A stretch of 64,000 bases of DNA from Acidimicrobiales bacterium (GTDB taxonomy: Bacteria > Actinomycetota > Acidimicrobiia > Acidimicrobiales > JAVJTC01): NCBI GenBank assembly GCA_040219085.1, contig JAVJTC010000023.1, positions 1 through 64,000 on the forward strand, given 5' to 3'. The first letter of the stretch is position 1; every line of letters starts with the position of its first letter. The notes beneath the pieces are model-generated. The model was not told the DNA's origin, ran no database searches, and saw only the letters and a list, made by a program, of their open reading frames with translations. This document shows positions 1 to 64,000 of this stretch, piece by piece. The position numbers and the translations under genes were made by a program.

Positions 1-1857
1 ATCGCCGGCATCATCGGCGCCCACCCGACCAAGTTCGCGTCGCACAACTGGCGCTCCGCCGGTGCCGGCAACCTCGGCGGTTGGCAAGTCGCCCGCTGCC
101 TGTTCTTCATCAACGTGCTCACCGGTTCGGTCGCCACGGTCGGTGGCACCGCCGGCAACGGCTGGAACAAGATGGCGCCACCGCACCCGTTCGGCGGGCA
201 GCCGATCACCAGCTGGAACGAGCTGTCGTGGCCAAAGGAGTACCCGCTCTCGTACCACGAGATGTCGATCCTGCTCCCCCACTTCCTCAACGAAGGCCGC
301 GGCACGCTGGCCGCGTACTTCTCGCGCGTCTACAACCCGATCTGGACCAACCCGGACGGCTTCTCGTGGATGGAGGCTCTCCTCGACGAGTCGAAGGTGG
401 AGTGCCACGTCGCCCTCACGCCCACCTGGTCGGAGACGGCCTGGTACGCCGACTACGTCCTGCCCATGGGGGTCGGCTCCGAACGCCACGACCTCGCCAG
501 CTTCGAGACCCACGCCGCCCGCTGGGTGGGCTTCCGTCAGCCGGTGATGCGGCGCTACGCCGAACTGCGGGACGGCGCGCCGATCGACCCCGACCGCCGC
601 ACCCACGAGTTCAACAAGGGCGAGGTGTGGGAAGAGAACGAGTTCTGGATCGACCTGTCGTGGCGGATCGACCCCGACGGCGAACTGGGCATCCGGAAGT
701 GGTTCGAGTCACCCGGGGATCCGACCCGGCCCATCAGCATCGACGAGTACTACTCGCTGATGTTCGAGAACTCGATCCCCGGTCTGCCCGAAGCCGCCGA
801 GGCGGAGGGACAGAGCGCTCTCGAGTACATGCGCTCACGCGGCTCCTTCTCGGTCGAGGACGGCGTGTACGCGGTCCACGAGCGGCCGGTGGGTGACGCC
901 GATCTCGCCGGGACCGTCCGCGGCGAGGACGGAGTGCACCGCAAGCCGGGCACAGCGGGGATGCACGACTCGCTCGACGAGATCGAGGGCCACATGCCCT
1001 TCATCGGCGACGGCTCCGTCGGCGTCGACATCGACGGTAAGGCCCGCTTCGGCTTCCCGACCCCGTCCCGCAAGCTCGAGTTCTACTCCCCGACCCTTGC
1101 CGAGTGGGGCTGGGACGACGCGGCGACACCGACCTTCATCCCCAGTCACGTCCACTGGGAGGACCTCGACCTCGAGGGCTCCGAGCGGATCCTCATTCCG
1201 ACGTTCCGACTCCCGACGCTCATCCACACCCGGTCGGCGAACGCCAAGTGGCTCAACGAACTCAGCCACCGCCACCCGATGTGGTTGCACCCCTCCGACG
1301 CCGAGAAGCTCGACATCGACACCGGCGGGCTCGTGCGGGTCGTGACGCGGACGGGACACTTCGTCATCACCGCCTGGCGGACCGAGGGCATCCGTCCCGG
1401 TGTCGTCGCCGTCAGCCACCACATGGGCCGCTGGCGCCTGGATGCGGACGACGGTCGTTCCTGGGGCAACGGACTCGCCGCTCTCAGCCACGAGGGCTCC
1501 ACGTGGAAGCTCCGGTCCGAGCCCACCGAACGCCGCTACGACTCCGCCGACCCCGACACGGGCCGCATCTGGTGGAACGACACGGGCGTCCACCAGAACC
1601 TCACCTTCGCCGCCCAGGCCGACCCGGTGTCGGGGATGCACTGCTGGCTCCAACGCGTCCGGATAGAACCGGCCCACGAGGGCGACCGCTACGGCGACGT
1701 CGTCGTCGACACCGACAAGAGCCTCGAGGTCTTCGGTGAGTGGCTCGCCATGACCAGACCCGGACCCGGACCCGAGGGCCTGCGCCGCCCGCTGTGGTTC
1801 GCCCGGCCGGTCAAGCCCCGCGCGAGCGCCTACGCCTGGGAAACACCCGGAGACTGA
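1..1857 (+). CDS. molybdopterin-dependent oxidoreductase, C-terminal 618 residues (5' partial)
   Basis: The reading frame is open from the first base, so the N-terminus, where an Fe-S site and the first molybdopterin domain would lie, is outside the window. The visible part fits the large subunit of the DMSO reductase/formate dehydrogenase superfamily: a WSETAWYADYVLP segment near residue 140, typical of the cofactor-binding central domain, and a C-terminal molybdopterin-dinucleotide-binding barrel from about residue 390 to 530 (ILIPTFRLPT, then RTGHFVITAW and HHMGRW). The substrate cannot be told from this piece; tetrathionate, polysulfide or formate-like enzymes are all possible. Its stop overlaps by 28 bases the convergent SnoaL-like gene. 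Confidence 0.85.
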   Translation: MAGIIGAHPTKFASHNWRSAGAGNLGGWQVARCLFFINVLTGSVATVGGTAGNGWNKMAPPHPFGGQPITSWNELSWPKEYPLSYHEMSILLPHFLNEGRGTLAAYFSRVYNPIWTNPDGFSWMEALLDESKVECHVALTPTWSETAWYADYVLPMGVGSERHDLASFETHAARWVGFRQPVMRRYAELRDGAPIDPDRRTHEFNKGEVWEENEFWIDLSWRIDPDGELGIRKWFESPGDPTRPISIDEYYSLMFENSIPGLPEAAEAEGQSALEYMRSRGSFSVEDGVYAVHERPVGDADLAGTVRGEDGVHRKPGTAGMHDSLDEIEGHMPFIGDGSVGVDIDGKARFGFPTPSRKLEFYSPTLAEWGWDDAATPTFIPSHVHWEDLDLEGSERILIPTFRLPTLIHTRSANAKWLNELSHRHPMWLHPSDAEKLDIDTGGLVRVVTRTGHFVITAWRTEGIRPGVVAVSHHMGRWRLDADDGRSWGNGLAALSHEGSTWKLRSEPTERRYDSADPDTGRIWWNDTGVHQNLTFAAQADPVSGMHCWLQRVRIEPAHEGDRYGDVVVDTDKSLEVFGEWLAMTRPGPGPEGLRRPLWFARPVKPRASAYAWETPGD

Positions 1858-2333
1858 TCCGACGAAGGTGGTCGGCGCGCCACATGGTGCCAGTCGACCC
1901 CTTCGAATCCGTCGACGATGGTCACCTCGACACGACGGCGGTGGATCCGCCAGCCCTCGACCGTCGACTCGAGCCGGTCGACGTAGCGCAACCCCAGCAG
2001 GTCGCGCGTGCCGTCGTGGCGCTCATGCCAGGCCAGGACGGTAGACGTCGCCGAGGCCGCGTCACCTATCAGTTCGATGCTGATCTGGCCGACCTGGTGG
2101 TGGGTCCGCGCGAAGACCGCCTGTCCCGTCGCGATCCGGGCCGCGATCGCCTCGCGCCCTTCGAGAACCCCTCCGCGGCCCGGGCCGTAGTCGGCCACCG
2201 CGTCCGGGGTGAACGTGGCGGCGACACCTGCGATGTCGTACTCGTCGAGACGCTCGCAGTACCGCCCGATGAGTTCACGGATCTGCTCACGGTGCACCAG
2301 GGCGGGGACGACATCGTCGCCCACCGGTGCCAT
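1830..2333 (-). CDS. SnoaL-like / NTF2-fold protein
   Basis: A 167-residue protein with the shape of the SnoaL_4 family: an N-terminal helix HREQIRELIGRYCERLDEYD, then AATFTPDAVADYGPG, GREAIAARI, a THHQVGQISIEL strand and a final strand pair around GWRIHRRRVEVT. Members form a small cone-shaped barrel and serve as isomerases, hydratases or subunits of ring-hydroxylating enzymes; the substrate here is unknown. The ATG at 2333 is preferred because GAGG lies six bases upstream; an in-frame ATG at 2351 would overlap the preceding gene. It starts one base after the stop of the upstream membrane-protein gene, so the two are probably co-transcribed. Confidence 0.75.
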   Translation of the reverse strand: MAPVGDDVVPALVHREQIRELIGRYCERLDEYDIAGVAATFTPDAVADYGPGRGGVLEGREAIAARIATGQAVFARTHHQVGQISIELIGDAASATSTVLAWHERHDGTRDLLGLRYVDRLESTVEGWRIHRRRVEVTIVDGFEGVDWHHVARRPPSSDQSPGVSQA

Positions 2334-2334
2334 C

Positions 2335-3681
2335 TCAGGCCTCGTCGTCATCCGCCGGTGGCCGCGCGAGCAGCGGGTCCACGGCGGGCGTCGACCCGCT
2401 CGTGGAGTCGCTTCCGGCCGACCGGGCGATCTGGGTGGCGGTGTCCTCGGCCGTAGCGTCGTCCCACCCCTGCCACTGCACCACCGGCGACTGACCGGAC
2501 GGGGCGGGCTCTGTGTACACGTCGTCGTCCCAGCTGTCGTCATCGGCCCAACGTGGGTCCGCCTCCTCCCAGCTCTGAGCCTCGATCGCCCGCTGATCCG
2601 GACGCCCTGTCGGCGGCTGCCCCCCGGTGGGCCAGGTGGGCACACCGCCCGTGGGCGGGTATCCCGGCTGACCGTAGGCCGGCTGACGGTAAGCGGGTTG
2701 GCCGTATCCGGGTGTGCCGTAGCCGGGAGCCCCGTAGCCGGGAGCGGGATTGGCGCCGGGATAGCCCGGCGGGCCGAGCGGGTAGCCGTAGGCGTCGTAG
2801 CCGTAGGGCTGCGGTGTGGCGTACATCGGCTCCGGATCGGGCCAGAAGAACCGGAAGATCACGCCCGCGACCGCACCGACGATCCCCAGAACGGCGACCA
2901 CGATCTCCTGTCGGATCAGCGGCCAGATCACGGTTCCGTAGGTTCCCTGGACCGAATTCGCGATGTCGCGATCACCGACCAGGACACCTGCCAGACCCCT
3001 GAAGACGAGAATGACGACGATGATGAAGACCGCGAGGATCGCAACACCACCCCCGGCGGCCAGGATCGTCCAGCCGCGCCGGTCCGACACGGCGATGGCC
3101 CCCGCGAGCGCGAGGAGGGTCATCGCCACGAGGAACACGGCCAGGGAGTCGGCCGCGGCGAGCCAGCTCCACACGAAGTCGGTCGCGGTGGTGCGGTCCG
3201 CCACGACGAAGGTGCCTGCGTCGGCCGGCAGGGTGACCGCCGCCAACGAGGCCGTTGCCGGGTCGGTTGCGAGTTCGGCCTGCACCGCGGCGAAGAGAGG
3301 GCCGAGGTCCAGGACCACCTGGGTCTCCGAGCGCGAGAGGACGGTGGAGTCGTCATCGATCGCGAGGAGCAGCTCCGTGTGGAGCGCGGTGATGGCCGGC
3401 AGGAGGATCGCGTCGGCGTTCTCGGAGGACAACACCTCTCCGACGACCGTGCGGATGGCCTCGGTGTCCGCGTCGGACACCTCCGCGGACGTGCCGGCGG
3501 GTAGGGAATCCACCGGGACCCCTTCGATCCCTTCGACCACGGCGTCGGTGAATCGGTCTGCGACGAGACCCCGCACGGCCCCGACGTCGAAGACGCCGTC
3601 GACGACCGAGACGAAACGGTCGGTGTCGTAGAAGACCGAGTCCGCGTACCAGGTGATGGATGCGACGCCGGACCCGAACAC
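2335..3681 (-). CDS. membrane protein with three C-proximal helices and a Pro/Gly/Tyr-rich tail
   Basis: A 448-residue protein, not assigned to a named family. An acidic, presumably extracytoplasmic domain (residues 10-175) is followed by transmembrane helices near 178-198, 203-226 and 258-280, then a low-complexity tail (about 285-345) of GYG/APGYG/QPAY-type repeats and an acidic end. GTG at 3681 is the first conventional start, but it cuts an N-terminal hydrophobic helix in half: the same frame stays open upstream to a stop at 3757 and encodes IRRIISSFLLALGVFGSG. A GGGGGAGGG ribosome-binding-like stretch sits just before the ATC at 3720. The true start may therefore be a rare codon. Confidence 0.7.
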   Translation of the reverse strand: MFGSGVASITWYADSVFYDTDRFVSVVDGVFDVGAVRGLVADRFTDAVVEGIEGVPVDSLPAGTSAEVSDADTEAIRTVVGEVLSSENADAILLPAITALHTELLLAIDDDSTVLSRSETQVVLDLGPLFAAVQAELATDPATASLAAVTLPADAGTFVVADRTTATDFVWSWLAAADSLAVFLVAMTLLALAGAIAVSDRRGWTILAAGGGVAILAVFIIVVILVFRGLAGVLVGDRDIANSVQGTYGTVIWPLIRQEIVVAVLGIVGAVAGVIFRFFWPDPEPMYATPQPYGYDAYGYPLGPPGYPGANPAPGYGAPGYGTPGYGQPAYRQPAYGQPGYPPTGGVPTWPTGGQPPTGRPDQRAIEAQSWEEADPRWADDDSWDDDVYTEPAPSGQSPVVQWQGWDDATAEDTATQIARSAGSDSTSGSTPAVDPLLARPPADDDEA

Positions 3682-3809
3682 GCCGAGGGCGAGCAGGAAC
3701 GACGAGATGATGCGACGGATTGCCCTCCCCCTCTCTGGTCGGCTGTGCCCGAGACGCTAGGTCATCTCCGGCAGTGGTGGGTGCACGTCCGGTGATTCGC
3801 TGCCGATGG

Positions 3810-6800
3810 TCACTCGACCACCACCTCGCCACCCCCGACGAGATCGGGGACCGCCGCCCTGATGCGGTCGATGCGACCCCGGAGGTCGTCCACCGCGTGG
3901 GCCACGGCACCGTGCTCAGCGAGGAACAACAGCACACACGAGACGACCTGCTCGCCGGTTGCCTCCTCGACGGCCAACGAGTATGCCGCTCCCTGCAGAC
4001 CATACCTGTCTGCCGCGCGCGCGAAATCGCGCGGTCCTCCCAACTGATCGGTCTTGTGGTCCACGACCACCAGACCCTCCGGCGTCCGGTAGAGGAGGTC
4101 CACGTAGCCCTCCAGGATGCGCTCGCCGAGCAGGGCCGCGACGTAGAGCTCGCGCCAGTGCGGCAGGTGGGCGGCGCGCGCGACCACCTCGCTGTCGAGT
4201 GCCGAACCGGCCAGCGCGGCGACGAGACCGGCACGTGCGACGACCCCCTCCGCTGCAGCCTGCGCGGAGGCGATCGCCCCCAGCCCCTCCCCCGTTGCGA
4301 GATCCACCGTCTGAAGAGTGGCGTGGACCGCCCGCCCGATGGCCGTCCCGTACCGTCCCTTGTTCCACGGAGGAAGATCGAGATCCCTGGCGCTCTTGGC
4401 CAGGCCCGCGGCGGTCGCCTCCACGGTCGCCGCGTCGACCGCCTCGGGATCGTGGAGCTCGGCCGCGACGGCGGTGGCGGCGATCGAGCGGCGCGTGGAC
4501 AGCGAGCGGCGCGCGGCCGCGATGTCACGCTCCCAGGTCTCACGATCGGCCGGCACGACGACCTCCCGGGGCTTCACGGACGACAGCGAGCCGCCCGCCA
4601 GGCCCGGGACCGGCGGCGCCGACGCCGCGCCGGCGTCGGCGAGCAGCTGCGCGGCGGTCATGTCCCCGCGCGCCGGGACCGACGAGACCGACCCGGGCGC
4701 CGTCCGGTGCAGGGACACGACGAGGTGGTCGCGGGCCCGGGTACACGCGACGTAGAGCAGCCGGATCTTCTCGTGGAAGTCCAACTGTTCGTCGAGTTCG
4801 AGACTCTCGTCGAACTCGGCGGTGGACAGGGTCGGGTGGAAGCGGTAGTTGACCGCCGGACGTCCTGCGCTGTCGGTCCACAGAACCTGGACGCCGCCGC
4901 GCCGCCGTCGGACCTTCGTGGTCAGGCCCGACACGATCGTGACCGGGAACTCGAGTCCCTTGCTGGCGTGAACCGTCAGTATCTGCACGGCGTCGTCATC
5001 GGTCTCGGGGAGGACCGCCTCGGTGACGCGGCCCGAGCCCGCGCTCTGCAGATCGATCCAGTCGATGAAGTCCCGCAGATTCCCGCCCGTGGCGTCGGTG
5101 AACGCGCGGGCCTGGTCCGCGACGAACCGCAGCCGACGCCACTGGTCGCGCACACGGCCCCGGACGGCGCCCAGCTCGTAGAGCCCCCGGTCCCTCAGGA
5201 CCCGGTCCACGATCTCGCTCGGGCTCCGCCACGCCCGCTCACGGCGTACCCGCGCGAGCCACGCCATGGCTTCGACGACGGGGTGGTCCGGCGTGAGCGT
5301 GTCCGGGACCGGGCGACGCAGGTCCCAGGCGCCACCGGCGCGGTGGTAGCCCCACAGATCGTCGTCACCGCAACCGAACGCGGCCGAGCGCAGTGCGGCG
5401 ACCACGGCCAACTCGTCGGTGGGGTCGTCGATGGCCCGCAGCACACCGATGAGATCGCGGACCTCCCGGGTGGAGTAGACGAGGCTCGAGGACTCGGCCC
5501 GGTACGGGATGCGGGCATCCACCAGGGCCCGTTCGAGTTGGGGCAGGGAGGTACGGGCGGGCAGAAGTATGCAGATGTCGCCGAGTCGGCAGCGGCGGGT
5601 CTCGCCGCTGTGGCGGTCGACCACCTCCCACCCGCCTTCGACGGCGGTGGTCACGGTGGCCGCGACGTCAGCCGCCTCGCGGGAGCGGACCTCGTCGGCC
5701 GACAGCCCCGGCTCGTGTTCGACCCCTCCGAGCACCGCTGCGCCGGGACCCGCCGGAACGTCCTCACGGCCGGCGGCGAGCGGGACGTAGGCGGGCTGTG
5801 AGCCCTCCTCGGGCTCGATCAGCTCGGCGAACACCGCGTTGACCCAGTCGATGACGGGCGCGCTCGACCGCCAGTTGGTCACCAGCCTCACCGGTGGGCC
5901 GAAGGCGTCGGACGCCGCCAGGAAGAGTCCGATGTCGGCACGCCGGAACCGGTAGATGGACTGCTTGGGGTCCCCGACGAAGAAGAGCGACCCCGCGCCG
6001 GGGCGCCGTTGCGACCAGCCCTGCGATCCGGAGTCGGCCGCGGTGGTGGGATCAGTTGCCAGAGCGGCGGCGATGTCGATCTGGAGCGGGTCGGTGTCCT
6101 GGAACTCGTCGATGAGGATGCGCCCGTAACGCTCACGTGCCGCCGCCCGGACGGCGGGTCCGGTGGCAGGATCCTCCAGGAGGCGACGGGCGAGCACCAG
6201 CAGGTCGTGGAACTCGAGGCGACCTTCGCGACGGCGACGCTCCGCCTCGGTGAGCGTGAAGTCCCGCACGAGGGTCCCGAGCGCGCTGATACACGCCTGA
6301 GCGACACGGTCGAGCGCCGTCTCCGCCGTCGCACACGCAGCTCCCACGGCCTCCACGACGTCGCCCTTGCGGCCCTGCCAGTCGCCGGCCCTACCCAGTC
6401 GTCCGAGCGAGAACTTCGCTACGCGGCCGAGGACCTCCACCGCGGCGATCTCGTCGTCGGCCACCGCCGCGAGTTCCGTGCGTACCGCCGCCAGGGCATC
6501 CAGTTTCGCGAGCAGCTTGTCGGTCGGTTCCGTGCACGCCCCGCGCAGCGCGAGAGCGTCGTCGAGGGCTTCGAGAACGTGAGCCGCCGAGACCGCGGGG
6601 ATCTCGGGGGGACGGGCCGGGACGAGCCGTTCCACCAGATCCCAGTTGGCGTCGAAGGCCACCGCTATGTCGCGGACACGACCCAGGTCGGCCCGCAACA
6701 CATCGGCCAGGACGACGAGACGACGAAGGTCGGGGTCGGCCAGTGTCCGTTCGACGAAGCGGTCCCAGCGGTGGGCGAACTCGAGCTCGGAGCTGATCTC

Positions 6801-7199
6801 GTCGAGCACCTCGAGCCCGGGCGGGAGTCCCGCCTCGATCGGGTGCTCCGACAGGAGGCGTTGCGCGAACGCGTGCAGGGTGGCCACCGGCGCCGCGTCG
6901 AGATCGTGCAGCGCGATCCGCGCCCGGTCGACCATCAGCGGCCCGTCGGCCTCACCGTCTCCTCCGGAGACGGAGGCGAACGCCTCGCGGAGGCGGTCGC
7001 GGAGCTCGGCGGCCGCCTTCTCCGTGAACGTGATGACCGCGATCCCGGCGAGCCGCTCACCGCCGTCGAGGACCAGGGAGCGGACACGGCTCACGAGCGC
7101 CGACGTCTTTCCCGTCCCGGCTCCGGCCTCGACGAACAAGGTGGTGTCCAGATCCACCGCGATGCGGTCGCGGACGCCCTGGTCCCGTGGCAGCGTCAC
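3810..7199 (-). CDS. UvrD/RecB-type helicase-nuclease, AddA-like
   Basis: A 1129-residue superfamily-1 helicase fused to a RecB-type nuclease, the expected AddA subunit of a double-strand-break resection enzyme. Seen: Walker A EAGAGTGKTSA at residues 24-34, motif Ia ITFTEKAAAELRDR, a DEFQDTDPLQ Walker B near 364, helicase motif VHASKGLEFP, and a C-terminal PD-(D/E)XK nuclease with GTAIGRAVH (about 950) and VVVDHKTD (about 1044). The GTG start at 7199 overlaps the stop of the AddB-like gene as GTGA; a longer start at 7244 would lie deep inside that gene and is less likely. Expected role: end resection and recombination repair together with its neighbour. Confidence 0.88.
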   Translation of the reverse strand: MTLPRDQGVRDRIAVDLDTTLFVEAGAGTGKTSALVSRVRSLVLDGGERLAGIAVITFTEKAAAELRDRLREAFASVSGGDGEADGPLMVDRARIALHDLDAAPVATLHAFAQRLLSEHPIEAGLPPGLEVLDEISSELEFAHRWDRFVERTLADPDLRRLVVLADVLRADLGRVRDIAVAFDANWDLVERLVPARPPEIPAVSAAHVLEALDDALALRGACTEPTDKLLAKLDALAAVRTELAAVADDEIAAVEVLGRVAKFSLGRLGRAGDWQGRKGDVVEAVGAACATAETALDRVAQACISALGTLVRDFTLTEAERRRREGRLEFHDLLVLARRLLEDPATGPAVRAAARERYGRILIDEFQDTDPLQIDIAAALATDPTTAADSGSQGWSQRRPGAGSLFFVGDPKQSIYRFRRADIGLFLAASDAFGPPVRLVTNWRSSAPVIDWVNAVFAELIEPEEGSQPAYVPLAAGREDVPAGPGAAVLGGVEHEPGLSADEVRSREAADVAATVTTAVEGGWEVVDRHSGETRRCRLGDICILLPARTSLPQLERALVDARIPYRAESSSLVYSTREVRDLIGVLRAIDDPTDELAVVAALRSAAFGCGDDDLWGYHRAGGAWDLRRPVPDTLTPDHPVVEAMAWLARVRRERAWRSPSEIVDRVLRDRGLYELGAVRGRVRDQWRRLRFVADQARAFTDATGGNLRDFIDWIDLQSAGSGRVTEAVLPETDDDAVQILTVHASKGLEFPVTIVSGLTTKVRRRRGGVQVLWTDSAGRPAVNYRFHPTLSTAEFDESLELDEQLDFHEKIRLLYVACTRARDHLVVSLHRTAPGSVSSVPARGDMTAAQLLADAGAASAPPVPGLAGGSLSSVKPREVVVPADRETWERDIAAARRSLSTRRSIAATAVAAELHDPEAVDAATVEATAAGLAKSARDLDLPPWNKGRYGTAIGRAVHATLQTVDLATGEGLGAIASAQAAAEGVVARAGLVAALAGSALDSEVVARAAHLPHWRELYVAALLGERILEGYVDLLYRTPEGLVVVDHKTDQLGGPRDFARAADRYGLQGAAYSLAVEEATGEQVVSCVLLFLAEHGAVAHAVDDLRGRIDRIRAAVPDLVGGGEVVVE

Positions 7200-10100
7200 G
7201 CTCCACCACCGGGCACCAGGTCCGGCACCGCCAACGCCAGCCACGCGGCGAGGGCCGGGTCGGCGGCCTTGCGCTCGAGCTCACGCGCGCGATCCGCAGT
7301 GGTGAGTCCGTCGGGGCTGCACGATGCGCACTCGACCCACGACCCGAACCCGGGCGCCTCGGCGCGGGCAACGAACACCCCGCTCGCAATCCCGTCGGCG
7401 ATGGTCACCAGGACCTCGTCGACCGAGGCCCCCACGGCCTCGTCGAGGATCAGCTCGCGCCAGGCCCACTTCTCACTGCTGCTGACGAACCAGTAGGCGG
7501 CCGTGACCTCGGCGTCGGGGGCGTCGAAGATCTCCCGTACGGCAGCCGCATACACAGGAAGCTGCAGCCGCGTCCCGTTGCCGTGGGGATCCTCGGGGCC
7601 GAGCTTGGCGAACCGCCTGCTGGAACCCGTCTTGTAGTCGATCACGAGGTAACCGTCCCCCACCGCGTCGACCCGGTCAGCCGACCCCCGCAGGCGCAGG
7701 CTCCTTCCGTCGGCGAGGCCGTACGTGACCGGGGGCACCGGGCCGTCGCCGAAGCCGAAGTGGACCTCGGTGCTCACGGGCACCGAGCCACGGGCGGCCC
7801 GTTGATCGTCGTCGTGCCCGCAGAACTCCTCCATCTCGCGGTGCAGTCGGCGCCGGTGGACCTCCCAGAACAACGCCCTTCCGACGACCCCCCGGGCCTC
7901 GGCGAGATCGCACTCCTCGTCGAGGATCTCATGCAGGCGGGACCGCTGAGCGGGACTCCACGCGACGCCGGGACGAGGCGGACCCCCGGGTGCACCGATC
8001 ATCTCGGCCAGCCACCGGTCCAGGACCCCGTGCACGAGGCTGCCCAGCTCGAGCGGTGAGATCTTCAGCTCCCGCTCGGGCAACTCGACGGGTTCCACGC
8101 GCAACAGGTGACGAATGAAGTAGTGGTGGGGGCACTTCGCCCACGCCTCCAGCCGCGTCGGTGACATCACCACGCCGGGATCGGTCGGCGAGGGTACGTC
8201 GCACCCGGCGAGATTGCCGTCGAAGCGGGTGAAGAAGCGACCCGCCCTGGCGCGCACCAGCTCGACACCCCGGCGGAGCCGTGGGTGGCTGAAGACGTCG
8301 TCGTCGGCCACGTCACCACCCTGCGCCACCGCTGCCAGGATGCGACAAAGGTCGTACTCCTGGTTCGACACGGGCAGCGTCCGCGCCCGCAGGCCCGCGA
8401 CGAAGGAAGCGACGTGGTGATGGTGCGGCTCACCGAGGTGGGCCATCGACTCCGCGTCGACCGGTCGGCCCTCCCGTGCGGACACCGCGTCGAGTAGCCA
8501 CCGCGACGGCCTGCGGTCCGTGGTGCGGCGTAGATCGCCACGCGGGTGGGTGAGCACGGCACGGGTCGCTCCCGCCAGAACCGAGAGCAGCGCACGATGC
8601 TCCGAGTCCAGCCTCTCGCGGGCCGAACGGAGGTGGCCGCCGGCGACCGCCCGCTCACGGTCCGGCAGCAGGGAGTCCTCCCTGGGCCGCGAGGGCATGA
8701 GCCCCTCGGCCATACCCAGAATCCAGACGTGGTCGAAGCCGACACCCCAGCTCAGCGGGAGCGAACCCACGAAGACGCCCTCACCGAGACGGCCGACCCG
8801 GCCCAGGCCGCTGTCGAACTCCGCCGTCAGGGCCCGCAGGAAGACGTCGAGGGTCGGCGCGGCATCGATGCCGTCGAGGACCGCGAGCCGGTCGAGCACA
8901 CCATCGAGACGGTCGGCGAGAGCCCTCTCCTCGGGCGGCCAGTCGTCGTGGCCCGCTATGCCGCCGAGGTGATCCGCGATCAGGGCCCGCACCACCCCGG
9001 TCAGGCCCGACCAGGTGTCAGGTAGTCGGTCCGGATCGAGACGCCCCGCGAGGTCGGCGACCGTCGTACGCAGCTCGCGGGCGGTGGCGGCCTCGCGCTG
9101 CAGCCCCCGGCGACGACCCCCGGCGGACTCCTCGAGGGCCAACAAGGCGATGCGATCCTCGAGGTCGGCGCCGTACCGGTGCAGGCGTGTGTCCCAGTCC
9201 GCGCCGCCGACCACCCCCGCCGCACGCGAGACGCGCTCCCACGCAGCCGCCGGCACCGGGGCTCCGGACCCGTCCACCATGAGACCCGACCCGATCACGG
9301 CCATCACGTCCTCGCGACGCCAGTCCCGATCCGCCAGCCCCAGGAGTCCCAGAACGGCCCGGCCGAGGACGCCCTCGGAGATCGTCCGCAACGAAGAACC
9401 GTTGAACGCGACCTGCGCGCCGCGCAGGTGCTCGTGCAGCAGCCGGGCGTACGGCTCGTCGCCGCCGTAGAGAATCGCCATCCGGTCGGGGCGGATCCCG
9501 GCGCTACCGGCGGCCACGACCTCGCTCACCACGAGCCGGACCTCCTCTTCGGGGTCCGACACCGACACCACGCGGTCCGCGGCCGGGGTGACCGGATCCG
9601 GCGGGGTCCACTCGACGCCGAGACGTCGTACCGATTCCCGGACGGCGGCGTCGGCATCGTCGACACCGGTTGCAGCCGCCACGACCGACACCGGGTGGTC
9701 CGCCGCGAGGGCCCGCAACATGGCCGACGTGGACTCCCCCATACGTTGCGGCAGATAGACGATCACTGCGCCCAGCTCCGCGAGCACCGGCACCGCGGCC
9801 GCCGAGGCGATCGACGATGTCGCCGCAGCCAGCAGGTCCGACTCGTCGTACCACTCCCCGGCGATGCGGCGCCGGGCCTCCGTGACGATCCGGACGACGT
9901 CGCGGGGGCGGGGACCCTGACGGGCGACGGCGGAGCTGAACCGGTCAGGGACGTCGGCGAGCTCCCGGTAGGCGTTGACCAGGGCGCGCTCTGTGGACGG
10001 GTGACCTGCGACAGCCGCGAACACCCCGGGATCGGCCATCAGCGTCCGCCGGACGGCGGCCGTGATGACCGGCGCCGAGACAGGCCGTCGACCGGCAGCG

Positions 10101-10372
10101 GCGAGGGTCGGTGCCGCCACCAGCTCTGCGAGCCGGTAGGCGGTGAGGAAGGTGACCGCCGCGAGGGCGCCGCGCCGCTGCACCAGATGGCGACGAACGG
10201 CGACGGCGACGTAGTTCGTGGGCACGACCACCGTCACCGTGGCGAGGGCATCACCCGCCTTCGCCGTGTCGATGGCTGCGTCGAGCGCGTCGAAGGCCGC
10301 CGGCCCGACCGCCACGACGTGCCCGCTGACGGGCGAGGCGTTCTCCGCTGCAGCGGTGTCGACAGGAGACAT
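7196..10372 (-). CDS. PD-(D/E)XK nuclease family protein, AddB-like
   Basis: A 1058-residue partner of the AddA-like helicase. The N-terminus (VVVPTNYVAVAVRRHL) sits where the AddB nucleotide-binding loop would be but lacks a GKT motif, so the helicase half is probably structural. The C-terminus carries the nuclease: LGSLVHGVLDRW near 770 and LVIDYKTG near 908. Cysteines in KCPHHYF and in ECASC near the end resemble the AddB iron-sulfur clasp, although only three obvious candidates are visible. ATG at 10372 (MSPVDTAAAE) is chosen; the frame extends upstream into the divergent promoter region without protein-like sequence. Confidence 0.82.
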   Translation of the reverse strand: MSPVDTAAAENASPVSGHVVAVGPAAFDALDAAIDTAKAGDALATVTVVVPTNYVAVAVRRHLVQRRGALAAVTFLTAYRLAELVAAPTLAAAGRRPVSAPVITAAVRRTLMADPGVFAAVAGHPSTERALVNAYRELADVPDRFSSAVARQGPRPRDVVRIVTEARRRIAGEWYDESDLLAAATSSIASAAAVPVLAELGAVIVYLPQRMGESTSAMLRALAADHPVSVVAAATGVDDADAAVRESVRRLGVEWTPPDPVTPAADRVVSVSDPEEEVRLVVSEVVAAGSAGIRPDRMAILYGGDEPYARLLHEHLRGAQVAFNGSSLRTISEGVLGRAVLGLLGLADRDWRREDVMAVIGSGLMVDGSGAPVPAAAWERVSRAAGVVGGADWDTRLHRYGADLEDRIALLALEESAGGRRRGLQREAATARELRTTVADLAGRLDPDRLPDTWSGLTGVVRALIADHLGGIAGHDDWPPEERALADRLDGVLDRLAVLDGIDAAPTLDVFLRALTAEFDSGLGRVGRLGEGVFVGSLPLSWGVGFDHVWILGMAEGLMPSRPREDSLLPDRERAVAGGHLRSARERLDSEHRALLSVLAGATRAVLTHPRGDLRRTTDRRPSRWLLDAVSAREGRPVDAESMAHLGEPHHHHVASFVAGLRARTLPVSNQEYDLCRILAAVAQGGDVADDDVFSHPRLRRGVELVRARAGRFFTRFDGNLAGCDVPSPTDPGVVMSPTRLEAWAKCPHHYFIRHLLRVEPVELPERELKISPLELGSLVHGVLDRWLAEMIGAPGGPPRPGVAWSPAQRSRLHEILDEECDLAEARGVVGRALFWEVHRRRLHREMEEFCGHDDDQRAARGSVPVSTEVHFGFGDGPVPPVTYGLADGRSLRLRGSADRVDAVGDGYLVIDYKTGSSRRFAKLGPEDPHGNGTRLQLPVYAAAVREIFDAPDAEVTAAYWFVSSSEKWAWRELILDEAVGASVDEVLVTIADGIASGVFVARAEAPGFGSWVECASCSPDGLTTADRARELERKAADPALAAWLALAVPDLVPGGGA

Positions 10373-10489
10373 CGAACGGATGGTAGGACGCCGCGGTGAC
10401 AGCCATCGGCGGCGGGCCGCCACGCGAGAAGCGGGTAAGAATCGTCGGCGCCGCCGGTTCGCGTCCGGGCGCCGTCGTACGCTTCTTCG
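10373..10489. promoter_or_regulatory. divergent intergenic region, AddB-like / response regulator
   Basis: These 117 bases separate two divergent transcription units and must hold both promoters. No convincing -35/-10 pair or operator palindrome was recognised. Confidence 0.4.
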
Positions 10490-11188
10490 ATGGCCGAGAC
10501 CGCGCGGGTGCTGTGTGCCGAGGACGACACGAGTGTGAGAACCTCCCTCGAACGGGCCCTCACCCTCGAGGGGTACGCGGTCACCACTGCCGTCGACGGC
10601 GCCGACGCACTCGAGAAGCTCGTGACGCTCAGCCCGGACGTCGTCGTGCTCGACGTGATGATGCCCCTCGTCGACGGGTTGACCGTGTGTCGGCGCCTGC
10701 GGGAGAAGGGCGACCGGACCCCGGTGCTGATGTTGACTGCCCGTCACGAGGTCGGCGACCGCGTCGCCGGACTGGACGCCGGGGCCGACGACTACCTCGC
10801 GAAACCATTCGCCCTCGACGAGCTGCTCGCACGCCTGCGCGCCCTGCTACGCCGCACCTCCGTCGTCGGGGCGGCGGCCACGCACCACGAGACCCTGTCC
10901 CTCGGCGATCTCGTCGTGGACCGCGACAGCCGCCGGGTCAGCCGCGCCGGCAGGGAACTCGAGCTGACCAAGACCGAGTTCGACCTGCTCGAGCTACTCG
11001 TACACAACCGAGACATCGTGTTGAGCAGGGAGCTCATCTACGAGCGCATCTGGGGCTACGACTTCGCGACCACCTCGAAGTCCCTCGACGTCTACATCGG
11101 ATACCTCCGCCGCAAGACCGAGAGCGACGACGCGACCCGTCTCATTCACACCGTGCGGGGTGTGGGATACGTCGCCCGCGAGTCGTGA
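10490..11188 (+). CDS. OmpR/PhoB-family response regulator (MprA-like)
   Basis: A 232-residue two-component response regulator. The receiver domain (residues 6-120) shows the acidic pocket E11-D12-D13, phosphoacceptor D55 in VVVLDVMMP, the switch threonine in MLTARHE and K105 in DDYLAKPF. A winged-helix trans_reg_C domain follows (about 140-230, ending LIHTVRGVGYVARES). It overlaps the start of the histidine kinase by GTGA, so the pair is translationally coupled. It resembles actinobacterial MprA/TcrA regulators of envelope stress; the actual stimulus and targets are unknown. Confidence 0.93.
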   Translation: MAETARVLCAEDDTSVRTSLERALTLEGYAVTTAVDGADALEKLVTLSPDVVVLDVMMPLVDGLTVCRRLREKGDRTPVLMLTARHEVGDRVAGLDAGADDYLAKPFALDELLARLRALLRRTSVVGAAATHHETLSLGDLVVDRDSRRVSRAGRELELTKTEFDLLELLVHNRDIVLSRELIYERIWGYDFATTSKSLDVYIGYLRRKTESDDATRLIHTVRGVGYVARES

Positions 11189-12612
11189 GCCTGCGCGGCA
11201 GGCTCGCCAGCCTGCTGGCGGGGGCGGTCGTCACCGCAGTCGTAATCGCGACCGTCGGTGCCTACTTCTCGGCCCGGGGCGCGTTCACCGACGAGATCGA
11301 CGAGTTCCTCTCCGCACGCGCCGACCGCCTCACCGGGGCTCCGAGTCTCGCCGAGGGCTTCGACGCCCGGCGCGTACGCGCAGCCGCCCGGCCCGGACTC
11401 GATGGCGTCGTCCTGTTGGAGTTCGACGCCCTCGTCCAGATCCTCGACCGCACGGGTGCCGTGCGCTTCTCGGTGGAGAGCCAGCCCGCACTCCCCGTGG
11501 ACGCGACCGATCGTCGCATTGCGGCGAACGGCGACGGGGAGCGCTACCGCACCGTTTCGATCGACGGCGACGACTTCCGGGTTCTGACAGCGGCGCTCCC
11601 GGGAGCGGGGGCGGTTCAGGTGGCCCGTCCACTAACCGAGGTCGACAACGCCCTGACGGTGCTCGCCCGGCGCACGATCGTCTTCGGCGTGATCGCCGCA
11701 GCCGTGGTCGCCGGGCTCGGCTGGTTCGTCAGCCGGCGCGTGACCCGACCGGTCGAGGAGTTGACCGCCGCAGCCGAGCGCGTGGCCACCACCGGCGATC
11801 TCACCACGCCGATCGCCGTGTCCGGTGGCGACGAGGTCGGCCGACTCGGGCGCAGCTTCAACACCATGCTCGACGCCCTCGCAACCTCGCGACGCCAACA
11901 GCGCCACCTCGTTCAGGACGCGAGCCACGAGCTGCGGACGCCGCTCACCAGCCTGACCACGAATGTCGAGATCCTCCAACGCCGGATCGCCGCTCTCGAC
12001 GACTCCCAACGCGACGAGATCCTCGCCGACATCCGCCTCGAGCTCGGCGAACTGGCCGACCTCACCACCGAGCTCGTCGAACTCGCCACCGACCCCGACC
12101 GCGCCGACGAGCCGGTGACCCGGTTCCTCCTCTCGGCCGTCGCCGAGGACGTGGCCCGGCGGACCCGGCGACGGACCGGCCGTAGGGTCGACGTCGTCAC
12201 CCATGGCGACATCGCTGTCTCGGCGATCAGACCCGGCGTCGAGCGCGCCCTGTCCAACATCGTGGGCAACGCGGCCAAGTTCAGCCCACCGGATGCGCCC
12301 ATCGAGATCGTCGTCTCCCCCGGCGCCGTCGAGGTGCTCGACCGCGGACCGGGCATCCACGACGACGAAGCGTCCGACGACGAAGCGTCCCGGGTCTTCG
12401 ACCGCTTCTACCGGACGGCCGAGGCGCGTGACGCGCCCGGTTCGGGACTCGGCCTGGCAATCGTGCGACAGATCGTCGACGCGCACAGCGGGGAGGTCTG
12501 GGCCCGACGCCGACCCGACGGTGGTTCAGCCGTGGGCTTCCGGCTCCCGATACGCCCAGAGGGTCCGGGCGGTCACACGACCGCGGGCCCGTCCGCCCCG
12601 CCGCCCCCCTGA
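11185..12612 (+). CDS. sensor histidine kinase (MprB-like)
   Basis: A 475-residue membrane kinase. TM1 spans about 8-29, an extracytoplasmic sensor region runs to about 160, TM2 lies about 162-183, followed by HAMP (VTRPVEELTAAAERV to FNTMLDAL), the HisKA phosphorylation box DASHELRTPL with H near 248, an N box NIVGNAAKFS and G boxes DRGPGI and GSGLGLAIV. The GTG start overlaps the regulator stop. A 15-bp exact tandem duplication at 12361-12390 gives the repeated pentapeptide DDEAS in the ATP lid. The last 40 bases overlap the convergent sulfurtransferase gene. Confidence 0.92.
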   Translation: MSLRGRLASLLAGAVVTAVVIATVGAYFSARGAFTDEIDEFLSARADRLTGAPSLAEGFDARRVRAAARPGLDGVVLLEFDALVQILDRTGAVRFSVESQPALPVDATDRRIAANGDGERYRTVSIDGDDFRVLTAALPGAGAVQVARPLTEVDNALTVLARRTIVFGVIAAAVVAGLGWFVSRRVTRPVEELTAAAERVATTGDLTTPIAVSGGDEVGRLGRSFNTMLDALATSRRQQRHLVQDASHELRTPLTSLTTNVEILQRRIAALDDSQRDEILADIRLELGELADLTTELVELATDPDRADEPVTRFLLSAVAEDVARRTRRRTGRRVDVVTHGDIAVSAIRPGVERALSNIVGNAAKFSPPDAPIEIVVSPGAVEVLDRGPGIHDDEASDDEASRVFDRFYRTAEARDAPGSGLGLAIVRQIVDAHSGEVWARRRPDGGSAVGFRLPIRPEGPGGHTTAGPSAPPPP

Positions 12613-13469
12613 GCCCCATCCGCCCCGGTCTCGAGGGGCAGAGCCGGATCCGCTCCCCACGCGGACCAGGAGCCGACGTAGAGTCGCCCCGGTGGGTACC
12701 CGGCCACCTCCATGGCCAGCAGGTCCAGACATGCGCTGACGCCGGACCCGCAATAGGCGACGACCTCCTCGGCATCGGCGACTCCCAGCGCGCCGTAGCG
12801 GCGCGCCAGGTCCCCGGCGGGCAACAGCGCCCCCGACCCGTCCACGTTCGCCGTCGACGGTGCCGAACGTGCGCCGGGGACGTGGCCACGACGGACATCG
12901 AGAGGATGGTCCGCGCCACGGTGGCGGTCGGCCGAACGTGCGTCGAGCACCACCAGGGACGGCTCACCCAGTCGACGGTGCAGTTCTGCAGTGGTGATGA
13001 GACGGTCGGTCGGCCACTGCCGCGTCGGGCGCTCGACCGGCGTCGTCGTAACCGGGCCGGACTCGAGGCTCCCCTCCCAGGCGGCGATGCCGCCGTCGAG
13101 AACGGCGACCGGACATCCGAGCACCGACAACATCCACCACAGGCGGCCGGCGGTGACACCCCCGGTGTCGTCGTAGGCCACCACGGGGGTGTCCTCGGCG
13201 ATACCGAGACGACCCATCGCAGCAGCGAAGTCCGCCGGGTCCGCAAGGGGGTGTCGGCCGCCGGGCCGTGACGGCCGGGCTGACAGATCCAGATCGAGGT
13301 CCACGAACACCGCCCCCGGGATGTGAGCCGACGCGAACTCCTCTGCACCCGAACGCCCGTCGAGGTACCAGCGGACATCGGCCAGCACCAGCTCGGAGCG
13401 GTGGGCTGCCACCCACCCGGCGGTCACGACCGGCGAAGGGAACGGCGACGGCTTCGACGAAGGGTTCAT
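12573..13469 (-). CDS. thiosulfate/3-mercaptopyruvate sulfurtransferase (tandem rhodanese)
   Basis: A 298-residue protein with two rhodanese domains. The first (about 12-140) lacks the active cysteine; the second (about 160-285) carries the loop YCGSGVSAC, whose first cysteine is the catalytic persulfide carrier and whose CGSGVSA form favours mercaptopyruvate or thiosulfate as donor. The conserved CH2-like DxRW element (LADVRWYL) is also present. ATG at 13469 is preferred; a GTG 21 bases upstream would overlap maf. The protein ends in a Gly/Ala-rich tail of about 15 residues that overlaps the histidine-kinase gene on the other strand. Confidence 0.87.
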   Translation of the reverse strand: MNPSSKPSPFPSPVVTAGWVAAHRSELVLADVRWYLDGRSGAEEFASAHIPGAVFVDLDLDLSARPSRPGGRHPLADPADFAAAMGRLGIAEDTPVVAYDDTGGVTAGRLWWMLSVLGCPVAVLDGGIAAWEGSLESGPVTTTPVERPTRQWPTDRLITTAELHRRLGEPSLVVLDARSADRHRGADHPLDVRRGHVPGARSAPSTANVDGSGALLPAGDLARRYGALGVADAEEVVAYCGSGVSACLDLLAMEVAGYPPGRLYVGSWSAWGADPALPLETGADGAQGGGGADGPAVV

Positions 13470-13486
13470 CTCCGCATTCTCCCCGA

Positions 13487-14149
13487 TCACAACTCGACGG
13501 GGCTCGCATCCACCCCACCGACGGCGCGACACGGCGCGCCGTCGCGGTCACGACACTGCGAATCGGTCGGTTGCGAGCCGGTCAGGGCGAGCACCACACA
13601 CACCGGCAACCCGACGACGTTGGTCCAGCAACCCTCGACGGCCGCGACGAAGCCGGACCCCCGACCCTGCAGTTCGAGCCCGGCCGCGGTGTCGTCGGCT
13701 GCACCCGTTGCGACGTACGCCGCTGCGGCCGTCCGGTCGATCGGGCCGAGGGTGACGGTGGAGAGCCTCACCGCGCCGACGGCGGACCCGTCCGCTGTGA
13801 CGACGACCACGCCGGTTGCCACCCGCAACGACGCCCGCGACAGCCCAGAGACGATCCCGACCGCGTCGGACCGACTCTGCGGCGCTCCGACGAGGCCATC
13901 GGGGCCCTCGACGACCGTGTCGGCGGCGACCAGCGTCATCACGACGCCCCGACCCACGGCAGCAGCCGCCTTGACCCTCGCTATCGCCAGAGCGGCCACG
14001 CCCGGATCGGTCCGGCGGTCGGCCACGACCGACTCCTCATCGACGTCGACGGGACACACCGACACCTCGAAGCCCAGGTCGGCGAGGATCCGTCGACGAC
14101 GGGGCGAACGCGACGCCAGGACGATCGGCCCGCGTCCGGGCCGCGTCAT
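13487..14149 (-). CDS. maf: Maf-family nucleoside triphosphate pyrophosphatase
   Basis: A 220-residue Maf protein, a house-cleaning pyrophosphatase that hydrolyses canonical or modified NTPs (dTTP/UTP/m5UTP type is usual). Seen: the N-terminal signature ILASRSPRRRRIL in the form VLASRSPRRRRIL, a VAADTVV motif holding the catalytic aspartate, and a C-terminal GLELQGRGSGFVAAVEGCWTNVVGLP segment matching the family end. It overlaps the upstream dus stop by ATGA. The last residues after LPVCVVLALTG are poorly conserved. Substrate class cannot be settled by eye. Confidence 0.87.
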   Translation of the reverse strand: MTRPGRGPIVLASRSPRRRRILADLGFEVSVCPVDVDEESVVADRRTDPGVAALAIARVKAAAAVGRGVVMTLVAADTVVEGPDGLVGAPQSRSDAVGIVSGLSRASLRVATGVVVVTADGSAVGAVRLSTVTLGPIDRTAAAAYVATGAADDTAAGLELQGRGSGFVAAVEGCWTNVVGLPVCVVLALTGSQPTDSQCRDRDGAPCRAVGGVDASPVEL

Positions 14150-15306
14150 CCGCCCGAGGCGTAGGCGCCCGCCGCCTCGGGTAGCGGATCGGTGGCGCCC
14201 GGATCCTCGAGGTAGCGGTCCGGAAGGGAGACCTGCTTGGGGCCGCCTGTGTGTGAGCGCGGTGTCCGTAGGACCTCGAGGGGGAAAGGGATCGTCGGGT
14301 CGATGTCGCCGAGCAGACCCTCGAGTTCTGCAACCGAGGACACCCGGGCCACCCGGTTGCGGACGTCGCCGCCGATCGGAAACCCCACCAGGTACCACAG
14401 CGCGTGCTTGCGGAAGACCCTCACCGCGCCTTCGCTCCCCTGCCACTCGACCAGGAGCCGCACATGGTCGAGCATCGTCGCCGCGACCTCGCCGAAGGTG
14501 GGCAGAGGAGGTGGTTCCTGTCCCTCGAAGGCCGCCGCGAGGCGCGCGAACAGCCATGGCCGTCCGAGACAACCGCGACCCACGACGACACCGGCGCAGC
14601 CCGTCGTCCGCATCATCGCGAGGGCGTCGGACGCTTCGAACACGTCGCCGTTCCCCAGGACCGGGATGTCGACGGCCTCGACGAGGCGGGCGACCGCAGA
14701 CCAGTCCGCGCTCCCGCTGTAGAGCTGCTCAGCGGTGCGGGCGTGCAGCGACACGGCGGCGCAGCCCTCGTCCTGGGCGATACGGGCGGTGTCGAGGTAG
14801 GTGACGATCTCGTCGTCGATCCCGATCCGGAACTTGATCGTCACCGGTACCTCCCCCGCGCCGTTCACGGCCGCCCGCACGATGGCGCGCAGCAGGTCAC
14901 GTCGGTACGGCAGAGCCGCTCCCCCACCGTGACGGGTCACCTTCGGAACCGGGCAGCCGAAGTTCATGTCGATGTGGTCGACCCCGTCTGCCTCCACGAG
15001 CCGCTGCGCGGCCTCACCGACGTCGCGGGGGTCGGTCCCGTAGAGCTGGATCGAACGGGGCGTCTCGTCGGGACCGAATTCCGCGAGCTTGAGCGTCTTC
15101 GGGTCCCGTTCGAGCCAACCGCGCGCGGTGATCATCTGGTTGACGTACAGACCCGCGCCGTGGGTACGGCACAGGCGGCGGAAGGGGAGGTCGGTGACAC
15201 CCGCCATCGGAGCGAGCACGACGGGGGGCCACACCTCGATGGGCCCGATGTGCAGAGCCGTGAACTCCCCCGGCGCGGCGCTCGCCGGGTCCCGCAGCGT
15301 CGTCAC
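14146..15306 (-). CDS. dus: tRNA-dihydrouridine synthase (DusB-type)
   Basis: A 386-residue FMN enzyme that reduces uridine in the tRNA D-loop. Seen: PVVLAPMAGVTDLPFRRL at the start of the TIM barrel, the signature MNFGCPVPKVTRHGGGAAL with the catalytic cysteine in FGCP, LHARTAEQLYSG, and IPVLGNGDVFEASDA followed by GVVVGRGCLGRPWLF. The GTG at 15306 lies four bases after the enoyl-CoA hydratase stop and begins the conserved region closely. The C-terminal helical tRNA-binding domain is followed by a proline-rich tail not typical of the family. Confidence 0.93.
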   Translation of the reverse strand: MTTLRDPASAAPGEFTALHIGPIEVWPPVVLAPMAGVTDLPFRRLCRTHGAGLYVNQMITARGWLERDPKTLKLAEFGPDETPRSIQLYGTDPRDVGEAAQRLVEADGVDHIDMNFGCPVPKVTRHGGGAALPYRRDLLRAIVRAAVNGAGEVPVTIKFRIGIDDEIVTYLDTARIAQDEGCAAVSLHARTAEQLYSGSADWSAVARLVEAVDIPVLGNGDVFEASDALAMMRTTGCAGVVVGRGCLGRPWLFARLAAAFEGQEPPPLPTFGEVAATMLDHVRLLVEWQGSEGAVRVFRKHALWYLVGFPIGGDVRNRVARVSSVAELEGLLGDIDPTIPFPLEVLRTPRSHTGGPKQVSLPDRYLEDPGATDPLPEAAGAYASGG

Positions 15307-15310
15307 CGTC

Positions 15311-16093
15311 TCATCGCCTGTTGAACGTGGCCTTTCCGGGTCCGTTCTCGAGGAAGCTGGCAATGCCCGTCGCTTTGTCCTCGGTACCGAACACGGCACC
15401 GAACTCGCGGGCCTCGGTGGCCACCGCGGTCGCGATGTCCTGTTCGATGCCGGTGTCGATGGCGCGCTTCGCATACGCGATCGCGGCGGGTCCGGCGGCG
15501 TAGCGGGCCGCGAGGGCCATTGCCGCCTCGTACAGGTCGGCGGCCGGATGCACCGCGCTGGCCAGGCCGATCTCCACGGCCTCGTCAGCCTTCACGGTGC
15601 GGCCGGTGAAGACCAGCTCCTTGGCCTTCGTGACGCCGACGACCCGGGTCAACCTCTGGGTACCCCCGGCTCCGGGGATGACCCCGAGGAGGATCTCGGG
15701 CTGGCCGAGGACCGCGTCGTCGCCCACCACGCGGAAGTCGGCCGCGAGCGCCACCTCACACCCGCCGCCGAGCGCGTACCCGTTGATGGCGGCGATGGTG
15801 ACCTGCGGTAGCCGCCCGAACGCCAACAGCACGTCGTTGAGCCCGTGGGAGAGCTTCTCGGCCTCGGCGGGGCCGAAATCGGCAAACTCCTTCACGTCCG
15901 CTCCGGCGGCGAAGATCTTGGGGCCACCCCACATCACGACGGCACCGAGGTCGTCGCGGCCTGCCAGGGCCGTGACGATCTCACCGAGCTCAGCGGTGAC
16001 CTGTCGGTTGATCGCGTTCATCGGCGGACGATCCAACCGGATGACCGCAACGCCGTCGTCGCGGCCGTCCTCGAGCTTGATGAACTCACCCAT
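15311..16093 (-). CDS. enoyl-CoA hydratase/isomerase family protein
   Basis: A 260-residue crotonase-fold enzyme. The oxyanion hole is made by KIFAAGADVKEF and NGYALGGGCEVALAADF, and the two family glutamates appear as E in ALGGGCEVA and in GQPEILLGVIPGAGGTQRL, so hydratase activity (trans-2-enoyl-CoA to 3-hydroxyacyl-CoA) is expected. ATG at 16093 is chosen because GGAGAGGG sits eight bases upstream; an in-frame ATG at 16111 overlaps that site. No partner beta-oxidation genes lie nearby, and it is placed tightly before dus. Confidence 0.9.
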   Translation of the reverse strand: MGEFIKLEDGRDDGVAVIRLDRPPMNAINRQVTAELGEIVTALAGRDDLGAVVMWGGPKIFAAGADVKEFADFGPAEAEKLSHGLNDVLLAFGRLPQVTIAAINGYALGGGCEVALAADFRVVGDDAVLGQPEILLGVIPGAGGTQRLTRVVGVTKAKELVFTGRTVKADEAVEIGLASAVHPAADLYEAAMALAARYAAGPAAIAYAKRAIDTGIEQDIATAVATEAREFGAVFGTEDKATGIASFLENGPGKATFNRR

Positions 16094-16160
16094 CACGCAA
16101 TCCCTCTCCATGTCACATGCGAACCGTACCGACCACGTCCGTCGCGGCCGGACCGTGTCG

Positions 16161-16382
16161 TCAGCCGCCGACGATGCTCGCCAGCGACCAGACCGCCACC
16201 GCCGTCCCGAGGACGATCATGAATATCGACCGGGCCAGCGGTGGCCTCGGGAGGTCCCCGGGCGCTCCTCCGACCTCGCGAGGACGCACGAGGGCGAGCA
16301 GATGCCCGACCGCGAGCGCGCCTCCGAGCGCGAGAAGAAGCCAACCGAGGAGATTCTCACCGAGAAACACGTCGGTGCGCAC
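16161..16382 (-). CDS. small two-helix membrane protein, hypothetical
   Basis: A 73-residue frame with two hydrophobic segments, NLLGWLLLALGGALAVGHLLAL and SIFMIVLGTAVAVWSLASIVG, joined by a basic/proline loop; this pattern and its codon use look coding, unlike the region upstream in the same frame. GTG at 16382 (VRTDVFLGEN) is the best start, with only a weak ribosome-binding site; longer starts add arginine-rich sequence that does not look like protein. No family was recognised. Confidence 0.5.
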   Translation of the reverse strand: MRTDVFLGENLLGWLLLALGGALAVGHLLALVRPREVGGAPGDLPRPPLARSIFMIVLGTAVAVWSLASIVGG

Positions 16383-16560
16383 CCTACCGAGCCCACGGCG
16401 AGGTCGGTAATCGCCCGCCACCGCCAGGCCCGGAACCCTGACCCGGGCCGGAAGTGGGCCGGGCGAATCATCTGGGCGCCAACCTCGCCCCCACTTCTCA
16501 AGTCGAGGGGTCCCGACGACGATGCACACCATGTCGGCGGTTTCGCCCCCGCCGGCAGCA

Positions 16561-16650
16561 GGGGTAAGGGCGGAGGGACCACACCCTCCCATATCGCATC
16601 GCCGCCAGCGCTTCGGCGCTGGTCCGTGGGACCTCCGCCCCCCTTGCCCC
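16561..16650. other. imperfect long inverted repeat with nested UUCG hairpin
   Basis: The left arm GGGGTAAGGGCGGAGG (16561-16576) pairs with the right arm CCTCCGCCCCCCTTGCCCC (16632-16650) apart from one mismatch and three extra bases. Inside lies CCAGCGC-TTCG-GCGCTGG (16605-16622), a perfect 7-bp stem with a C(UUCG)G tetraloop when read on the plus strand. It could be a terminator complex for dnaB or a structured RNA; no U-tract and no known RNA family signature was seen. Confidence 0.6.
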
Positions 16651-16653
16651 TCC

Positions 16654-16669
16654 CGGTCCGGTCGGACCG
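16654..16669. terminator. hairpin after dnaB
   Basis: CGGTCC (16654-16659) and GGACCG (16664-16669) form a perfect 6-bp stem with loop GGTC. It lies 25 bases beyond the dnaB stop and could end dnaB transcription together with the larger inverted repeat; there is no T-run, as is common in high-G+C genomes. Confidence 0.4.
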
Positions 16670-16693
16670 CTGCGATCTCAGCCCTGGTTTCTC

Positions 16694-18043
16694 TCAGCCC
16701 TGGTTGCGGGCCATGTTGGCGAAGAGTGTGTACCGGGGGACGAACGCCAGCCGGACGGTGCCGGTGGGACCGGTGCGGTGCTTGGCCACGTGGACCTCCG
16801 CGGTGCCGGCATCGGACGTCTCGGGGTTGTACACCTCGTCGCGGTACAGGAACATCACCACGTCGGCGTCCTGCTCGATCGCACCCGACTCACGCAGGTC
16901 GGCCAGGATCGGCCGCTTGTCCTGGCGCATCTCGAGCCCACGGGACAGCTGCGACAGCGCGATGACGGGACACTCGAGTTCCCGGGCGAGGATCTTGAGC
17001 GCCCTGCTGATCTCGGATACCTCGACCTGACGGCTCTCAGCGCCCGAACGGCCGGTCATCAACTGGAGATAGTCGACGACCACCATGCCGAGGTCGCCGA
17101 CACGGCTCTTCAGCCGTCGCGCCTTGGCCCGGATCTCCATGGCCGTGATGTTGGGGTTGTCGTCGATGAAGATGGACGACTCCGCGAGGCGTCCCACGGC
17201 GTGGCTGATGTTGGACCAGTCCTGTTCGTTCAGCGTGCCGTTACGGACGCTGCGGGCATCGACCCGGGCGTCGGCACACAACAGGCGCTGGGAGATCTCG
17301 AGCTGGCTCATCTCCAGCGAGAAGAACAGCACCGGACGGTTGGCCTTCACGGCGGCATGGGCCACCATGCCGAGCGCGAAGCTCGTCTTGCCCACCGCGG
17401 GGCGGGCACCGATGACGACGAGCGTCGAGGGCTGCAGGCCCGACAGGAGCTCATCGAGGTCCGTGTAGCCGGTGGGCGTTCCCGTGATGGAATCGCCCCG
17501 TTCGTAGAGTTGCTCGAGGCGGTCCAGGTTCTCCGACAACAGCTCGTGGATGCCCGCCATCGTGTCGGCGACCTTGCCCTGGGCCACCTGGTAGACCAGC
17601 GACTCGGCATGATCCACGGCCTTCTCGACGTCGTCGGGTTGGCTATAGCCGAGATCGGCGATCTCGTGGGCGGTCGCGATGAGCTTTCGCAGCGTGGCGT
17701 GCTCCAGCACGATCTGGGCGTAGTGGCCGGCGTTGCTCGCGGCCGGTGTCGACGCCTGGATCTGCACCAACCCACCGGGACCCCCGACGGCCTCGAGCAG
17801 ATCGGCACGGCCCAACTCGTCGGCCACCGTGACCGCGTCGACCGGTTCACCTGCGGAGTACAGCGACGTGATCGCCTCGAACACGTGACCGTGTGTCGGC
17901 TTGTAGAAGTGCTCGGCCCGGACCAGTTCGAGAGCGTCGCCGATGGCCTCCTTCGACAGGAGCATCGCGCCGAGCAGCGACTCCTCCGCCTGGAGATTGT
18001 GCGGAGGGATGCGATCGGATCGGGGTGCGGTGGCGGTGGTCAT
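16694..18043 (-). CDS. dnaB: replicative DNA helicase DnaB
   Basis: A 449-residue hexameric 5'-3' helicase that unwinds the replication fork. The N-terminal collar domain starts PPHNLQAEESLLGAMLL (residues 12-28); the RecA-like motor has Walker A GARPAVGKTSFALG (about 206-219), H1a FFSLEMSQLEISQRLLC, VVVDYLQLMTG and the arginine-finger region RSGAIEQDADVVMFLYRDE. No intein is present, in contrast to some mycobacterial dnaB genes. ATG at 18043 is chosen because upstream sequence is not protein-like. The 169 bases before it carry DnaA-box-like motifs. Confidence 0.95.
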   Translation of the reverse strand: MTTATAPRSDRIPPHNLQAEESLLGAMLLSKEAIGDALELVRAEHFYKPTHGHVFEAITSLYSAGEPVDAVTVADELGRADLLEAVGGPGGLVQIQASTPAASNAGHYAQIVLEHATLRKLIATAHEIADLGYSQPDDVEKAVDHAESLVYQVAQGKVADTMAGIHELLSENLDRLEQLYERGDSITGTPTGYTDLDELLSGLQPSTLVVIGARPAVGKTSFALGMVAHAAVKANRPVLFFSLEMSQLEISQRLLCADARVDARSVRNGTLNEQDWSNISHAVGRLAESSIFIDDNPNITAMEIRAKARRLKSRVGDLGMVVVDYLQLMTGRSGAESRQVEVSEISRALKILARELECPVIALSQLSRGLEMRQDKRPILADLRESGAIEQDADVVMFLYRDEVYNPETSDAGTAEVHVAKHRTGPTGTVRLAFVPRYTLFANMARNQG

Positions 18044-18145
18044 GGGCGCACCACCATTGTCGCTGTGCCCTGTGGGGTACCAGGGGATGGGCACGGGATA
18101 TCGCGCCTCCGCCAGGGGAAAACGCGGGCGCGACACTGCACGCGC

Positions 18146-18194
18146 TGTGGATGACCCGGCGCCCCCCTGTGGACGACCGGAGGTCTTCTCCACA
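18146..18194. promoter_or_regulatory. cluster of three DnaA-box-like motifs upstream of dnaB
   Basis: Within 49 bases lie TGTGGATGA (18146-18154), TGTGGACGA (18168-18176) and TTCTCCACA (18186-18194). Each is one to two bases away from TTATCCACA or the high-G+C form TTGTCCACA in either direction. They fall in the rplI-dnaB gap, where a dnaB promoter would be. Confidence 0.45.
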
Positions 18195-18212
18195 GAGGGG
18201 GCGCCGACTCAC

Positions 18213-18662
18213 TCATTCGTCTGCGATGACCTCGACGGTCAGGGGGAACTCGACCTCGGCGTGGGGGCGGGCCCACACCGTGTGGACACCCACCTCCTTG
18301 ATCGCCTCGGCGATGTCCACGACTTTGCGGTCCAGCGTGACGTTCGCCTGCTCGGAGGCGGCCGTGACGATGTCGGCGGCCGTGACGGAGCCGAAGAGAC
18401 GTCCGCCGTCGCCGGCCCGCGCCGCGAGCCGCAGCGTGGTCCCGGTCAGGCGAACCGCCATCTCCTCCGCCTCGCCCTTCTCACGGGCGTCCTTGACTTC
18501 GCGTGAGCGGCGCATGGCCTTGGCCTGGCGCTCGGCTCCCTCGCTGGCGAGCATGGCCAGCCCGCGGGGAACCAGGAAGTTGCGGCCGTAGCCGTCCGCT
18601 ACCTCGACGACGTCACCGCGGTGACCGAGGTCGTCGACGTCAGCTCGAAGGATGACCTTCAT
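18213..18662 (-). CDS. rplI: 50S ribosomal protein L9
   Basis: A 149-residue L9: the N-terminal RNA-binding domain MKVILRADVDDLGHRGDVVEVADGYGRNFLVPRG-type sequence (DGYGRNFLVPRGLA is diagnostic), a long connecting helix of about 40 residues, and the C-terminal domain with LFGSVTAADI. It binds 23S rRNA domain V at the base of the L1 stalk. The gene follows rpsR with no gap (rpsR stop at 18663, start at 18662) in the usual rpsF-ssb-rpsR-rplI order. Confidence 0.97.
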   Translation of the reverse strand: MKVILRADVDDLGHRGDVVEVADGYGRNFLVPRGLAMLASEGAERQAKAMRRSREVKDAREKGEAEEMAVRLTGTTLRLAARAGDGGRLFGSVTAADIVTAASEQANVTLDRKVVDIAEAIKEVGVHTVWARPHAEVEFPLTVEVIADE

Positions 18663-19070
18663 CTATTCATCCCCTCCGTCGTCATTGGCCACGGCCTCGT
18701 CACCCTCACCCTCGCCGTCACGGCGTGGGCTGGGCGGCGGCGCCGTGGGACGCGGGGCCGGTCCACCGACACGCCCGCCACCACCGTCGCGTCCACCTCT
18801 GTTGGAACGGGACTGCGTGATGCGGTTGGCGTAGGGCAGCAGCGCCATCTCGCGGGCGTTCTTGATCGCCATGGCGACCTCACGCTGCTGCTGGGCGTCG
18901 TTGCCGGTCACCCGCCGGGCGCGGATCTTGGCCCGGTCCGAGACGAAGCGTCGCAGCAGGTTGACGTCCTTGTAGTCGATGTACTCGACCTTCTCCTGGG
19001 TCAGGACGCTGACCTTCTTCTTGCTGCGCCGCGCGTTGTCCTTGTTTTTCGTGCGCACCTTCTTGGCCAT
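18663..19070 (-). CDS. rpsR: 30S ribosomal protein S18 with a long C-terminal tail
   Basis: Residues 1-85 are a normal bS18: [31 protein letters not shown]-type core and the end motif [11 protein letters not shown]. It binds beside S6 on the 30S platform. Standard bS18 is about 75-90 residues; here about 50 more residues follow, rich in Gly, Arg, Pro and ending in an acidic stretch ([16 protein letters not shown]). The start ATG shares one base with the ssb stop (TGATG). Confidence 0.95.
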
Positions 19071-19555
19071 CAGAACGGTTCCTCATCGAAGTCGTAGTTG
19101 GATCCACCACCGGGCTCGTTGGAGACGGAGCGGTTCGAGCCGCCACCGCCGCCACGGTTCCCGGAACCTCCCGAGCCCCCACCCTGGGCGCTCTCGGAGC
19201 GTTCGTTGCGGTTCACTTCGGCCGACGCCCAGCGGAGGCTGGGTGCGACCTCGTCCGCGATGACCTCGACCTTGGAACGGCGTTCGCCCTCGGAGTTCTC
19301 CCACGAGCGCTGCTCGAGGCGGCCGTACACGACCACCCGGTTCCCCTTGACGAGTGACTCGCACACGTTCTCTGCCAGAGAACTCCAGCAGGTGATGTCG
19401 AAGAAGGAGACCTCTTCGACCTGTTCTCCGTTGCGCTGGTAGCGCCGGTTCCACGCGAGCCCGAATGTCGCGACGGCGGCGCCGTTGGGCGTGAACCGGA
19501 GCTCGGGATCGCGAGTGATGTTCCCGATGAGTGTGACGGTGTTGTCGAATGCCAT
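19070..19555 (-). CDS. ssb: single-stranded DNA-binding protein
   Basis: A 161-residue SSB. The OB fold occupies residues 1-110 ([52 protein letters not shown]). A Gly/Ser/Asn-rich linker follows, and the protein ends DFDEEPF, the acidic tip through which SSB recruits other replication and repair proteins (usually DDDIPF-like). It lies between rpsF and rpsR; the rpsR start overlaps its stop. Confidence 0.96.
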
Positions 19556-19558
19556 GAC

Positions 19559-19909
19559 CTACTCCTGGGTGGCCGTGCTGCCCGCTGCGGCACGACCGAA
19601 GAGTCCACGACGGTCCGCTTCGTGATCAGGCAGACGGATGAGCTTGTGGCGGACGACCGGGTCCGCGAGCCGCAGCAACCTCTCGACGGCCGAGAGATCC
19701 CCGCCGGAGGTCACGATCTCCAGGACCACGTAGACGCCTTCGGTCTTGTGGTCGATCGGGTAGGCGAAGCGACGCTTCCCCCACTTGTCGGTGGTGGCGA
19801 CTTCTCCTTCGACCGCGGTGACACCGTCACCGACACGGCCGAGAATCTCGTCGACGACCTCGTCGGAGGTGTCTCCGTCGAGGATGATCATCAGTTCGTA
19901 CGCTCGCAT
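19559..19909 (-). CDS. rpsF: 30S ribosomal protein S6
   Basis: A 116-residue bS6 (MRAYELMIILD, WGKRRFAYPIDHKTEGVYVV, ERLLRLADPVVRHKLIRL), partner of S18. First gene of the rpsF-ssb-rpsR-rplI set. The start at 19909 gives the canonical MRAYEL N-terminus, but a strong GGAGG sits 11 bases upstream and only two bases before an in-frame ATG at 19918; initiation at 19918 or GTG 19921 is possible but poorly spaced. Confidence 0.95.
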   Translation of the reverse strand: MRAYELMIILDGDTSDEVVDEILGRVGDGVTAVEGEVATTDKWGKRRFAYPIDHKTEGVYVVLEIVTSGGDLSAVERLLRLADPVVRHKLIRLPDHEADRRGLFGRAAAGSTATQE

Positions 19910-20075
19910 CGCGAGCATCACCTCCCTCTGGACCCGGCGTTGCCGGGGCCCCGGACGGTCCGGAGCAGGGTCGAGTTGTGCCTGTCGATGCTAACGGTGA
20001 CTGCGTGACACTCCATCACCGGACACGATGACGCGCACCTGTGACAGTGCGCCGCGATCACGGTTCGCGTGGGCC

Positions 20076-20930
20076 TCAGGTCGTGCCGGCGCTGTAGAGG
20101 TCGAGCTCCGTGGCCACGTCCTCGGAGAGCGAGTAGCTCTCGTCGGGCGAAGGGAACTCTCCGGAGCGGACGTCGGCCGCGTACTCGCCCAGCGCGGCGA
20201 TGGCGTCGGTCTCGAGCTCGGCGTAGCGGCGCACGAACTTCGGCAGGATCCGGTTCTGGATGCCCAGGGCGTCGTGGAACACGAGAACCTGGCCGTCGCA
20301 GTGGGGGCCCGCCCCGATGCCGATGGTCGGGATGTCGACGGCCTCGGTGACCATCCGCGCGACGGCGGTCGGCACACCCTCGAGGACCAGAGCGAAACAC
20401 CCCGCGTGCTCGAGGGCCTTCGCCTCTTCGACGAGGGCCAGAGCCGCCTCGGTCGTGCGGCCCTGCACCTTGAATCCGCCCATCGCGTGCACGGACTGCG
20501 GCGTGAGGCCGAGGTGACCCATCACGGGGATCTCCGCGGCGACGATTGCCTCGATCATCGTGAGGCGTTCACGGCCACCTTCGAGCTTCACGGACTGCGC
20601 TCCCGCGCGGATCAACCTCGCGGCGTTCGTCACGGTCTCCGCCGCCGACACGTGGTAACTCATCCACGGAAGGTCGGCCACGATCAGCGGCGTGGGCTTG
20701 GCCCGCGCGACGGCGGCCGTGTGGTGGGCCATGTCGTCGACGGTCACCTGGAGGGTGTCGTCGTAGCCGAGGACGACCATCGCGAGTGAGTCGCCGACCA
20801 GGATGAGGTCGACGCCGGCCTCCGAGGCGATATGGGCGCTCGGGGCGTCGTAGGCGGTGATCATTACGAGCGGGTCTTTCCCGTCCCGCACCTTGCGGGA
20901 TCGGATAGACGGCGCAGTGGGACGCTTCAT
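20076..20930 (-). CDS. panB: 3-methyl-2-oxobutanoate hydroxymethyltransferase
   Basis: A 284-residue PanB, the first enzyme of pantothenate synthesis: it transfers a hydroxymethyl group from 5,10-methylene-THF to alpha-ketoisovalerate, giving ketopantoate. Seen: MITAYDAPSAHIASEAGVD, the metal-binding VGDSLAMVVLGYDDTL, ADLPWMSY, KLEGG, and MGHLGLTPQSVHAMGGF. ATG at 20930 follows GGGAG by seven bases. No panC or panD lies in the window. Confidence 0.96.
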   Translation of the reverse strand: MKRPTAPSIRSRKVRDGKDPLVMITAYDAPSAHIASEAGVDLILVGDSLAMVVLGYDDTLQVTVDDMAHHTAAVARAKPTPLIVADLPWMSYHVSAAETVTNAARLIRAGAQSVKLEGGRERLTMIEAIVAAEIPVMGHLGLTPQSVHAMGGFKVQGRTTEAALALVEEAKALEHAGCFALVLEGVPTAVARMVTEAVDIPTIGIGAGPHCDGQVLVFHDALGIQNRILPKFVRRYAELETDAIAALGEYAADVRSGEFPSPDESYSLSEDVATELDLYSAGTT

Positions 20931-20989
20931 GAGTGTCTCCCTTCTCCGTCCGGGTGCGCATGCGCTTCCGGCGGTCGGTCGAGGGTGCC

Positions 20990-20998
20990 ACTTTAGCA
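20990..20998 (-). promoter_or_regulatory. possible extended -10 promoter for panB
   Basis: On the minus strand TGCTAAAGT forms an extended -10 (TG-N-TAAAGT) about 60 bases upstream of panB in a locally AT-richer patch. No good -35 hexamer was seen at the right distance. Confidence 0.3.
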
Positions 20999-21091
20999 TG
21001 TCGCGCCATTCGCCGCCCGGAGAACGCCGAGGGCGGACGGGCCCGGTGGTCGGCGCCAGGACCGGTTTCAGGAACCGTGGCGGGGCCGGCG

Positions 21092-21490
21092 TCAGGCCCG
21101 GGACTCGAGCACGTGGCTGCGCGCGAGATGGTTCCAACCGCAGCCGGGACACACCTCGACCGTGTAACAGGTGAAGGTCCCCTTGCGGGCCGCGATGCGT
21201 TCCAGTTCGGCCGCCGTGGTCACGCAGCGTCCGCCCTTCGACAACCGCGGTCCGAACACGTAGCGCACCTGCACCAGATCGGCGTCGGCACACACCTCGC
21301 AGCGCCGCTGCGTCGGCTCCCCCGACGAACGCGCCACCCGCATCAGTTCGGGATGGGCGTCACAGATCTCGTCGGTACCGACGCGTCCCTCGCGAAACGC
21401 CCGCAACACGGACTGCCGCGCGAGTCGGTAGTCGATGTCGCCGCCGGCCTCGGCCAGCTCGGCGGGGCTCACCGCGTTGTGGAACGGCAC
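21092..21490 (-). CDS. DUF5318-type zinc-ribbon-like protein
   Basis: A 132-residue protein with two cysteine pairs spaced like a zinc ribbon: RRCEVCADADL (about residues 63-73) and VEVCPGCGWNHLARSH (about 112-127). The N-terminus IDYRLARQSVLRAFREGRV and the motif CDAHPELMRVAR also fit DUF5318, a small actinobacterial family with no known function; as remembered, the mycobacterial copy also sits near rpsF. The GTG start at 21490 is the only sensible one. Function not proposed. Confidence 0.75.
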   Translation of the reverse strand: MPFHNAVSPAELAEAGGDIDYRLARQSVLRAFREGRVGTDEICDAHPELMRVARSSGEPTQRRCEVCADADLVQVRYVFGPRLSKGGRCVTTAAELERIAARKGTFTCYTVEVCPGCGWNHLARSHVLESRA

Positions 21491-21551
21491 AGTCCGCAGG
21501 GTACCCCCGGCCGGGGCCCCGGACCCTCCGGCCGCACAGGTCGCTGTCCGT

Positions 21552-22823
21552 TCACCCCGTGTGGCCGGCTCGGGTCTTCCACCAACCCGACAGCGCGCGG
21601 CGCGCCTCGTCGGGACTCAGGGGACCATCCGCGATCCGGATCCGCTGCTGTTCGCGCAGCGCCTCACCGACGATCGGCCCGGGTTCGATTCCGAGTAGCT
21701 CGGCGACCGCCACCCCGTCGAGCGGGCCGGTCAGATCCGTGAGGTCCTCGGTGGCGCTGAGCCGACCATGTGCCGACCTCCATGGCGCGACCGTCGCGTC
21801 GCCGGCCAGGGCGGCCCCCAGCGCCAGCACCTCGTCGAGCCCCGACAACGCCGGGTCGGCGACGTCGAGGACGAGCCTGCGGATCGCCCCGGCATCGGCC
21901 GGCGGCCCGGCGCTCACGGTGCGCGCACCCGCGACGAGGCGACTCACCGCGCGGCGGTCGGCGTTGGAGGTCCGCAGAGCCGCGAGCCGTGCGGCCAGCG
22001 CCGCCGGATCGAGATCCGCGAGGAGGGCCGCCAGGCGGACCAGGCGCGTGGCGGGGACGGCCTCCACCCGACGCACCGCCCGGGCGGCCGGCTCCTCGGC
22101 GGCCAGCTCGGGGATCACCTGCGCGAGGAGACCCGTCTCGGCGAGCAGCGACAGACCGACCGCCGCCTCCGGGACGACGAGGAGCTTGTCCTCGAGTTCC
22201 TCGCGGATCCTCTCCACCGCGACGATCGCGAGCCGGGGCGCGAGATCGCGCATCGCCGCCAGGACCCCGGGCGTGGGGCGCAGCCCCAGAGAGGCCGCGA
22301 AACGGGCGGCGCGGACCATGCGCAGTGGATCGTCGGAGAACGACTCGACCGGTTCCAGGGGCGTGCGGAGGACCCCGGCGTCGATGTCAGCCACACCTCC
22401 GAAAGGATCGACCAGCGTCCCGTCGGGAACCTCCCAGGCCATCGCGTTGACCGTGAAGTCCCGACGGGACAGGTCCACCGTGACATCGTCGCCGAAAATC
22501 ACGTCCGGCTTGCGGGACGCGGCGTCATAGGACTCGGCGCGGTGGGTGGTTATCTCGAAGCTACGGCCGGCGATCGTGCAGCCGATGGTGCCGAATCGTT
22601 CGCCCTGGGTCCACAGCTGGTCGGCGACAGGCGCGACGATGGACCGGGTCGCCTCGGGACGGGCGTCGGTGGTCAGATCGATGTCGCCCCCGTCGACGTC
22701 ACGGTCGAGCCACAGGTCGCGCACGACGCCGCCGACCAGGTAGATCCGGTGTCCGGCCGCCGTGAAGCGTCGGGCGAGCGGTTCCACCTGGGCCAACACC
22801 CGCGGCAACCCCGACAGCGTCAC
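21552..22823 (-). CDS. CCA tRNA nucleotidyltransferase (PcnA-like)
   Basis: A 423-residue class-II nucleotidyltransferase that adds or repairs the 3' CCA of tRNA. Seen: catalytic-head motif IYLVGGVVRDLWL followed by DIDLTTDARPE (the metal-binding DxD), RRDFTVNAMAW with the template arginine, and FSDDPLRMVRAARFAASL. The C-terminal body (about 230-423) is helical without an obvious HD phosphohydrolase signature. The GTG at 22823 overlaps the stop of the deacetylase gene (GTGA). Confidence 0.9.
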   Translation of the reverse strand: MTLSGLPRVLAQVEPLARRFTAAGHRIYLVGGVVRDLWLDRDVDGGDIDLTTDARPEATRSIVAPVADQLWTQGERFGTIGCTIAGRSFEITTHRAESYDAASRKPDVIFGDDVTVDLSRRDFTVNAMAWEVPDGTLVDPFGGVADIDAGVLRTPLEPVESFSDDPLRMVRAARFAASLGLRPTPGVLAAMRDLAPRLAIVAVERIREELEDKLLVVPEAAVGLSLLAETGLLAQVIPELAAEEPAARAVRRVEAVPATRLVRLAALLADLDPAALAARLAALRTSNADRRAVSRLVAGARTVSAGPPADAGAIRRLVLDVADPALSGLDEVLALGAALAGDATVAPWRSAHGRLSATEDLTDLTGPLDGVAVAELLGIEPGPIVGEALREQQRIRIADGPLSPDEARRALSGWWKTRAGHTG

Positions 22824-23827
22824 GGCTCCGCGCCGAAGATCGCCGCCGCCCGGTCGACCACATGGGCCCCGGGCCCACCGGCGCTGGGCGCCTCCGGGGC
22901 GATCCGCACACCGGCCATCGCGCCCACACACGCCGCGGCGGACTCCGCCACGGCGGTCAGGTCGTAGCCGCCCTCGAGAAAGGCGACGAGGCGGCCGGGT
23001 GGGGCGACCGCGACCACCGCCGCCGTGAGGTCGGCGAAGTCGCCCGACGTCAGTCCGAGCGCGGTCAACGGATCGGCGCGGTGCGCGTCGAAACCGGCTG
23101 ACACCAGGACCCATGTCGGGCCGAACCGTTCGACGGCGGGAAGGACGAGGCCGTCCCACGCCGCCATGTAGACGTCCCCGGTGGCGTGCGCCGGCAGCGG
23201 CAGGTTCAACGTGAACCCGAAGGCCTCACCCGCGCCCCGTTCGTGGAGTTCCCCCGTGCCCGGGAAGGAACGGTCCTGATGCAACGACACGAACATGACC
23301 CTGTCGTCGGTGTAGAAGACGTCCTGGGTCCCGTTGCCGTGATGGGCGTCGTAGTCGACGATGAGCACCCTTTCACCCCGCTCGACGAGGTGGCGCGCGC
23401 TCACGGCCACGTTGTTGAAGAGGCAGAAGCCCATCGACTTGTTCCGCGTGGCGTGGTGGCCCGGCGGTCGTACCGCACAGAACGCCGCCGTCCCCTCACC
23501 CGCGTCGAGACGACGCAGCGCCTCGAGCCCTGCTCCCGCGGCGAGGCGGGCCGCGTCGAGCGAAGCCACGTTGACACGGGTGTCGGGATCGATCGCCCCT
23601 CCGCCGCGTTCGCTGAGATCACGTACGAGGGCGAGCATCGCCTCGTCGTGCACGGCGAGGACCTCGGCGTCGGTGGCCGGAACCGCCACCACGGGGGTGA
23701 GCGCGTCGATCAGGTCCTCGGCCGCGAGGCCGGCCGAGACGGCGTCGAGGCGGCCGGGACGTTCGGGGTGACCGGGCCCACCGAGATGGTCGAGACACCG
23801 CTCGTGGCTGACGAAGAGGACCCCCAC
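22820..23827 (-). CDS. histone deacetylase-superfamily zinc amidohydrolase
   Basis: A 335-residue class-II-HDAC-like enzyme. The zinc and catalytic residues are present: paired histidines in RPPGHHAT, DYDAHHGNGTQDVF with the metal-binding Asp-His, a DAHRADPLTALGLT segment and FLEGGYD with the transition-state region. Bacterial members act on acetylpolyamines, acetylated proteins (AcuC) or unknown amides; the substrate here is open. GTG at 23827. It is coupled to the CCA-adding enzyme gene. Confidence 0.9.
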   Translation of the reverse strand: MGVLFVSHERCLDHLGGPGHPERPGRLDAVSAGLAAEDLIDALTPVVAVPATDAEVLAVHDEAMLALVRDLSERGGGAIDPDTRVNVASLDAARLAAGAGLEALRRLDAGEGTAAFCAVRPPGHHATRNKSMGFCLFNNVAVSARHLVERGERVLIVDYDAHHGNGTQDVFYTDDRVMFVSLHQDRSFPGTGELHERGAGEAFGFTLNLPLPAHATGDVYMAAWDGLVLPAVERFGPTWVLVSAGFDAHRADPLTALGLTSGDFADLTAAVVAVAPPGRLVAFLEGGYDLTAVAESAAACVGAMAGVRIAPEAPSAGGPGAHVVDRAAAIFGAEP

Positions 23828-23865
23828 CCCGGCGAGGGTACCCCTGACACTTCTAGCCTTGGATC

Positions 23866-24582
23866 GTGCCGCCCGCCCCGACCCACCTCACCCACGGTTC
23901 CGACCGGGTGCGAATCGTGGTCTGGAACGATCGACCGTCGTCGCGCCTGGTCACCCCGGTCACCCCCACAGCGGCCCCCCTGTCACCCGACACCGTCGCC
24001 CGCGTCATCGAGCACGTACGCGACCTCGGCTGCGACCATCTGATGACGTCCGCTCTGACCGCTGTCGAACTCGACCCCTTCGCCAGCCACGGATTCACGG
24101 TGAGAGGTCGGCTACACCTGCTCTCGCACGATCTGCGATTCGTCCCGGACCACGACCGTCGATCACTGCGTCGCGCCCGACGACGCGACCGTTCCAGCGT
24201 GCTCACGATCGACCGCGCGGCCTTCGACGAGTTCTGGCGGCTCGACCGACGCGGCCTGCTCGACGCCCTCGACGCGACACCCGTCCACCGGTTCCGCGTG
24301 ACCCGTGGTGACGCGGTCGGCTACGTGATCTGCGGGCGGGCGGGCGCCACCGGATACCTGCAGCGCCTGGCCGTACACCCCCGAGCACAGGGACGGGGAA
24401 TCGGCCGGACCCTCGTCGCCGACTCCCTGCGTTGGCTGCGGGGAAACGCCGCACGCGAGGCCCTGGTCAACACCCAGGTCGGCAACGGCCCCGCACTCGA
24501 CCTCTACGAACGGATGGGTTTCCGGCTCAGGCCGGACGAACTGTCGGTCATGGAACTGCGCCTGACCGGACGACGACCGTGA
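23866..24582 (+). CDS. GNAT-family N-acetyltransferase
   Basis: A 238-residue protein with a C-terminal GNAT domain: YLQRLAVHPRAQGRGIGRTLV (acetyl-CoA binding motif A with QGRGIG) and NTQVGNGPALDLYERMGFRL. The N-terminal half (residues 1-120) is arginine-rich and not recognised. It is the first gene of a plus-strand series and overlaps the next gene by GTGA. In mycobacteria this slot holds a MutT-type gene, so the position is similar but the content differs. Confidence 0.85.
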   Translation: MPPAPTHLTHGSDRVRIVVWNDRPSSRLVTPVTPTAAPLSPDTVARVIEHVRDLGCDHLMTSALTAVELDPFASHGFTVRGRLHLLSHDLRFVPDHDRRSLRRARRRDRSSVLTIDRAAFDEFWRLDRRGLLDALDATPVHRFRVTRGDAVGYVICGRAGATGYLQRLAVHPRAQGRGIGRTLVADSLRWLRGNAAREALVNTQVGNGPALDLYERMGFRLRPDELSVMELRLTGRRP

Positions 24583-25157
24583 TCCGATTGGGCCGACGGT
24601 TCGCTCTGTCGGCCATCGCCGTCGCCTTCGTCGTGGTCAGCCTCGCCCCCGGCGGACCGGCGGGCGCACAGGACACGGACGGCGCACTCCCCGACGTGCG
24701 TGCCCAGGAGCCCCAGCGCTTCACTCTGACCAGTCGCGCGGCGACCATCCCCATCACGGTCGTCAACGAAGGTGAAGCCGCTGTCGACATCATCGTGGCG
24801 CTGTCCTCGGACAAGCTGTCGTTCCCCGCCGGCGACGAGTTCCCCCTCCGCCTCGGACCGGGACTGAACTCCGTGGACGTCGATGTCGAGGCACGCGCCA
24901 CGGGCGACTCACTCGTCGTCGTGCGGGTTCTGTCGGCCGACGGCACAACCGAACTGGACAGAACGCGGCTGACCGTGCGCTCCACAGCCCTCAGTGGCGT
25001 CGGTATAGCCATCGCCGTCGTCGCCCTGGCCTTCCTGTTGATCTGGTGGGTGAGAAACCACCGCGACCTGCGTCGGGACAGGCGCCTCGTCGTCCGGTCC
25101 GAACAACGTCCGCGGACAGATCCGGACACCACGGACGCCACCGCCGATCAGCTGTAG
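24579..25157 (+). CDS. secreted/membrane protein resembling the C-terminal part of DUF6049
   Basis: A 192-residue protein: signal peptide (about 1-31, ending AGAQD), a beta-rich extracytoplasmic domain starting FTLTSRAATIPITVVNEG, and one transmembrane helix (GIAIAVVALAFLLIWWVRNH, about 146-165) with a basic cytoplasmic tail. The FTLTSR...TVRSTALSGVG pattern matches, from memory, only the end of the large DUF6049 proteins encoded beside MurJ in other actinobacteria; the large N-terminal region is missing. The GTG start overlaps the GNAT stop. Confidence 0.75.
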   Translation: MIRLGRRFALSAIAVAFVVVSLAPGGPAGAQDTDGALPDVRAQEPQRFTLTSRAATIPITVVNEGEAAVDIIVALSSDKLSFPAGDEFPLRLGPGLNSVDVDVEARATGDSLVVVRVLSADGTTELDRTRLTVRSTALSGVGIAIAVVALAFLLIWWVRNHRDLRRDRRLVVRSEQRPRTDPDTTDATADQL

Positions 25158-25192
25158 TCTCGCTGCGGTCCACGAACGAGGAGTTCCCCCCC

Positions 25193-26035
25193 ATGAGCGG
25201 CGTACGGATCGTCACCGACAGCGCCTGCGACCTCACAAGAGCCGAGGTCGAACAACACCGCGTCGCGATCGTGCCGCTCACCATCCGCTTCGGCGACCGG
25301 GAGTACGTCGACGTCACGGAGCTGACGCCGGAGGACTTCTACGCCGAGATGGCCCGCAGCGAGGTCCTACCCGAGACGGCGGCGCCCTCCCCCGGCGCGT
25401 TCGACGCGACGTTCCGTCGACTCGCGGATGAGGGAGCCAGCTCGATCGTGTGCATCAACCTCTCCGGCGAACTCTCCGCGACGGGCCAGTCCGCACGCAG
25501 CGCCGCCAACGCTCTCGAAGGCACCGTCGACGTGCGGGTCGTCGACTCCCGGTCGATCACCGCCGGACTCGCGACCATCGTCCTCGATGCCTGCCGGGCC
25601 GCCGAAGCCGGGGCGAGCGCCGACGAGATCGTCGAAGGGTGCGGCGAGCTCTCCGAACGGATCCACGTCTTCGGCGTACTCGACACCCTCGACAACCTCA
25701 AGAAGGGCGGCCGGATCGGGGGGGCGCAGGCTCTGTTGGGCACGATGCTGTCGATCAAGCCGATCGTGGACCTCTCGAGTGGCGCCGTCGTGGAGGCGGG
25801 CCGTCAGCGCACCCGACGCAAGGCGCTGTCGTGGCTCCACGACAAGCTCGCCGACGCGGGCGACGTCGAACAGATCACCGTCATGCACGCGATGGCACCC
25901 GACGTCGACGAATTCATCGCCTCGCTCGCTGACATCGTGAATACGGACGATCTTCGGGTGGGAACCATCGGTCCCGTGATCGGAAGCCACGCCGGACCCC
26001 GGGTCATCGGCCTGACGTGGGTCGCCCGTCCCTGA
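25193..26035 (+). CDS. DegV family fatty-acid-binding protein
   Basis: A 280-residue DegV protein. Seen: VRIVTDSACDLT at the N-terminus, the TAAPSPGAF element, ISLSGELSATGQSA in the form NLSGELSATGQSARSAAN, DSRSITAGLATIVL and LKKGGRIGGAQALLGTMLSIKPI. These two-domain proteins bind a fatty acid and, in Gram-positives, present it to a FakA kinase; no fakA is near. GAGGAG lies about ten bases before the ATG. It occupies the place where related genomes carry murJ. Confidence 0.92.
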   Translation: MSGVRIVTDSACDLTRAEVEQHRVAIVPLTIRFGDREYVDVTELTPEDFYAEMARSEVLPETAAPSPGAFDATFRRLADEGASSIVCINLSGELSATGQSARSAANALEGTVDVRVVDSRSITAGLATIVLDACRAAEAGASADEIVEGCGELSERIHVFGVLDTLDNLKKGGRIGGAQALLGTMLSIKPIVDLSSGAVVEAGRQRTRRKALSWLHDKLADAGDVEQITVMHAMAPDVDEFIASLADIVNTDDLRVGTIGPVIGSHAGPRVIGLTWVARP

Positions 26036-26111
26036 CGGCAACCGTGCTCCGACCGCGCCGTGCCCGGTGGAGCCGACAGCTACGGTGAGGCCGACGCAGT
26101 CCGAGGCCACC

Positions 26112-27716
26112 GTGACAGACACCCCGCTGACACCACCGATGTCGGACCTCGCCGGCACTGCGATCGGCGGCAGGTACCGGCTAACGCGACCGCTGGCGAG
26201 CGGTGGGATGGCCCGCGTCTGGGAAGCCCGCGACGAGGTCCTCGACCGGCTCGTCGCGGTCAAGATGCTGTTCCCCCACCTGGCCGCGGATCCGACGTTC
26301 CGCTCCAGATTCCATGCCGAGGCGATCGCCGCGGCCCGCCTGTCGCACCCGTCCATCGTGTCGATCTTCGACACCGTCTCCAACGACGACGTCGAAGCCA
26401 TCGTGATGGAGCTGATCCGGGGGATAACACTGCGCCAGTTCCTCGACGAGTACGCCCCTCTGTCGGTACGTGACGCCGTCGACGTGGCGATCCCCGTCGC
26501 CGACGCTCTGGCCGCGGCCCACGAGGCGGGCATCGTCCATCGCGATGTCAAACCGGGAAACATCATGCTGTGCGAGGACCGGCGCGTGAAGGTGACCGAC
26601 TTCGGCATAGCCAAGGCCACCGGCGGAGGCGACATCACCAACACCGGCACGCTCATCGGCACGGCGAAGTACCTCTCCCCCGAGCAGGTCGAGGGGGTTC
26701 CCGTCGACGGTCGCAGCGACGTCTACGCGTTGTCGGTCGTGCTGTACGAGTGCCTCGCCGGCGCGACACCGTTCACCGGGGAGAACGACACGGCCGTAGC
26801 GCTGGCCCGGCTACGGACCGATCCCCCACCGCTGGGGCGTGCCGTCCCGGGGCTGGATCCGGCGGTCGAGCACGTGGTCATGCGCGGGTTGACCCGCGAC
26901 CGTGAACTGCGGCACCGGTCCGCTGAGGACTTCGCAGCCGCACTGCGCACGCTCGTCGACGCGGCGGACCATCTCGACGGCTACGGCCCGGACCCGTCGC
27001 GGGAACCGACCATCGTGGTCGCCCGCCCGACGACCCATGACCCGACCGCCACGGCGCCCGCCGCTCGCCGCACGGCGGTCCCCACCCCCACCGGTGCTCC
27101 CCGACCGGCTGCTCCCCGGATCCGCCCGCCCCGCCGCCGCGGCCGTGTCCTGTCGGTGGTGGCCGCGGCGCTCGCCGCGCTCGCCGTAGCCGGCATCCTG
27201 TTCGCCCAGACCGACCTCGGAGGCGACATCGCCGACGACATCGCCTCTGCTCTCGGCCTGAGCGACGGCGGATCCTCCGAGCAGGTACTCGCCGTTGAAG
27301 GCGTCCGGTCGTTCGATCCCCCGCCGGGCTCCGGCGTCGAGCACGACGACATCGTCGACCTGCTCATCGACGGCGACCCGGCGACCGTCTGGGACACGGA
27401 GACCTACCGCTCCCCCGTCGCCGACCTCAAGCCGGGCGTCGGCGTCGTCCTCGACCTCTCGGTCAGCGGTCCCGCCGACGTCGTGGTCGTCGAGTCGCCC
27501 GACACCGGCTGGACGGCACAGGTCTACATCGGCGACGGATCCGAGACGGTTCTCGCGGACTGGGGCGAACCCGTGGACACGGTGACGGCGACCTCGGCCA
27601 CCACGCCCTTCGATCTCGACGGCCGCGAGGGCCGATCAGTCCTGATCTGGCTCACCGACCTGGGCGAGGGACCCCCCTATCAGGTCGCGATCGGCGAGAT
27701 CCGCGTCCTCACGTGA
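26112..27716 (+). CDS. transmembrane Ser/Thr protein kinase with discoidin-like C-terminal domain
   Basis: A 534-residue membrane kinase. All catalytic elements are intact: glycine loop LASGGMARVWEA, K51 in VAVKML, helix-C E70, HRDVKPGNIML (143-153), DFGIAK (163-168), and LSPEQ. A proline-rich linker leads to a TM helix (about 344-366) and an extracellular beta domain (about 395-534, with LIDGDPATVWDTETY) of the discoidin-like type. From memory the same domain ends the MurJ-pseudokinase fusion MviN of mycobacteria. GTG 26112 is preferred (GAGG five bases upstream); GTG 26067 or ATG 26139 are alternatives. Overlaps the sigma gene by GTGA. Confidence 0.9.
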   Translation: MTDTPLTPPMSDLAGTAIGGRYRLTRPLASGGMARVWEARDEVLDRLVAVKMLFPHLAADPTFRSRFHAEAIAAARLSHPSIVSIFDTVSNDDVEAIVMELIRGITLRQFLDEYAPLSVRDAVDVAIPVADALAAAHEAGIVHRDVKPGNIMLCEDRRVKVTDFGIAKATGGGDITNTGTLIGTAKYLSPEQVEGVPVDGRSDVYALSVVLYECLAGATPFTGENDTAVALARLRTDPPPLGRAVPGLDPAVEHVVMRGLTRDRELRHRSAEDFAAALRTLVDAADHLDGYGPDPSREPTIVVARPTTHDPTATAPAARRTAVPTPTGAPRPAAPRIRPPRRRGRVLSVVAAALAALAVAGILFAQTDLGGDIADDIASALGLSDGGSSEQVLAVEGVRSFDPPPGSGVEHDDIVDLLIDGDPATVWDTETYRSPVADLKPGVGVVLDLSVSGPADVVVVESPDTGWTAQVYIGDGSETVLADWGEPVDTVTATSATTPFDLDGREGRSVLIWLTDLGEGPPYQVAIGEIRVLT

Positions 27717-28321
27717 ACCCGCCGCGACTCACCACCTCCGACGACGCGGCCCTCGTCGCCTCGGCGCGCTCGGGAGACCGCGCTGCGCTCGAGGAGCTGC
27801 TACGGCGACATCACGACCGCATCTGGGCGATCTGTCGACGCCTCGCCGGTAACGATGCCGACGCCGCCGATGCGACCCAGGAGGCCCTGATGGCGATCGT
27901 GCGTGGGCTCGACCGCTTCGACGGTCGGGCCAGGTTCACAACGTGGTCCTATCGCGTGGCGACGAACGCCTGCCTCGACGAGATGCGCCGGCGGGGCCGG
28001 CGACCCCGCCCCGGGCTCATCGACGACGACCCCGGATCCGGGTCCGTGACGCCGGACGAGAACGTCGACGTCGGCCGCACGGTAAGTGCGAGCGTGGACG
28101 TCGACGCAGCGCTGCGCGAACTCCCCGAGGACTTCAGGGTGGCGGTGGTGCTGCGCGACCTCTGCGAACTCGACTACGCCGAGATCGCGGACGTGCTCGA
28201 GATCGCACCCGGCACCGTACGCTCCCGCATCGCACGCGGCCGCGCCCGCCTCGCGGAGATTCTCGGCGATGACGGGAACCAGGACACCCCTGTGCGTCGT
28301 CCCAGTGGAGAACCCTCATGA
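27713..28321 (+). CDS. ECF sigma factor, SigM-like
   Basis: A 202-residue sigma-70 family ECF factor: region 2 about residues 20-90 (RRHHDRIWAICRRLAGNDADAADATQEAL, then FTTWSYRVATNACLDEMRR) and region 4 about 125-185 (DVDAALRELPEDFRVAVVLRDLCELDYAEIADVLEIAPGTV-type, ending SRIARGRARL). It is coupled to the kinase before it and the anti-sigma factor after it, and followed by trxB-trxA as in the mycobacterial sigM locus, which supports the SigM assignment. Confidence 0.9.
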   Translation: MNPPRLTTSDDAALVASARSGDRAALEELLRRHHDRIWAICRRLAGNDADAADATQEALMAIVRGLDRFDGRARFTTWSYRVATNACLDEMRRRGRRPRPGLIDDDPGSGSVTPDENVDVGRTVSASVDVDAALRELPEDFRVAVVLRDLCELDYAEIADVLEIAPGTVRSRIARGRARLAEILGDDGNQDTPVRRPSGEPS

Positions 28322-29214
28322 ACGACGACACCCGCCTCGACGAGATCGCCTCCGCCGTCCTCGACGGCGAGGCCTCAGAGGCCGAGCGCGCCCTCGCGGA
28401 CAGCGACCCACGGGTCGCCGCCCGCGTCGAGACCCTCCGCCGGGTACGGGCCGTCATCGCCGACGTGGCCCCCCCGGACCCCGACCAGCGCGAACAGGCG
28501 GTCGCCGCCGCTCTCGCTGTCGCTGGGGACACCGGCGAGAACACCACGGTGACCTCTCTCGACGATCAACGGCGCCGCCGGCACATGTCCACCCGGACGC
28601 TTCGGATCGCAGGCATCGCCGCGGCGCTCGCCGCGGGTTTCCTCGTCGTCTCGCTCATCGCCGTGCTGGCGAGCTCCGGCGACGGCGATGAGGGCGACGG
28701 CGACTTCGCCACCGGAGAACCGGCCGGCTCGGCGGCCGCGGATGCGGCGCTCGAGGAGGCGGAGATCTCCGGTCTGGCCGGGTCCGACACGACCGCGGAC
28801 GCGCCGGGTCGCACCGAACCCGACGAGGCGATGGCGGCTCCCGAGGCCGTTGCCGGTGACGATGCCGCCACCGGGGACGGCGGTGCGGGTGAGGGCAGCG
28901 GCGACGACCCCCAGTCCGATGCGACGGAATCGGCTGCGGTGGGCCCGATGCTGGCGGTGTTGCCCGATCTCGGGGAGGTCGCCGCGACCGACCTCGTCGA
29001 CCTGGCGGCACCCGGCGGATTCGATCCCGACGGAGCCGTGGGCGTGACCGACGAGGCCCTCGCGTGTGCGGAGGTGCTCACCTCTCTCGAGGGCGCGGAC
29101 GGTGCGCGCAGCTTCGTCGCCACGGTCGATGACCGCCGTGTGGCCGTGACCCCCACACCCGACGGGGTCCTCGTCATCGACCTCGCCGACTGCTCGGTGA
29201 CCCCCGCGCGCTGA
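28318..29214 (+). CDS. membrane anti-sigma factor
   Basis: A 298-residue protein overlapping the sigma gene by ATGA. Residues 1-80 are a short acidic helical anti-sigma-like domain (LDEIASAVLDGEASEAERAL), a TM helix follows at about 98-120 (IAGIAAALAAGFLVVSLIAVLA), then a long Ala/Gly/Asp/Glu-rich extracytoplasmic linker and a small folded C-terminal domain with two cysteines (ACAEVLTSL and DLADCSV) that may form a disulfide. No HXXXCXXC zinc motif is seen, so it is not a ZAS redox anti-sigma. It presumably holds the ECF factor at the membrane until proteolysis or unfolding. Confidence 0.8.
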   Translation: MNDDTRLDEIASAVLDGEASEAERALADSDPRVAARVETLRRVRAVIADVAPPDPDQREQAVAAALAVAGDTGENTTVTSLDDQRRRRHMSTRTLRIAGIAAALAAGFLVVSLIAVLASSGDGDEGDGDFATGEPAGSAAADAALEEAEISGLAGSDTTADAPGRTEPDEAMAAPEAVAGDDAATGDGGAGEGSGDDPQSDATESAAVGPMLAVLPDLGEVAATDLVDLAAPGGFDPDGAVGVTDEALACAEVLTSLEGADGARSFVATVDDRRVAVTPTPDGVLVIDLADCSVTPAR

Positions 29215-29268
29215 TTCCACCGACCGCGCCCGTGGGGCGACGCACCCGGGTCGGCTAGCCTGCGGCCC

Positions 29269-29616
29269 ATGACGAGCAGCGACGAGGCGGTCACCGGGGC
29301 CGACGTCACGGAGCGGACGCGCACCCTTCCCGAGGACTGGCCGCGCACGGCCACCACGACGATCGTGGACACGATCTCCAAGGTGCGGTCCAAGGCACTC
29401 GGCCCTGCCATCTCGATCGCACGTGTCGTCGTCTACGGGATCGTCGTCGCCCTCCTCGGACTCGTCGTAGCGGTGGTCTTCACCGTCGGACTCGCCCGAC
29501 TCATCGACAACTACCTGCCGGCGGACATGTGGGCGACGCATCTCATCCTCGGCGGCGCCTTCACGCTCGGGGGCCTCGCCCTCTGGAGTCGGCGCCCCCG
29601 AGGCGCAGCCTCCTGA
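29269..29616 (+). CDS. small membrane protein, two helices
   Basis: A 115-residue protein with TM helices about 51-77 (ARVVVYGIVVALLGLVVAVVFTVGLARL) and 86-105 (ATHLILGGAFTLGGLALW), a hydrophilic N-terminus and a basic end. The shape resembles the phage-holin/Actinobacteria membrane-protein group often seen near trxB, but no family can be named with certainty. It lies 54 bases after the anti-sigma gene. Confidence 0.75.
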   Translation: MTSSDEAVTGADVTERTRTLPEDWPRTATTTIVDTISKVRSKALGPAISIARVVVYGIVVALLGLVVAVVFTVGLARLIDNYLPADMWATHLILGGAFTLGGLALWSRRPRGAAS

Positions 29617-29694
29617 CAGCGCGGAATCTCCGGCCGCTGGCGGTGGTTGCCTCCACTGCAGACAGATCGTCGTGAAACCACGAATGAGGACACC

Positions 29695-30663
29695 ATGACC
29701 AGCGAGGCCGACCGCGAGGTCGTCATCATCGGATCCGGGCCGGCGGGTCTCACCGCCGCCGTCTACGCGGCACGCGCCAACCTCTCCCCTCTCGTCATCG
29801 AGGGGCAGCCTTCGTCGACGAGCGACCAGCCCGGTGGGCAGTTGATGCTCACCACCGACGTCGAGAACTTCCCCGGCTTTCCCGAGGGCATCATGGGTCC
29901 CGAGCTCATGATGCGCTTCCGTGAGCAGGCGGTCCGTTTCGGCGCGGAGATGGTCACCGACAAGGTCACCCGGGTGGACTTCTCTCAACGGCCCTTCCGG
30001 ATATGGGTCGGCGACCCGGATGCGGCGGACCCCAGCTACACGGCCCAGGCCGTCATCGTCTCGACCGGTGCCAAGTCACTGATGCTGGGTCTCCCGAACG
30101 AGGAACGCCTGATCGGACACGGGCTGTCCACCTGCGCCACCTGCGACGGCTTCTTCTTCAGGGACCAGGAGATCGCCGTCGTCGGCGGCGGTGACTCCGC
30201 GGTCGAGGAGGCGCTCTTCCTCACGAAGTTCGCGTCGAAGGTCACGATCATCCACCGCCGTGACGAGCTGCGCGCCTCGAAGATCATGCAGGACCGGGCC
30301 TTCCGCAACGACAAGATCGAGTTCCTGTGGAATCACACGGTCGTCGAGATTCTCGGCGACACGAAGGTCGAAGGCGTGAAACTGGCGAGCACGGTGGACG
30401 GCACCGAGACCGAACTCGCCGTGACCGGCCTGTTCGTCGCGATCGGACACAAGCCCAACACGGACATCTTCGCCGGCCAACTGAAGTTGAAGGACAACGG
30501 CTATCTCGTGACCGAGCCGGACTCGTCCCGTACGGGAGTCGAAGGCGTCTTCGCATGCGGTGACGTCCAGGACGACGTCTACCGTCAGGCCGTCACGGCC
30601 GCTGGATCCGGCTGCATGGCCGCCATCGACGCGGAACGATGGCTCGAGACACTCCACGACTGA
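29695..30663 (+). CDS. trxB: thioredoxin reductase
   Basis: A 322-residue FAD/NADPH enzyme. Seen: FAD motif VVIIGSGPAGLTAAVYAARANL, redox centre CATCDG with Cys147 and Cys150, NADPH motif VVGGGDSAVEEALFL and FAD-binding GVFACGDVQDDVYRQAVTAAGSGCMAA. It reduces the thioredoxin encoded next door. ATG at 29695 follows GAGGA by four bases; the upstream in-frame residues are not protein-like. Confidence 0.97.
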   Translation: MTSEADREVVIIGSGPAGLTAAVYAARANLSPLVIEGQPSSTSDQPGGQLMLTTDVENFPGFPEGIMGPELMMRFREQAVRFGAEMVTDKVTRVDFSQRPFRIWVGDPDAADPSYTAQAVIVSTGAKSLMLGLPNEERLIGHGLSTCATCDGFFFRDQEIAVVGGGDSAVEEALFLTKFASKVTIIHRRDELRASKIMQDRAFRNDKIEFLWNHTVVEILGDTKVEGVKLASTVDGTETELAVTGLFVAIGHKPNTDIFAGQLKLKDNGYLVTEPDSSRTGVEGVFACGDVQDDVYRQAVTAAGSGCMAAIDAERWLETLHD

Positions 30664-30673
30664 GCACGTCACG

Positions 30674-30710
30674 GGTCATTCATGACCAGTTCGGTCGGGA
30701 ATGACCGACC
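30674..30710. promoter_or_regulatory. palindrome and hairpin in the trxB-trxA gap
   Basis: GGTCATTCATGACC (30674-30687) is a near-perfect palindrome, and GGTCGG-GAATGA-CCGACC (30693-30710) a 6-bp stem with a 6-base loop. They lie 10-47 bases after trxB and could be a terminator, an operator for trxA, or both. Confidence 0.4.
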
Positions 30711-30813
30711 GGGCTGGCGGGTTACACACTCACGACAGCGAGACCGCTAGCGTCTCCGGGTGGCCGACCATCATCGTCGACACTCCGACCACGCAGGAAG
30801 AAGGCGACCAGCC

Positions 30814-31143
30814 ATGGCCGAAGGAATCACGACACTCTCCTCCCAGACGTTCGACGAGACAGTCGGTGCGTCGGAACTCCCCGTCCTCGTCGACTTCTGG
30901 GCCGAGTGGTGTGGCCCCTGCAAGATGATCCACCCGATCCTCGAGGAACTGGCCGCCGAGAACGGCGACAAGATCCAGATCGCGAAGATCAACGTCGACG
31001 AGGCACCCGACGTCGCCCGCCGCTTCGAGGTCATGAGCATCCCGACCCTGATCGTCTTCTCCGACGGACAACCCGCCAAGCGCATCGTCGGAGCCAAGCC
31101 GAAGGGCGCACTCCTCGACGAACTGGGTGACTTCCTCAGCTGA
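30814..31143 (+). CDS. trxA: thioredoxin
   Basis: A 109-residue thioredoxin with the classical active site FWAEWCGPCKM (Cys33, Cys36) and the cis-proline segment SIPTLIVF. It accepts electrons from the adjacent thioredoxin reductase and reduces protein disulfides, ribonucleotide reductase and others. It has its own 150-bp upstream region with palindromes, so it may also be transcribed separately. Confidence 0.97.
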   Translation: MAEGITTLSSQTFDETVGASELPVLVDFWAEWCGPCKMIHPILEELAAENGDKIQIAKINVDEAPDVARRFEVMSIPTLIVFSDGQPAKRIVGAKPKGALLDELGDFLS

Positions 31144-31253
31144 CCCGGTCCCGGCGCCGCAACGCCACCCATTCCCGCAGCGATCCCCGGTTCGGCGCCG
31201 GGGATCGTTCGCGTCGACGCCCGCGCACGCCTGATAGCGTTCGCTGCGAGCCG

Positions 31254-32249
31254 ATGAGCAACGACATCCTCCCGCTCGGGCCCGGCGACTCCGGTGACGC
31301 AGTCCGAGATCTCCAGCGGCGGCTGGGTGACGCCGGCTTCCCGGTCAACGACCGCCCCGGGGAATTCGGCGGCGCCACCAGCGAAGCCGTGCGGCGCTTC
31401 CAGGTCAGCCGGGGGCTCGAGCCCGACGGCGACGTCGGCCACCAGACGTGGAATGCCCTGATCGAAGCGGCCTTCCGGCTGGGAGATCGGCTCCTCTATC
31501 TGAGGTCACCCATGTACCGCGGCGACGACGTCGCCTCTCTCCAGAGCCGCCTCGGTTCCCTCGGGTTCAACGCCGGACGTGTCGACGGCGTGTTCGGGCC
31601 CGACACCGCCGGAGCAGTCGAGGAGTTCCAACGCAACATCGCCGTGACCGCCGATGCCGTCGTCGGCCCCGAGACGCTGGCAGCTCTGTCCCGCGTCAGT
31701 GGCCATTCCTCGGGTCAGTCGGTTGCGGCGGTCCTCGAGGCCGAGTCGCTGCGCTTCGATCCCCCCGAGCTCGCCGGCGCCCGCATCGTGATCGGCGACT
31801 TCGGCGGCGCCGCGGCGCTCGTCGGCGCGTGCGCACGCCTTCTCAGCCGACATGGCGCCGTCGTCACCACTGTGAGTGGCGATGACGCCACCGAACACGC
31901 CGAAGTCGCCAACGAGTTCCGGGCGATCGCCTATCTGGGCATCAGCATTCACGAGACTCCGGCCTGTCGGGCGCTGTACTTCTCGACCGAAGGGTACGAA
32001 TCGATCGGCGGGCGACAGCTGGCTCGACGCCTCGCACGGGAGTGCGGTGTGGTGCTCGACACCTCCCACACCTGCGAGGGCATGCGTCTTCCCGTGCTCC
32101 GGGCGACGAGGATGCCCGCCGTGGTGTGTCGTGTCGGACCGCCTGAAGCCGTGGTCCGGTCCCTCGGAGATCTGGCTGACTCCGTGGCGCGCTCGGTCGA
32201 GGAATGGGTTGTGGCCCCACTCGAGGGTCAAGGTCCGCACGAGCCCTGA
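31254..32249 (+). CDS. CwlM-like protein: two peptidoglycan-binding domains and a degenerate amidase domain
   Basis: A 331-residue protein with no signal peptide. PG_binding_1 domains occupy about 10-72 (GDSGDAVRDLQRRLGDAGF, SEAVRRFQVSRGL) and 88-148 (GDDVASLQSRLGSLGF, AVEEFQRNI). Residues 175-320 have the amidase_3 fold pattern, but the first zinc histidine is lost (VIGDFGG instead of DPGHGG) and the catalytic glutamate near the end is replaced (VVCRVGPP, R293, instead of VEVGF); only H233 in SIHETPA remains obvious. Location after trxA matches CwlM, the cytoplasmic MurA activator controlled by Ser/Thr kinase in mycobacteria. A regulatory role is inferred. Confidence 0.85.
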   Translation: MSNDILPLGPGDSGDAVRDLQRRLGDAGFPVNDRPGEFGGATSEAVRRFQVSRGLEPDGDVGHQTWNALIEAAFRLGDRLLYLRSPMYRGDDVASLQSRLGSLGFNAGRVDGVFGPDTAGAVEEFQRNIAVTADAVVGPETLAALSRVSGHSSGQSVAAVLEAESLRFDPPELAGARIVIGDFGGAAALVGACARLLSRHGAVVTTVSGDDATEHAEVANEFRAIAYLGISIHETPACRALYFSTEGYESIGGRQLARRLARECGVVLDTSHTCEGMRLPVLRATRMPAVVCRVGPPEAVVRSLGDLADSVARSVEEWVVAPLEGQGPHEP

Positions 32250-32363
32250 AGAACCGCTTCCCACAGTGTTGTTCACAGACTGTGGATAAACCTGTGAGGT
32301 AGTCAACTAAATCTCTAGTTGAGCTTTAGGTTTGTCAGAATGCCAGTGGCGGGCGTCTCCTCA
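32250..32363. other. AT-rich convergent intergenic region with DnaA box and hairpin
   Basis: This 114-bp gap between two converging genes is strikingly AT-rich for the window. It holds a perfect DnaA box TGTGGATAA (32281-32289), further TCCCACAG/TTCACAG-like half-sites just before it, and an AT-rich hairpin TCAACTA-AATCTC-TAGTTGA (32303-32322). Confidence 0.55.
32281..32289 (-). promoter_or_regulatory. perfect DnaA box
   Basis: TGTGGATAA is the exact reverse complement of the TTATCCACA consensus, the only perfect match noticed in the window. It is about 6 kb from dnaA. Confidence 0.5.
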
Positions 32364-33284
32364 CTAGAGCATGAGGCGGGAAATCCGCTCGAGATCAGCG
32401 AGATCGGCGAACTCGATGACCACTTTCCCCTTCTGTGCGCCGAGGTCGACGCGAACCCGGGTGGCAAGGTGGTCGCCGAGGAGGCTCTCCAATTCCAGAA
32501 CAGCAGCGGGACGGTCGCCCGGTGAGGGCCGGGGGCCATCGGCGCCGGCTCCCCCACCGGCACGACCACCCTTCTCCCCTACCGGCGCAGTGTCAGGCTG
32601 GTCCCCCACCGGCGGGTCGGCATCACGCTTGAGATGACTCTCGAGCCCACGCACCGTCCAGCCCTCATCCGCGGCACGACGCGCCTCACGCTCCAGTTCC
32701 GAACGGTCCTCGATCGACAGGAGCACCCGCGCATGACCGGCAGAGAGAATCCCGTCATTGACCATTCGTTGGACGGTCGCCGGCAACTGAAGAAGCCGGA
32801 TCGTGTTCGCTACTGCTGAGCGACTGCGTCCGACCCGGTGCGCGACCTGCTCCTGGGTGAACCCGAAGTCCTCCACCAGTTGCTGATACGCGGTCGCCTC
32901 CTCCATCGGGGTCAGTTCCTCACGGACCAGGTTCTCGACCAGCGCCTGCTCCAGGGACGCCTGGTTCTCAACGTCCCGCACGACGGCGGGAATGGTCTCC
33001 AGGCCGAGTCGCTTTGCTGCACGCCACCGCCGCTCCCCCGCTATCAGCTCGTATGTCGCTGAGCCTGTGCGCCGCACGAGAACCGGCTGCAGGACACCCA
33101 GGTCCCGGACGGACTCCACCAGCGCTTCGAGGGCCTCGTCTCCGAAGCGCTCGCGGGGCTGGTACTGGTTGGGCTCGATCGACAGGACCGGGAGCTCCCT
33201 GAACGCGGCCTCCCCATCCCCGTCGCCCGACTCGGGGATCAGTGCTCCGAGCCCCTTCCCCAAACCGCTACGCCGAGTTGCCAT
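32364..33284 (-). CDS. parB: chromosome partitioning protein ParB
   Basis: A 306-residue ParB CTPase-clamp. N-terminus MATRRSGLGKGLGALIP; N-terminal CTP-binding domain with PNQYQPRERF, LQPVLVR, and the GERRWRAAKRLG motif; LVENLVREELTPMEEATAYQQL; HTH for parS recognition (TQEQVAHRVGRSRSAVANTIRLLQLP, about 145-170); C-terminal dimer domain after a Gly/Asp-rich linker. AGGGAGG lies seven bases before the ATG. The parA stop lies 17 bases inside its 5' end. Acts with ParA and the nearby parS-like array. Confidence 0.96.
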   Translation of the reverse strand: MATRRSGLGKGLGALIPESGDGDGEAAFRELPVLSIEPNQYQPRERFGDEALEALVESVRDLGVLQPVLVRRTGSATYELIAGERRWRAAKRLGLETIPAVVRDVENQASLEQALVENLVREELTPMEEATAYQQLVEDFGFTQEQVAHRVGRSRSAVANTIRLLQLPATVQRMVNDGILSAGHARVLLSIEDRSELEREARRAADEGWTVRGLESHLKRDADPPVGDQPDTAPVGEKGGRAGGGAGADGPRPSPGDRPAAVLELESLLGDHLATRVRVDLGAQKGKVVIEFADLADLERISRLML

Positions 33285-34101
33285 GGTGTACCTCCCTTGC
33301 CAGCTCTCGATAGGCGAGGGCACCACGCGATGAGGGATCGAAGGTAGTGATCGGTTGGCCGAACGAGGGCGCCTCCGAGAGGCGCACCGACCGGGGCACG
33401 ATCTGTCGACACACCTTGTCGCCGAAGTGTGCCCGGACCTCGCCCGCAACCTGCGATGCGAGATTCGTGCGGGCGTCGTACATCACGAGGATGATCGTCG
33501 AGACCTCGAGGGAGGCGTTGAGGTTCCGGCTGACGAGCTCGACATTGCCCAGGAGCTGGCCCAGTCCCTCCAGCGCGTAGTACTCGCATTGGATGGGGAC
33601 GAGAACCTCGGTTGCCGCAGTCATCGCATTGACGGTCAGGAGGCCGAGCGAGGGCGGGCAGTCGATGAAGATGTAGTCGTAGCTGTCCTGGACGGGTGCG
33701 AGGGCGTTCTTCAGTCGGCTCTCCCGGCTGAACTTGGAAACCAGTTCCACCTCGGCCCCGGCCAGGTCCAGGCTCGACGGGGCTATGAATAGGTTCCGGA
33801 TGGAGGTCGCCTCGATGCAGTCCTCGATGGGCGATTCGCGCAGAATCACGTCGTAGAGCGACTGCTCGAGCGTTCGCGGGTCTATCCCGAGGCCTGTCGT
33901 TGCATTGGCCTGGGGGTCGAGATCCACCACCAGGCATCTCTGATCGAGTTCCGTCAGAGCCGCGGACAGATTGATCGTGGTGGTGGTCTTTCCTACGCCG
34001 CCCTTCTGATTGGCTACGGCGATGATCCGAGGACTCGGGCGCGGCCGCTTGGCCGCCGGTTCCGGAGCGCCCTCGGGGAGGGAATCGAGGTCGACCTGCA
34101 C
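33268..34101 (-). CDS. parA: chromosome partitioning ATPase ParA
   Basis: A 277-residue ParA/Soj ATPase. Deviant Walker A ANQKGGVGKTTTTINL (about 29-44, with both lysines), Walker A' VVDLDPQANATTGLG, Walker B FIDCPPSLGLLTVNAM. It forms a nucleoid gradient that pulls ParB-parS complexes apart. The GTG at 34101 gives a short proline-rich N-terminus; upstream sequence in the same frame is the translated repeat array, so the start is not further out. It overlaps parB by 17 bases. Confidence 0.95.
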   Translation of the reverse strand: MQVDLDSLPEGAPEPAAKRPRPSPRIIAVANQKGGVGKTTTTINLSAALTELDQRCLVVDLDPQANATTGLGIDPRTLEQSLYDVILRESPIEDCIEATSIRNLFIAPSSLDLAGAEVELVSKFSRESRLKNALAPVQDSYDYIFIDCPPSLGLLTVNAMTAATEVLVPIQCEYYALEGLGQLLGNVELVSRNLNASLEVSTIILVMYDARTNLASQVAGEVRAHFGDKVCRQIVPRSVRLSEAPSFGQPITTFDPSSRGALAYRELAREVHHGNSA

Positions 34102-34153
34102 GCCGTCAGTCTTCTCTGCTACCGATGCCGGGTCAAGGACCCACCGCCCGAGA

Positions 34154-34169
34154 TGTTTCCCGTGAAACA
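34154..34169 (+). promoter_or_regulatory. parS: parS-like site 1
   Basis: TGTTTCCCGTGAAACA differs from the canonical parS TGTTTCACGTGAAACA only at base 7 (A to C), which breaks the palindrome at its centre. ParB binding is expected from sequence and position, next to parA. Confidence 0.8.
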
Positions 34170-34203
34170 CACGCGCCCGGCGACAAGGACCCACCGCCCG
34201 AGA

Positions 34204-34219
34204 TGTTTCCCGTGAAACA
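34204..34219 (+). promoter_or_regulatory. parS: parS-like site 2
   Basis: Identical to site 1, TGTTTCCCGTGAAACA, exactly 50 bp further on and in the same orientation. Confidence 0.8.
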
Positions 34220-34253
34220 CACGCGCCCGGCGACAGGGGAGCGCCGCCCGAGA

Positions 34254-34269
34254 TGTTTCCCGTGAAACA
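34254..34269 (+). promoter_or_regulatory. parS: parS-like site 3
   Basis: Identical to sites 1 and 2, again 50 bp on and in the same orientation. All three carry the same off-consensus base. Confidence 0.8.
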
Positions 34270-34334
34270 CACGCGCCCGGCGACAGGGGAGCGCCGCCCG
34301 ACCACGCAGCGGTCAACGCCGCGAAGACCCGCCG

Positions 34335-34964
34335 TCAGCGGCCAAAAAGCGGCGAACGCCGGGGTCGAGGTGCCGGCCGGGGCCACGCGTCGTCGACCGC
34401 CCCGGCCAGGATGAGATGTCGCACCCCACCCTCACGCGGGCCCAGGTCGCGCAGACCGAGTTCGCCGACGCCCGCAGCGGGCCATCGTTCGCCCTCGCCC
34501 GGCGGTTCCGCCACGATGAGGCTGCCCCCGGGGGCGAGGAATCCGACCGCACATTCCGCAGTCGTCGCCGGCGGACCGAAAGATCGGGCCACGACCGCCT
34601 GAGCACAGCACCGCAGGGACGGCTCGCGCGCCAGAACTTCCGCCTTACCCTCGGCCACCTCCACAAAGCCCCCGAGCCCCAGGCTCCCGATGGCCCAGCG
34701 GAGAAAAGCCGCCCGGGACGCACCCACTTCGACGAGAATCACCCGCACCGGCAGGGTGGTGGCCACGACCAGGCCCGGGAGGCCGTTGCCCGAGCCCAGA
34801 TCGACGACCGTGGTTTCCTCCGCCGCAATCTCCGCCAAGACGTCGACGAAGGGACCGCAGCGATCGATCTCCCGTGCGATGTCGGCACGGCGGCCGACGA
34901 GACCGAGGCGCTGGGCGCGCTCGATCACGTCAGGCAGCTGTAGCCGGCCCTCTGCCGGGCCCAT
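34335..34964 (-). CDS. rsmG: 16S rRNA (guanine-527-N7) methyltransferase RsmG
   Basis: A 209-residue SAM-dependent methyltransferase (GidB). Seen: VVDLGSGNGLPGLVVA (SAM motif I, about 53-68), VILVEVGASRAAFLRWA, and AVVARSFGPPATTAECAVGFLAPGGSLIV. It modifies G527 in the streptomycin-binding region of 16S rRNA. It follows jag by eight bases and is the last gene before the parS-like array. The C-terminus is proline/arginine-rich. Confidence 0.93.
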   Translation of the reverse strand: MGPAEGRLQLPDVIERAQRLGLVGRRADIAREIDRCGPFVDVLAEIAAEETTVVDLGSGNGLPGLVVATTLPVRVILVEVGASRAAFLRWAIGSLGLGGFVEVAEGKAEVLAREPSLRCCAQAVVARSFGPPATTAECAVGFLAPGGSLIVAEPPGEGERWPAAGVGELGLRDLGPREGGVRHLILAGAVDDAWPRPAPRPRRSPLFGR

Positions 34965-34972
34965 GGTCGACG

Positions 34973-35947
34973 TCAGTCGACGGGCGCCACGACGACACGC
35001 CGCCGCGGCTCTTCACCCACCGAGCGGGTTTCTACGCCCTCGACATCGACGATCGCGTCGTGGATCACCTTGCGATCCAAAGACGACATGGGCTCTGCGA
35101 CCACTTCTTCACCCGTCTCGAGAACCTTGTCGGCCAGCTGCTGGGCGAACTTCTCGAGTGCCGCGTTACGGCGGGCCCGGTAGGACCCGACGTCGACCCG
35201 GATGCGGGCATAGCGCCGATGGTCCGCCTGGCGCTGCACGATCGTGCGGGCGATCTCCTCGAGAGCCGCCATGGTCGACCCGTCAGGGCCGATCAGGATG
35301 CCCACGCCGGGACCTTCGACGGATGCCTCGAGGATGTCTTCGTCCTTTTCGGTCGCGGTGACAGTGGCGTCGGACAGTCCGAACTCGTCGACGACACTCT
35401 CGAAGAAGTCGATCAGCAGCTCCTTCTGCTCCTCGATCGGCATTTCCTCGTCACGTGAGTCGTCATCCATCGCTTCTCTCCTCTTGCCTCGGCCACCGCC
35501 ATCGTTAGCGGAACTCTCTCGCCCTCCCCGACGGCCACCAGCCGGCGGGCCACTCCGGTCGGCTTTCGGGGTATTGCCCGTGTCGTCGGCCCGGGACTTC
35601 TTCTGATCCCCACCCGAGTCGCGGCTCTGGTCGGACCTCCCCGAACCATCGCCGCCCCGGCCCTTGCCGCGGCCCTTGCCCCGGTTCCGACCTCCCTGGC
35701 CACCGTCGCGACCACCGCCCGATCCGCCCCGGCGACGGCCCCGGTCACGACGTTCCTCCTTTGCGGGCGGCGCCTTGGGGCGCACTCGCGCCCGCACCCG
35801 CGCCTCTTCCTTGAGCCTGCCGAACAAGCCCGTCTTCGGTTCAGCGACGGTCTGGAACTCGGCTTCTTGTTGGTCGACCCCGAGCTGGTCCAGCGCACGA
35901 TCGCGCGCCTCCTCCAGGGTTGATCCGGTCGTCTCGACCCATTCCAT
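34973..35947 (-). CDS. jag: Jag/SpoIIIJ-associated RNA-binding protein (Jag_N, KH, R3H)
   Basis: A 324-residue protein: Jag_N domain at 1-50 (MEWVETTGSTLEEARDRAL, LFGRLKEEARVRARV), a very long Arg/Gly/Asp-rich linker (about 60-165), then a KH domain (GPGVGILIGPDGSTMAALEEIARTIV-type, about 215-245) and an R3H domain (ARRNAALEKFAQQLADKVL, PMSSLDRKVIHDAI, about 262-300). It is an RNA-binding partner of YidC, encoded beside it. The linker is far longer than in Firmicutes homologues. Confidence 0.93.
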   Translation of the reverse strand: MEWVETTGSTLEEARDRALDQLGVDQQEAEFQTVAEPKTGLFGRLKEEARVRARVRPKAPPAKEERRDRGRRRGGSGGGRDGGQGGRNRGKGRGKGRGGDGSGRSDQSRDSGGDQKKSRADDTGNTPKADRSGPPAGGRRGGRESSANDGGGRGKRREAMDDDSRDEEMPIEEQKELLIDFFESVVDEFGLSDATVTATEKDEDILEASVEGPGVGILIGPDGSTMAALEEIARTIVQRQADHRRYARIRVDVGSYRARRNAALEKFAQQLADKVLETGEEVVAEPMSSLDRKVIHDAIVDVEGVETRSVGEEPRRRVVVAPVD

Positions 35948-35954
35948 GGGTGAC

Positions 35955-37220
35955 CTACCTCTTCTTCCGCTTCTTGCGATTGTTCGAGCGGGACTGTTCA
36001 CCCTTCGGCGTGACCCGACTCGACGACCGCTTCGGTTCTGGTGTCTTCTTCGACTCTTCGGCCGCAGCTCTGCGCGCCCGGCCGAACAGGCCACGGCCCT
36101 CCTTGGGAGTGGGCTCCGGCTTGGCCGGCTTCGCCGCGTCACTCGAACGGGCCGGCGATGTCCGGCCCTGGCGGTTTCCACTGGGCGGTTTGCGTTTCGG
36201 CTTCGGCGGTGGCGCATTGGTGGGTCGCCGACGCCCGTGCTGGCGGGCCGCGTCAGCGGCGGGGCGTGTGCCCTGTTGACCGCCCATGATCCCCTCGAGC
36301 AGGCCCTTGGGCTTCTCGCTCTCGGCGCTCGTCCCAACCGCATCCGAGCTGGACCCCTTCTCCACTGCCTTCGCCTCGATCGGCTCGCGATCCTGCATCG
36401 GCCGATAGACCCGCCGGGTGATGAATGCCTGCTGGCCGATCCGGATGAGGCTCTGGGTGATGAAGTAGACGACGAGGCCGGCCGGCATCGCGAAGGAGAA
36501 GACCGGCAACATGAACGGGAGAATCCACATCAGCATCTTCTGCTGCTGGGGGATCTCACCCTGGTTGCGACCCGCGATCTGGCGCTGCTGGATCAGGCTG
36601 AGACCGAAGACCAGGATCACCATGCCCAGGAACGGGAGCCCGTGGGAGAACGACTCCCGCAGTGCGGAGCTGGCGCTCTCGGACAGGTCGATACCGATGA
36701 AGTCCATCTCGGTCGACGCCGAGAGGTCGGCGAACAGCTCACTGCCCTGGTCGAGGTACTGCGGGTTGAACGTCTCGAAGTTCGCCGGCAGCTGCACCGC
36801 CTCGAGACCACCACCGGCCCCGGGACCGGCCGACGTCGCCGCCGACTGGCCGACCGCGGACCCCACCACGAAGCCGACCTCACTGCTACGGCGGGTCAGG
36901 CCTTGCAGCAGGCGGAACAGGACGAAGAAGATCGGAAGCTGGATGAACAACGGCAGGCAGCCGCCAACGGGATTGACGTTGTGCTCCTGGTAGAGCTTCA
37001 TCATCTCTTCGTTGAGCTTCACCCGGTCGTTGCCGATCTCGGCCTGCAACCGCTTGATCTCCGGCTGCAGGCGCCGCATCTCGAGCATCGAGCGGGTCGA
37101 CTTCACGTTCAACGGCGTCAAGACCACCATCACGAGCAACGTGAGGAGGATGATGGCGCCGCCGTAGCTCGGCCACAGCGAATAGAACCAGGCGAGCAGG
37201 TCAGCGACGAGATTGAACAT
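35955..37220 (-). CDS. yidC: membrane protein insertase YidC
   Basis: A 421-residue Oxa1/YidC insertase. TM1 near 20-40 (YGGAIILLTLLVMVVLTPLNVKS), coiled-coil cytoplasmic hairpin (RRLQPEIKRLQAEIGNDR), VNPVGGCLPLFIQLPIFFVLFRLL, a periplasmic loop, GLPFLGMVILVFGLSL, then KMLMWILPFMLPVFSFAMPAGLVVYF. The C-terminal 125 residues are a Lys/Arg/Pro-rich tail ending NRKKRKKR, likely ribosome-binding. Its ATG overlaps the yidD stop (TGATG). Confidence 0.95.
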   Translation of the reverse strand: MFNLVADLLAWFYSLWPSYGGAIILLTLLVMVVLTPLNVKSTRSMLEMRRLQPEIKRLQAEIGNDRVKLNEEMMKLYQEHNVNPVGGCLPLFIQLPIFFVLFRLLQGLTRRSSEVGFVVGSAVGQSAATSAGPGAGGGLEAVQLPANFETFNPQYLDQGSELFADLSASTEMDFIGIDLSESASSALRESFSHGLPFLGMVILVFGLSLIQQRQIAGRNQGEIPQQQKMLMWILPFMLPVFSFAMPAGLVVYFITQSLIRIGQQAFITRRVYRPMQDREPIEAKAVEKGSSSDAVGTSAESEKPKGLLEGIMGGQQGTRPAADAARQHGRRRPTNAPPPKPKRKPPSGNRQGRTSPARSSDAAKPAKPEPTPKEGRGLFGRARRAAAEESKKTPEPKRSSSRVTPKGEQSRSNNRKKRKKR

Positions 37221-37534
37221 CAGGCAGCCCTCTCCGAGGGTGGGGCATCACTGACCGACGGTCGGTCAGTGACCAGGTGCTCGCCTGGAACGGGGTCGTA
37301 CCCCCAGGACCCGAACGGACGACAGCGGCCCAGGCGGCGAAATGCCAACCAGGAACCCCGCAGCGCACCATGGCGACCGATCGCGGTCACCGCGTAACTC
37401 GAACACGTCGGTACGAACCGGCAGGACCCCGCCCGGCGGCGGGGGACACCCTGGTACCAACCGATCAGCCGGACCAGACCGCGGGCGACGCGCCCCGGCG
37501 ACGAGTCGGGAACCGGGCTCGACGACGTGGTCAC
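37220..37534 (-). CDS. yidD: membrane protein insertion efficiency factor YidD
   Basis: A 104-residue Yid[41 protein letters not shown] carries the family's two-cysteine CRFxPTCSxYA signature, and [17 protein letters not shown] the third. It assists YidC-dependent insertion at the inner face of the membrane. The GTG at 37534 overlaps the rnpA stop (GTGA), and its stop overlaps the yidC start, so three genes are chained. Confidence 0.93.
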
Positions 37535-37893
37535 CGTACACCCCCGACGTCCAACCGGCGCCGGGCCAGATCTTCGAGGGCCCGGCGACACTGCGCGTGC
37601 AACTCACTGTAGGTGGCCGTCGCCACACCCGCCGTGGGCATCACGAGGTAGTCCCCCGGCGGCAGGGGGACGGATCGATCTTCGGCGAGTTCACGGAAGA
37701 CGGCACGGAGACGACGGCGGATGCGGTTGCGGACGACGGCTGGACCCAGTCGCCGGGGCGTCGCGTAGGCCAGACACGGCACAGCGACGTCAGCGGCGGG
37801 GGAGTAGCGCACGGACACGAGATCCGCCCGCCCACGAGGCGCGGCACGGCCGAATGCTCCGAAGCGCTCCCGGCCATGAACGCGGCCTATCAG
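37531..37893 (-). CDS. rnpA: ribonuclease P protein component, probable non-AUG start
   Basis: The RNase P signature [20 protein letters not shown] is clear, and the protein is the tRNA 5'-maturation cofactor. From the first conventional start (GTG 37818) it would have only 95 residues and miss the conserved N-terminal strand. The same frame continues upstream as [22 protein letters not shown], which fits normal RnpA N-termini. No ATG, GTG or TTG exists there; CTG at 37893, overlapping the rpmH stop, would give 120 residues. Confidence 0.8.
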
Positions 37894-38024
37894 ACCGACA
37901 GCCGCTTCCTTCCCTTGAGTCGGCGGCGCCGGATGAGGGCGCGCCCGCCCCGGGTAGCCATACGGTTGCGGAACCCGTGGCGCCGCGCCCTGCGGCGGAC
38001 CTTGGGTTGATAAGTGCGCTTCAC
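37890..38024 (-). CDS. rpmH: 50S ribosomal protein L34
   Basis: A 44-residue L34, [21 protein letters not shown] through [12 protein letters not shown], a near-canonical sequence. GTG at 38024 follows AGGAGG by six bases. First gene of the minus-strand rpmH-rnpA-yidD-yidC-jag-rsmG group diverging from dnaA. Confidence 0.97.
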
Positions 38025-38498
38025 GCTGTTCCTCCTGAGGCGGGGTGGGGTCGCAGCCCTGCGCCGAGATCCGAAGTCGGCTTCACCCTCTGCTCGACGC
38101 ACGGGGGGATCACCGGACGACTCGACGCGCCATCGGCGCGTAGACGTCGAATCAACGCTAGAGCCCCCGCCGATCACAGGCAACCAGGAGCGTCGGCGAA
38201 TCATCGCTCCGTCGCCGAGCACGCGCGGCGATGTCACCCGTCAGCCGCGCGGCTCCGACATCGCGTACCCGCTCTGACCTGCACGAACGCGACCGAAGAT
38301 CCCCGTCTTTGGAGTAGTGCTAGCTTCCCTCACTCACATCGGGGCCGAACGAAGCCCGGACGGATCGAGACGGCCGCAGACCCGATCGCCCCCTACACCA
38401 GCCGGTATTCGCGGAGCACGGCGCGTAATCCACAGCTGTGGACCGCGCTGTGGACGCCCAGCCGCAATCACGACACGACGCACGGGTGGTAGCCGCAG
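38025..38498. promoter_or_regulatory. rpmH-dnaA divergent intergenic region
   Basis: This 474-bp gene-free segment must hold the rpmH and dnaA promoters. Close to dnaA (38426-38455) is a group of DnaA-box-like motifs, listed separately. No other clear repeat or gene was seen. A possible -10 lies in the AGTGCTAGCTT patch near 38315-38326. Confidence 0.6.
38426..38455. promoter_or_regulatory. DnaA-box-like cluster upstream of dnaA
   Basis: TAATCCACA (38426-38434) is one base off TTATCCACA. It overlaps the perfect 14-bp palindrome TCCACAGCTGTGGA (38429-38442), two head-to-head box cores, and TGTGGAC recurs at 38449-38455. About 45 bases before the dnaA start, this could mediate DnaA autoregulation. 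Confidence 0.5.
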
Positions 38499-39917
38499 TT
38501 GAAGGACGCGAACGATCTCTGGCGGGAATGCGCAGCGCGCATACGGGCTCAGGTCTCCGACGCCGTCTGGCGATCGACATTCCACGACGTGACCGCCCGG
38601 CCGTCCGGTAGTGGAGAACTCGTACTCGGTGTCCCCAGTGGCATCGCGAAGGAGCGCATCGAGGGCCGTTACATGGACCTTCTGCGGGCGGCTCTCGACG
38701 GCGGTGGTACCGCCCCCGCCGTCATCATCGAAGTCGACCCCGCTCTGCCCGGGGACCAACTCAACCTGTTGGATCTGGAACTCGACGCCGCACCCACTCC
38801 CACGATCGACGTGGCCGGTGCCTCGCGTTCGGTCGATCCCCTCGAAGCCCCTGTTCCCCGTGACGGAGACATCGCCCAGTCCCTGAACCCGAGGTACTCG
38901 TTCGGGAGCTTCGTGACCGGCACGTCGAACCGGTTCGCGCACGCCGCGGCCCTGTCGGTCGCGGAAACCCCGGCGAAGTCCTACAACCCGCTGTTCATCT
39001 ACGGTGACGCCGGCCTCGGCAAGACACACCTGCTGCACGCCATCGGCCACTACGTGCGGGAGAACTACCCGACCTTCACGGTGCGTTACGTCTCCACGGA
39101 GACCTTCCTCAACCAGTTCGTCGATGCGATCCGCACCAACGACCGTCACAACTTCAAGCGTCGCTACCGTGAAATCGACGTCCTGTTGGTGGACGACATC
39201 CAGTTCATGGAGGGAAAGGAGGGGCTCCAGGAGGAGTTCTTCCACACCTTCAACACGCTGCACCAGGGGCTCCGCCAGATCGTCATCTCCTCGGATCGCC
39301 CACCCGACGCCATGTCCACCCTCGAAGACCGGCTCCGTAGCCGCTTCAAGATGGGCCTGATCACCGACATCCAACCGCCCGACATCGAGACCCGACTCGC
39401 CATTCTGCGCAAGAAGGCCGAAGCCGACTCCGTTCCGGTGCCCGCCGAGGTCCTCGAGTTCATCGCCGCGCACATCACCGACAACATCCGTGAACTCGAA
39501 GGCGCCCTCATCCGCGTCTGCGCATTCGCGAGCCTCACCAACGAGACCCTGTCGATCGAACTGGCCCGCCAGATACTCAGTGACATCCTCACCGAGCCCC
39601 AGCCACGCCAGATCACCGCTCAACTCATCCTCGACGAGACCTCCCGGCAGTTCGGTTTCAGCATCGAGGAGATCCAGGGTGGCAGCCGGCGCCGTCCCCT
39701 CGTCACCGCGCGTCAGATCGCCATGTACGTCACCCGCCAGCTCACCGAACTCTCCTACCCCGCCATCGCCCGGGAGTTCGGCGGCCGTGATCACACCACC
39801 GTCATCCACGCCGTCGACAAGATCGGCGCGCTCATGTCCGAGCGCCGCCAGATCTACGACCAGGTCACCGAGCTCATCCAACGGATCAAGAACGGTGACG
39901 AGCGGGCCATCGCCTGA
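38499..39917 (+). CDS. dnaA: chromosomal replication initiator DnaA
   Basis: A 472-residue DnaA. Domain I (LWRECAARIRAQVSDAVWRSTF) is followed by a linker, the AAA+ domain beginning LNPRYSFGSFVTGTSNRFAHAAALSVAE-type sequence with Walker A GDAGLGKTHLLH (about 169-180) and Walker B LLVDDIQFM, sensor LEDRLRSRFKMGLITDIQPPD, and domain IV with the DnaA-box helix FGGRDHTTVIHAVDKI (about 426-441). TTG at 38499 is the start. Binds DnaA boxes at oriC and opens it. Confidence 0.97.
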   Translation: MKDANDLWRECAARIRAQVSDAVWRSTFHDVTARPSGSGELVLGVPSGIAKERIEGRYMDLLRAALDGGGTAPAVIIEVDPALPGDQLNLLDLELDAAPTPTIDVAGASRSVDPLEAPVPRDGDIAQSLNPRYSFGSFVTGTSNRFAHAAALSVAETPAKSYNPLFIYGDAGLGKTHLLHAIGHYVRENYPTFTVRYVSTETFLNQFVDAIRTNDRHNFKRRYREIDVLLVDDIQFMEGKEGLQEEFFHTFNTLHQGLRQIVISSDRPPDAMSTLEDRLRSRFKMGLITDIQPPDIETRLAILRKKAEADSVPVPAEVLEFIAAHITDNIRELEGALIRVCAFASLTNETLSIELARQILSDILTEPQPRQITAQLILDETSRQFGFSIEEIQGGSRRRPLVTARQIAMYVTRQLTELSYPAIAREFGGRDHTTVIHAVDKIGALMSERRQIYDQVTELIQRIKNGDERAIA

Positions 39918-40163
39918 CCACGCCATGACCACCTGGGGACGACCCTGTGGACGTCATGGTGGCAAGCCGTGGATGACATGGTCGCCATCCACCGACCACG
40001 GACTGTCGTCCACCGGACTCCTCGGTCACCCACAACGACCTCACAGGGTGACAACCTTGGGTGACCTGCGGAAATACCGCGTTACCCACAATCCACAGCC
40101 CCTAATACTGCTACCTGATCATCATCGACATCCTGATCCGGTGGAAGAAAGCGAGCCGGCCCG
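39918..40163. other. probable oriC in the dnaA-dnaN intergenic region
   Basis: The 246 bases contain repeated DnaA-box-like motifs: TGTGGACGT (39946-39954), CGTGGATGA (39968-39976), CCATCCACC (39985-39993), TCGTCCACC (40006-40014), TCACCCACA (40026-40034), TTACCCACA (40082-40090) and overlapping CAATCCACA (40089-40097). Most are one to three bases off consensus. A less GC-rich stretch (about 40091-40140) precedes dnaN. In actinobacteria oriC usually lies exactly here. Confidence 0.65.
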
Positions 40164-41258
40164 GTGAAGTTCCGTTGCGAACGAGACCTCCTCGCCCAGG
40201 CACTCGCGACCGCGACCCGAGCGGTCTCGAGTCGCGGTGGGCAACTCCCCGTGTTGTCGGGCCTACGCGTCGTGCTGAGCGATGACGAGCTCACGCTGAC
40301 GGGAAGCGATCTGGATCTGACGATCGAAGCACACCTGCAGGTCGCGGGGGAGGGGGCCGGCCAGGCGGTCATTCCCGCCAAGTTGCTCTCTGACGTCGTA
40401 CGTGCTCTCGAACCCGGGGCCGTGACGGTCGAGGTGTCCGAAGGCGACGCCGAGATCACCGGGGGCCGCACCCAGTTCTCCATCCGGACGATCGCGGCCG
40501 AGGAATTCCCCCAGTTGCCCGAACCCTCCGGTGAAGGACACCAACTCGATGCCGCCCACCTCGCGACGGCGCTACGCCAGGTCGTGCCGGCAGCCAGCGG
40601 CGACGACTCACGGCCGATCCTCACCGGTGTGCTGTTCGCCGCCGAGGCCGGAGGCCTTCGCCTCGTGGCCACGGATTCGTACCGACTCGCCCTCAGAGAC
40701 CTGCCGGGAACGACCATCCTCGGGGACGACCAGAGCGTGCTCGTGCCCTCGAGGGCGTTGTCGGAGCTCGGGAGGATGCTGGGCGACGCCGAGGACCTCA
40801 CCCTGCGTCTGGGCGAGCGTGACGCGACGTTCGAGTTCGCGGGGTCCCGGCTCACCACGCGGCTGATCGAAGGCGACTTCCCCAACTACCGCGGCCTGAT
40901 CCCCGAGAGCCATCCGAACCGCATGGTCACCGACCGTCACGCGTTACACGACGCGGTGCGGCGCGTGCGCCTTCTCGCGCAGGAGTCCACACCCGTGCGC
41001 ATGACGATGACCCAGGGGGCGGTCGAGCTCGTGGCGATCACCCAGGATGTCGGACAGGCCCACGAGACGATCGACGCGAACTACGAGGGCGAAGACCTGA
41101 CGGTCGCGTTCAACGCCCAGTACCTCCTCGACGGCATCGAGGTCACCGACGGCGACGAGGTGGAGTTGGAAACCGTCGACGCGTTGAAGCCGGCGCTGTT
41201 GCACAGGGTCGGCGACGAGAACTTCGTCTACCTCCTGATGCCCGTGCGTGTGCCCTAG
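40164..41258 (+). CDS. dnaN: DNA polymerase III sliding clamp (beta subunit)
   Basis: A 364-residue clamp with three repeated domains: MKFRCERDLLAQALATATRAV, LSGLRVVLSDDELTLTGSDLDL, GVLFAAEAGGLRLVATDSYRLA, and the C-terminal LLMPVRVP ending. It encircles DNA and tethers polymerase and repair factors. GTG start just after the probable oriC; recF follows five bases later. Confidence 0.97.
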   Translation: MKFRCERDLLAQALATATRAVSSRGGQLPVLSGLRVVLSDDELTLTGSDLDLTIEAHLQVAGEGAGQAVIPAKLLSDVVRALEPGAVTVEVSEGDAEITGGRTQFSIRTIAAEEFPQLPEPSGEGHQLDAAHLATALRQVVPAASGDDSRPILTGVLFAAEAGGLRLVATDSYRLALRDLPGTTILGDDQSVLVPSRALSELGRMLGDAEDLTLRLGERDATFEFAGSRLTTRLIEGDFPNYRGLIPESHPNRMVTDRHALHDAVRRVRLLAQESTPVRMTMTQGAVELVAITQDVGQAHETIDANYEGEDLTVAFNAQYLLDGIEVTDGDEVELETVDALKPALLHRVGDENFVYLLMPVRVP

Positions 41259-41263
41259 ACCCG

Positions 41264-42346
41264 GTGTGGCTGTCGCGGCTCTGGATCGAGGACTTCCGTT
41301 CCTATGAACGGGCGGAGCTGACCCTCTCGGAGGGACTGACCGTCGTCGTCGGTGACAACGGGACGGGAAAGACGAACCTCATCGAGGCCGTCGCCTTCGC
41401 CCTGTCCCTGCAGTCGTTCCGCCACGCGGGTACCGACGCGTTGGTTCGTAACGGAGCGGAGCGGGCCATCGTGAGAGCCGAGCTGATGGTGGACGAACGG
41501 GATCTGCTCGTCGAGATCGAGATCCCCTCCGGTCGGGGTTCCACCCGGGCACAGCTCAACCGCCAGCGGCTGCGGCGCAACGCCGATCTTGCAGAGCTGG
41601 GCGGCGTCACCGTGTTCGCTCCCGATGACCTCACGGTGATCAAGGGGGGACCGGGCGAACGCCGGCGCGCGGTCGACGACGCGATCGTCGCGGTCCGTCC
41701 CAGGTACGAACCCCGTAGGCGCGAACTCCGCAAGATCCTGGACCAGCGCAATGCGTTGTTGCGCCGGCACCGCAACGCCCTGACGCCGGACGTCGTCGTC
41801 ACTCTCGACGTGTGGGACCAGCGACTCGGGGAGGCAGGCGAACGTTGGGCGGCGACGCGCAGGGCGTTTCTCGACGAGTTGCGGCCCTACCTTCTCGACG
41901 CGCACCGGACGATCTCGGGAGCGGCCCGTGAGCTCGCCGTCGTCTACGACCCGGAGTGGAGTCACAGTGGCCTGCCCACAGCTCTGGCGGCAGCGCGCGA
42001 CGACGACGTGAGGCGTGGGGTCACCACGGTCGGGCCACACCGCGACGACATCGTGATCACCCTCGACGGTCTGCCCACCCGCACCCATGCGTCCCAGGGC
42101 GAACAGCGGTCCGTCGCTCTGGCGCTGCGGCTCGCGATCCACCGACTCGCGACCGCGCTCAACGACGGCGCACCCGTCCTGCTCCTCGACGACGTCTTCT
42201 CCGAACTCGACGTCGACCGTGGCGCGGCGCTCCTGGCGGCCCTGCCCCGAGGTCAGGTCGTTCTCACAACCGCCACGCCACCACCCCCGTCGGCGCATCC
42301 GGACCGGACCATCTCGTTGACGGGTGACGGCATTCCGGGTGGGTGA
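41264..42346 (+). CDS. recF: DNA recombination protein RecF
   Basis: A 360-residue SMC-like ATPase: Walker A VVVGDNGTGKTNLIEAV (about 28-44), RSFRSYE-type N-terminal strand (IEDFRSYERAEL), GPHRDDI, the ABC signature ASQGEQRSVALALRLA (about 277-292) and Walker B VLLLDDVFSELD. It helps load RecA at gaps. GTG at 41264; the stop overlaps the DUF721 gene start (GTGA). Confidence 0.96.
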   Translation: MWLSRLWIEDFRSYERAELTLSEGLTVVVGDNGTGKTNLIEAVAFALSLQSFRHAGTDALVRNGAERAIVRAELMVDERDLLVEIEIPSGRGSTRAQLNRQRLRRNADLAELGGVTVFAPDDLTVIKGGPGERRRAVDDAIVAVRPRYEPRRRELRKILDQRNALLRRHRNALTPDVVVTLDVWDQRLGEAGERWAATRRAFLDELRPYLLDAHRTISGAARELAVVYDPEWSHSGLPTALAAARDDDVRRGVTTVGPHRDDIVITLDGLPTRTHASQGEQRSVALALRLAIHRLATALNDGAPVLLLDDVFSELDVDRGAALLAALPRGQVVLTTATPPPPSAHPDRTISLTGDGIPGG

Positions 42347-42711
42347 GCGCGGGCGCGGGCATGATTGGGGCCATGGCACCGATCGAGTGGGACGCGCATC
42401 ACCACCCCCGGCCCCTGGCGGAGATCCTCGACCGGACACTGCGCAGGATGGGCGCTCCCGACGCGGATGTGCTCAGCGCGGTCTTCGGCGACTGGGACCA
42501 GATCGTCGGCAGCGACCTCGCGGCCCATACGCGGCCCAGAGCGATCACCGACGGTTGTCTCGTCGTGGTCGCCGACGATGCGGCTTGGGCGTCACGGGTG
42601 CGGTGGTCCTCGGCCGTGATCCTCGAGCAGGTCGCCGCGCGAACCGGCGCCGACGGGGTCACCGAGATGAGGGTGCGTGTGGGCGCTCCCGGCCCCGGCG
42701 AAGCCCCCTGA
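42343..42711 (+). CDS. DUF721 / DciA-like protein
   Basis: A 122-residue protein with the DUF721 core: PLAEILDRTLRRMG, VFGDWDQIVGSDLAAHTRPRAITDGCLVVVADDAAWASRVRW. DciA proteins are the ancestral loaders of DnaB in bacteria lacking DnaC/DnaI; no DnaC/DnaI-type loader was seen. GTG at 42343 overlaps the recF stop; ATG 42361 or 42373 are possible starts. The recF-DUF721-gyrB order is conserved in actinobacteria. Confidence 0.85.
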   Translation: MSAGAGMIGAMAPIEWDAHHHPRPLAEILDRTLRRMGAPDADVLSAVFGDWDQIVGSDLAAHTRPRAITDGCLVVVADDAAWASRVRWSSAVILEQVAARTGADGVTEMRVRVGAPGPGEAP

Positions 42712-42760
42712 CGAGGCATCTGCGGTGGTAGACTCCCCTGATGGCATTCACCCGCTCTGA

Positions 42761-44788
<2,028 letters not shown>

Positions 44789-44846
44789 TGACGTCGAATC
44801 GCCCTCCGGGGCCTGACACGGAGACCTCCACGCCGGGAGTAGGTCG

Positions 44847-47384
44847 ATGAGCGACGAGACGAACGAGCCCGAAACCCCCGACACGCCCGATGTCGAGAGG
44901 TTCCAGACGACGGGTCTGGTCGAGCCGATCGCGATCCAGACCGAGATGGAGCAGTCGTTCCTCGACTACGCGATGTCGGTCATCGTGGCCCGGGCGTTGC
45001 CCGACGCCCGCGACGGCCTCAAGCCTGTGCACCGCCGGATCCTCTGGTCGATGTCGGAGACCGGCCGCCGTCCCGATCGGCCCCACGTCAAGTGCGCGAC
45101 GGTCGTCGGTGACGTCATCGGCAAGTACCACCCCCACGGCGACACCGCCGTCTACGACGCGATGGTCCGCATGGGCCAGGACTTCAGCCTCCGGCACCAG
45201 TTGATCGATCCGCACGGCAACTTCGGATCACCGAGTGACCGTGCCGCCGCCTACCGCTACACCGAGTGTCGCCTCGAGCCCCTCGCGATGCGCCTGCTCG
45301 CGGGCCTCGACGAGGACACGGTGGACTTCGAGGCCAACTTCGACGGCAGCCACGACGAGCCGACCGTCCTCCCGGCGCGTTTCCCGAACCTCCTGGTGAA
45401 CGGGAGCCAGGGCATCGCCGTCGGCATGGCGACCAACATCCCGCCCCAGAATCTGGGCGAGACGATCGATGCCGTGGTGCATCTGCTCGAGAACCCCGAA
45501 GCGACCGTCGACGATCTGATGGTCCACATCAAGGGTCCCGACTTCCCGACCCGTGGTCTGATCCTCGGTCGTGCCGGTATCGAAGAGGCGTACCGGACGG
45601 GTCGCGGATCCATCAAGCTGCGCGCCCGTGCCGAGATCATCGAGGACGACAAGGGGTCACGCATCGTCGTCACCGAGATCCCGTATCAGACGAGCATCGA
45701 GGCCATCGAGGTGAAGGTCGCCGAGCTCGTGAACAACAAGACGATCGAGGGCATCCGTGCCATCGACAACCAGTCGGCCAAGGGTGCGACCAAGCTCGTC
45801 TTCGAACTCAAGCGGGACGCCCCGGCCCTGGTCACGCTGAACAACCTGTTCAAGCACACGCCGCTGCAGACCACCTTCGCAGCGAACATGGTGGCGCTCG
45901 ACCACGGCATTCCCCGCACGATGAACCTGCGCGACCTCGTCGTCGCCTACGCGGATCACCAGATCGAGGTCATCACCCGCAGGTCGCAGTACCGCCTCGA
46001 CGAGGCGCGCCGGCGTGAACACATCACCGAGGGCCTGCTGCGGGCGCTCGACGTTCTCGACGAGATCATCGCCCTGGTGCGCGCGTCGGAGAACAAGGGC
46101 GAGGCCCGCGTGGGCCTGATGGCCGAACCGTTCGAGTTCAGCGAGGAGCAGGCGAACCACATCCTCGACATGACGCTGGGTCAGCTCACCCGCCAGAACC
46201 GGATCGACCTCGTCGAGCGCCTCGAGGCTCTGAGGCTGACGATCGCGGAACTCGAGGCGATTCTCGCGGACGACGCGGTCCTACGACGGGTGATCATCGA
46301 CGAACTCACCGAGATCCGTACCGAGTTCGCCAACGAGCGCCGCACAGAGCTGACCATCGACCCGGGTGAGTTCAACATCGAGGACCTCATCGACGACGAG
46401 GATCTCGTCTTCACGATGACCACCACGGGCTACGTCAAGACGGTGCTCGCGGAGGAGTTCCAGGCTCAGGGCCGCGGCGGGCGCGGTATCGCCGGCGTCA
46501 AGCCCAAGGACGGCGATCTCGTGTCGACCGTCATCCACACGACGGCGCACGCCTACCTGTTGTTCTTCACGAGTTTCGGCAAGGTGTACCGGCTCAAGTC
46601 ACACGAGGTCCCTCTGACGAGTCGCACGGCTCGGGGGACCGCGATCGTGAATCTGTTGATGCTCGACCCCGACGAGCGGGTGGCTGCCATCGTCGACACC
46701 CGCGACTACGAGACCAACCGCTACCTGCTGTTCGCGACCCGCAAGGGGCGTGTGAAGAAGACCAGGTTCACCGAGTACGACAAGAACCGCCAGAACGGCC
46801 TGATCGCGATCAAACTCAACGACGGCGACGAACTCGTCGAGGTCCTGCCGACCAACGAGGGCGACGACGTCTGCCTCGTCACCCGCAACGGCCGGCTCAT
46901 GCGTTTCGACGAGTCCGAGGCCCGTCCCATGGGGCGTTCCGCGGCCGGCGTGATCGGCATGAAGCTCAAAGGCACCGACGTCATCGAGGCGTGCGTTCCG
47001 GTACGCGACGACCGGATGCTGCTACTCGTCACCGACGCCGGCTACGGCAAGCGGACCGACTTCTCGGAGTTCACGGCCAAGCACCGCGGGGGCCAGGGCG
47101 TGACGGCCATCAAGTTGTCCGACGCGAAGGGTTCGGTCGTCGGTGCACGGTCCATCTCGCCCGACGACGACGTTCTGATGATCTCGTCGGGCGGCACCCT
47201 CATCCGGATGTCGGGCGACGACATCTCCGAGCAGGGGCCCTACGCCACCGGAGTGAACGTTATGCGGGTGTCCGGTGATGAGCGCGTCGTCGCCGTGGCC
47301 CTGATCGACGAAGCCGACGAAGCCGAGGAGTCCGCCGAGTCTCACGGTGTCGACGGGGCCGACGGCATGGACCCCGACTCCTGA
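44847..47384 (+). CDS. gyrA: DNA gyrase subunit A
   Basis: An 845-residue GyrA. Catalytic Tyr138 in AAYRYTECRL; the quinolone region HGDTAVYDAMVRMGQDF has Thr at the position equivalent to E. coli Ser83 and keeps the later Asp. The C-terminal beta-pinwheel starts with the GyrA box QGRGGRGIAGVK, showing it is gyrase rather than topoisomerase IV. No intein. An acidic tail (EADEAEESAESHGVDG) follows. GGAG lies about seven bases before the ATG. Confidence 0.97.
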   Translation: MSDETNEPETPDTPDVERFQTTGLVEPIAIQTEMEQSFLDYAMSVIVARALPDARDGLKPVHRRILWSMSETGRRPDRPHVKCATVVGDVIGKYHPHGDTAVYDAMVRMGQDFSLRHQLIDPHGNFGSPSDRAAAYRYTECRLEPLAMRLLAGLDEDTVDFEANFDGSHDEPTVLPARFPNLLVNGSQGIAVGMATNIPPQNLGETIDAVVHLLENPEATVDDLMVHIKGPDFPTRGLILGRAGIEEAYRTGRGSIKLRARAEIIEDDKGSRIVVTEIPYQTSIEAIEVKVAELVNNKTIEGIRAIDNQSAKGATKLVFELKRDAPALVTLNNLFKHTPLQTTFAANMVALDHGIPRTMNLRDLVVAYADHQIEVITRRSQYRLDEARRREHITEGLLRALDVLDEIIALVRASENKGEARVGLMAEPFEFSEEQANHILDMTLGQLTRQNRIDLVERLEALRLTIAELEAILADDAVLRRVIIDELTEIRTEFANERRTELTIDPGEFNIEDLIDDEDLVFTMTTTGYVKTVLAEEFQAQGRGGRGIAGVKPKDGDLVSTVIHTTAHAYLLFFTSFGKVYRLKSHEVPLTSRTARGTAIVNLLMLDPDERVAAIVDTRDYETNRYLLFATRKGRVKKTRFTEYDKNRQNGLIAIKLNDGDELVEVLPTNEGDDVCLVTRNGRLMRFDESEARPMGRSAAGVIGMKLKGTDVIEACVPVRDDRMLLLVTDAGYGKRTDFSEFTAKHRGGQGVTAIKLSDAKGSVVGARSISPDDDVLMISSGGTLIRMSGDDISEQGPYATGVNVMRVSGDERVVAVALIDEADEAEESAESHGVDGADGMDPDS

Positions 47385-47448
47385 TCCCGTAGCGGGTTCG
47401 CCCGCCGTCCTCTTCCCCCGGCACAGGTCATACCGAAGGAAGGCGACG

Positions 47449-47757
47449 ATGCTGCGAGACGACGATGCCCAGGTGACGCCGCTGATGGCGGTCGTGATGG
47501 CGCTCCTGGCGGGGATCCTGGTGTTCGCCGCCCGTCTGGGCGTGCAGGCGGGCGACCATGCGCGGGCCGAGGCGGCCGCGGAGGCGGCTGCACTCGCCGC
47601 GGTCGTCGGCGACACCGCTGACGCCGGACGGATCGCGGCGGCGAACGGAGCGGTGTTGATCGCGCTGGAGGCGGGTCCTCCTGTGGTGGCGACGGTCCGC
47701 ATCGGCGACGTCGAGGCCACCGCGGCGGCCGACGTGTTGGTGCCACCCGACTCCTGA
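47449..47757 (+). CDS. TadE-like / Flp-associated small membrane protein
   Basis: A 102-residue protein with N-terminal DDDAQVTPLMAVVMALLAGILVFAARLGVQAGDHARAEAAAEAAALAA: a short charged start, one TM helix (about 10-30) and an Ala-rich helix, the pattern of TadE/TadG-like or helicase-secretion-neighbour pseudopilins. AAGGAAGG lies six bases before the ATG. It is inserted between gyrA and the DUF3566 gene, not usual for this locus. No other tad genes are near. Confidence 0.7.
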   Translation: MLRDDDAQVTPLMAVVMALLAGILVFAARLGVQAGDHARAEAAAEAAALAAVVGDTADAGRIAAANGAVLIALEAGPPVVATVRIGDVEATAAADVLVPPDS

Positions 47758-47809
47758 CGGTCCGAACTACGCGCCGGACGCCGTCGTGGCCTCCCCTACA
47801 CTGCCCCGG

Positions 47810-48532
47810 ATGGCTCTCGACAACGACGCGGACACGTCTGTCGCGTCGTCACCGGCGTCTGGCGGCGCGAACGGGTCCTCCGCCGGTGACGGTGCGGGAC
47901 CGGGTCCTGACGCGGCCGGTTTCATGCCGCCCGACACCGACGAGCAATTCGAAGCCACCATCGGGGCCGACGACGACCTGATCTTCGATTTCGCCGAGGG
48001 CGACGACTTCGACGAGGCACCGCCGGTGCCGGCAGTACCGCAGACGTCGGGGATCCCGACGATGGGGCCGCCCATCGCCCCTCCTCCCGGGCCCATGGCG
48101 GCGCGCCGACGCGCGCGCCTCCAGGCGCGCAAGGTGCGGCGCATCGTCCGCCATGTCGAGCCCTGGTCGGTCCTCAAGATCTCGTTGATCTTCTACTTCT
48201 GTCTCTGGCTCATCCTGCTCCTCGCCGGAGTCCTCTTGTGGAGTGTCGCCGTGTCCTCGGGGATCGTCGAGAACGTGGAGAACTTCATCATCGAGCTCTT
48301 CGCCCTGGAGGAGTTCACCTTCGATGCCGGCCAGATATTCCGGGGCTACGCCCTCATCGGCCTGGTCATGGTCTTCGCCGCCACGGCGTTCAATGTCCTG
48401 CTCTGTGTCTTGTTCAACCTCATCTCGGACCTCACCGGAGGGTTGCGCGTGACGGTCATCGAAGAGGAGACCGCACGCTTTCGGCCACGTCGCGGAGCAC
48501 CACCGGCGCGTAGCGGTCGCAACCGCGGGTAG
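47810..48532 (+). CDS. DUF3566 membrane protein
   Basis: A 240-residue protein: an acidic, proline-rich N-terminal half, then the DUF3566 domain starting RRIVRHVEPWSVLKISLIFYFC with TM helices about 118-145 and 178-203 and the end motif LFNLISDLTGGLRVTVIEE. The family is restricted to actinobacteria and sits after gyrA in many of them; function unknown, with links to cell-shape proteins in mycobacteria. ATG 47810 preferred; 47786 possible. Confidence 0.88.
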   Translation: MALDNDADTSVASSPASGGANGSSAGDGAGPGPDAAGFMPPDTDEQFEATIGADDDLIFDFAEGDDFDEAPPVPAVPQTSGIPTMGPPIAPPPGPMAARRRARLQARKVRRIVRHVEPWSVLKISLIFYFCLWLILLLAGVLLWSVAVSSGIVENVENFIIELFALEEFTFDAGQIFRGYALIGLVMVFAATAFNVLLCVLFNLISDLTGGLRVTVIEEETARFRPRRGAPPARSGRNRG

Positions 48533-48584
48533 AGCTGTGGGTGTCGGCGGCGGCGGCGTCCGCTAGCGTGACGCCCCGGATCGC

Positions 48585-48658
<74 letters not shown>

Positions 48659-48659
48659 C

Positions 48660-48800
48660 GTGCTCCAGCTCGTTCGACGTGCACTGACAGCGGCGCTCGT
48701 CGGCGGCGTGATCGCCGCCGCGGTGCGGCTGCGCGGCTCGGGTGGTGTCGCCCCGCAGAGCGGTGGCTGGCGCGAGCTCTCCGATACCGACCCGGTCTGA
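48660..48800 (+). CDS. tiny single-helix protein, DLW-39-like
   Basis: A 46-residue frame starting GTG two bases after the tRNA. It reads as an N-terminal helix LQLVRRALTAALVGGVIAAAV, a Gly-rich linker and the end GGWRELSDTDPV. This resembles the actinobacterial DLW-39 family, about 39 residues, which follows gyrA/tRNA genes and ends DLWAEATD-like. No clear ribosome-binding site is visible because the upstream bases belong to the tRNA. Reality of the gene is moderately supported by position and pattern. Confidence 0.5.
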   Translation: MLQLVRRALTAALVGGVIAAAVRLRGSGGVAPQSGGWRELSDTDPV

Positions 48801-48806
48801 GCGCCG

Positions 48807-49796
48807 ATGCGACTCGTTGTCGTCGGAACCGGCGCGGTGGGTCGGCGCGTCGCCCGTGGTCTGGCCACATCGCCTCGTGCCCGCAGCGTCGTGCTGGTTT
48901 CACGCTCACCTGAGCGAGCGGCGCGCACGGCCGCCCGGATCGGTGGCCGCTGTGAAGCCGCTGGGGATCTCACCGAGGCCCTCGCCACCGACCCTGACGC
49001 CGTCGTCGTCGCCACGCCGGCTGGGACTCAGGGGCGGGTGGTCCGTGAAGCGCTCATGGCGTTGGTGCCCGCGGTCACGACAGCGGACACACCTGGTGAG
49101 ATCCGCGAACTCCTGGCCCTCGACGCGGAAGCACGCGAGCGGGGGGTGCCCGTCGCCGTGGGGGCGGCCTACTCGCCCGGCCTGACGTGTTTGTTGGCGG
49201 CGCGGGCGGCCGAGGGCTTCGACGAGGTCACCGAGATCCACGTGGCCCGCCACGGTGCGGGAGGGCCGGCGTGCGCACGGGCCTATCACGCCGCACTCGG
49301 ATCGGCGGGGGTCGGATGGCGTGATGGCACCTTCATCCGTCGCACCGGCGGGAGCGGCCGGGAACTGTGCTGGTTCCCGGGACCCGTCGGCGCCCTCGAC
49401 TGCTATCGGGCGGCGCTCGGTGAGCCCCTGGTCCTGCACCCGGCCTTCAGAGAAGTCACCCGGATCACGGCGCGACGCGCGGCGCGGCGCCGGGACCGTT
49501 TCACCGCGCGCCTGCCGATGCTCGGACCACCACCCCAGGAAGGCGGTGTCGGTGCGGTCCGGGTCGAGGTGAGAGGTCGCCGTGACGGCGGTACCACCGC
49601 TGTCGTGCTGGGCTCCTTCGGCCGTCCCTCGGTGGCTGCCGCCGCCGTGGCCGCAGCGACGGCGCTCGTCGTGGGTTCCGGTGGGTGGCTCCATCGTGGC
49701 GCGGCGGGCCTCGCCACCGGTGCGCCGGTGCGGGCCACGCTCGCCGAGATCGCAGAGGCGGGCGTGATGGTCTCGATCTTCGATGGTGTGCGCTGA
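48807..49796 (+). CDS. NAD(P)-binding Rossmann-fold oxidoreductase-like protein
   Basis: A 329-residue protein with N-terminal dinucleotide motif MRLVVVGTGAVGRRVARGLA and a second motif AVVVATPAG, as in saccharopine-dehydrogenase or Gfo/Idh/MocA-type enzymes. The C-terminal half (RVEVRGRRDGGTTAVVLGSFGRPSVAAAAVAAATA) resembles the substrate domain of saccharopine-dehydrogenase-like proteins. The substrate is not known. It stands alone between tRNA-Ile and the sigma-factor gene. Confidence 0.75.
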   Translation: MRLVVVGTGAVGRRVARGLATSPRARSVVLVSRSPERAARTAARIGGRCEAAGDLTEALATDPDAVVVATPAGTQGRVVREALMALVPAVTTADTPGEIRELLALDAEARERGVPVAVGAAYSPGLTCLLAARAAEGFDEVTEIHVARHGAGGPACARAYHAALGSAGVGWRDGTFIRRTGGSGRELCWFPGPVGALDCYRAALGEPLVLHPAFREVTRITARRAARRRDRFTARLPMLGPPPQEGGVGAVRVEVRGRRDGGTTAVVLGSFGRPSVAAAAVAAATALVVGSGGWLHRGAAGLATGAPVRATLAEIAEAGVMVSIFDGVR

Positions 49797-49931
49797 CGAG
49801 CGTGAGCGCCGGGGGCTTCACCCGTCGTGGGAAAGTGAGCGGGATTTCGCGCTGAGCGTGACCTGACGCGTCCGATCGGCCGATCGGACCTCACCTTGAT
49901 CATCAAATTTGGGTAACGGGACCGGTTTTCG

Positions 49932-49958
49932 CTCAAGCTTTTCGTCGTCTTCACCGAA
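49932..49958 (+). promoter_or_regulatory. possible sigma-28/FliA-type promoter
   Basis: CTCA (49932-49935) and ACCGAA (49953-49958) are separated by 17 bases. This is one base from the CTCA-N15-17-GCCGAA consensus remembered for FliA promoters in motile actinobacteria. It lies about 70 bases upstream of the FliA/WhiG-type sigma gene, inviting an autoregulatory reading. Confidence 0.35.
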
Positions 49959-50026
49959 GTATTGACCAGGAGGGTGGGTCCCGATGGGGCCGACCGGATA
50001 GGCGATGCGACAGGGAGCAGGGCGAA

Positions 50027-50908
50027 ATGAAAACGATCGGCGACGCCGTTGACGGCGCACGGAAGTCCGACACCGGGAGTCACGACGAGCTCATCGAGAG
50101 CCATCTCGGTCTCGTCGATCAGGTTCTGAACCAGGTCATCTCCCAGTTCCCCCGCCATGTCGAGCGCGAAGAACTCGCGCGGGCCGGTTCGCTCGGTCTC
50201 GTGGAGGCAGCCCGGCGTTTCGATGCCGACAGGGGCGTGCCGTTCGCCGCATTCGCCGCCCGGCGGATACGCGGCGCCATGCTCGACTCGGTGCGGGCCA
50301 TCGACTGGGCTCCCCGGTCGGTCCGTCGCCTCAACCGGGAGTTCGAGCGGACCGAGCAGGCACTGGCGGCGCGGCTGGGGGAGAAGCCGGACCTCGAGAC
50401 GACCGCGGCCGAAATGGGCGTGACGACCGCCGAGGCCCACCGCCTGCGCGCGAAGGTCGAGCGGGCCTCGGTGCTCGCGCTCGACTACGCGACCGTGGAT
50501 CTCGACGGCGATTCCATCACCCTGGGCCAGTCGCTCGCCGACACCTCCACGCCGTCCGCAGCCGAGACGCTCGAGACCCGGGAGATGCTCGGCTATCTCC
50601 GTGAGGCGATCGCCCTGCTACCGGAGCGGCACCGCATCGTCGTGACCGGGTACTTCCTGGAGGGTCAGACCTCGTGCGAGTTGGCCGAACTGCTCGGTGT
50701 CACCGAGTCGCGGATCTCCCAGATCCGTAGCGAAGCCACGGACCTCCTGCGTGAGGCGATCTCAGCGCAGTACGAGAGCGAAGAGACCCGGACCCCCACC
50801 CGGTCCCGGGCCGCCACCCTGGCCGAGGCGATCTCCAACGGCGGCGACTGGCGGGGCCGACTCGTCGAGTCCCCCCTCGAGATGGCCGCGCTCACACTCG
50901 CCGGCTGA
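50027..50908 (+). CDS. sigma-70 family factor, FliA/WhiG type
   Basis: A 293-residue sigma factor with region 2 (HLGLVDQVLNQVISQFPRHVEREELARAGSLGLVEAARRFD, about 27-67), the FliA-like FAAFAARRIRGAMLDSVRAIDWAPRSVRR, region 3 (about 105-150), and region 4 HTH (RHRIVVTGYFLEGQTSCELAELLGVTESRISQIRSEA, about 205-240). The class controls flagellar genes or, in Streptomyces, sporulation. About 50 further C-terminal residues are not typical. No flagellar genes are in the window. Confidence 0.87.
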   Translation: MKTIGDAVDGARKSDTGSHDELIESHLGLVDQVLNQVISQFPRHVEREELARAGSLGLVEAARRFDADRGVPFAAFAARRIRGAMLDSVRAIDWAPRSVRRLNREFERTEQALAARLGEKPDLETTAAEMGVTTAEAHRLRAKVERASVLALDYATVDLDGDSITLGQSLADTSTPSAAETLETREMLGYLREAIALLPERHRIVVTGYFLEGQTSCELAELLGVTESRISQIRSEATDLLREAISAQYESEETRTPTRSRAATLAEAISNGGDWRGRLVESPLEMAALTLAG

Positions 50909-51656
50909 CCACCTTCAACAGGTCGCGGTGCAGTGGGCCGTTCGAGCCGACGACGTCCCCACTCCTCGGTAGCGGCGCTCCGGCGAAGTCGGTGACCACG
51001 CCGCCCGCCTCGGGGACGATCACGTTCATCGCGGCGACGTCCCATGGGTTGAGGCCGGGATCGACCATCGCGTCCACGCGCCCGGTGGCGAGCAGCGCCC
51101 AGCCGTAGCCGTCTCCCCAGGTGCGTACGAGTGGCCCCGCGGCGCAGAGGCCGTCGATGAGGCCCGGGGGCAGGTATTCGAGGCCGCTCATGGTGATGCA
51201 GGCGCCGGCCATCGTCGCCGTTGGGCTCACGTGGCACCGGCTGCCGTCAGCGTGGCACCCCAGGTCGCGGGCGGCCGCGACGACCGAGCCCAGCGCCGGA
51301 AGCCCGATGACCCCAACCGCGGGCCCGTCGCCGTCGGTGACGGCGAGCAGCGTCGAGTAGAGGGGGACGCCCCGCGCGAAGGATTTCGTTCCGTCGATCG
51401 GGTCGATGATCCATGTCCGATCCGATGTGCCCACCGAGTCGGACATCTCCTCGCCGACCACAGCGTCCTGGGGGTGCCGGCGGGCTATCTCGTCGCGCAA
51501 CCAGGCTTCGACCGCGCGGTCCGCGACGGTCACCGGGGAGCCGTCGGCCTTCGCGTCCACCTCCAGGTCGGATGTCTGGAACCAGCGCAGGGTCATGGCC
51601 CCGGCTTCGGTGACGAGGGCGACGGCCTCGTCGAGGAGGCTCTCGAGGGTGGTCAT
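50892..51656 (-). CDS. inositol monophosphatase family protein (HisN-like)
   Basis: A 254-residue Mg-dependent phosphatase: VTVADRAVE, GEEMSDS with the metal-binding glutamates, WIIDPIDGTKSFARGVP (about 85-101), and the C-terminal NPWDVAAMNVIVPEAGG. Inositol-1-phosphate, histidinol-phosphate or PAP could be substrates. ATG 51656 overlaps the acyltransferase stop (ATGA). Last gene of the coupled operon; its end overlaps the sigma gene end on the other strand. Confidence 0.9.
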   Translation of the reverse strand: MTTLESLLDEAVALVTEAGAMTLRWFQTSDLEVDAKADGSPVTVADRAVEAWLRDEIARRHPQDAVVGEEMSDSVGTSDRTWIIDPIDGTKSFARGVPLYSTLLAVTDGDGPAVGVIGLPALGSVVAAARDLGCHADGSRCHVSPTATMAGACITMSGLEYLPPGLIDGLCAAGPLVRTWGDGYGWALLATGRVDAMVDPGLNPWDVAAMNVIVPEAGGVVTDFAGAPLPRSGDVVGSNGPLHRDLLKVVSRRV

Positions 51657-52681
51657 CGTGGGGCCCCGTCGTCTTCGCGTCGCCGCTCGCCGATCCATCG
51701 GTCCATCTCCAGCCACACGTCGAGAAGGTAGCGGGCGAACTCCCCGGGGTCCTCGGGGACCTCGGCTCGTGGGATCCTCCACAGCCGCGCGTGGACGGGG
51801 GAGCGGAAGGGGATGTTCCGCCAGGTGCGCGGTAGCGAGGAGAACGGTTCGAAGCCGGTGTGGCCGAGGATCACGAGGTCGGCGTCGGGGGCGCCCTGCA
51901 TCAGGGCGAAGGTCCCTGCCGGCCTCGGGGGGAGGAGGTACTCGAGCTTGCGGGCGGCCTCGGCGGCGGCGGGATCGGAGTCGCCGAGTCGCGCGATGGC
52001 CCGCTCGAAGCGCTCGGGGGTGCGGAACGTCCCCTCGGGGAAGATGGCGATGCTGGTCTCGTGGTCGGCGTGACCGCCGAGTTCGCGAATCGGGGCGAGT
52101 TCGCTCTCGCGGTCCCGCGGCGACCGGTCGACGAAGTGGTGAGGGGCGCGGTGCCCGACGAGGTCGAGGCACGGGTCCCACGCCAGGTCCTGCTTGAACG
52201 TGTGCAGCAGTGCGATCCGGTGGGGGACCGCCACCAGGAACGTGGGCATGAGGGCGTCGCCCAGGCTGATGTGGCGGGCGATGACGATCGCCGGTGCGGG
52301 GAGGGCCTGTTCGGTTCCGCTCACGCGCAGGTCCATGCCGAAGATGCGGATCATGGCCCGGGCGAGGCCGCCCACCCACCAACGTTGCAGGGCGTGGTGG
52401 GCGTTCTGGAAGCGTCGCCGGCCCATCGCCAGTCCGAAGCCCGAGAGGACCCACAGGAGGCCGAGCGTGGTCAGCCCGACGACCTCGCGATAGAGGTACG
52501 CACCGGCGAACGCCCAGGCCCGGAGGAAGCGGCGCCGTCGGATCCCCCCGATGAGATCCGCGAGGGCGAGCACCGGCACCAGCAGCGGCGCGCTGACGAC
52601 GTACAGGCCGGCGCTGGTGAACATGGCGGGCACCGTCACCGCCCGGCGCCGCAGCCTCCCCGGGATCTTCTTGGAGCTCAC
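51653..52681 (-). CDS. 1-acyl-sn-glycerol-3-phosphate acyltransferase-like (PlsC domain)
   Basis: A 342-residue membrane acyltransferase. TM segments lie about 17-42 and 55-85. The PlsC catalytic motif H-x4-D appears as VIARHISLGDAL and the glycerol-phosphate motif as IFPEGTFRTPERFERA. It should acylate a lysophosphatidic-acid-type substrate at the inner membrane. The GTG start overlaps the kynB stop (GTGA). Confidence 0.87.
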   Translation of the reverse strand: MSSKKIPGRLRRRAVTVPAMFTSAGLYVVSAPLLVPVLALADLIGGIRRRRFLRAWAFAGAYLYREVVGLTTLGLLWVLSGFGLAMGRRRFQNAHHALQRWWVGGLARAMIRIFGMDLRVSGTEQALPAPAIVIARHISLGDALMPTFLVAVPHRIALLHTFKQDLAWDPCLDLVGHRAPHHFVDRSPRDRESELAPIRELGGHADHETSIAIFPEGTFRTPERFERAIARLGDSDPAAAEAARKLEYLLPPRPAGTFALMQGAPDADLVILGHTGFEPFSSLPRTWRNIPFRSPVHARLWRIPRAEVPEDPGEFARYLLDVWLEMDRWIGERRREDDGAPR

Positions 52682-53346
52682 GCGTCCATGCTCTCAGGCA
52701 GCGCGCGCAGCACGGCCCGCACGGGGCTCGCGTCGAATCCGACGAGGCGCAACGGCAGCGCGATCAGTTCGTAGGCGCCATCGGGCACGTCCCGCAGGTC
52801 GAGACCCTCGAGGATCGCGATGCCGGCGCCGATGCAGGACCTGTGGGCGGGAAGGTCCTTCGAGGTAACGGGGTCCACGCTCGGAGTATCGACCCCGATG
52901 AGCACGGCGCCCTCGGTGCCGAGCCTGTCGACGAGTGCCGGATCCAGGGCGGCGAACTCCGAGTCGAAGTCCGCCGCGGCTCCGTCGACGGCGACGGTCC
53001 GGATCAGCACCCGCGCCGCGGTCGGGTCGTCGACCGGCGCGTGGTCCACGTCGTCGGGGCCGATGAGCCCGGACGCGGGAACCCTCGCTGTGAGGACCCG
53101 ACAGGGGCCGATGTAGGGCGCGAGAGCGACAGCGTCGATGGACGCCGTACCACTGACGACGTGGGATGGAGCGTCCGCGTGGGCGCCCACGTGGACGGTC
53201 CCGTGCAGAGTCGACAGAGTGACGCTGTCACCGTCGTCGACCTGTGACAGGACCTCGCGTGACACAGGGGTGTCGCCGGGCCAGACGGGCGTGCGAGCTG
53301 AGACCGGCGGGGAGATGTCGTGGAGGATCGGGGCGGGTGTCACCAT
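52678..53346 (-). CDS. kynB: kynurenine formamidase
   Basis: A 222-residue cyclase-family metal hydrolase. The metal-binding HxGxHxDAPSH motif is HVGAHADAPSH with His52, His56 and Asp58; LIGVDTPSVDPVTSKDLPAHR is the family's second conserved block. With TDO and KMO beside it the assignment as the enzyme hydrolysing N-formylkynurenine is strong. It starts 10 bases after the TDO stop. Confidence 0.92.
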   Translation of the reverse strand: MVTPAPILHDISPPVSARTPVWPGDTPVSREVLSQVDDGDSVTLSTLHGTVHVGAHADAPSHVVSGTASIDAVALAPYIGPCRVLTARVPASGLIGPDDVDHAPVDDPTAARVLIRTVAVDGAAADFDSEFAALDPALVDRLGTEGAVLIGVDTPSVDPVTSKDLPAHRSCIGAGIAILEGLDLRDVPDGAYELIALPLRLVGFDASPVRAVLRALPESMDA

Positions 53347-53356
53347 GGTCGGTGGC

Positions 53357-54169
53357 TCAGAACCGGTGTCTGATGGCCCAGAGGTCGGGGAAGAACGGCT
53401 GGTTCAGAGTGGCGAAGAGATAGGCGACGCCGCCGGTTCCCCCCGTTCCGGTCTTGTTGCCGATGGTTCTCTGGACGACCTTGAGGTGTCGGTAGCGCCA
53501 TTCTTGGAACCCCTCGTCGAGGTCCACCAGCAGCTCGAAGAGCATCCGGGAACGATGCTCGGCCTCGTAGAGGGCGAAGATCATGTCCTGGATCCGCTCG
53601 TCGGGCCGGTGCGGATCCGTCACGGGGGCCTCTCGCAGATCGGCCGGGATCGTGAGGCCGTGGTGCTCGAGGAAGTCGAGCAGGTGGTCCGGGATGCTGC
53701 GTTCGTGGAGGCGACGCTCCGCGCTCTCGAACCCGAACATCGTCGGCGGGTACAACGCGAGGAGGTCCGCCTGCTTGTGGCCGAGGACGAATTCGATCTC
53801 TCGGAACTGCAGCGACTGGAAGCCCGACGACGTCTCGAGGATGGACCGGAAGCGACTGAATGACAGCGGTGTCATCGTCTCGAGGATCGCCAGTTGGGCG
53901 ACGAGCGTGGTGAGGATGGTCTTCGCCCGTCGCACGAGGTGCATCGACCCCCAGACGTTGCCCGAGCCGAGCGCTTCTTTGAGTCCGTCCAGCTCGTGGA
54001 GGAGTTCGTTGAACCACAGTTCCGTCGCCTGATGGATGACGATGAAGAGGTGCTCGTCATGCTCCACGGGGCTCGACAGCGGCTGTTGCAGCGAGAGCAG
54101 CTGGGGGAGTCGGAGATAGGACGCGTAATCCAGGGGCGGATCGCCCCGGTCGGAGCCCGCGGCCGTCAC
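53357..54169 (-). CDS. kynA: tryptophan 2,3-dioxygenase
   Basis: A 270-residue heme dioxygenase opening the indole ring of L-tryptophan to N-formylkynurenine. Seen: DEHLFIVIHQATELWFNELLHEL with the distal His46, SSGFQSLQFREIEFVLGH, and WRYRHLKVVQRTIGNKTGTGGTGG, whose His228 is the likely proximal heme ligand. The GTG start overlaps the KMO stop (GTGA). Confidence 0.95.
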   Translation of the reverse strand: MTAAGSDRGDPPLDYASYLRLPQLLSLQQPLSSPVEHDEHLFIVIHQATELWFNELLHELDGLKEALGSGNVWGSMHLVRRAKTILTTLVAQLAILETMTPLSFSRFRSILETSSGFQSLQFREIEFVLGHKQADLLALYPPTMFGFESAERRLHERSIPDHLLDFLEHHGLTIPADLREAPVTDPHRPDERIQDMIFALYEAEHRSRMLFELLVDLDEGFQEWRYRHLKVVQRTIGNKTGTGGTGGVAYLFATLNQPFFPDLWAIRHRF

Positions 54170-55482
54170 CGGCGCACCACAGCGACGATGACGGCTGTGA
54201 CGGCGGCGCAGAGCACCGTCGCTGCCGTGACGGCGAGAGCGTCCTGACGGCGCGCTCGTCGACGGGCCCGGGAATAGGGGATTCGCGTGAAGGTGACCAT
54301 CGTGTAGAGCGGAACGTAGTACCGCGGCGCCAGGCGGTGCGCCATGCGGCGCAGCGCGGCGAGAACCAGGAACCAGCGGGAGCCGACGTGGTCACGCATC
54401 TCGACGAAGTTGTCCATCGCCAGCGACGCGAGCGCATCGGTGTCCACCCGTCGTCGTGAGAAGGCGGTGAAGGCGTCACCGCGCCCGCCGTCCGCGAGTA
54501 GGTCACACAGAAGGGTCACGTCTTCGAGAGCGGCGTTCGCCCCCTGCCCGTAGAAGGGCACGACGGCGTGGGCGGCGTCACCCACGAGGACGACCCGGTC
54601 GTCGACGTTCCACGGGGCGGTCCTCACCGAGACGAGCCCCGACGCCGGGTTCGCCTCGTACTGCTCCGCCAGGTCGTCGCCGATCGCCTGGGCGGCGTCT
54701 GCGAAGAGCTCGGCGAATACGCGGGTCACGTCGGCGGGGGTCACGGAGCCGAAGCTGACGGGACCCTCGTGGGGCCAGAACAGCGTGGCTGTGAAACTCC
54801 CGTCCGTGTTGGGCAGGGCGATCAGCATGTGCGTACCACGCGGCCAGATGTGGAGGACCTCGGGCTCGAGGCGGTGAGTACCATCGGTTCCGGCCGCGAT
54901 GGTGAGCTCCTTGTAGCCGTGGCTGATAGCGGTGACCTCGTCGACCATCAGGCCGCGGTCGGCGAGGTCCCGGCGGACGCCGGAGAAGGCACCGTCCGCA
55001 GCGAAGAGAGCGTCAGCGTGGTGTGACCCCGCGTCAGCGGCCGCGACGCCGTAGCCGACGCGGCCGCTGTCGGATGTCAGGTCGATGCCGTGGACCCGCT
55101 CAGCGAAACGGAGCTGTGTTCGGGGGCTGGCGTCGGCGAGGTCGATCAGGGTCACACCGAGCTCGTCGCGGTCCACGGACAGGAGGTGCTCGGCCGGTGT
55201 GGTCCCGTAGGGCTGGCGCGTCAGCGTGCCGTCGACGGCGTGTATCAGCCGGGCCCGCATCGGTACCGCCCGGGCACGGACGTGGTCGGCGAGCCCGACA
55301 CGTTCGAGCGCGTCGAGGCCCCGCGTGGACAACGCGAGGTTGATCGAGCGTCCTTCGCCGCGTGGACCGCGACGGGGGTCGTCTCGGCGCTCGTGCACCG
55401 TGACGTCGTGGCCGGCCTGCCCCAGTCGTGCGGCGAGCAGCGCGCCCGTGAGGCCAGCGCCTGCGACCGCGTAGCGGCTCAC
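54166..55482 (-). CDS. kmo: kynurenine 3-monooxygenase with C-terminal membrane anchor
   Basis: A 438-residue FAD monooxygenase. Seen: dinucleotide motif VAGAGLTGALLAARLGQAGH, RSINLALSTRG typical of KMO, and VVLVGDAAHAVVPFYGQGANAALED (FAD motif). A hydrophobic helix at about 413-435 (ALAVTAATVLCAAVTAVIVAVV) ends the protein, like the outer-membrane anchor of eukaryotic KMO. It makes 3-hydroxykynurenine. GTG overlaps the RNase stop. Confidence 0.93.
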   Translation of the reverse strand: MSRYAVAGAGLTGALLAARLGQAGHDVTVHERRDDPRRGPRGEGRSINLALSTRGLDALERVGLADHVRARAVPMRARLIHAVDGTLTRQPYGTTPAEHLLSVDRDELGVTLIDLADASPRTQLRFAERVHGIDLTSDSGRVGYGVAAADAGSHHADALFAADGAFSGVRRDLADRGLMVDEVTAISHGYKELTIAAGTDGTHRLEPEVLHIWPRGTHMLIALPNTDGSFTATLFWPHEGPVSFGSVTPADVTRVFAELFADAAQAIGDDLAEQYEANPASGLVSVRTAPWNVDDRVVLVGDAAHAVVPFYGQGANAALEDVTLLCDLLADGGRGDAFTAFSRRRVDTDALASLAMDNFVEMRDHVGSRWFLVLAALRRMAHRLAPRYYVPLYTMVTFTRIPYSRARRRARRQDALAVTAATVLCAAVTAVIVAVVRR

Positions 55483-56924
55483 GCGAGGGAGAACCGGAGG
55501 CGCCGGGCGCCGGGATCGGCGAGGTCGAGCCGCAGGCCCACCCGGGAGCCCGGTGTCGCTGCGAGTGTGTCCACCGTGGTGACCACGGCAGGGTGGTCGA
55601 GCTGCACGACGGTGGAGTCCCCGCGGTTCTCGAGCACGGTCGCCGAGAAGATCTCACCGACCCGGCCCTCCAGTACCGCGGCCTCCATGTAGTCGACCTG
55701 AGCGCGGTGCAGGGCGGCGGCGCGCCGCCGGGCGCCCGACACCGTGTCGGGGAGTCCGTCGAGGGCCGCGAGCACCCACTCGGGTACCGGTCGACCCTCG
55801 GCCGAGGCGATCAGGATCTCGTTCGCGTAGCGGTCCGACAGGCGTCGGAGCGGGGCAGTCACGTGGGCGTAGGGACCGGCCAGCGCGTAGTGGTCGATGT
55901 CGCCGTGGACCGCGCCCTCCTGGAAGGCCATGTATCCGGCGCCCCGCAGCGCCCGGGCGCACCGGTACATCAGAGCGAGTTCGGTGGGCTTCGTGACGTC
56001 GAGACGCCGCACGAGTTCGGGATAGTCCGTCTCCGCGCTCCAGGTGACTCCCAGCGCCCGTGCGTCCTCGCGCAGCGCGTCGATGGTGGCGGGTTCGGGT
56101 CGGGGCAGAGTCCGGAGGACTCCGGTGCCGATCTCGAGCATCATCGCGGCGGCGGCGGCGCCCGTCAGCAGCGAGATCTGGGCGTTCCACTCCTCGATCG
56201 CGAGGGGAGCGTCGTAGTGCAGGACGTAGCCGGCGGGCGTGTGCCGGATCTCCTGGTCGGGCAGCCGCAGGTCGACGGCGCCCCGGTCGGCCTGGCGAGC
56301 GGCCCGGACGCGGCCGATGGTTGCGACGGCGCTGAGGGCGTCGTCCGCTCCTCCGGAATCGAGCAGGTTCTGAGCCTCGCGGTAGCCGACCGCGCGCCGG
56401 TTACGGACGGTGGCGCGCTCGACGTGGACGCCGCGCACGCCGACGTCGGCGTCGAGATCGAACGTCCACAGGACCGCAGGGCGGTCGGTGCCGGGGAACA
56501 GGGAGGCGATCTTTTCGCTGAGAACCTCGGGGTGGAGCGGAGTGCGTCGATCCGGGGAGTAGAGGGTGACTCCCCGGGCGTGGGTCTCGGCGTCGATGAT
56601 TCCGCCCGGCGTGACGAATGCGGCCGGGTCGGCGATCGCGTACCAGAGCCGATACCCGCCACCCACACGGCGCGCGGCGACGGCCTGGTCGATGTCGAGG
56701 CTGCCGGCCGGGTCTATCGAAATCAGGGGCAGGTCGCGGGCGTCGCGCCGGGTCGAGCGTTCGGCGCCCGGCGGCATCCGGGGCCCCTCCGACGCGGCTG
56801 ACGCGGCGGCGTCGGCGACGTCGTTGGGGAATCGTGTGGGCACCCGCAGCTCTGCCCGGATCGCCTTGAACCCGGCTTCGAGGGCGCGGTCGCTCTGGTG
56901 GAGCGTGAGCCGGCCGAGTTGCAC
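55479..56924 (-). CDS. RNB-domain exoribonuclease (RNase II/R family)
   Basis: A 481-residue RNB protein. The catalytic motif reads ISIDPAGSLDIDQAV, with Asp71, Asp77 and Asp79 but Gln80 where E. coli RNase II has its fourth aspartate; the form DPPGSxDLDQA is remembered as common in actinobacterial relatives. YMAFQEGAVHGDIDHYALAGPYAHVTAPLRRLSDRYAN is the second conserved block. N-terminal cold-shock domains are missing; a short C-terminal S1-like barrel may be present. GTG 56924 follows the upstream stop by one base. Confidence 0.87.
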   Translation of the reverse strand: MQLGRLTLHQSDRALEAGFKAIRAELRVPTRFPNDVADAAASAASEGPRMPPGAERSTRRDARDLPLISIDPAGSLDIDQAVAARRVGGGYRLWYAIADPAAFVTPGGIIDAETHARGVTLYSPDRRTPLHPEVLSEKIASLFPGTDRPAVLWTFDLDADVGVRGVHVERATVRNRRAVGYREAQNLLDSGGADDALSAVATIGRVRAARQADRGAVDLRLPDQEIRHTPAGYVLHYDAPLAIEEWNAQISLLTGAAAAAMMLEIGTGVLRTLPRPEPATIDALREDARALGVTWSAETDYPELVRRLDVTKPTELALMYRCARALRGAGYMAFQEGAVHGDIDHYALAGPYAHVTAPLRRLSDRYANEILIASAEGRPVPEWVLAALDGLPDTVSGARRRAAALHRAQVDYMEAAVLEGRVGEIFSATVLENRGDSTVVQLDHPAVVTTVDTLAATPGSRVGLRLDLADPGARRLRFSLA

Positions 56925-56925
56925 G

Positions 56926-59445
56926 TCAGGTGCCGGGGGTGCGGGTGGCGCGGAGCCGACGCAGACCCTGGTCGGGACCGCCCGACGTCGACGCGAGTCG
57001 TCCACGCGCGGCCAGGACCGTGATCCGGTCGGCGCTCACGAGGACGGGAGCGAGTTCCAGCTCCACCAGCTCGGGAACCGCGTCGGCGAGCGCACTGACC
57101 CGGTGGACCAGTTCTGCGAGGTGATCTGTGTCGGCGCCGCGCCACAGATCGCGCTTGCGGGGTCCCGCCGCGGCGGTGGGCGCGGCGATCAGCTCGGCCG
57201 CGTCGATGTCGGTGAGCGGCACCGTCGCGAGGGATCGTTCCTCACCCTCTCCCAGGTGGGACCCGAGCGTGAAGACCACGTGGGGGCCGAAGGTCCTGTC
57301 GCTCACCACGCCGAGCGCACACTCGACACCGACCGGGTCGCCGGCGAGGGGGAGGACCTCCGGGGCCACTTCGATGCCGACCGTGCGGAGCAGGTCGCGT
57401 AGAACGGCACCGGGGAGTCGCCGGTCTCCGTGTTCGGTGTGTGCTGACGCTGCGAGTCTGCGCGCGTCGGCGGCGTCGACCCGGTCCAGATCGGGCACCT
57501 CGCCGAGGGGGCGGTGCCGCCAGGCGACGTGGGCTGCGATGAGGCCGAGAGCCACGGCGGGGCTCTCGGGGAAGTCGAAGACCGGCACGGCCCGCCCGTC
57601 GACGGTCGGGATGACCGCACCGAGGTCACCGGCGAGGAAGCAGGCCAGGACCGTCTTGTCGGGTCGGGCAGTCGAGGCGGTGCGGATGGCGTCGGCGACG
57701 GCCTCGTGGTCCCCTGCGAGCGGGTCCGTGTAGACGACGATGACCGTGTCGGTGCGGTTGTCGGCGAGGACGTGTTCGAGGGCGACCTGGTAGTGCGCCG
57801 GTGACGCCGCCCGGCCCAGGTCGACCGGGTTGGTCACATCCGGGGCGTCGGGGAGGGCTTCCCGCAGTGCCGCCACTGCCTCCTCGCCGAGGTGGTGGAC
57901 GTCGAGGCCCGCTCCGAGACATGCGTCCGCGGCGAGGATGATGGGCCCGCCGCTGTTGCCGACGATGGCCACGCGGCGTCCCGCCGGTATCGGTTGGTTG
58001 TCGAGGACCCGGGCGACTTCGACGAGTTGCTCGAGAGTCGGGACCCGGATGATCCCGGCCTGGCGGAACAGTGTCTCGGCGAGGTCGTCGTTGGTGATGC
58101 GCTCGCCGATGGTCGAGGGCGTTCCCGATCGGGGGCCGCTGTGGCCGCCCTTCACCGCCACGATCGGCTTTGTGCGCCCGATCCTGCGTGAGATGCGCGA
58201 GAACTTCCGGGGGTTGCCGAAGGACTCGACGTAGAGGAGGATCACGCGCGTGTTCGGGTCGTCCTCCCACCACTGGAGAAGGTCGTTGCTCGACACGTCG
58301 GCCTTGTTGCCGAGCGACACGAACGACGAGAAGCCGAGACCCTGTTCGCGGGCCCGATCGAATATCGCCACCGCGAGGGTCCCGGACTGCGATGCGAGCG
58401 CGACCGATCCGGGAAGCGGCTGTTTCGGCGAGAACGTCGCCGCGAGGCGCACGCCGGGAGCGGTGCTGACGAGCCCCATCGAGTTGGGACCGATCATCCG
58501 CATGCCGTGGCGGCGGACGCGCTCGGCCAACTCGGATTCGAGCCGGGCCCCTTCAGGCCCCGTCTCGGCGAATCCCGCGGAGATCACGAGGACGGCCGGG
58601 ACACCCGCTGCGGCACAGTCGTCGATCACGCCGATGACGTCAGGGGCCGGCACGGCGACGACGGCGAGGTCGACCGCCTCGTCGATCTCTCCCACCGACG
58701 GGTACGTGCGCACGCCCAGGACGCTCTCGGCGCTGCGGTTCACGGGGTGCACGGTGCCCTCGTAGCCACCGTTGAGGAGATTGCGCAGGACCGCGTGACC
58801 GATGGAGTCCTCGCGCCGACTGGCTCCGACGACGGCCACGCTGCGGGGTTGGAGGATCGGCTCGATGGACGCGGCGTCTGCGTCGTGCTCACGGGCCGAG
58901 ACGCTGTCGGGGTCGATGGTCGAGATGTCGATGGCGACGTCCCAGATGCCACCCTCGAGGGCCCGGCTCACGCGGAACCCGGCGAGTTCGAACACCCGCA
59001 GCATCCGGACGTTGTCGCCGAGGGTCTCGGCGTGGAAGCGCGTGATGCCCCGGGAGCGGGCGTACGCCGCGAGGTGCTCGAGCAGGAGTGTGCCCAGGCC
59101 CCGGTCCTGGTGGGCGTCGGCGACGGTGAAAGCGACCTCGGCGCTGCCACGCGTGGTCTCCCAGTCGTAGGTGGCGATCCCGATGATCTCGTCCTCGTGT
59201 TCGGCCACCACCGCGTGGTGTCGGTCGTGGTCGATGTCCACTGCGGCGGCGATCTCGGCGCCGCCTGGTCTGTGGGTCGAGAAGAACCGGTCGTGGAGCG
59301 TTCTCTCCGACAGGCCGTCGGAGAACCGTCGCAACGCCTCGATGTCGTCGCCGACGAGGGGCCTGATGCGCACCACTCCGCCGTCGTGTGCGACGGCGTC
59401 CACCGCCCATTCGCCTAGGTCGTCGCCGGATCGAGGTCTGTCCAC
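56926..59445 (-). CDS. GNAT fused to NDP-forming acyl-CoA synthetase-like domains (Pat-like)
   Basis: An 839-residue fusion. GNAT domain about 25-175 (VAFTVADAHQDRGLGTLLLEHLAAYARSRG); CoA-binding domain about 198-290 (RSVAVVGASRREDSIGHAVLRNLL); succinyl-CoA-ligase-like domains about 345-640 (GSVALASQSGTLAVAIFDRA, FVSLGNKADVSSNDLL, VAIVGNSGGPIILAADA). The C-terminus (about 700-835) keeps only the end of an ATP-grasp domain. GNAT is N-terminal, opposite to E. coli Pat. A protein-lysine acyltransferase role is inferred. First gene of the operon; GTG 59445. Confidence 0.85.
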   Translation of the reverse strand: MDRPRSGDDLGEWAVDAVAHDGGVVRIRPLVGDDIEALRRFSDGLSERTLHDRFFSTHRPGGAEIAAAVDIDHDRHHAVVAEHEDEIIGIATYDWETTRGSAEVAFTVADAHQDRGLGTLLLEHLAAYARSRGITRFHAETLGDNVRMLRVFELAGFRVSRALEGGIWDVAIDISTIDPDSVSAREHDADAASIEPILQPRSVAVVGASRREDSIGHAVLRNLLNGGYEGTVHPVNRSAESVLGVRTYPSVGEIDEAVDLAVVAVPAPDVIGVIDDCAAAGVPAVLVISAGFAETGPEGARLESELAERVRRHGMRMIGPNSMGLVSTAPGVRLAATFSPKQPLPGSVALASQSGTLAVAIFDRAREQGLGFSSFVSLGNKADVSSNDLLQWWEDDPNTRVILLYVESFGNPRKFSRISRRIGRTKPIVAVKGGHSGPRSGTPSTIGERITNDDLAETLFRQAGIIRVPTLEQLVEVARVLDNQPIPAGRRVAIVGNSGGPIILAADACLGAGLDVHHLGEEAVAALREALPDAPDVTNPVDLGRAASPAHYQVALEHVLADNRTDTVIVVYTDPLAGDHEAVADAIRTASTARPDKTVLACFLAGDLGAVIPTVDGRAVPVFDFPESPAVALGLIAAHVAWRHRPLGEVPDLDRVDAADARRLAASAHTEHGDRRLPGAVLRDLLRTVGIEVAPEVLPLAGDPVGVECALGVVSDRTFGPHVVFTLGSHLGEGEERSLATVPLTDIDAAELIAAPTAAAGPRKRDLWRGADTDHLAELVHRVSALADAVPELVELELAPVLVSADRITVLAARGRLASTSGGPDQGLRRLRATRTPGT

Positions 59446-59543
59446 CCACCCAGTTTCGCGTCCCGCGGCCGTCGGGGACGAAACAGACCCTGACGCATTC
59501 CGACTCGAAGGCGTGTGCGATCCTTGGAGCGGGAGGTCCGCCC

Positions 59544-59927
59544 GTGACCGAGAAGTTCTTTCCATACCGCATCGACGAACGCTGGAGCCGCATGGCGCGC
59601 CTCTTCGGGTTCCGTCCCGGCGTCGACGGGGTGACCGTCGACGACGACACGTTCGTGGCCACCTACGGGGGCAAGCGTGTCGAGGTTCCCCGGGCCGGGA
59701 TCGACGGTGCGCACATCACCCGGGACTACACCTGGTACAAGGCGGTCGGCACGAGGCTGTCCTTCGTGGACGACGGCCTCACGTTCGGCACCTGCACCGA
59801 CGGTGGCGTATGCGTGCACTTCGCCCCGAGGATTCCCAAGGTGATCGGTTTCCGGGACCACTCGGCGCTGACGGTCACCGTCGAGGACCTCGAAGGACTC
59901 GTGGCCGAGCTCGACCCGCCCGGGTGA
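59544..59927 (+). CDS. conserved hypothetical protein, 127 residues
   Basis: A small beta-rich protein (VTEKFFPYRIDERWSRMARLFGF at the N-terminus, then WYKAVGTRLSFVDDGLTFGTCTDGGVCVHFAPRIPKVIGF). It has two cysteines, a plausible ribosome-binding site GGGAGG seven bases before the GTG, and good codon use. No family was recognised; a PH-like or SRPBCC-like fold is imaginable but not shown. It overlaps the lipoprotein gene by GTGA and diverges from the GNAT-fusion gene. Confidence 0.7.
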   Translation: MTEKFFPYRIDERWSRMARLFGFRPGVDGVTVDDDTFVATYGGKRVEVPRAGIDGAHITRDYTWYKAVGTRLSFVDDGLTFGTCTDGGVCVHFAPRIPKVIGFRDHSALTVTVEDLEGLVAELDPPG

Positions 59928-61144
59928 CCGGTCTGCGACGCGCAGCGGCCGCGTGCGCGGTCGCTGCGGTTCTCGCCGCGTGCGGTTCCTCGTCGGGTTC
60001 CCCCGAGCCCGCAGGGGGCGCCGGGTCCGCCGATGGGGGGCCGACCGCACCTTCTCCCGGGGCCACGGTCGCCTCCGAGGGCCCGCCGGCCGGTCTGCGC
60101 CGTGTGCCCGTGACCGGGACGGGCAACTCCACCACGCCGGGGCGGGCGGCCCTGGTCGGTGGTGAGGCGCGCCGGGTCGGGGTGGGCGTCGCTCCGGTGC
60201 GGCTTCTGGTGGTCGACGGGGAGACACCCGGGTTCGTCGTGATCGGTGACGACGGCTCGGTCGCCGGCGTGGACGTGGACGTGGTCGGTGCGCCGGTCGT
60301 GGATCCCGCGGGAGAACCGGTCACGGCTGTCGCCGCTGGTGCGGGCTCGGCCGAAATCGTGGGATGGGAGCTGCCCGATCTGGGCGACCATGTCCCTCTT
60401 TACGACGCCACCCCGACGGTGTCGTCGGACGGCGCCGTCGCCGTCCTCGCCGACGGCACAGACCGTTACCCCCACGGCATACTCGGCGATCCGCTCGAGG
60501 CCGCCACGTTGGTGATCGTGCACCTCGATGGTGATCTCACCGTCATCGAGGCGCCCGCACCTGGCGTGTTCGAGGATCTGCGTCCGACGTGGGCCGACGT
60601 CGACGGCGACGGGACCGACGAGGTCCTCGTGACCTTCAGCGGCGGGGGAGCGGGGGCCCAGGTGGTCGCATACGAATCCGATGGCACGGTGTCGACGGCT
60701 ACGCCGGCCATCTCGACGCCCAACCGGTGGCGCCACCGGATCGCAGTCGCGCCGCTCGGCGCCGACGGGAGGGCCGTCTACGTCGAGGTCATCACGCCCC
60801 ACATCGGCGGAGATCTGACGCTGCGGGTGGCTGCGCCCGAGGGTCTCGTGCGCACCGACCGCGCCGCCCCGTACGGCAGTCATGCGATCTTCTCGCGTGA
60901 ACTCGACGGGGGTCAGGTCTTCGACGCGGACGGTGACGGAGAACTCGAGATCGTGGTGCCGGCGCAGGACCGTCGCTCGCTCGTCGTCTTCGATGTCGTC
61001 GACGGTGAACTCGCGGGCTCGTCGACCGTCGATCTCGGCGGGGAGTTGGCCACGGGGATCGCGATCGCCCGGGGAGGCGCCGGCGCGCTCTCGGTGGCCG
61101 TCGGGATCACCGACGGCACGGTCCTGGTCTGGGACGGCGCCTGA
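59924..61144 (+). CDS. lipoprotein with FG-GAP/VCBS-like repeats
   Basis: A 406-residue secreted lipoprotein: signal peptide RRAAAACAVAAVLAACGSS with the lipobox LAAC (Cys20), a Gly/Ala/Pro-rich tether to about 60, then a predicted beta-propeller-like domain with calcium-loop repeats WADVDGDGTDEVLV (about 222-235) and FDADGDGELEIVV (about 332-344), typical of FG-GAP proteins. Function unknown; surface binding is likely. Coupled to the preceding small gene. Confidence 0.8.
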   Translation: MTGLRRAAAACAVAAVLAACGSSSGSPEPAGGAGSADGGPTAPSPGATVASEGPPAGLRRVPVTGTGNSTTPGRAALVGGEARRVGVGVAPVRLLVVDGETPGFVVIGDDGSVAGVDVDVVGAPVVDPAGEPVTAVAAGAGSAEIVGWELPDLGDHVPLYDATPTVSSDGAVAVLADGTDRYPHGILGDPLEAATLVIVHLDGDLTVIEAPAPGVFEDLRPTWADVDGDGTDEVLVTFSGGGAGAQVVAYESDGTVSTATPAISTPNRWRHRIAVAPLGADGRAVYVEVITPHIGGDLTLRVAAPEGLVRTDRAAPYGSHAIFSRELDGGQVFDADGDGELEIVVPAQDRRSLVVFDVVDGELAGSSTVDLGGELATGIAIARGGAGALSVAVGITDGTVLVWDGA

Positions 61145-61156
61145 CCGACGTGTCCG

Positions 61157-61615
61157 TCAGGCGGCGACGCGTCGTCCGCTGACGAGGCGGTGCAGCCGGT
61201 GGATCACGCCGACCGGCTCGGCGAACATCATCGGGCACGCTCCGTCGACGACGTCGATTCCGGCGGACCGGCACATCTCGACGGCTTCGGCGGAGACAGC
61301 GCCCTGGCCGGCACCGCGATGGAGCCATACGCGTGGCACGCCGCGGGTGATGCAGTCCCGGACGACGTCGGGTGCCTCGAGGGCGTCGACCATCACGAGC
61401 ACACCGTCGAGGGGATCCTCGATGTCGATGACCGAGGCTGCGCAGCGGTCACCCTCGAGGGTCGACGCGAACGGGTTGACGGGTACGACGTCGCGGTCAC
61501 CGGCGCGTAGGTGCCGGTAGACGGAGTTGGTGAACGACCGGGGTTCACGGGAGACGCCGACCACCGCGATGCGGCGTGCGGTGAGGAAGGCGTCGATGCT
61601 CGTACGCGAAGCCAT
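61157..61615 (-). CDS. CoA-binding domain protein
   Basis: A 152-residue single-domain protein of the CoA_binding_2 family: RRIAVVGVSREPRSFTNSVYRHLRAGDRDVVPVNP (Rossmann CoA-binding fold) and GVPRVWLHRGAG, DGACPMMFAEPVG. AGGAGG lies six bases before the ATG. Such stand-alone domains are common and of unclear function; it may bind CoA or an acyl-CoA as a sensor. Confidence 0.88.
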   Translation of the reverse strand: MASRTSIDAFLTARRIAVVGVSREPRSFTNSVYRHLRAGDRDVVPVNPFASTLEGDRCAASVIDIEDPLDGVLVMVDALEAPDVVRDCITRGVPRVWLHRGAGQGAVSAEAVEMCRSAGIDVVDGACPMMFAEPVGVIHRLHRLVSGRRVAA

Positions 61616-61716
61616 GGCAGGCCTCCTTCGGACTGACTTCCCCTCATCGTCGGCCCGCACGGCCTGCGCGGCCAGGGACCATCGGCCCGCCGCCGGGCCC
61701 GGTCTTTCCGGAACGG

Positions 61717-62595
61717 TCAGTCCGGCAGCGGCACCCGGTCGCTCTCGCCGGCGATGCGACCCAGGCGGTTCTCCCTCCAGAGCCCCTCGGCCCGCTCGAT
61801 GAGCGCGAGGTCGCTGGCAACGAAGTTCCAGCGGATGTGGCGGGGTCCCTCGAGGGGTTCTCCGCCGAGGATGACAGCGTGGGCCGGGCCGTCCACGGCG
61901 CGTAGCCGTGGCGCGGAGCCCGGCACCAGGACGACCAGTTGGCGGTCCGAGAACACGTCGTCGCCGATCGCGACCTTTCCCGAGATCAGCTGGACGGCCA
62001 ACTCCTCGTGGTCCGGTGTCACGCGATGGCTCGCGCCGTCGTCCAGGCGAAGGTCGGCCTGGACGAGGGGGGACGACACCGTGACGGGTGAGCTCAGGCC
62101 CGAGTAGTCGCCGATCAGCACCCGCAGTTGGGCGCCCCCGACGTCGCGGAAGGGGAGTTCCTCCACGTCGCGGTGTTCGAAGTCGGGCGCACACTGTTCG
62201 GATTCGCGCGGCAGCGCCACCCAGGTCTGCAGGCCGTGGACGCGTCCTCCGGATCCCCGCAGATCGGGAGGCGTGCGTTCGGAGTGGACGATGCCGCGGC
62301 CGGCGGTCATCCAGTTGACGTCACCGGGCCGGACCCGCTGCACGGTCCCGAGCGAGTCCCGGTGTAGGACGGTCCCTTCGAAGAGGAGGGTGACGGTTGC
62401 GAGTCCGATGTGGGGATGGGGCGGCACGTCGATGCCCGTACCCGGCGCGAACTCGAAGGGACCCATGATGTCGGCGAAGACGAAGGGGCCCACGAGGCGG
62501 CGGAGCCGGTAGGGGAGGGTTCGTGCGACGGTCATCCCCGGGCCGAGCTCGCGCCGTCGTGCGTCGATGACGAGGTCGATCGTGTCGGCGCCCAT
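61717..62595 (-). CDS. pirin family protein (bicupin)
   Basis: A 292-residue pirin. Metal-binding N-terminal cupin: PPHPHIGLATVTLL, HRDSLGTVQ and the diagnostic GDVNWMTAGRGIVHSE (His56, His58, His101 and Glu-type ligands by homology); C-terminal cupin about 160-280. Bacterial pirins can act as quercetinases or modulate enzymes. It diverges from the TetR gene next to it by about 150 bases. Confidence 0.92.
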   Translation of the reverse strand: MGADTIDLVIDARRRELGPGMTVARTLPYRLRRLVGPFVFADIMGPFEFAPGTGIDVPPHPHIGLATVTLLFEGTVLHRDSLGTVQRVRPGDVNWMTAGRGIVHSERTPPDLRGSGGRVHGLQTWVALPRESEQCAPDFEHRDVEELPFRDVGGAQLRVLIGDYSGLSSPVTVSSPLVQADLRLDDGASHRVTPDHEELAVQLISGKVAIGDDVFSDRQLVVLVPGSAPRLRAVDGPAHAVILGGEPLEGPRHIRWNFVASDLALIERAEGLWRENRLGRIAGESDRVPLPD

Positions 62596-62742
62596 GGGCG
62601 TCCAACCTAGTGGGACCTCTACCGGGTACGGGTGCCCCCGATGACTGCAATGCGGTTGGTGCCGACAGCGTGATCTTCGGCGGAGACCCGGTCGGTCAGT
62701 ATAATGACTGACAGTCAGTCGTCAACGGGATAGTGTGACGGA
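62596..62742. promoter_or_regulatory. pirin-tetR divergent intergenic region
   Basis: A 147-bp region holding promoters for both directions, with a near-consensus -10 and a TetR-type operator described next. Confidence 0.5.
62695..62720 (+). promoter_or_regulatory. TetR-type operator overlapping a TATAAT promoter
   Basis: GACTGAC-A-GTCAGTC (62706-62720) is a perfect 15-bp palindrome. A further half-site GTCAGT lies at 62695-62700, giving an overlapping inverted pair with ACTGAC (62707-62712). A consensus -10, TATAAT, occupies 62700-62705. Transcription would start around 62711, so repressor binding would block the tetR promoter: classic autoregulation. Confidence 0.65.
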
Positions 62743-63327
62743 ATGCCCACCGAGGAGCCCCGCACCCTGCCTCCCGAGGTCCGCAGAGTTCAGATCCTCG
62801 ACGCGGCGGCGGCAGTTCTCACTGAACGGGGCGCGCGAGCGACGACCGTGGACCGGGTGGCCGAGGTGGCCGGCGTCGCGAAGGGGACGGTGTACCTCCA
62901 CTTCGAGTCCAAGGACGCGCTGTTCGGGGCCCTGCGCTCCCGCTACGACGAGGACCTGCTCAGCGCAGCGGCGGAGGAACTCGCAGCGACGGGAAGCCCC
63001 CGGCACCGCCTCGAAGCGTTCCTGAGGCGAGCGCTCGCCCTCCACAGGCGCCGTGCCGAACTGCACCACGTCCTCTTCCACGAGGTCGGTGGTTCAGAGG
63101 ACGCCTCGATGGGGCGCTTCCGGATCCTCTTCGCGGGCTTTGTGGAGGATTGTGTCCGTGCCGGCGACTTCGACGTCGACGATGTCGAGATCGCTGCGGG
63201 GCTGCTCCTGCACGGCCTCCACGGGATGGTGGTCGAGTTCCTCCATGCCGAGCGCAGCGACGAGGACGCCGCCATCGCCGCCACGGTGTCGCTGCTCATG
63301 GAGGGCCTGAGCGGATCGGCAAGGTGA
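62743..63327 (+). CDS. TetR-family transcriptional regulator
   Basis: A 194-residue regulator with N-terminal HTH about 14-60 (ILDAAAAVLTERGARATTVDRVAEVAGVAKGTVYLHFESKDALF, the TetR signature) and a C-terminal ligand/dimer domain about 75-190. The ligand is unknown. The operator in its promoter suggests it controls itself; the peroxiredoxin downstream or the pirin upstream may be further targets. Confidence 0.92.
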   Translation: MPTEEPRTLPPEVRRVQILDAAAAVLTERGARATTVDRVAEVAGVAKGTVYLHFESKDALFGALRSRYDEDLLSAAAEELAATGSPRHRLEAFLRRALALHRRRAELHHVLFHEVGGSEDASMGRFRILFAGFVEDCVRAGDFDVDDVEIAAGLLLHGLHGMVVEFLHAERSDEDAAIAATVSLLMEGLSGSAR

Positions 63328-63403
63328 TTTTCGGACCCAGCCAGCGACGTGCTGCCTAGGATGCATTCGACACCGATCACACCAGCGTTTCAGGGGTAGA
63401 CAT

Positions 63404-64000
63404 ATGACACTGCGCATCAACGACACGGCGCCGGACTTCACCGCCGAGACCACCGAGGGGACCATCCGCTTCCACGAGTGGATCGGTGACGGGTGGGCGC
63501 TTCTGTTCTCCCACCCCAAGGACTACACGCCGGTCTGCACGACGGAGCTCGGTGCCGTGGCAGGCATGAAGGACGACTTCGCTGCCAGGAACTGCAAGCT
63601 CATCGGCATCAGCGTCGATGGCGTCGAGGACCACAAGGGCTGGTCGGCCGACATCGAGACCGCCACCGGGAACACCCTGAACTACCCGCTCATCGGCGAT
63701 CCCGAGCTGAAGATCGTGAAGGCCTACGACATGTTGCCCGCCGACGACGGCGACAGCTCCGAGGGACGCACCGCAGGGGACAACGCAACGGCGCGGTCGG
63801 TCTTCATCATCGGCCCGGACAAGAAGATCAAGGCCACGCTCACCTACCCGATGACGACCGGACGGAACTTCCCGGAGATCCTGCGGATGCTGGACTCCAT
63901 CCAGTTGACCGCGGCCCAGAAGGTGGCGACCCCCGCCAACTGGAACCAGGGCGACGACGTGATCATCGTCCCCGGGGTGTCCGACGACGAGGCCCGGGAG
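63404..64000 (+). CDS. 1-Cys peroxiredoxin (Prx6 type), 3' partial
   Basis: The first 199 residues of a peroxiredoxin. Seen: RINDTAPDFTAETTEG, the peroxidatic motif HPKDYTPVCTTELG with Cys45, and the Prx6-type extensions GDPELKIVKAYDM and YPMTTGRNFPEILRMLDSIQLT. No second conserved cysteine was seen in this part. It reduces peroxides. The ATG follows GGGGTAGACAT. The gene runs off the window; full members have about 210-225 residues. Confidence 0.93.
   Translation, partial: MTLRINDTAPDFTAETTEGTIRFHEWIGDGWALLFSHPKDYTPVCTTELGAVAGMKDDFAARNCKLIGISVDGVEDHKGWSADIETATGNTLNYPLIGDPELKIVKAYDMLPADDGDSSEGRTAGDNATARSVFIIGPDKKIKATLTYPMTTGRNFPEILRMLDSIQLTAAQKVATPANWNQGDDVIIVPGVSDDEARE

Follow-up and report, generated by a model that had tools for sequence, protein, structure and literature searches.

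The three kynurenine-pathway genes described here, found in a genome of the order Acidimicrobiales, most probably encode the first half of a tryptophan-to-NAD pathway that is complete in this genome (we put the probability of this reading at about 0.8). According to this reading, the genes of the first half lie together in a tightly packed operon, those of the second half are unlinked, and the kynurenine 3-monooxygenase (KMO) would be tail-anchored at the inner face of the membrane. Tryptophan 2,3-dioxygenase (TDO) would open tryptophan, the cyclase-type kynurenine formamidase KynB would then strip formate, and KMO would hydroxylate the resulting kynurenine. The unlinked kynureninase (KynU) and 3-hydroxyanthranilate dioxygenase (HAAO) would turn 3-hydroxykynurenine into the quinolinate precursor, and NadC would yield nicotinate mononucleotide. 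The pathway itself is known and its scattering across the genome is ordinary; the KMO tail is the trait of a clade and not the oddity of a single gene.

The window (the whole stretch analysed, 64,000 nucleotides of contig JAVJTC010000023.1) carries seven co-directional genes on the minus strand between 50892 and 59565, with KMO, TDO and KynB as genes 3 to 5. The first gene (56926..59565) encodes an acetate-CoA-ligase-like protein with a fused GNAT domain (Pfam Succ_CoA_lig, CoA_binding_2 and Acetyltransf_1; TIGR02717, 438 bits). It is followed, upstream of KMO, by a gene for an RNase II/R-type exoribonuclease with an RNB domain (55479..56924; Pfam RNB, 147 bits, and RNase_II_C_S1). As judged from the sequence, the RNase most likely starts not at 57005 but at the GTG at 56924, which leaves 1 nt between it and the stop codon of the preceding acyl-CoA synthetase-like gene, and we corrected the start accordingly. 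The genes for KMO (54166..55482; 438 residues, GTG start), TDO (53357..54169; 270 residues, GTG start) and KynB (52678..53346; 222 residues) come next. Downstream are a 1-acylglycerol-3-phosphate acyltransferase-like gene (51653..52681; PF01553, GTG start) and, as the last gene of the operon, one for a HisN-like protein of the inositol-monophosphatase family (50892..51656; ATG start; PF00459, 161 bits; TIGR02067, 232 bits against a cut-off of 275). The preliminary description had placed the three pathway genes among seven that also encode an RNase, an acyltransferase and a phosphatase, and the gene directions and the Pfam and TIGR families bear this out.

Five of the six junctions in the operon are either a 4-nt overlap or a 1-nt gap. 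Read from the sequence, the RNase/KMO, KMO/TDO and KynB/acyltransferase junctions are GTGA overlaps of 4 nt, and the acyltransferase/phosphatase junction is an ATGA overlap of the same length. The exception is TDO/KynB, where the TDO stop (53357-53359) is separated from the KynB ATG (53346) by 10 nt. The earlier statement that KMO, TDO and KynB are linked by overlapping stops and starts is, therefore, correct for KMO/TDO and incorrect for TDO/KynB. The seven genes are probably translationally coupled, and we infer that they are expressed as a single transcript; a promoter and terminator scan of the operon recognised none. Because the third-position GC content of KMO, TDO and KynB resembles that of the neighbouring genes, there is no sign that they are a recent foreign insert.

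Profiles and matches to solved structures agree on the identity of the three pathway enzymes, as had been proposed for this place. KMO has the Pfam FAD_binding_3 domain and matches rat KMO (277 bits) and Pseudomonas fluorescens KMO (260 bits) along its length. Its residues R78, Y92, N358 and Y393 are invariant in a family alignment that includes these two enzymes; they align with Arg84, Tyr98, Asn369 and Tyr404 of P. fluorescens KMO, which we take to be the substrate-binding residues of that protein. Both sequence and fold match characterised KMO over the full length. By these two measures the window protein is a kynurenine 3-monooxygenase, predicted to hydroxylate L-kynurenine with NADPH. TDO aligns end to end with the Xanthomonas campestris enzyme (2nw7) and retains the heme-ligand His and the GTGG loop (PF03301, 188 bits), and KynB matches the solved KynB 4cog and retains the HxGxHxDxPxH metal motif (PF04199). 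The scores of TDO against TIGR03036 (247 bits, cut-off 390.7) and of KynB against TIGR03035 (204 bits, slightly under the cut-off of 223) fall below the NCBI equivalog cut-offs, so the two proteins are divergent members of their families.

The preliminary description held that KynU and HAAO are missing at the locus, and neither the operon nor the rest of the window's own contig gave a match to either enzyme in a profile search. It also hinted that the route might go no further than 3-hydroxykynurenine, which proved wrong. A profile search of the other contigs of the genome identified KynU on contig C35 (282.7 bits, cut-off 246.4), HAAO on C27 (TIGR03037, 153.8 bits, cut-off 145.95; PF06052, 120.4 bits) and NadC on C43 (277.6 bits, cut-off 198.4). 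All three were confirmed at the protein level, and all exceed the curated cut-offs. With TDO, KynB, KMO, KynU, HAAO and NadC present, the tryptophan-to-quinolinate route to NAD is complete in this genome, and since its later genes lie elsewhere in the genome, the pathway is a routine one, an outcome that the preliminary description had itself allowed for. The absence of kynU and HAAO from the operon could suggest that 3-hydroxykynurenine is the end point and feeds another product, such as a pigment, an antibiotic or a signal. We regard this as highly improbable, and the three genes found elsewhere rule it out in its strict form; use of 3-hydroxykynurenine at a branch is conceivable.

Among the genes for the aspartate route, the genome encodes NadA (324 bits) together with an aspartate dehydrogenase resembling NadX (102 bits to PF01958, 175.5 to NF009828). 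The search for kynU, HAAO, nadB and nadA thus returned all of these except nadB. The best NadB match in the assembly, which is 96% complete, scored 191.9 bits against a cut-off of 452.75. This match, on contig C45, was rejected as SdhA, as it adjoins SdhC and SdhB in an sdhCAB operon. Because NadA and aspartate dehydrogenase are present, a second quinolinate route may exist, and the cell may not need the kynurenine route.

We surveyed 118 genomes of the order Acidimicrobiales, in which HAAO was scored at above-cut-off matches and NadB at E values up to 1e-80. NadB was found in 78 of the 104 HAAO-negative genomes and in two of the 14 HAAO-positive ones (Fisher p 1.7e-5, with related genomes counted as independent). 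The two exceptions are G169 and G309, the latter being the genome of the order whose operon most resembles that of the window. That genomes of the order rarely have both HAAO and NadB favours a role in NAD synthesis, and we infer that this is the main use of the kynurenine pathway here. One could envision, alternatively, that the pathway serves mainly to break down tryptophan for carbon, nitrogen or detoxification and that NAD is made from aspartate via aspartate dehydrogenase and NadA. Both of these genes are present alongside NadC, and the kynurenine genes occupy at least three genomic places rather than one biosynthetic cluster. However, the seldom joint occurrence of HAAO and NadB is what would be expected if one replaces the other, and aspartate dehydrogenases serve other routes too; this one may or may not feed NadA. 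We think that the breakdown role is unlikely.

The second question concerns the C-terminus of KMO. The last 25 residues are strongly hydrophobic, with a membrane-type stretch at about 415-436; the 19-residue Kyte-Doolittle mean reaches 2.57 at residue 418, and among 20,000 random 25-mers with the amino-acid composition of this KMO, 2 reached a value of 2.5. An AlphaFold model built on an alignment of 19 KMOs (mean pLDDT 91.5) contains one continuous 35-residue helix at 403-437, with pLDDT of about 93-96. Full-length rat KMO (6lkd) was the best solved match in a Foldseek search (TM-score 0.88-0.89 by query), and in the alignment its hydrophobic stretch starts directly after the same Gln column as the tail of the window KMO. 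The rat tail was brought out in the PDB alignment by means of the human tail, which was used at that step only. The C-terminal helix claimed for this KMO is thus well predicted from hydropathy and modelling, and because it sits at the position of the rat helix, the likeness to the eukaryotic anchor is real.

These results make the membrane-type tail a solid prediction. The helix is preceded by the strongly positive sequence RRARRRARRQD, and the catalytic domain would, therefore, be expected on the inner side of the membrane. Insertion and orientation, as deduced from the model and this charge pattern, would leave the catalytic domain on the cytoplasmic side, tethered by the C-terminal helix to the inner face of the membrane. 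Instead of anchoring the protein, the segment might pack against the catalytic domain, as does the helical lid of soluble KMO. The soluble P. fluorescens enzyme does have a helical C-terminal region, and the tails of the actinomycete relatives are alanine-rich and less hydrophobic. Against such packing, the model shows a single continuous helix of 35 residues, the hydropathy lies within the range of transmembrane helices and is almost never given by random composition, the helix coincides with the hydrophobic C-terminal stretch of full-length rat KMO, and soluble-type KMOs carry a polar tail at this position. We consider a lid improbable and favour the membrane anchor.

The preliminary description called such a helix unexpected in bacteria, and this view did not hold up. 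Among the 80 bacterial loci that best matched the window KMO in tblastn, 19 had a clear hydrophobic tail and one a weaker tail; since these loci are the best matches to the window protein, the proportion does not tell how common such tails are among bacteria in general. The tailed proteins come from at least five phyla: Planctomycetota, Verrucomicrobiota, Myxococcota, actinomycetes, and bins labelled Pseudomonadota and Tanganyikabacteria. In the phylogeny, which had been suggested as a check, the tailed bacterial KMOs, including that of the window, form one clade together with a short-tailed member (L071) even when the tail columns are removed (support 92/93 and 89/92 in two trees). The KMOs of the window and of G309 are sisters (100/95). 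The five other KMOs found in the order are of the soluble type and fall in a separate clade with P. fluorescens KMO (98/91). The possibility that the window KMO is a variant of these same-order soluble KMOs was rejected, as placing it, along with its nearest relative, in one clade with them failed the AU test (p 0.0145). KMO was found in six of 247 genomes in one survey of the order, and as the other surveys drew different genome samples, its frequency there is known just roughly. We found no report of a membrane-anchored bacterial KMO or of a tailed clade in the literature searched, which leaves most subscription journals outside, and the clade may be undescribed so far.

As family-level searches contained this genome only, the gene neighbourhood was compared at the level of the order. 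The closest arrangement is RNB-KMO-TDO-AT-x-x-HisN, where AT denotes the acyltransferase, in G309 (L134); G277 (L136) has RNB-x-KynB-AT-...-HisN, G323 and G254 (L135 and L137) have RNB-KynB, and G318 and G256 (L138 and L139) have RNB-AT without pathway genes. Because RNB-AT neighbourhoods occur with and without pathway genes in related families, the pathway genes vary within a conserved RNB-AT(-HisN) neighbourhood but recur in it. As a whole the operon is unusual, yet the arrangement recurs, and it is partly conserved in other Acidimicrobiales families. Some genomes of the order carry a compact HAAO-KynU-KMO-TDO cluster instead, in which the KMO is of the soluble type. There are likewise two types of HAAO: that of the window genome shares 53-56% identity with the HAAO proteins of G256, G270 and G309, and about 37% with those of the compact clusters.

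Bacterial KMO is known mainly through the soluble Pseudomonas enzyme, a widely used stand-in for the human drug target, and many Pseudomonas structures are among the Foldseek matches to the window KMO. Compact bacterial KMOs with a single terminal helix would give a simpler model of the membrane-bound enzyme, and they would make the source of the mitochondrial anchor accessible to testing. It is possible, although on balance doubtful, that anchoring arose once, in bacteria, before the enzyme passed to eukaryotes, and that animal and yeast KMOs inherited their mitochondrial anchor from tail-anchored bacterial KMOs such as that of the window. In the trees, the mammalian and yeast KMOs have long branches and fall, weakly supported, among Bacteroidota. 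A single clade of all tailed KMOs, bacterial and eukaryotic, was not rejected (AU p 0.60 and 0.50), with two mammals and yeast representing the eukaryotes. For yeast, the catalytic part of the sequence was checked against 4j2w and the tail was left out.

The window genome can be compared with several known systems. The bacterial tryptophan-to-quinolinate pathway of Kurnasov et al. (2003; cited in PMC4217691) has the same set of TDO, cyclase-type KynB, KMO, KynU, HAAO and NadC. In the window genome, by comparison, these genes are split between the RNase/acyltransferase operon and distant loci, and NadA and aspartate dehydrogenase coexist with them. A Phycisphaerales locus (L043) has KMO, TDO and KynB in the same order; its KMO is tailed, and its TDO match of 274 bits is the highest among the scanned loci; unlike in the window operon, relatives of the RNase, the acyltransferase and the phosphatase were not found around the block. 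P. fluorescens KMO (5fn0, 6fox) is 38% identical to the window KMO and belongs to the same family with the same active-site residues, but it falls in the other clade and no membrane-type helix has been reported for it. Mammalian KMO (rat 6lkd, human 5x68) shares the fold, the catalytic residues and a hydrophobic stretch after the same column, and the catalytic part of the rat enzyme, which is the best solved-structure match, is about 40% identical to that of the window KMO. The mammalian enzyme is located in the outer mitochondrial membrane, and a loss of activity was reported upon removal of the C-terminal region of human KMO (PMC3969302). In mammalian KMO a further stretch follows the helix, whereas in the window KMO the helix forms the end of the protein.

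The genome that holds the window encodes, alongside the complete kynurenine pathway, an aspartate dehydrogenase (contig C7, 63081-63344; 988-1809 of locus L012) and NadA (contig C2, 132702-133733; locus L004), and NadB is missing, so quinolinate may be made by two coexisting routes in this organism. NadC lies on contig C43 (66766-67575; locus L011). A NAD-binding oxidoreductase of the GFO/IDH/MocA type, encoded near the operon (window 48807-49796, plus strand), is distinct from the aspartate dehydrogenase, since the Asp_DH_C search of its own genome did not match it. The last gene of the operon is convergent with, and shares 17 bases with, the gene for a sigma-70-family factor (window 50027-50908, plus strand) that has regions 2 and 4 and is FliA/WhiG-like by eye.

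In a set of 118 genomes from the order, HAAO and NadB hardly ever occur together; G169 and G309 are the only genomes with both. Across loci L152-L161 and L019-L023, the kynurenine pathway occurs within this one order in two versions. In the first, the genes are scattered, KMO is tailed and HAAO is of one type; the second is a compact HAAO-KynU-KMO-TDO cluster with a soluble-type KMO and a different HAAO type. Basal in the tailed clade is a Myxococcota-labelled KMO (locus L071, 5950-7302), whose short alanine-rich tail is possibly an intermediate or degraded anchor.
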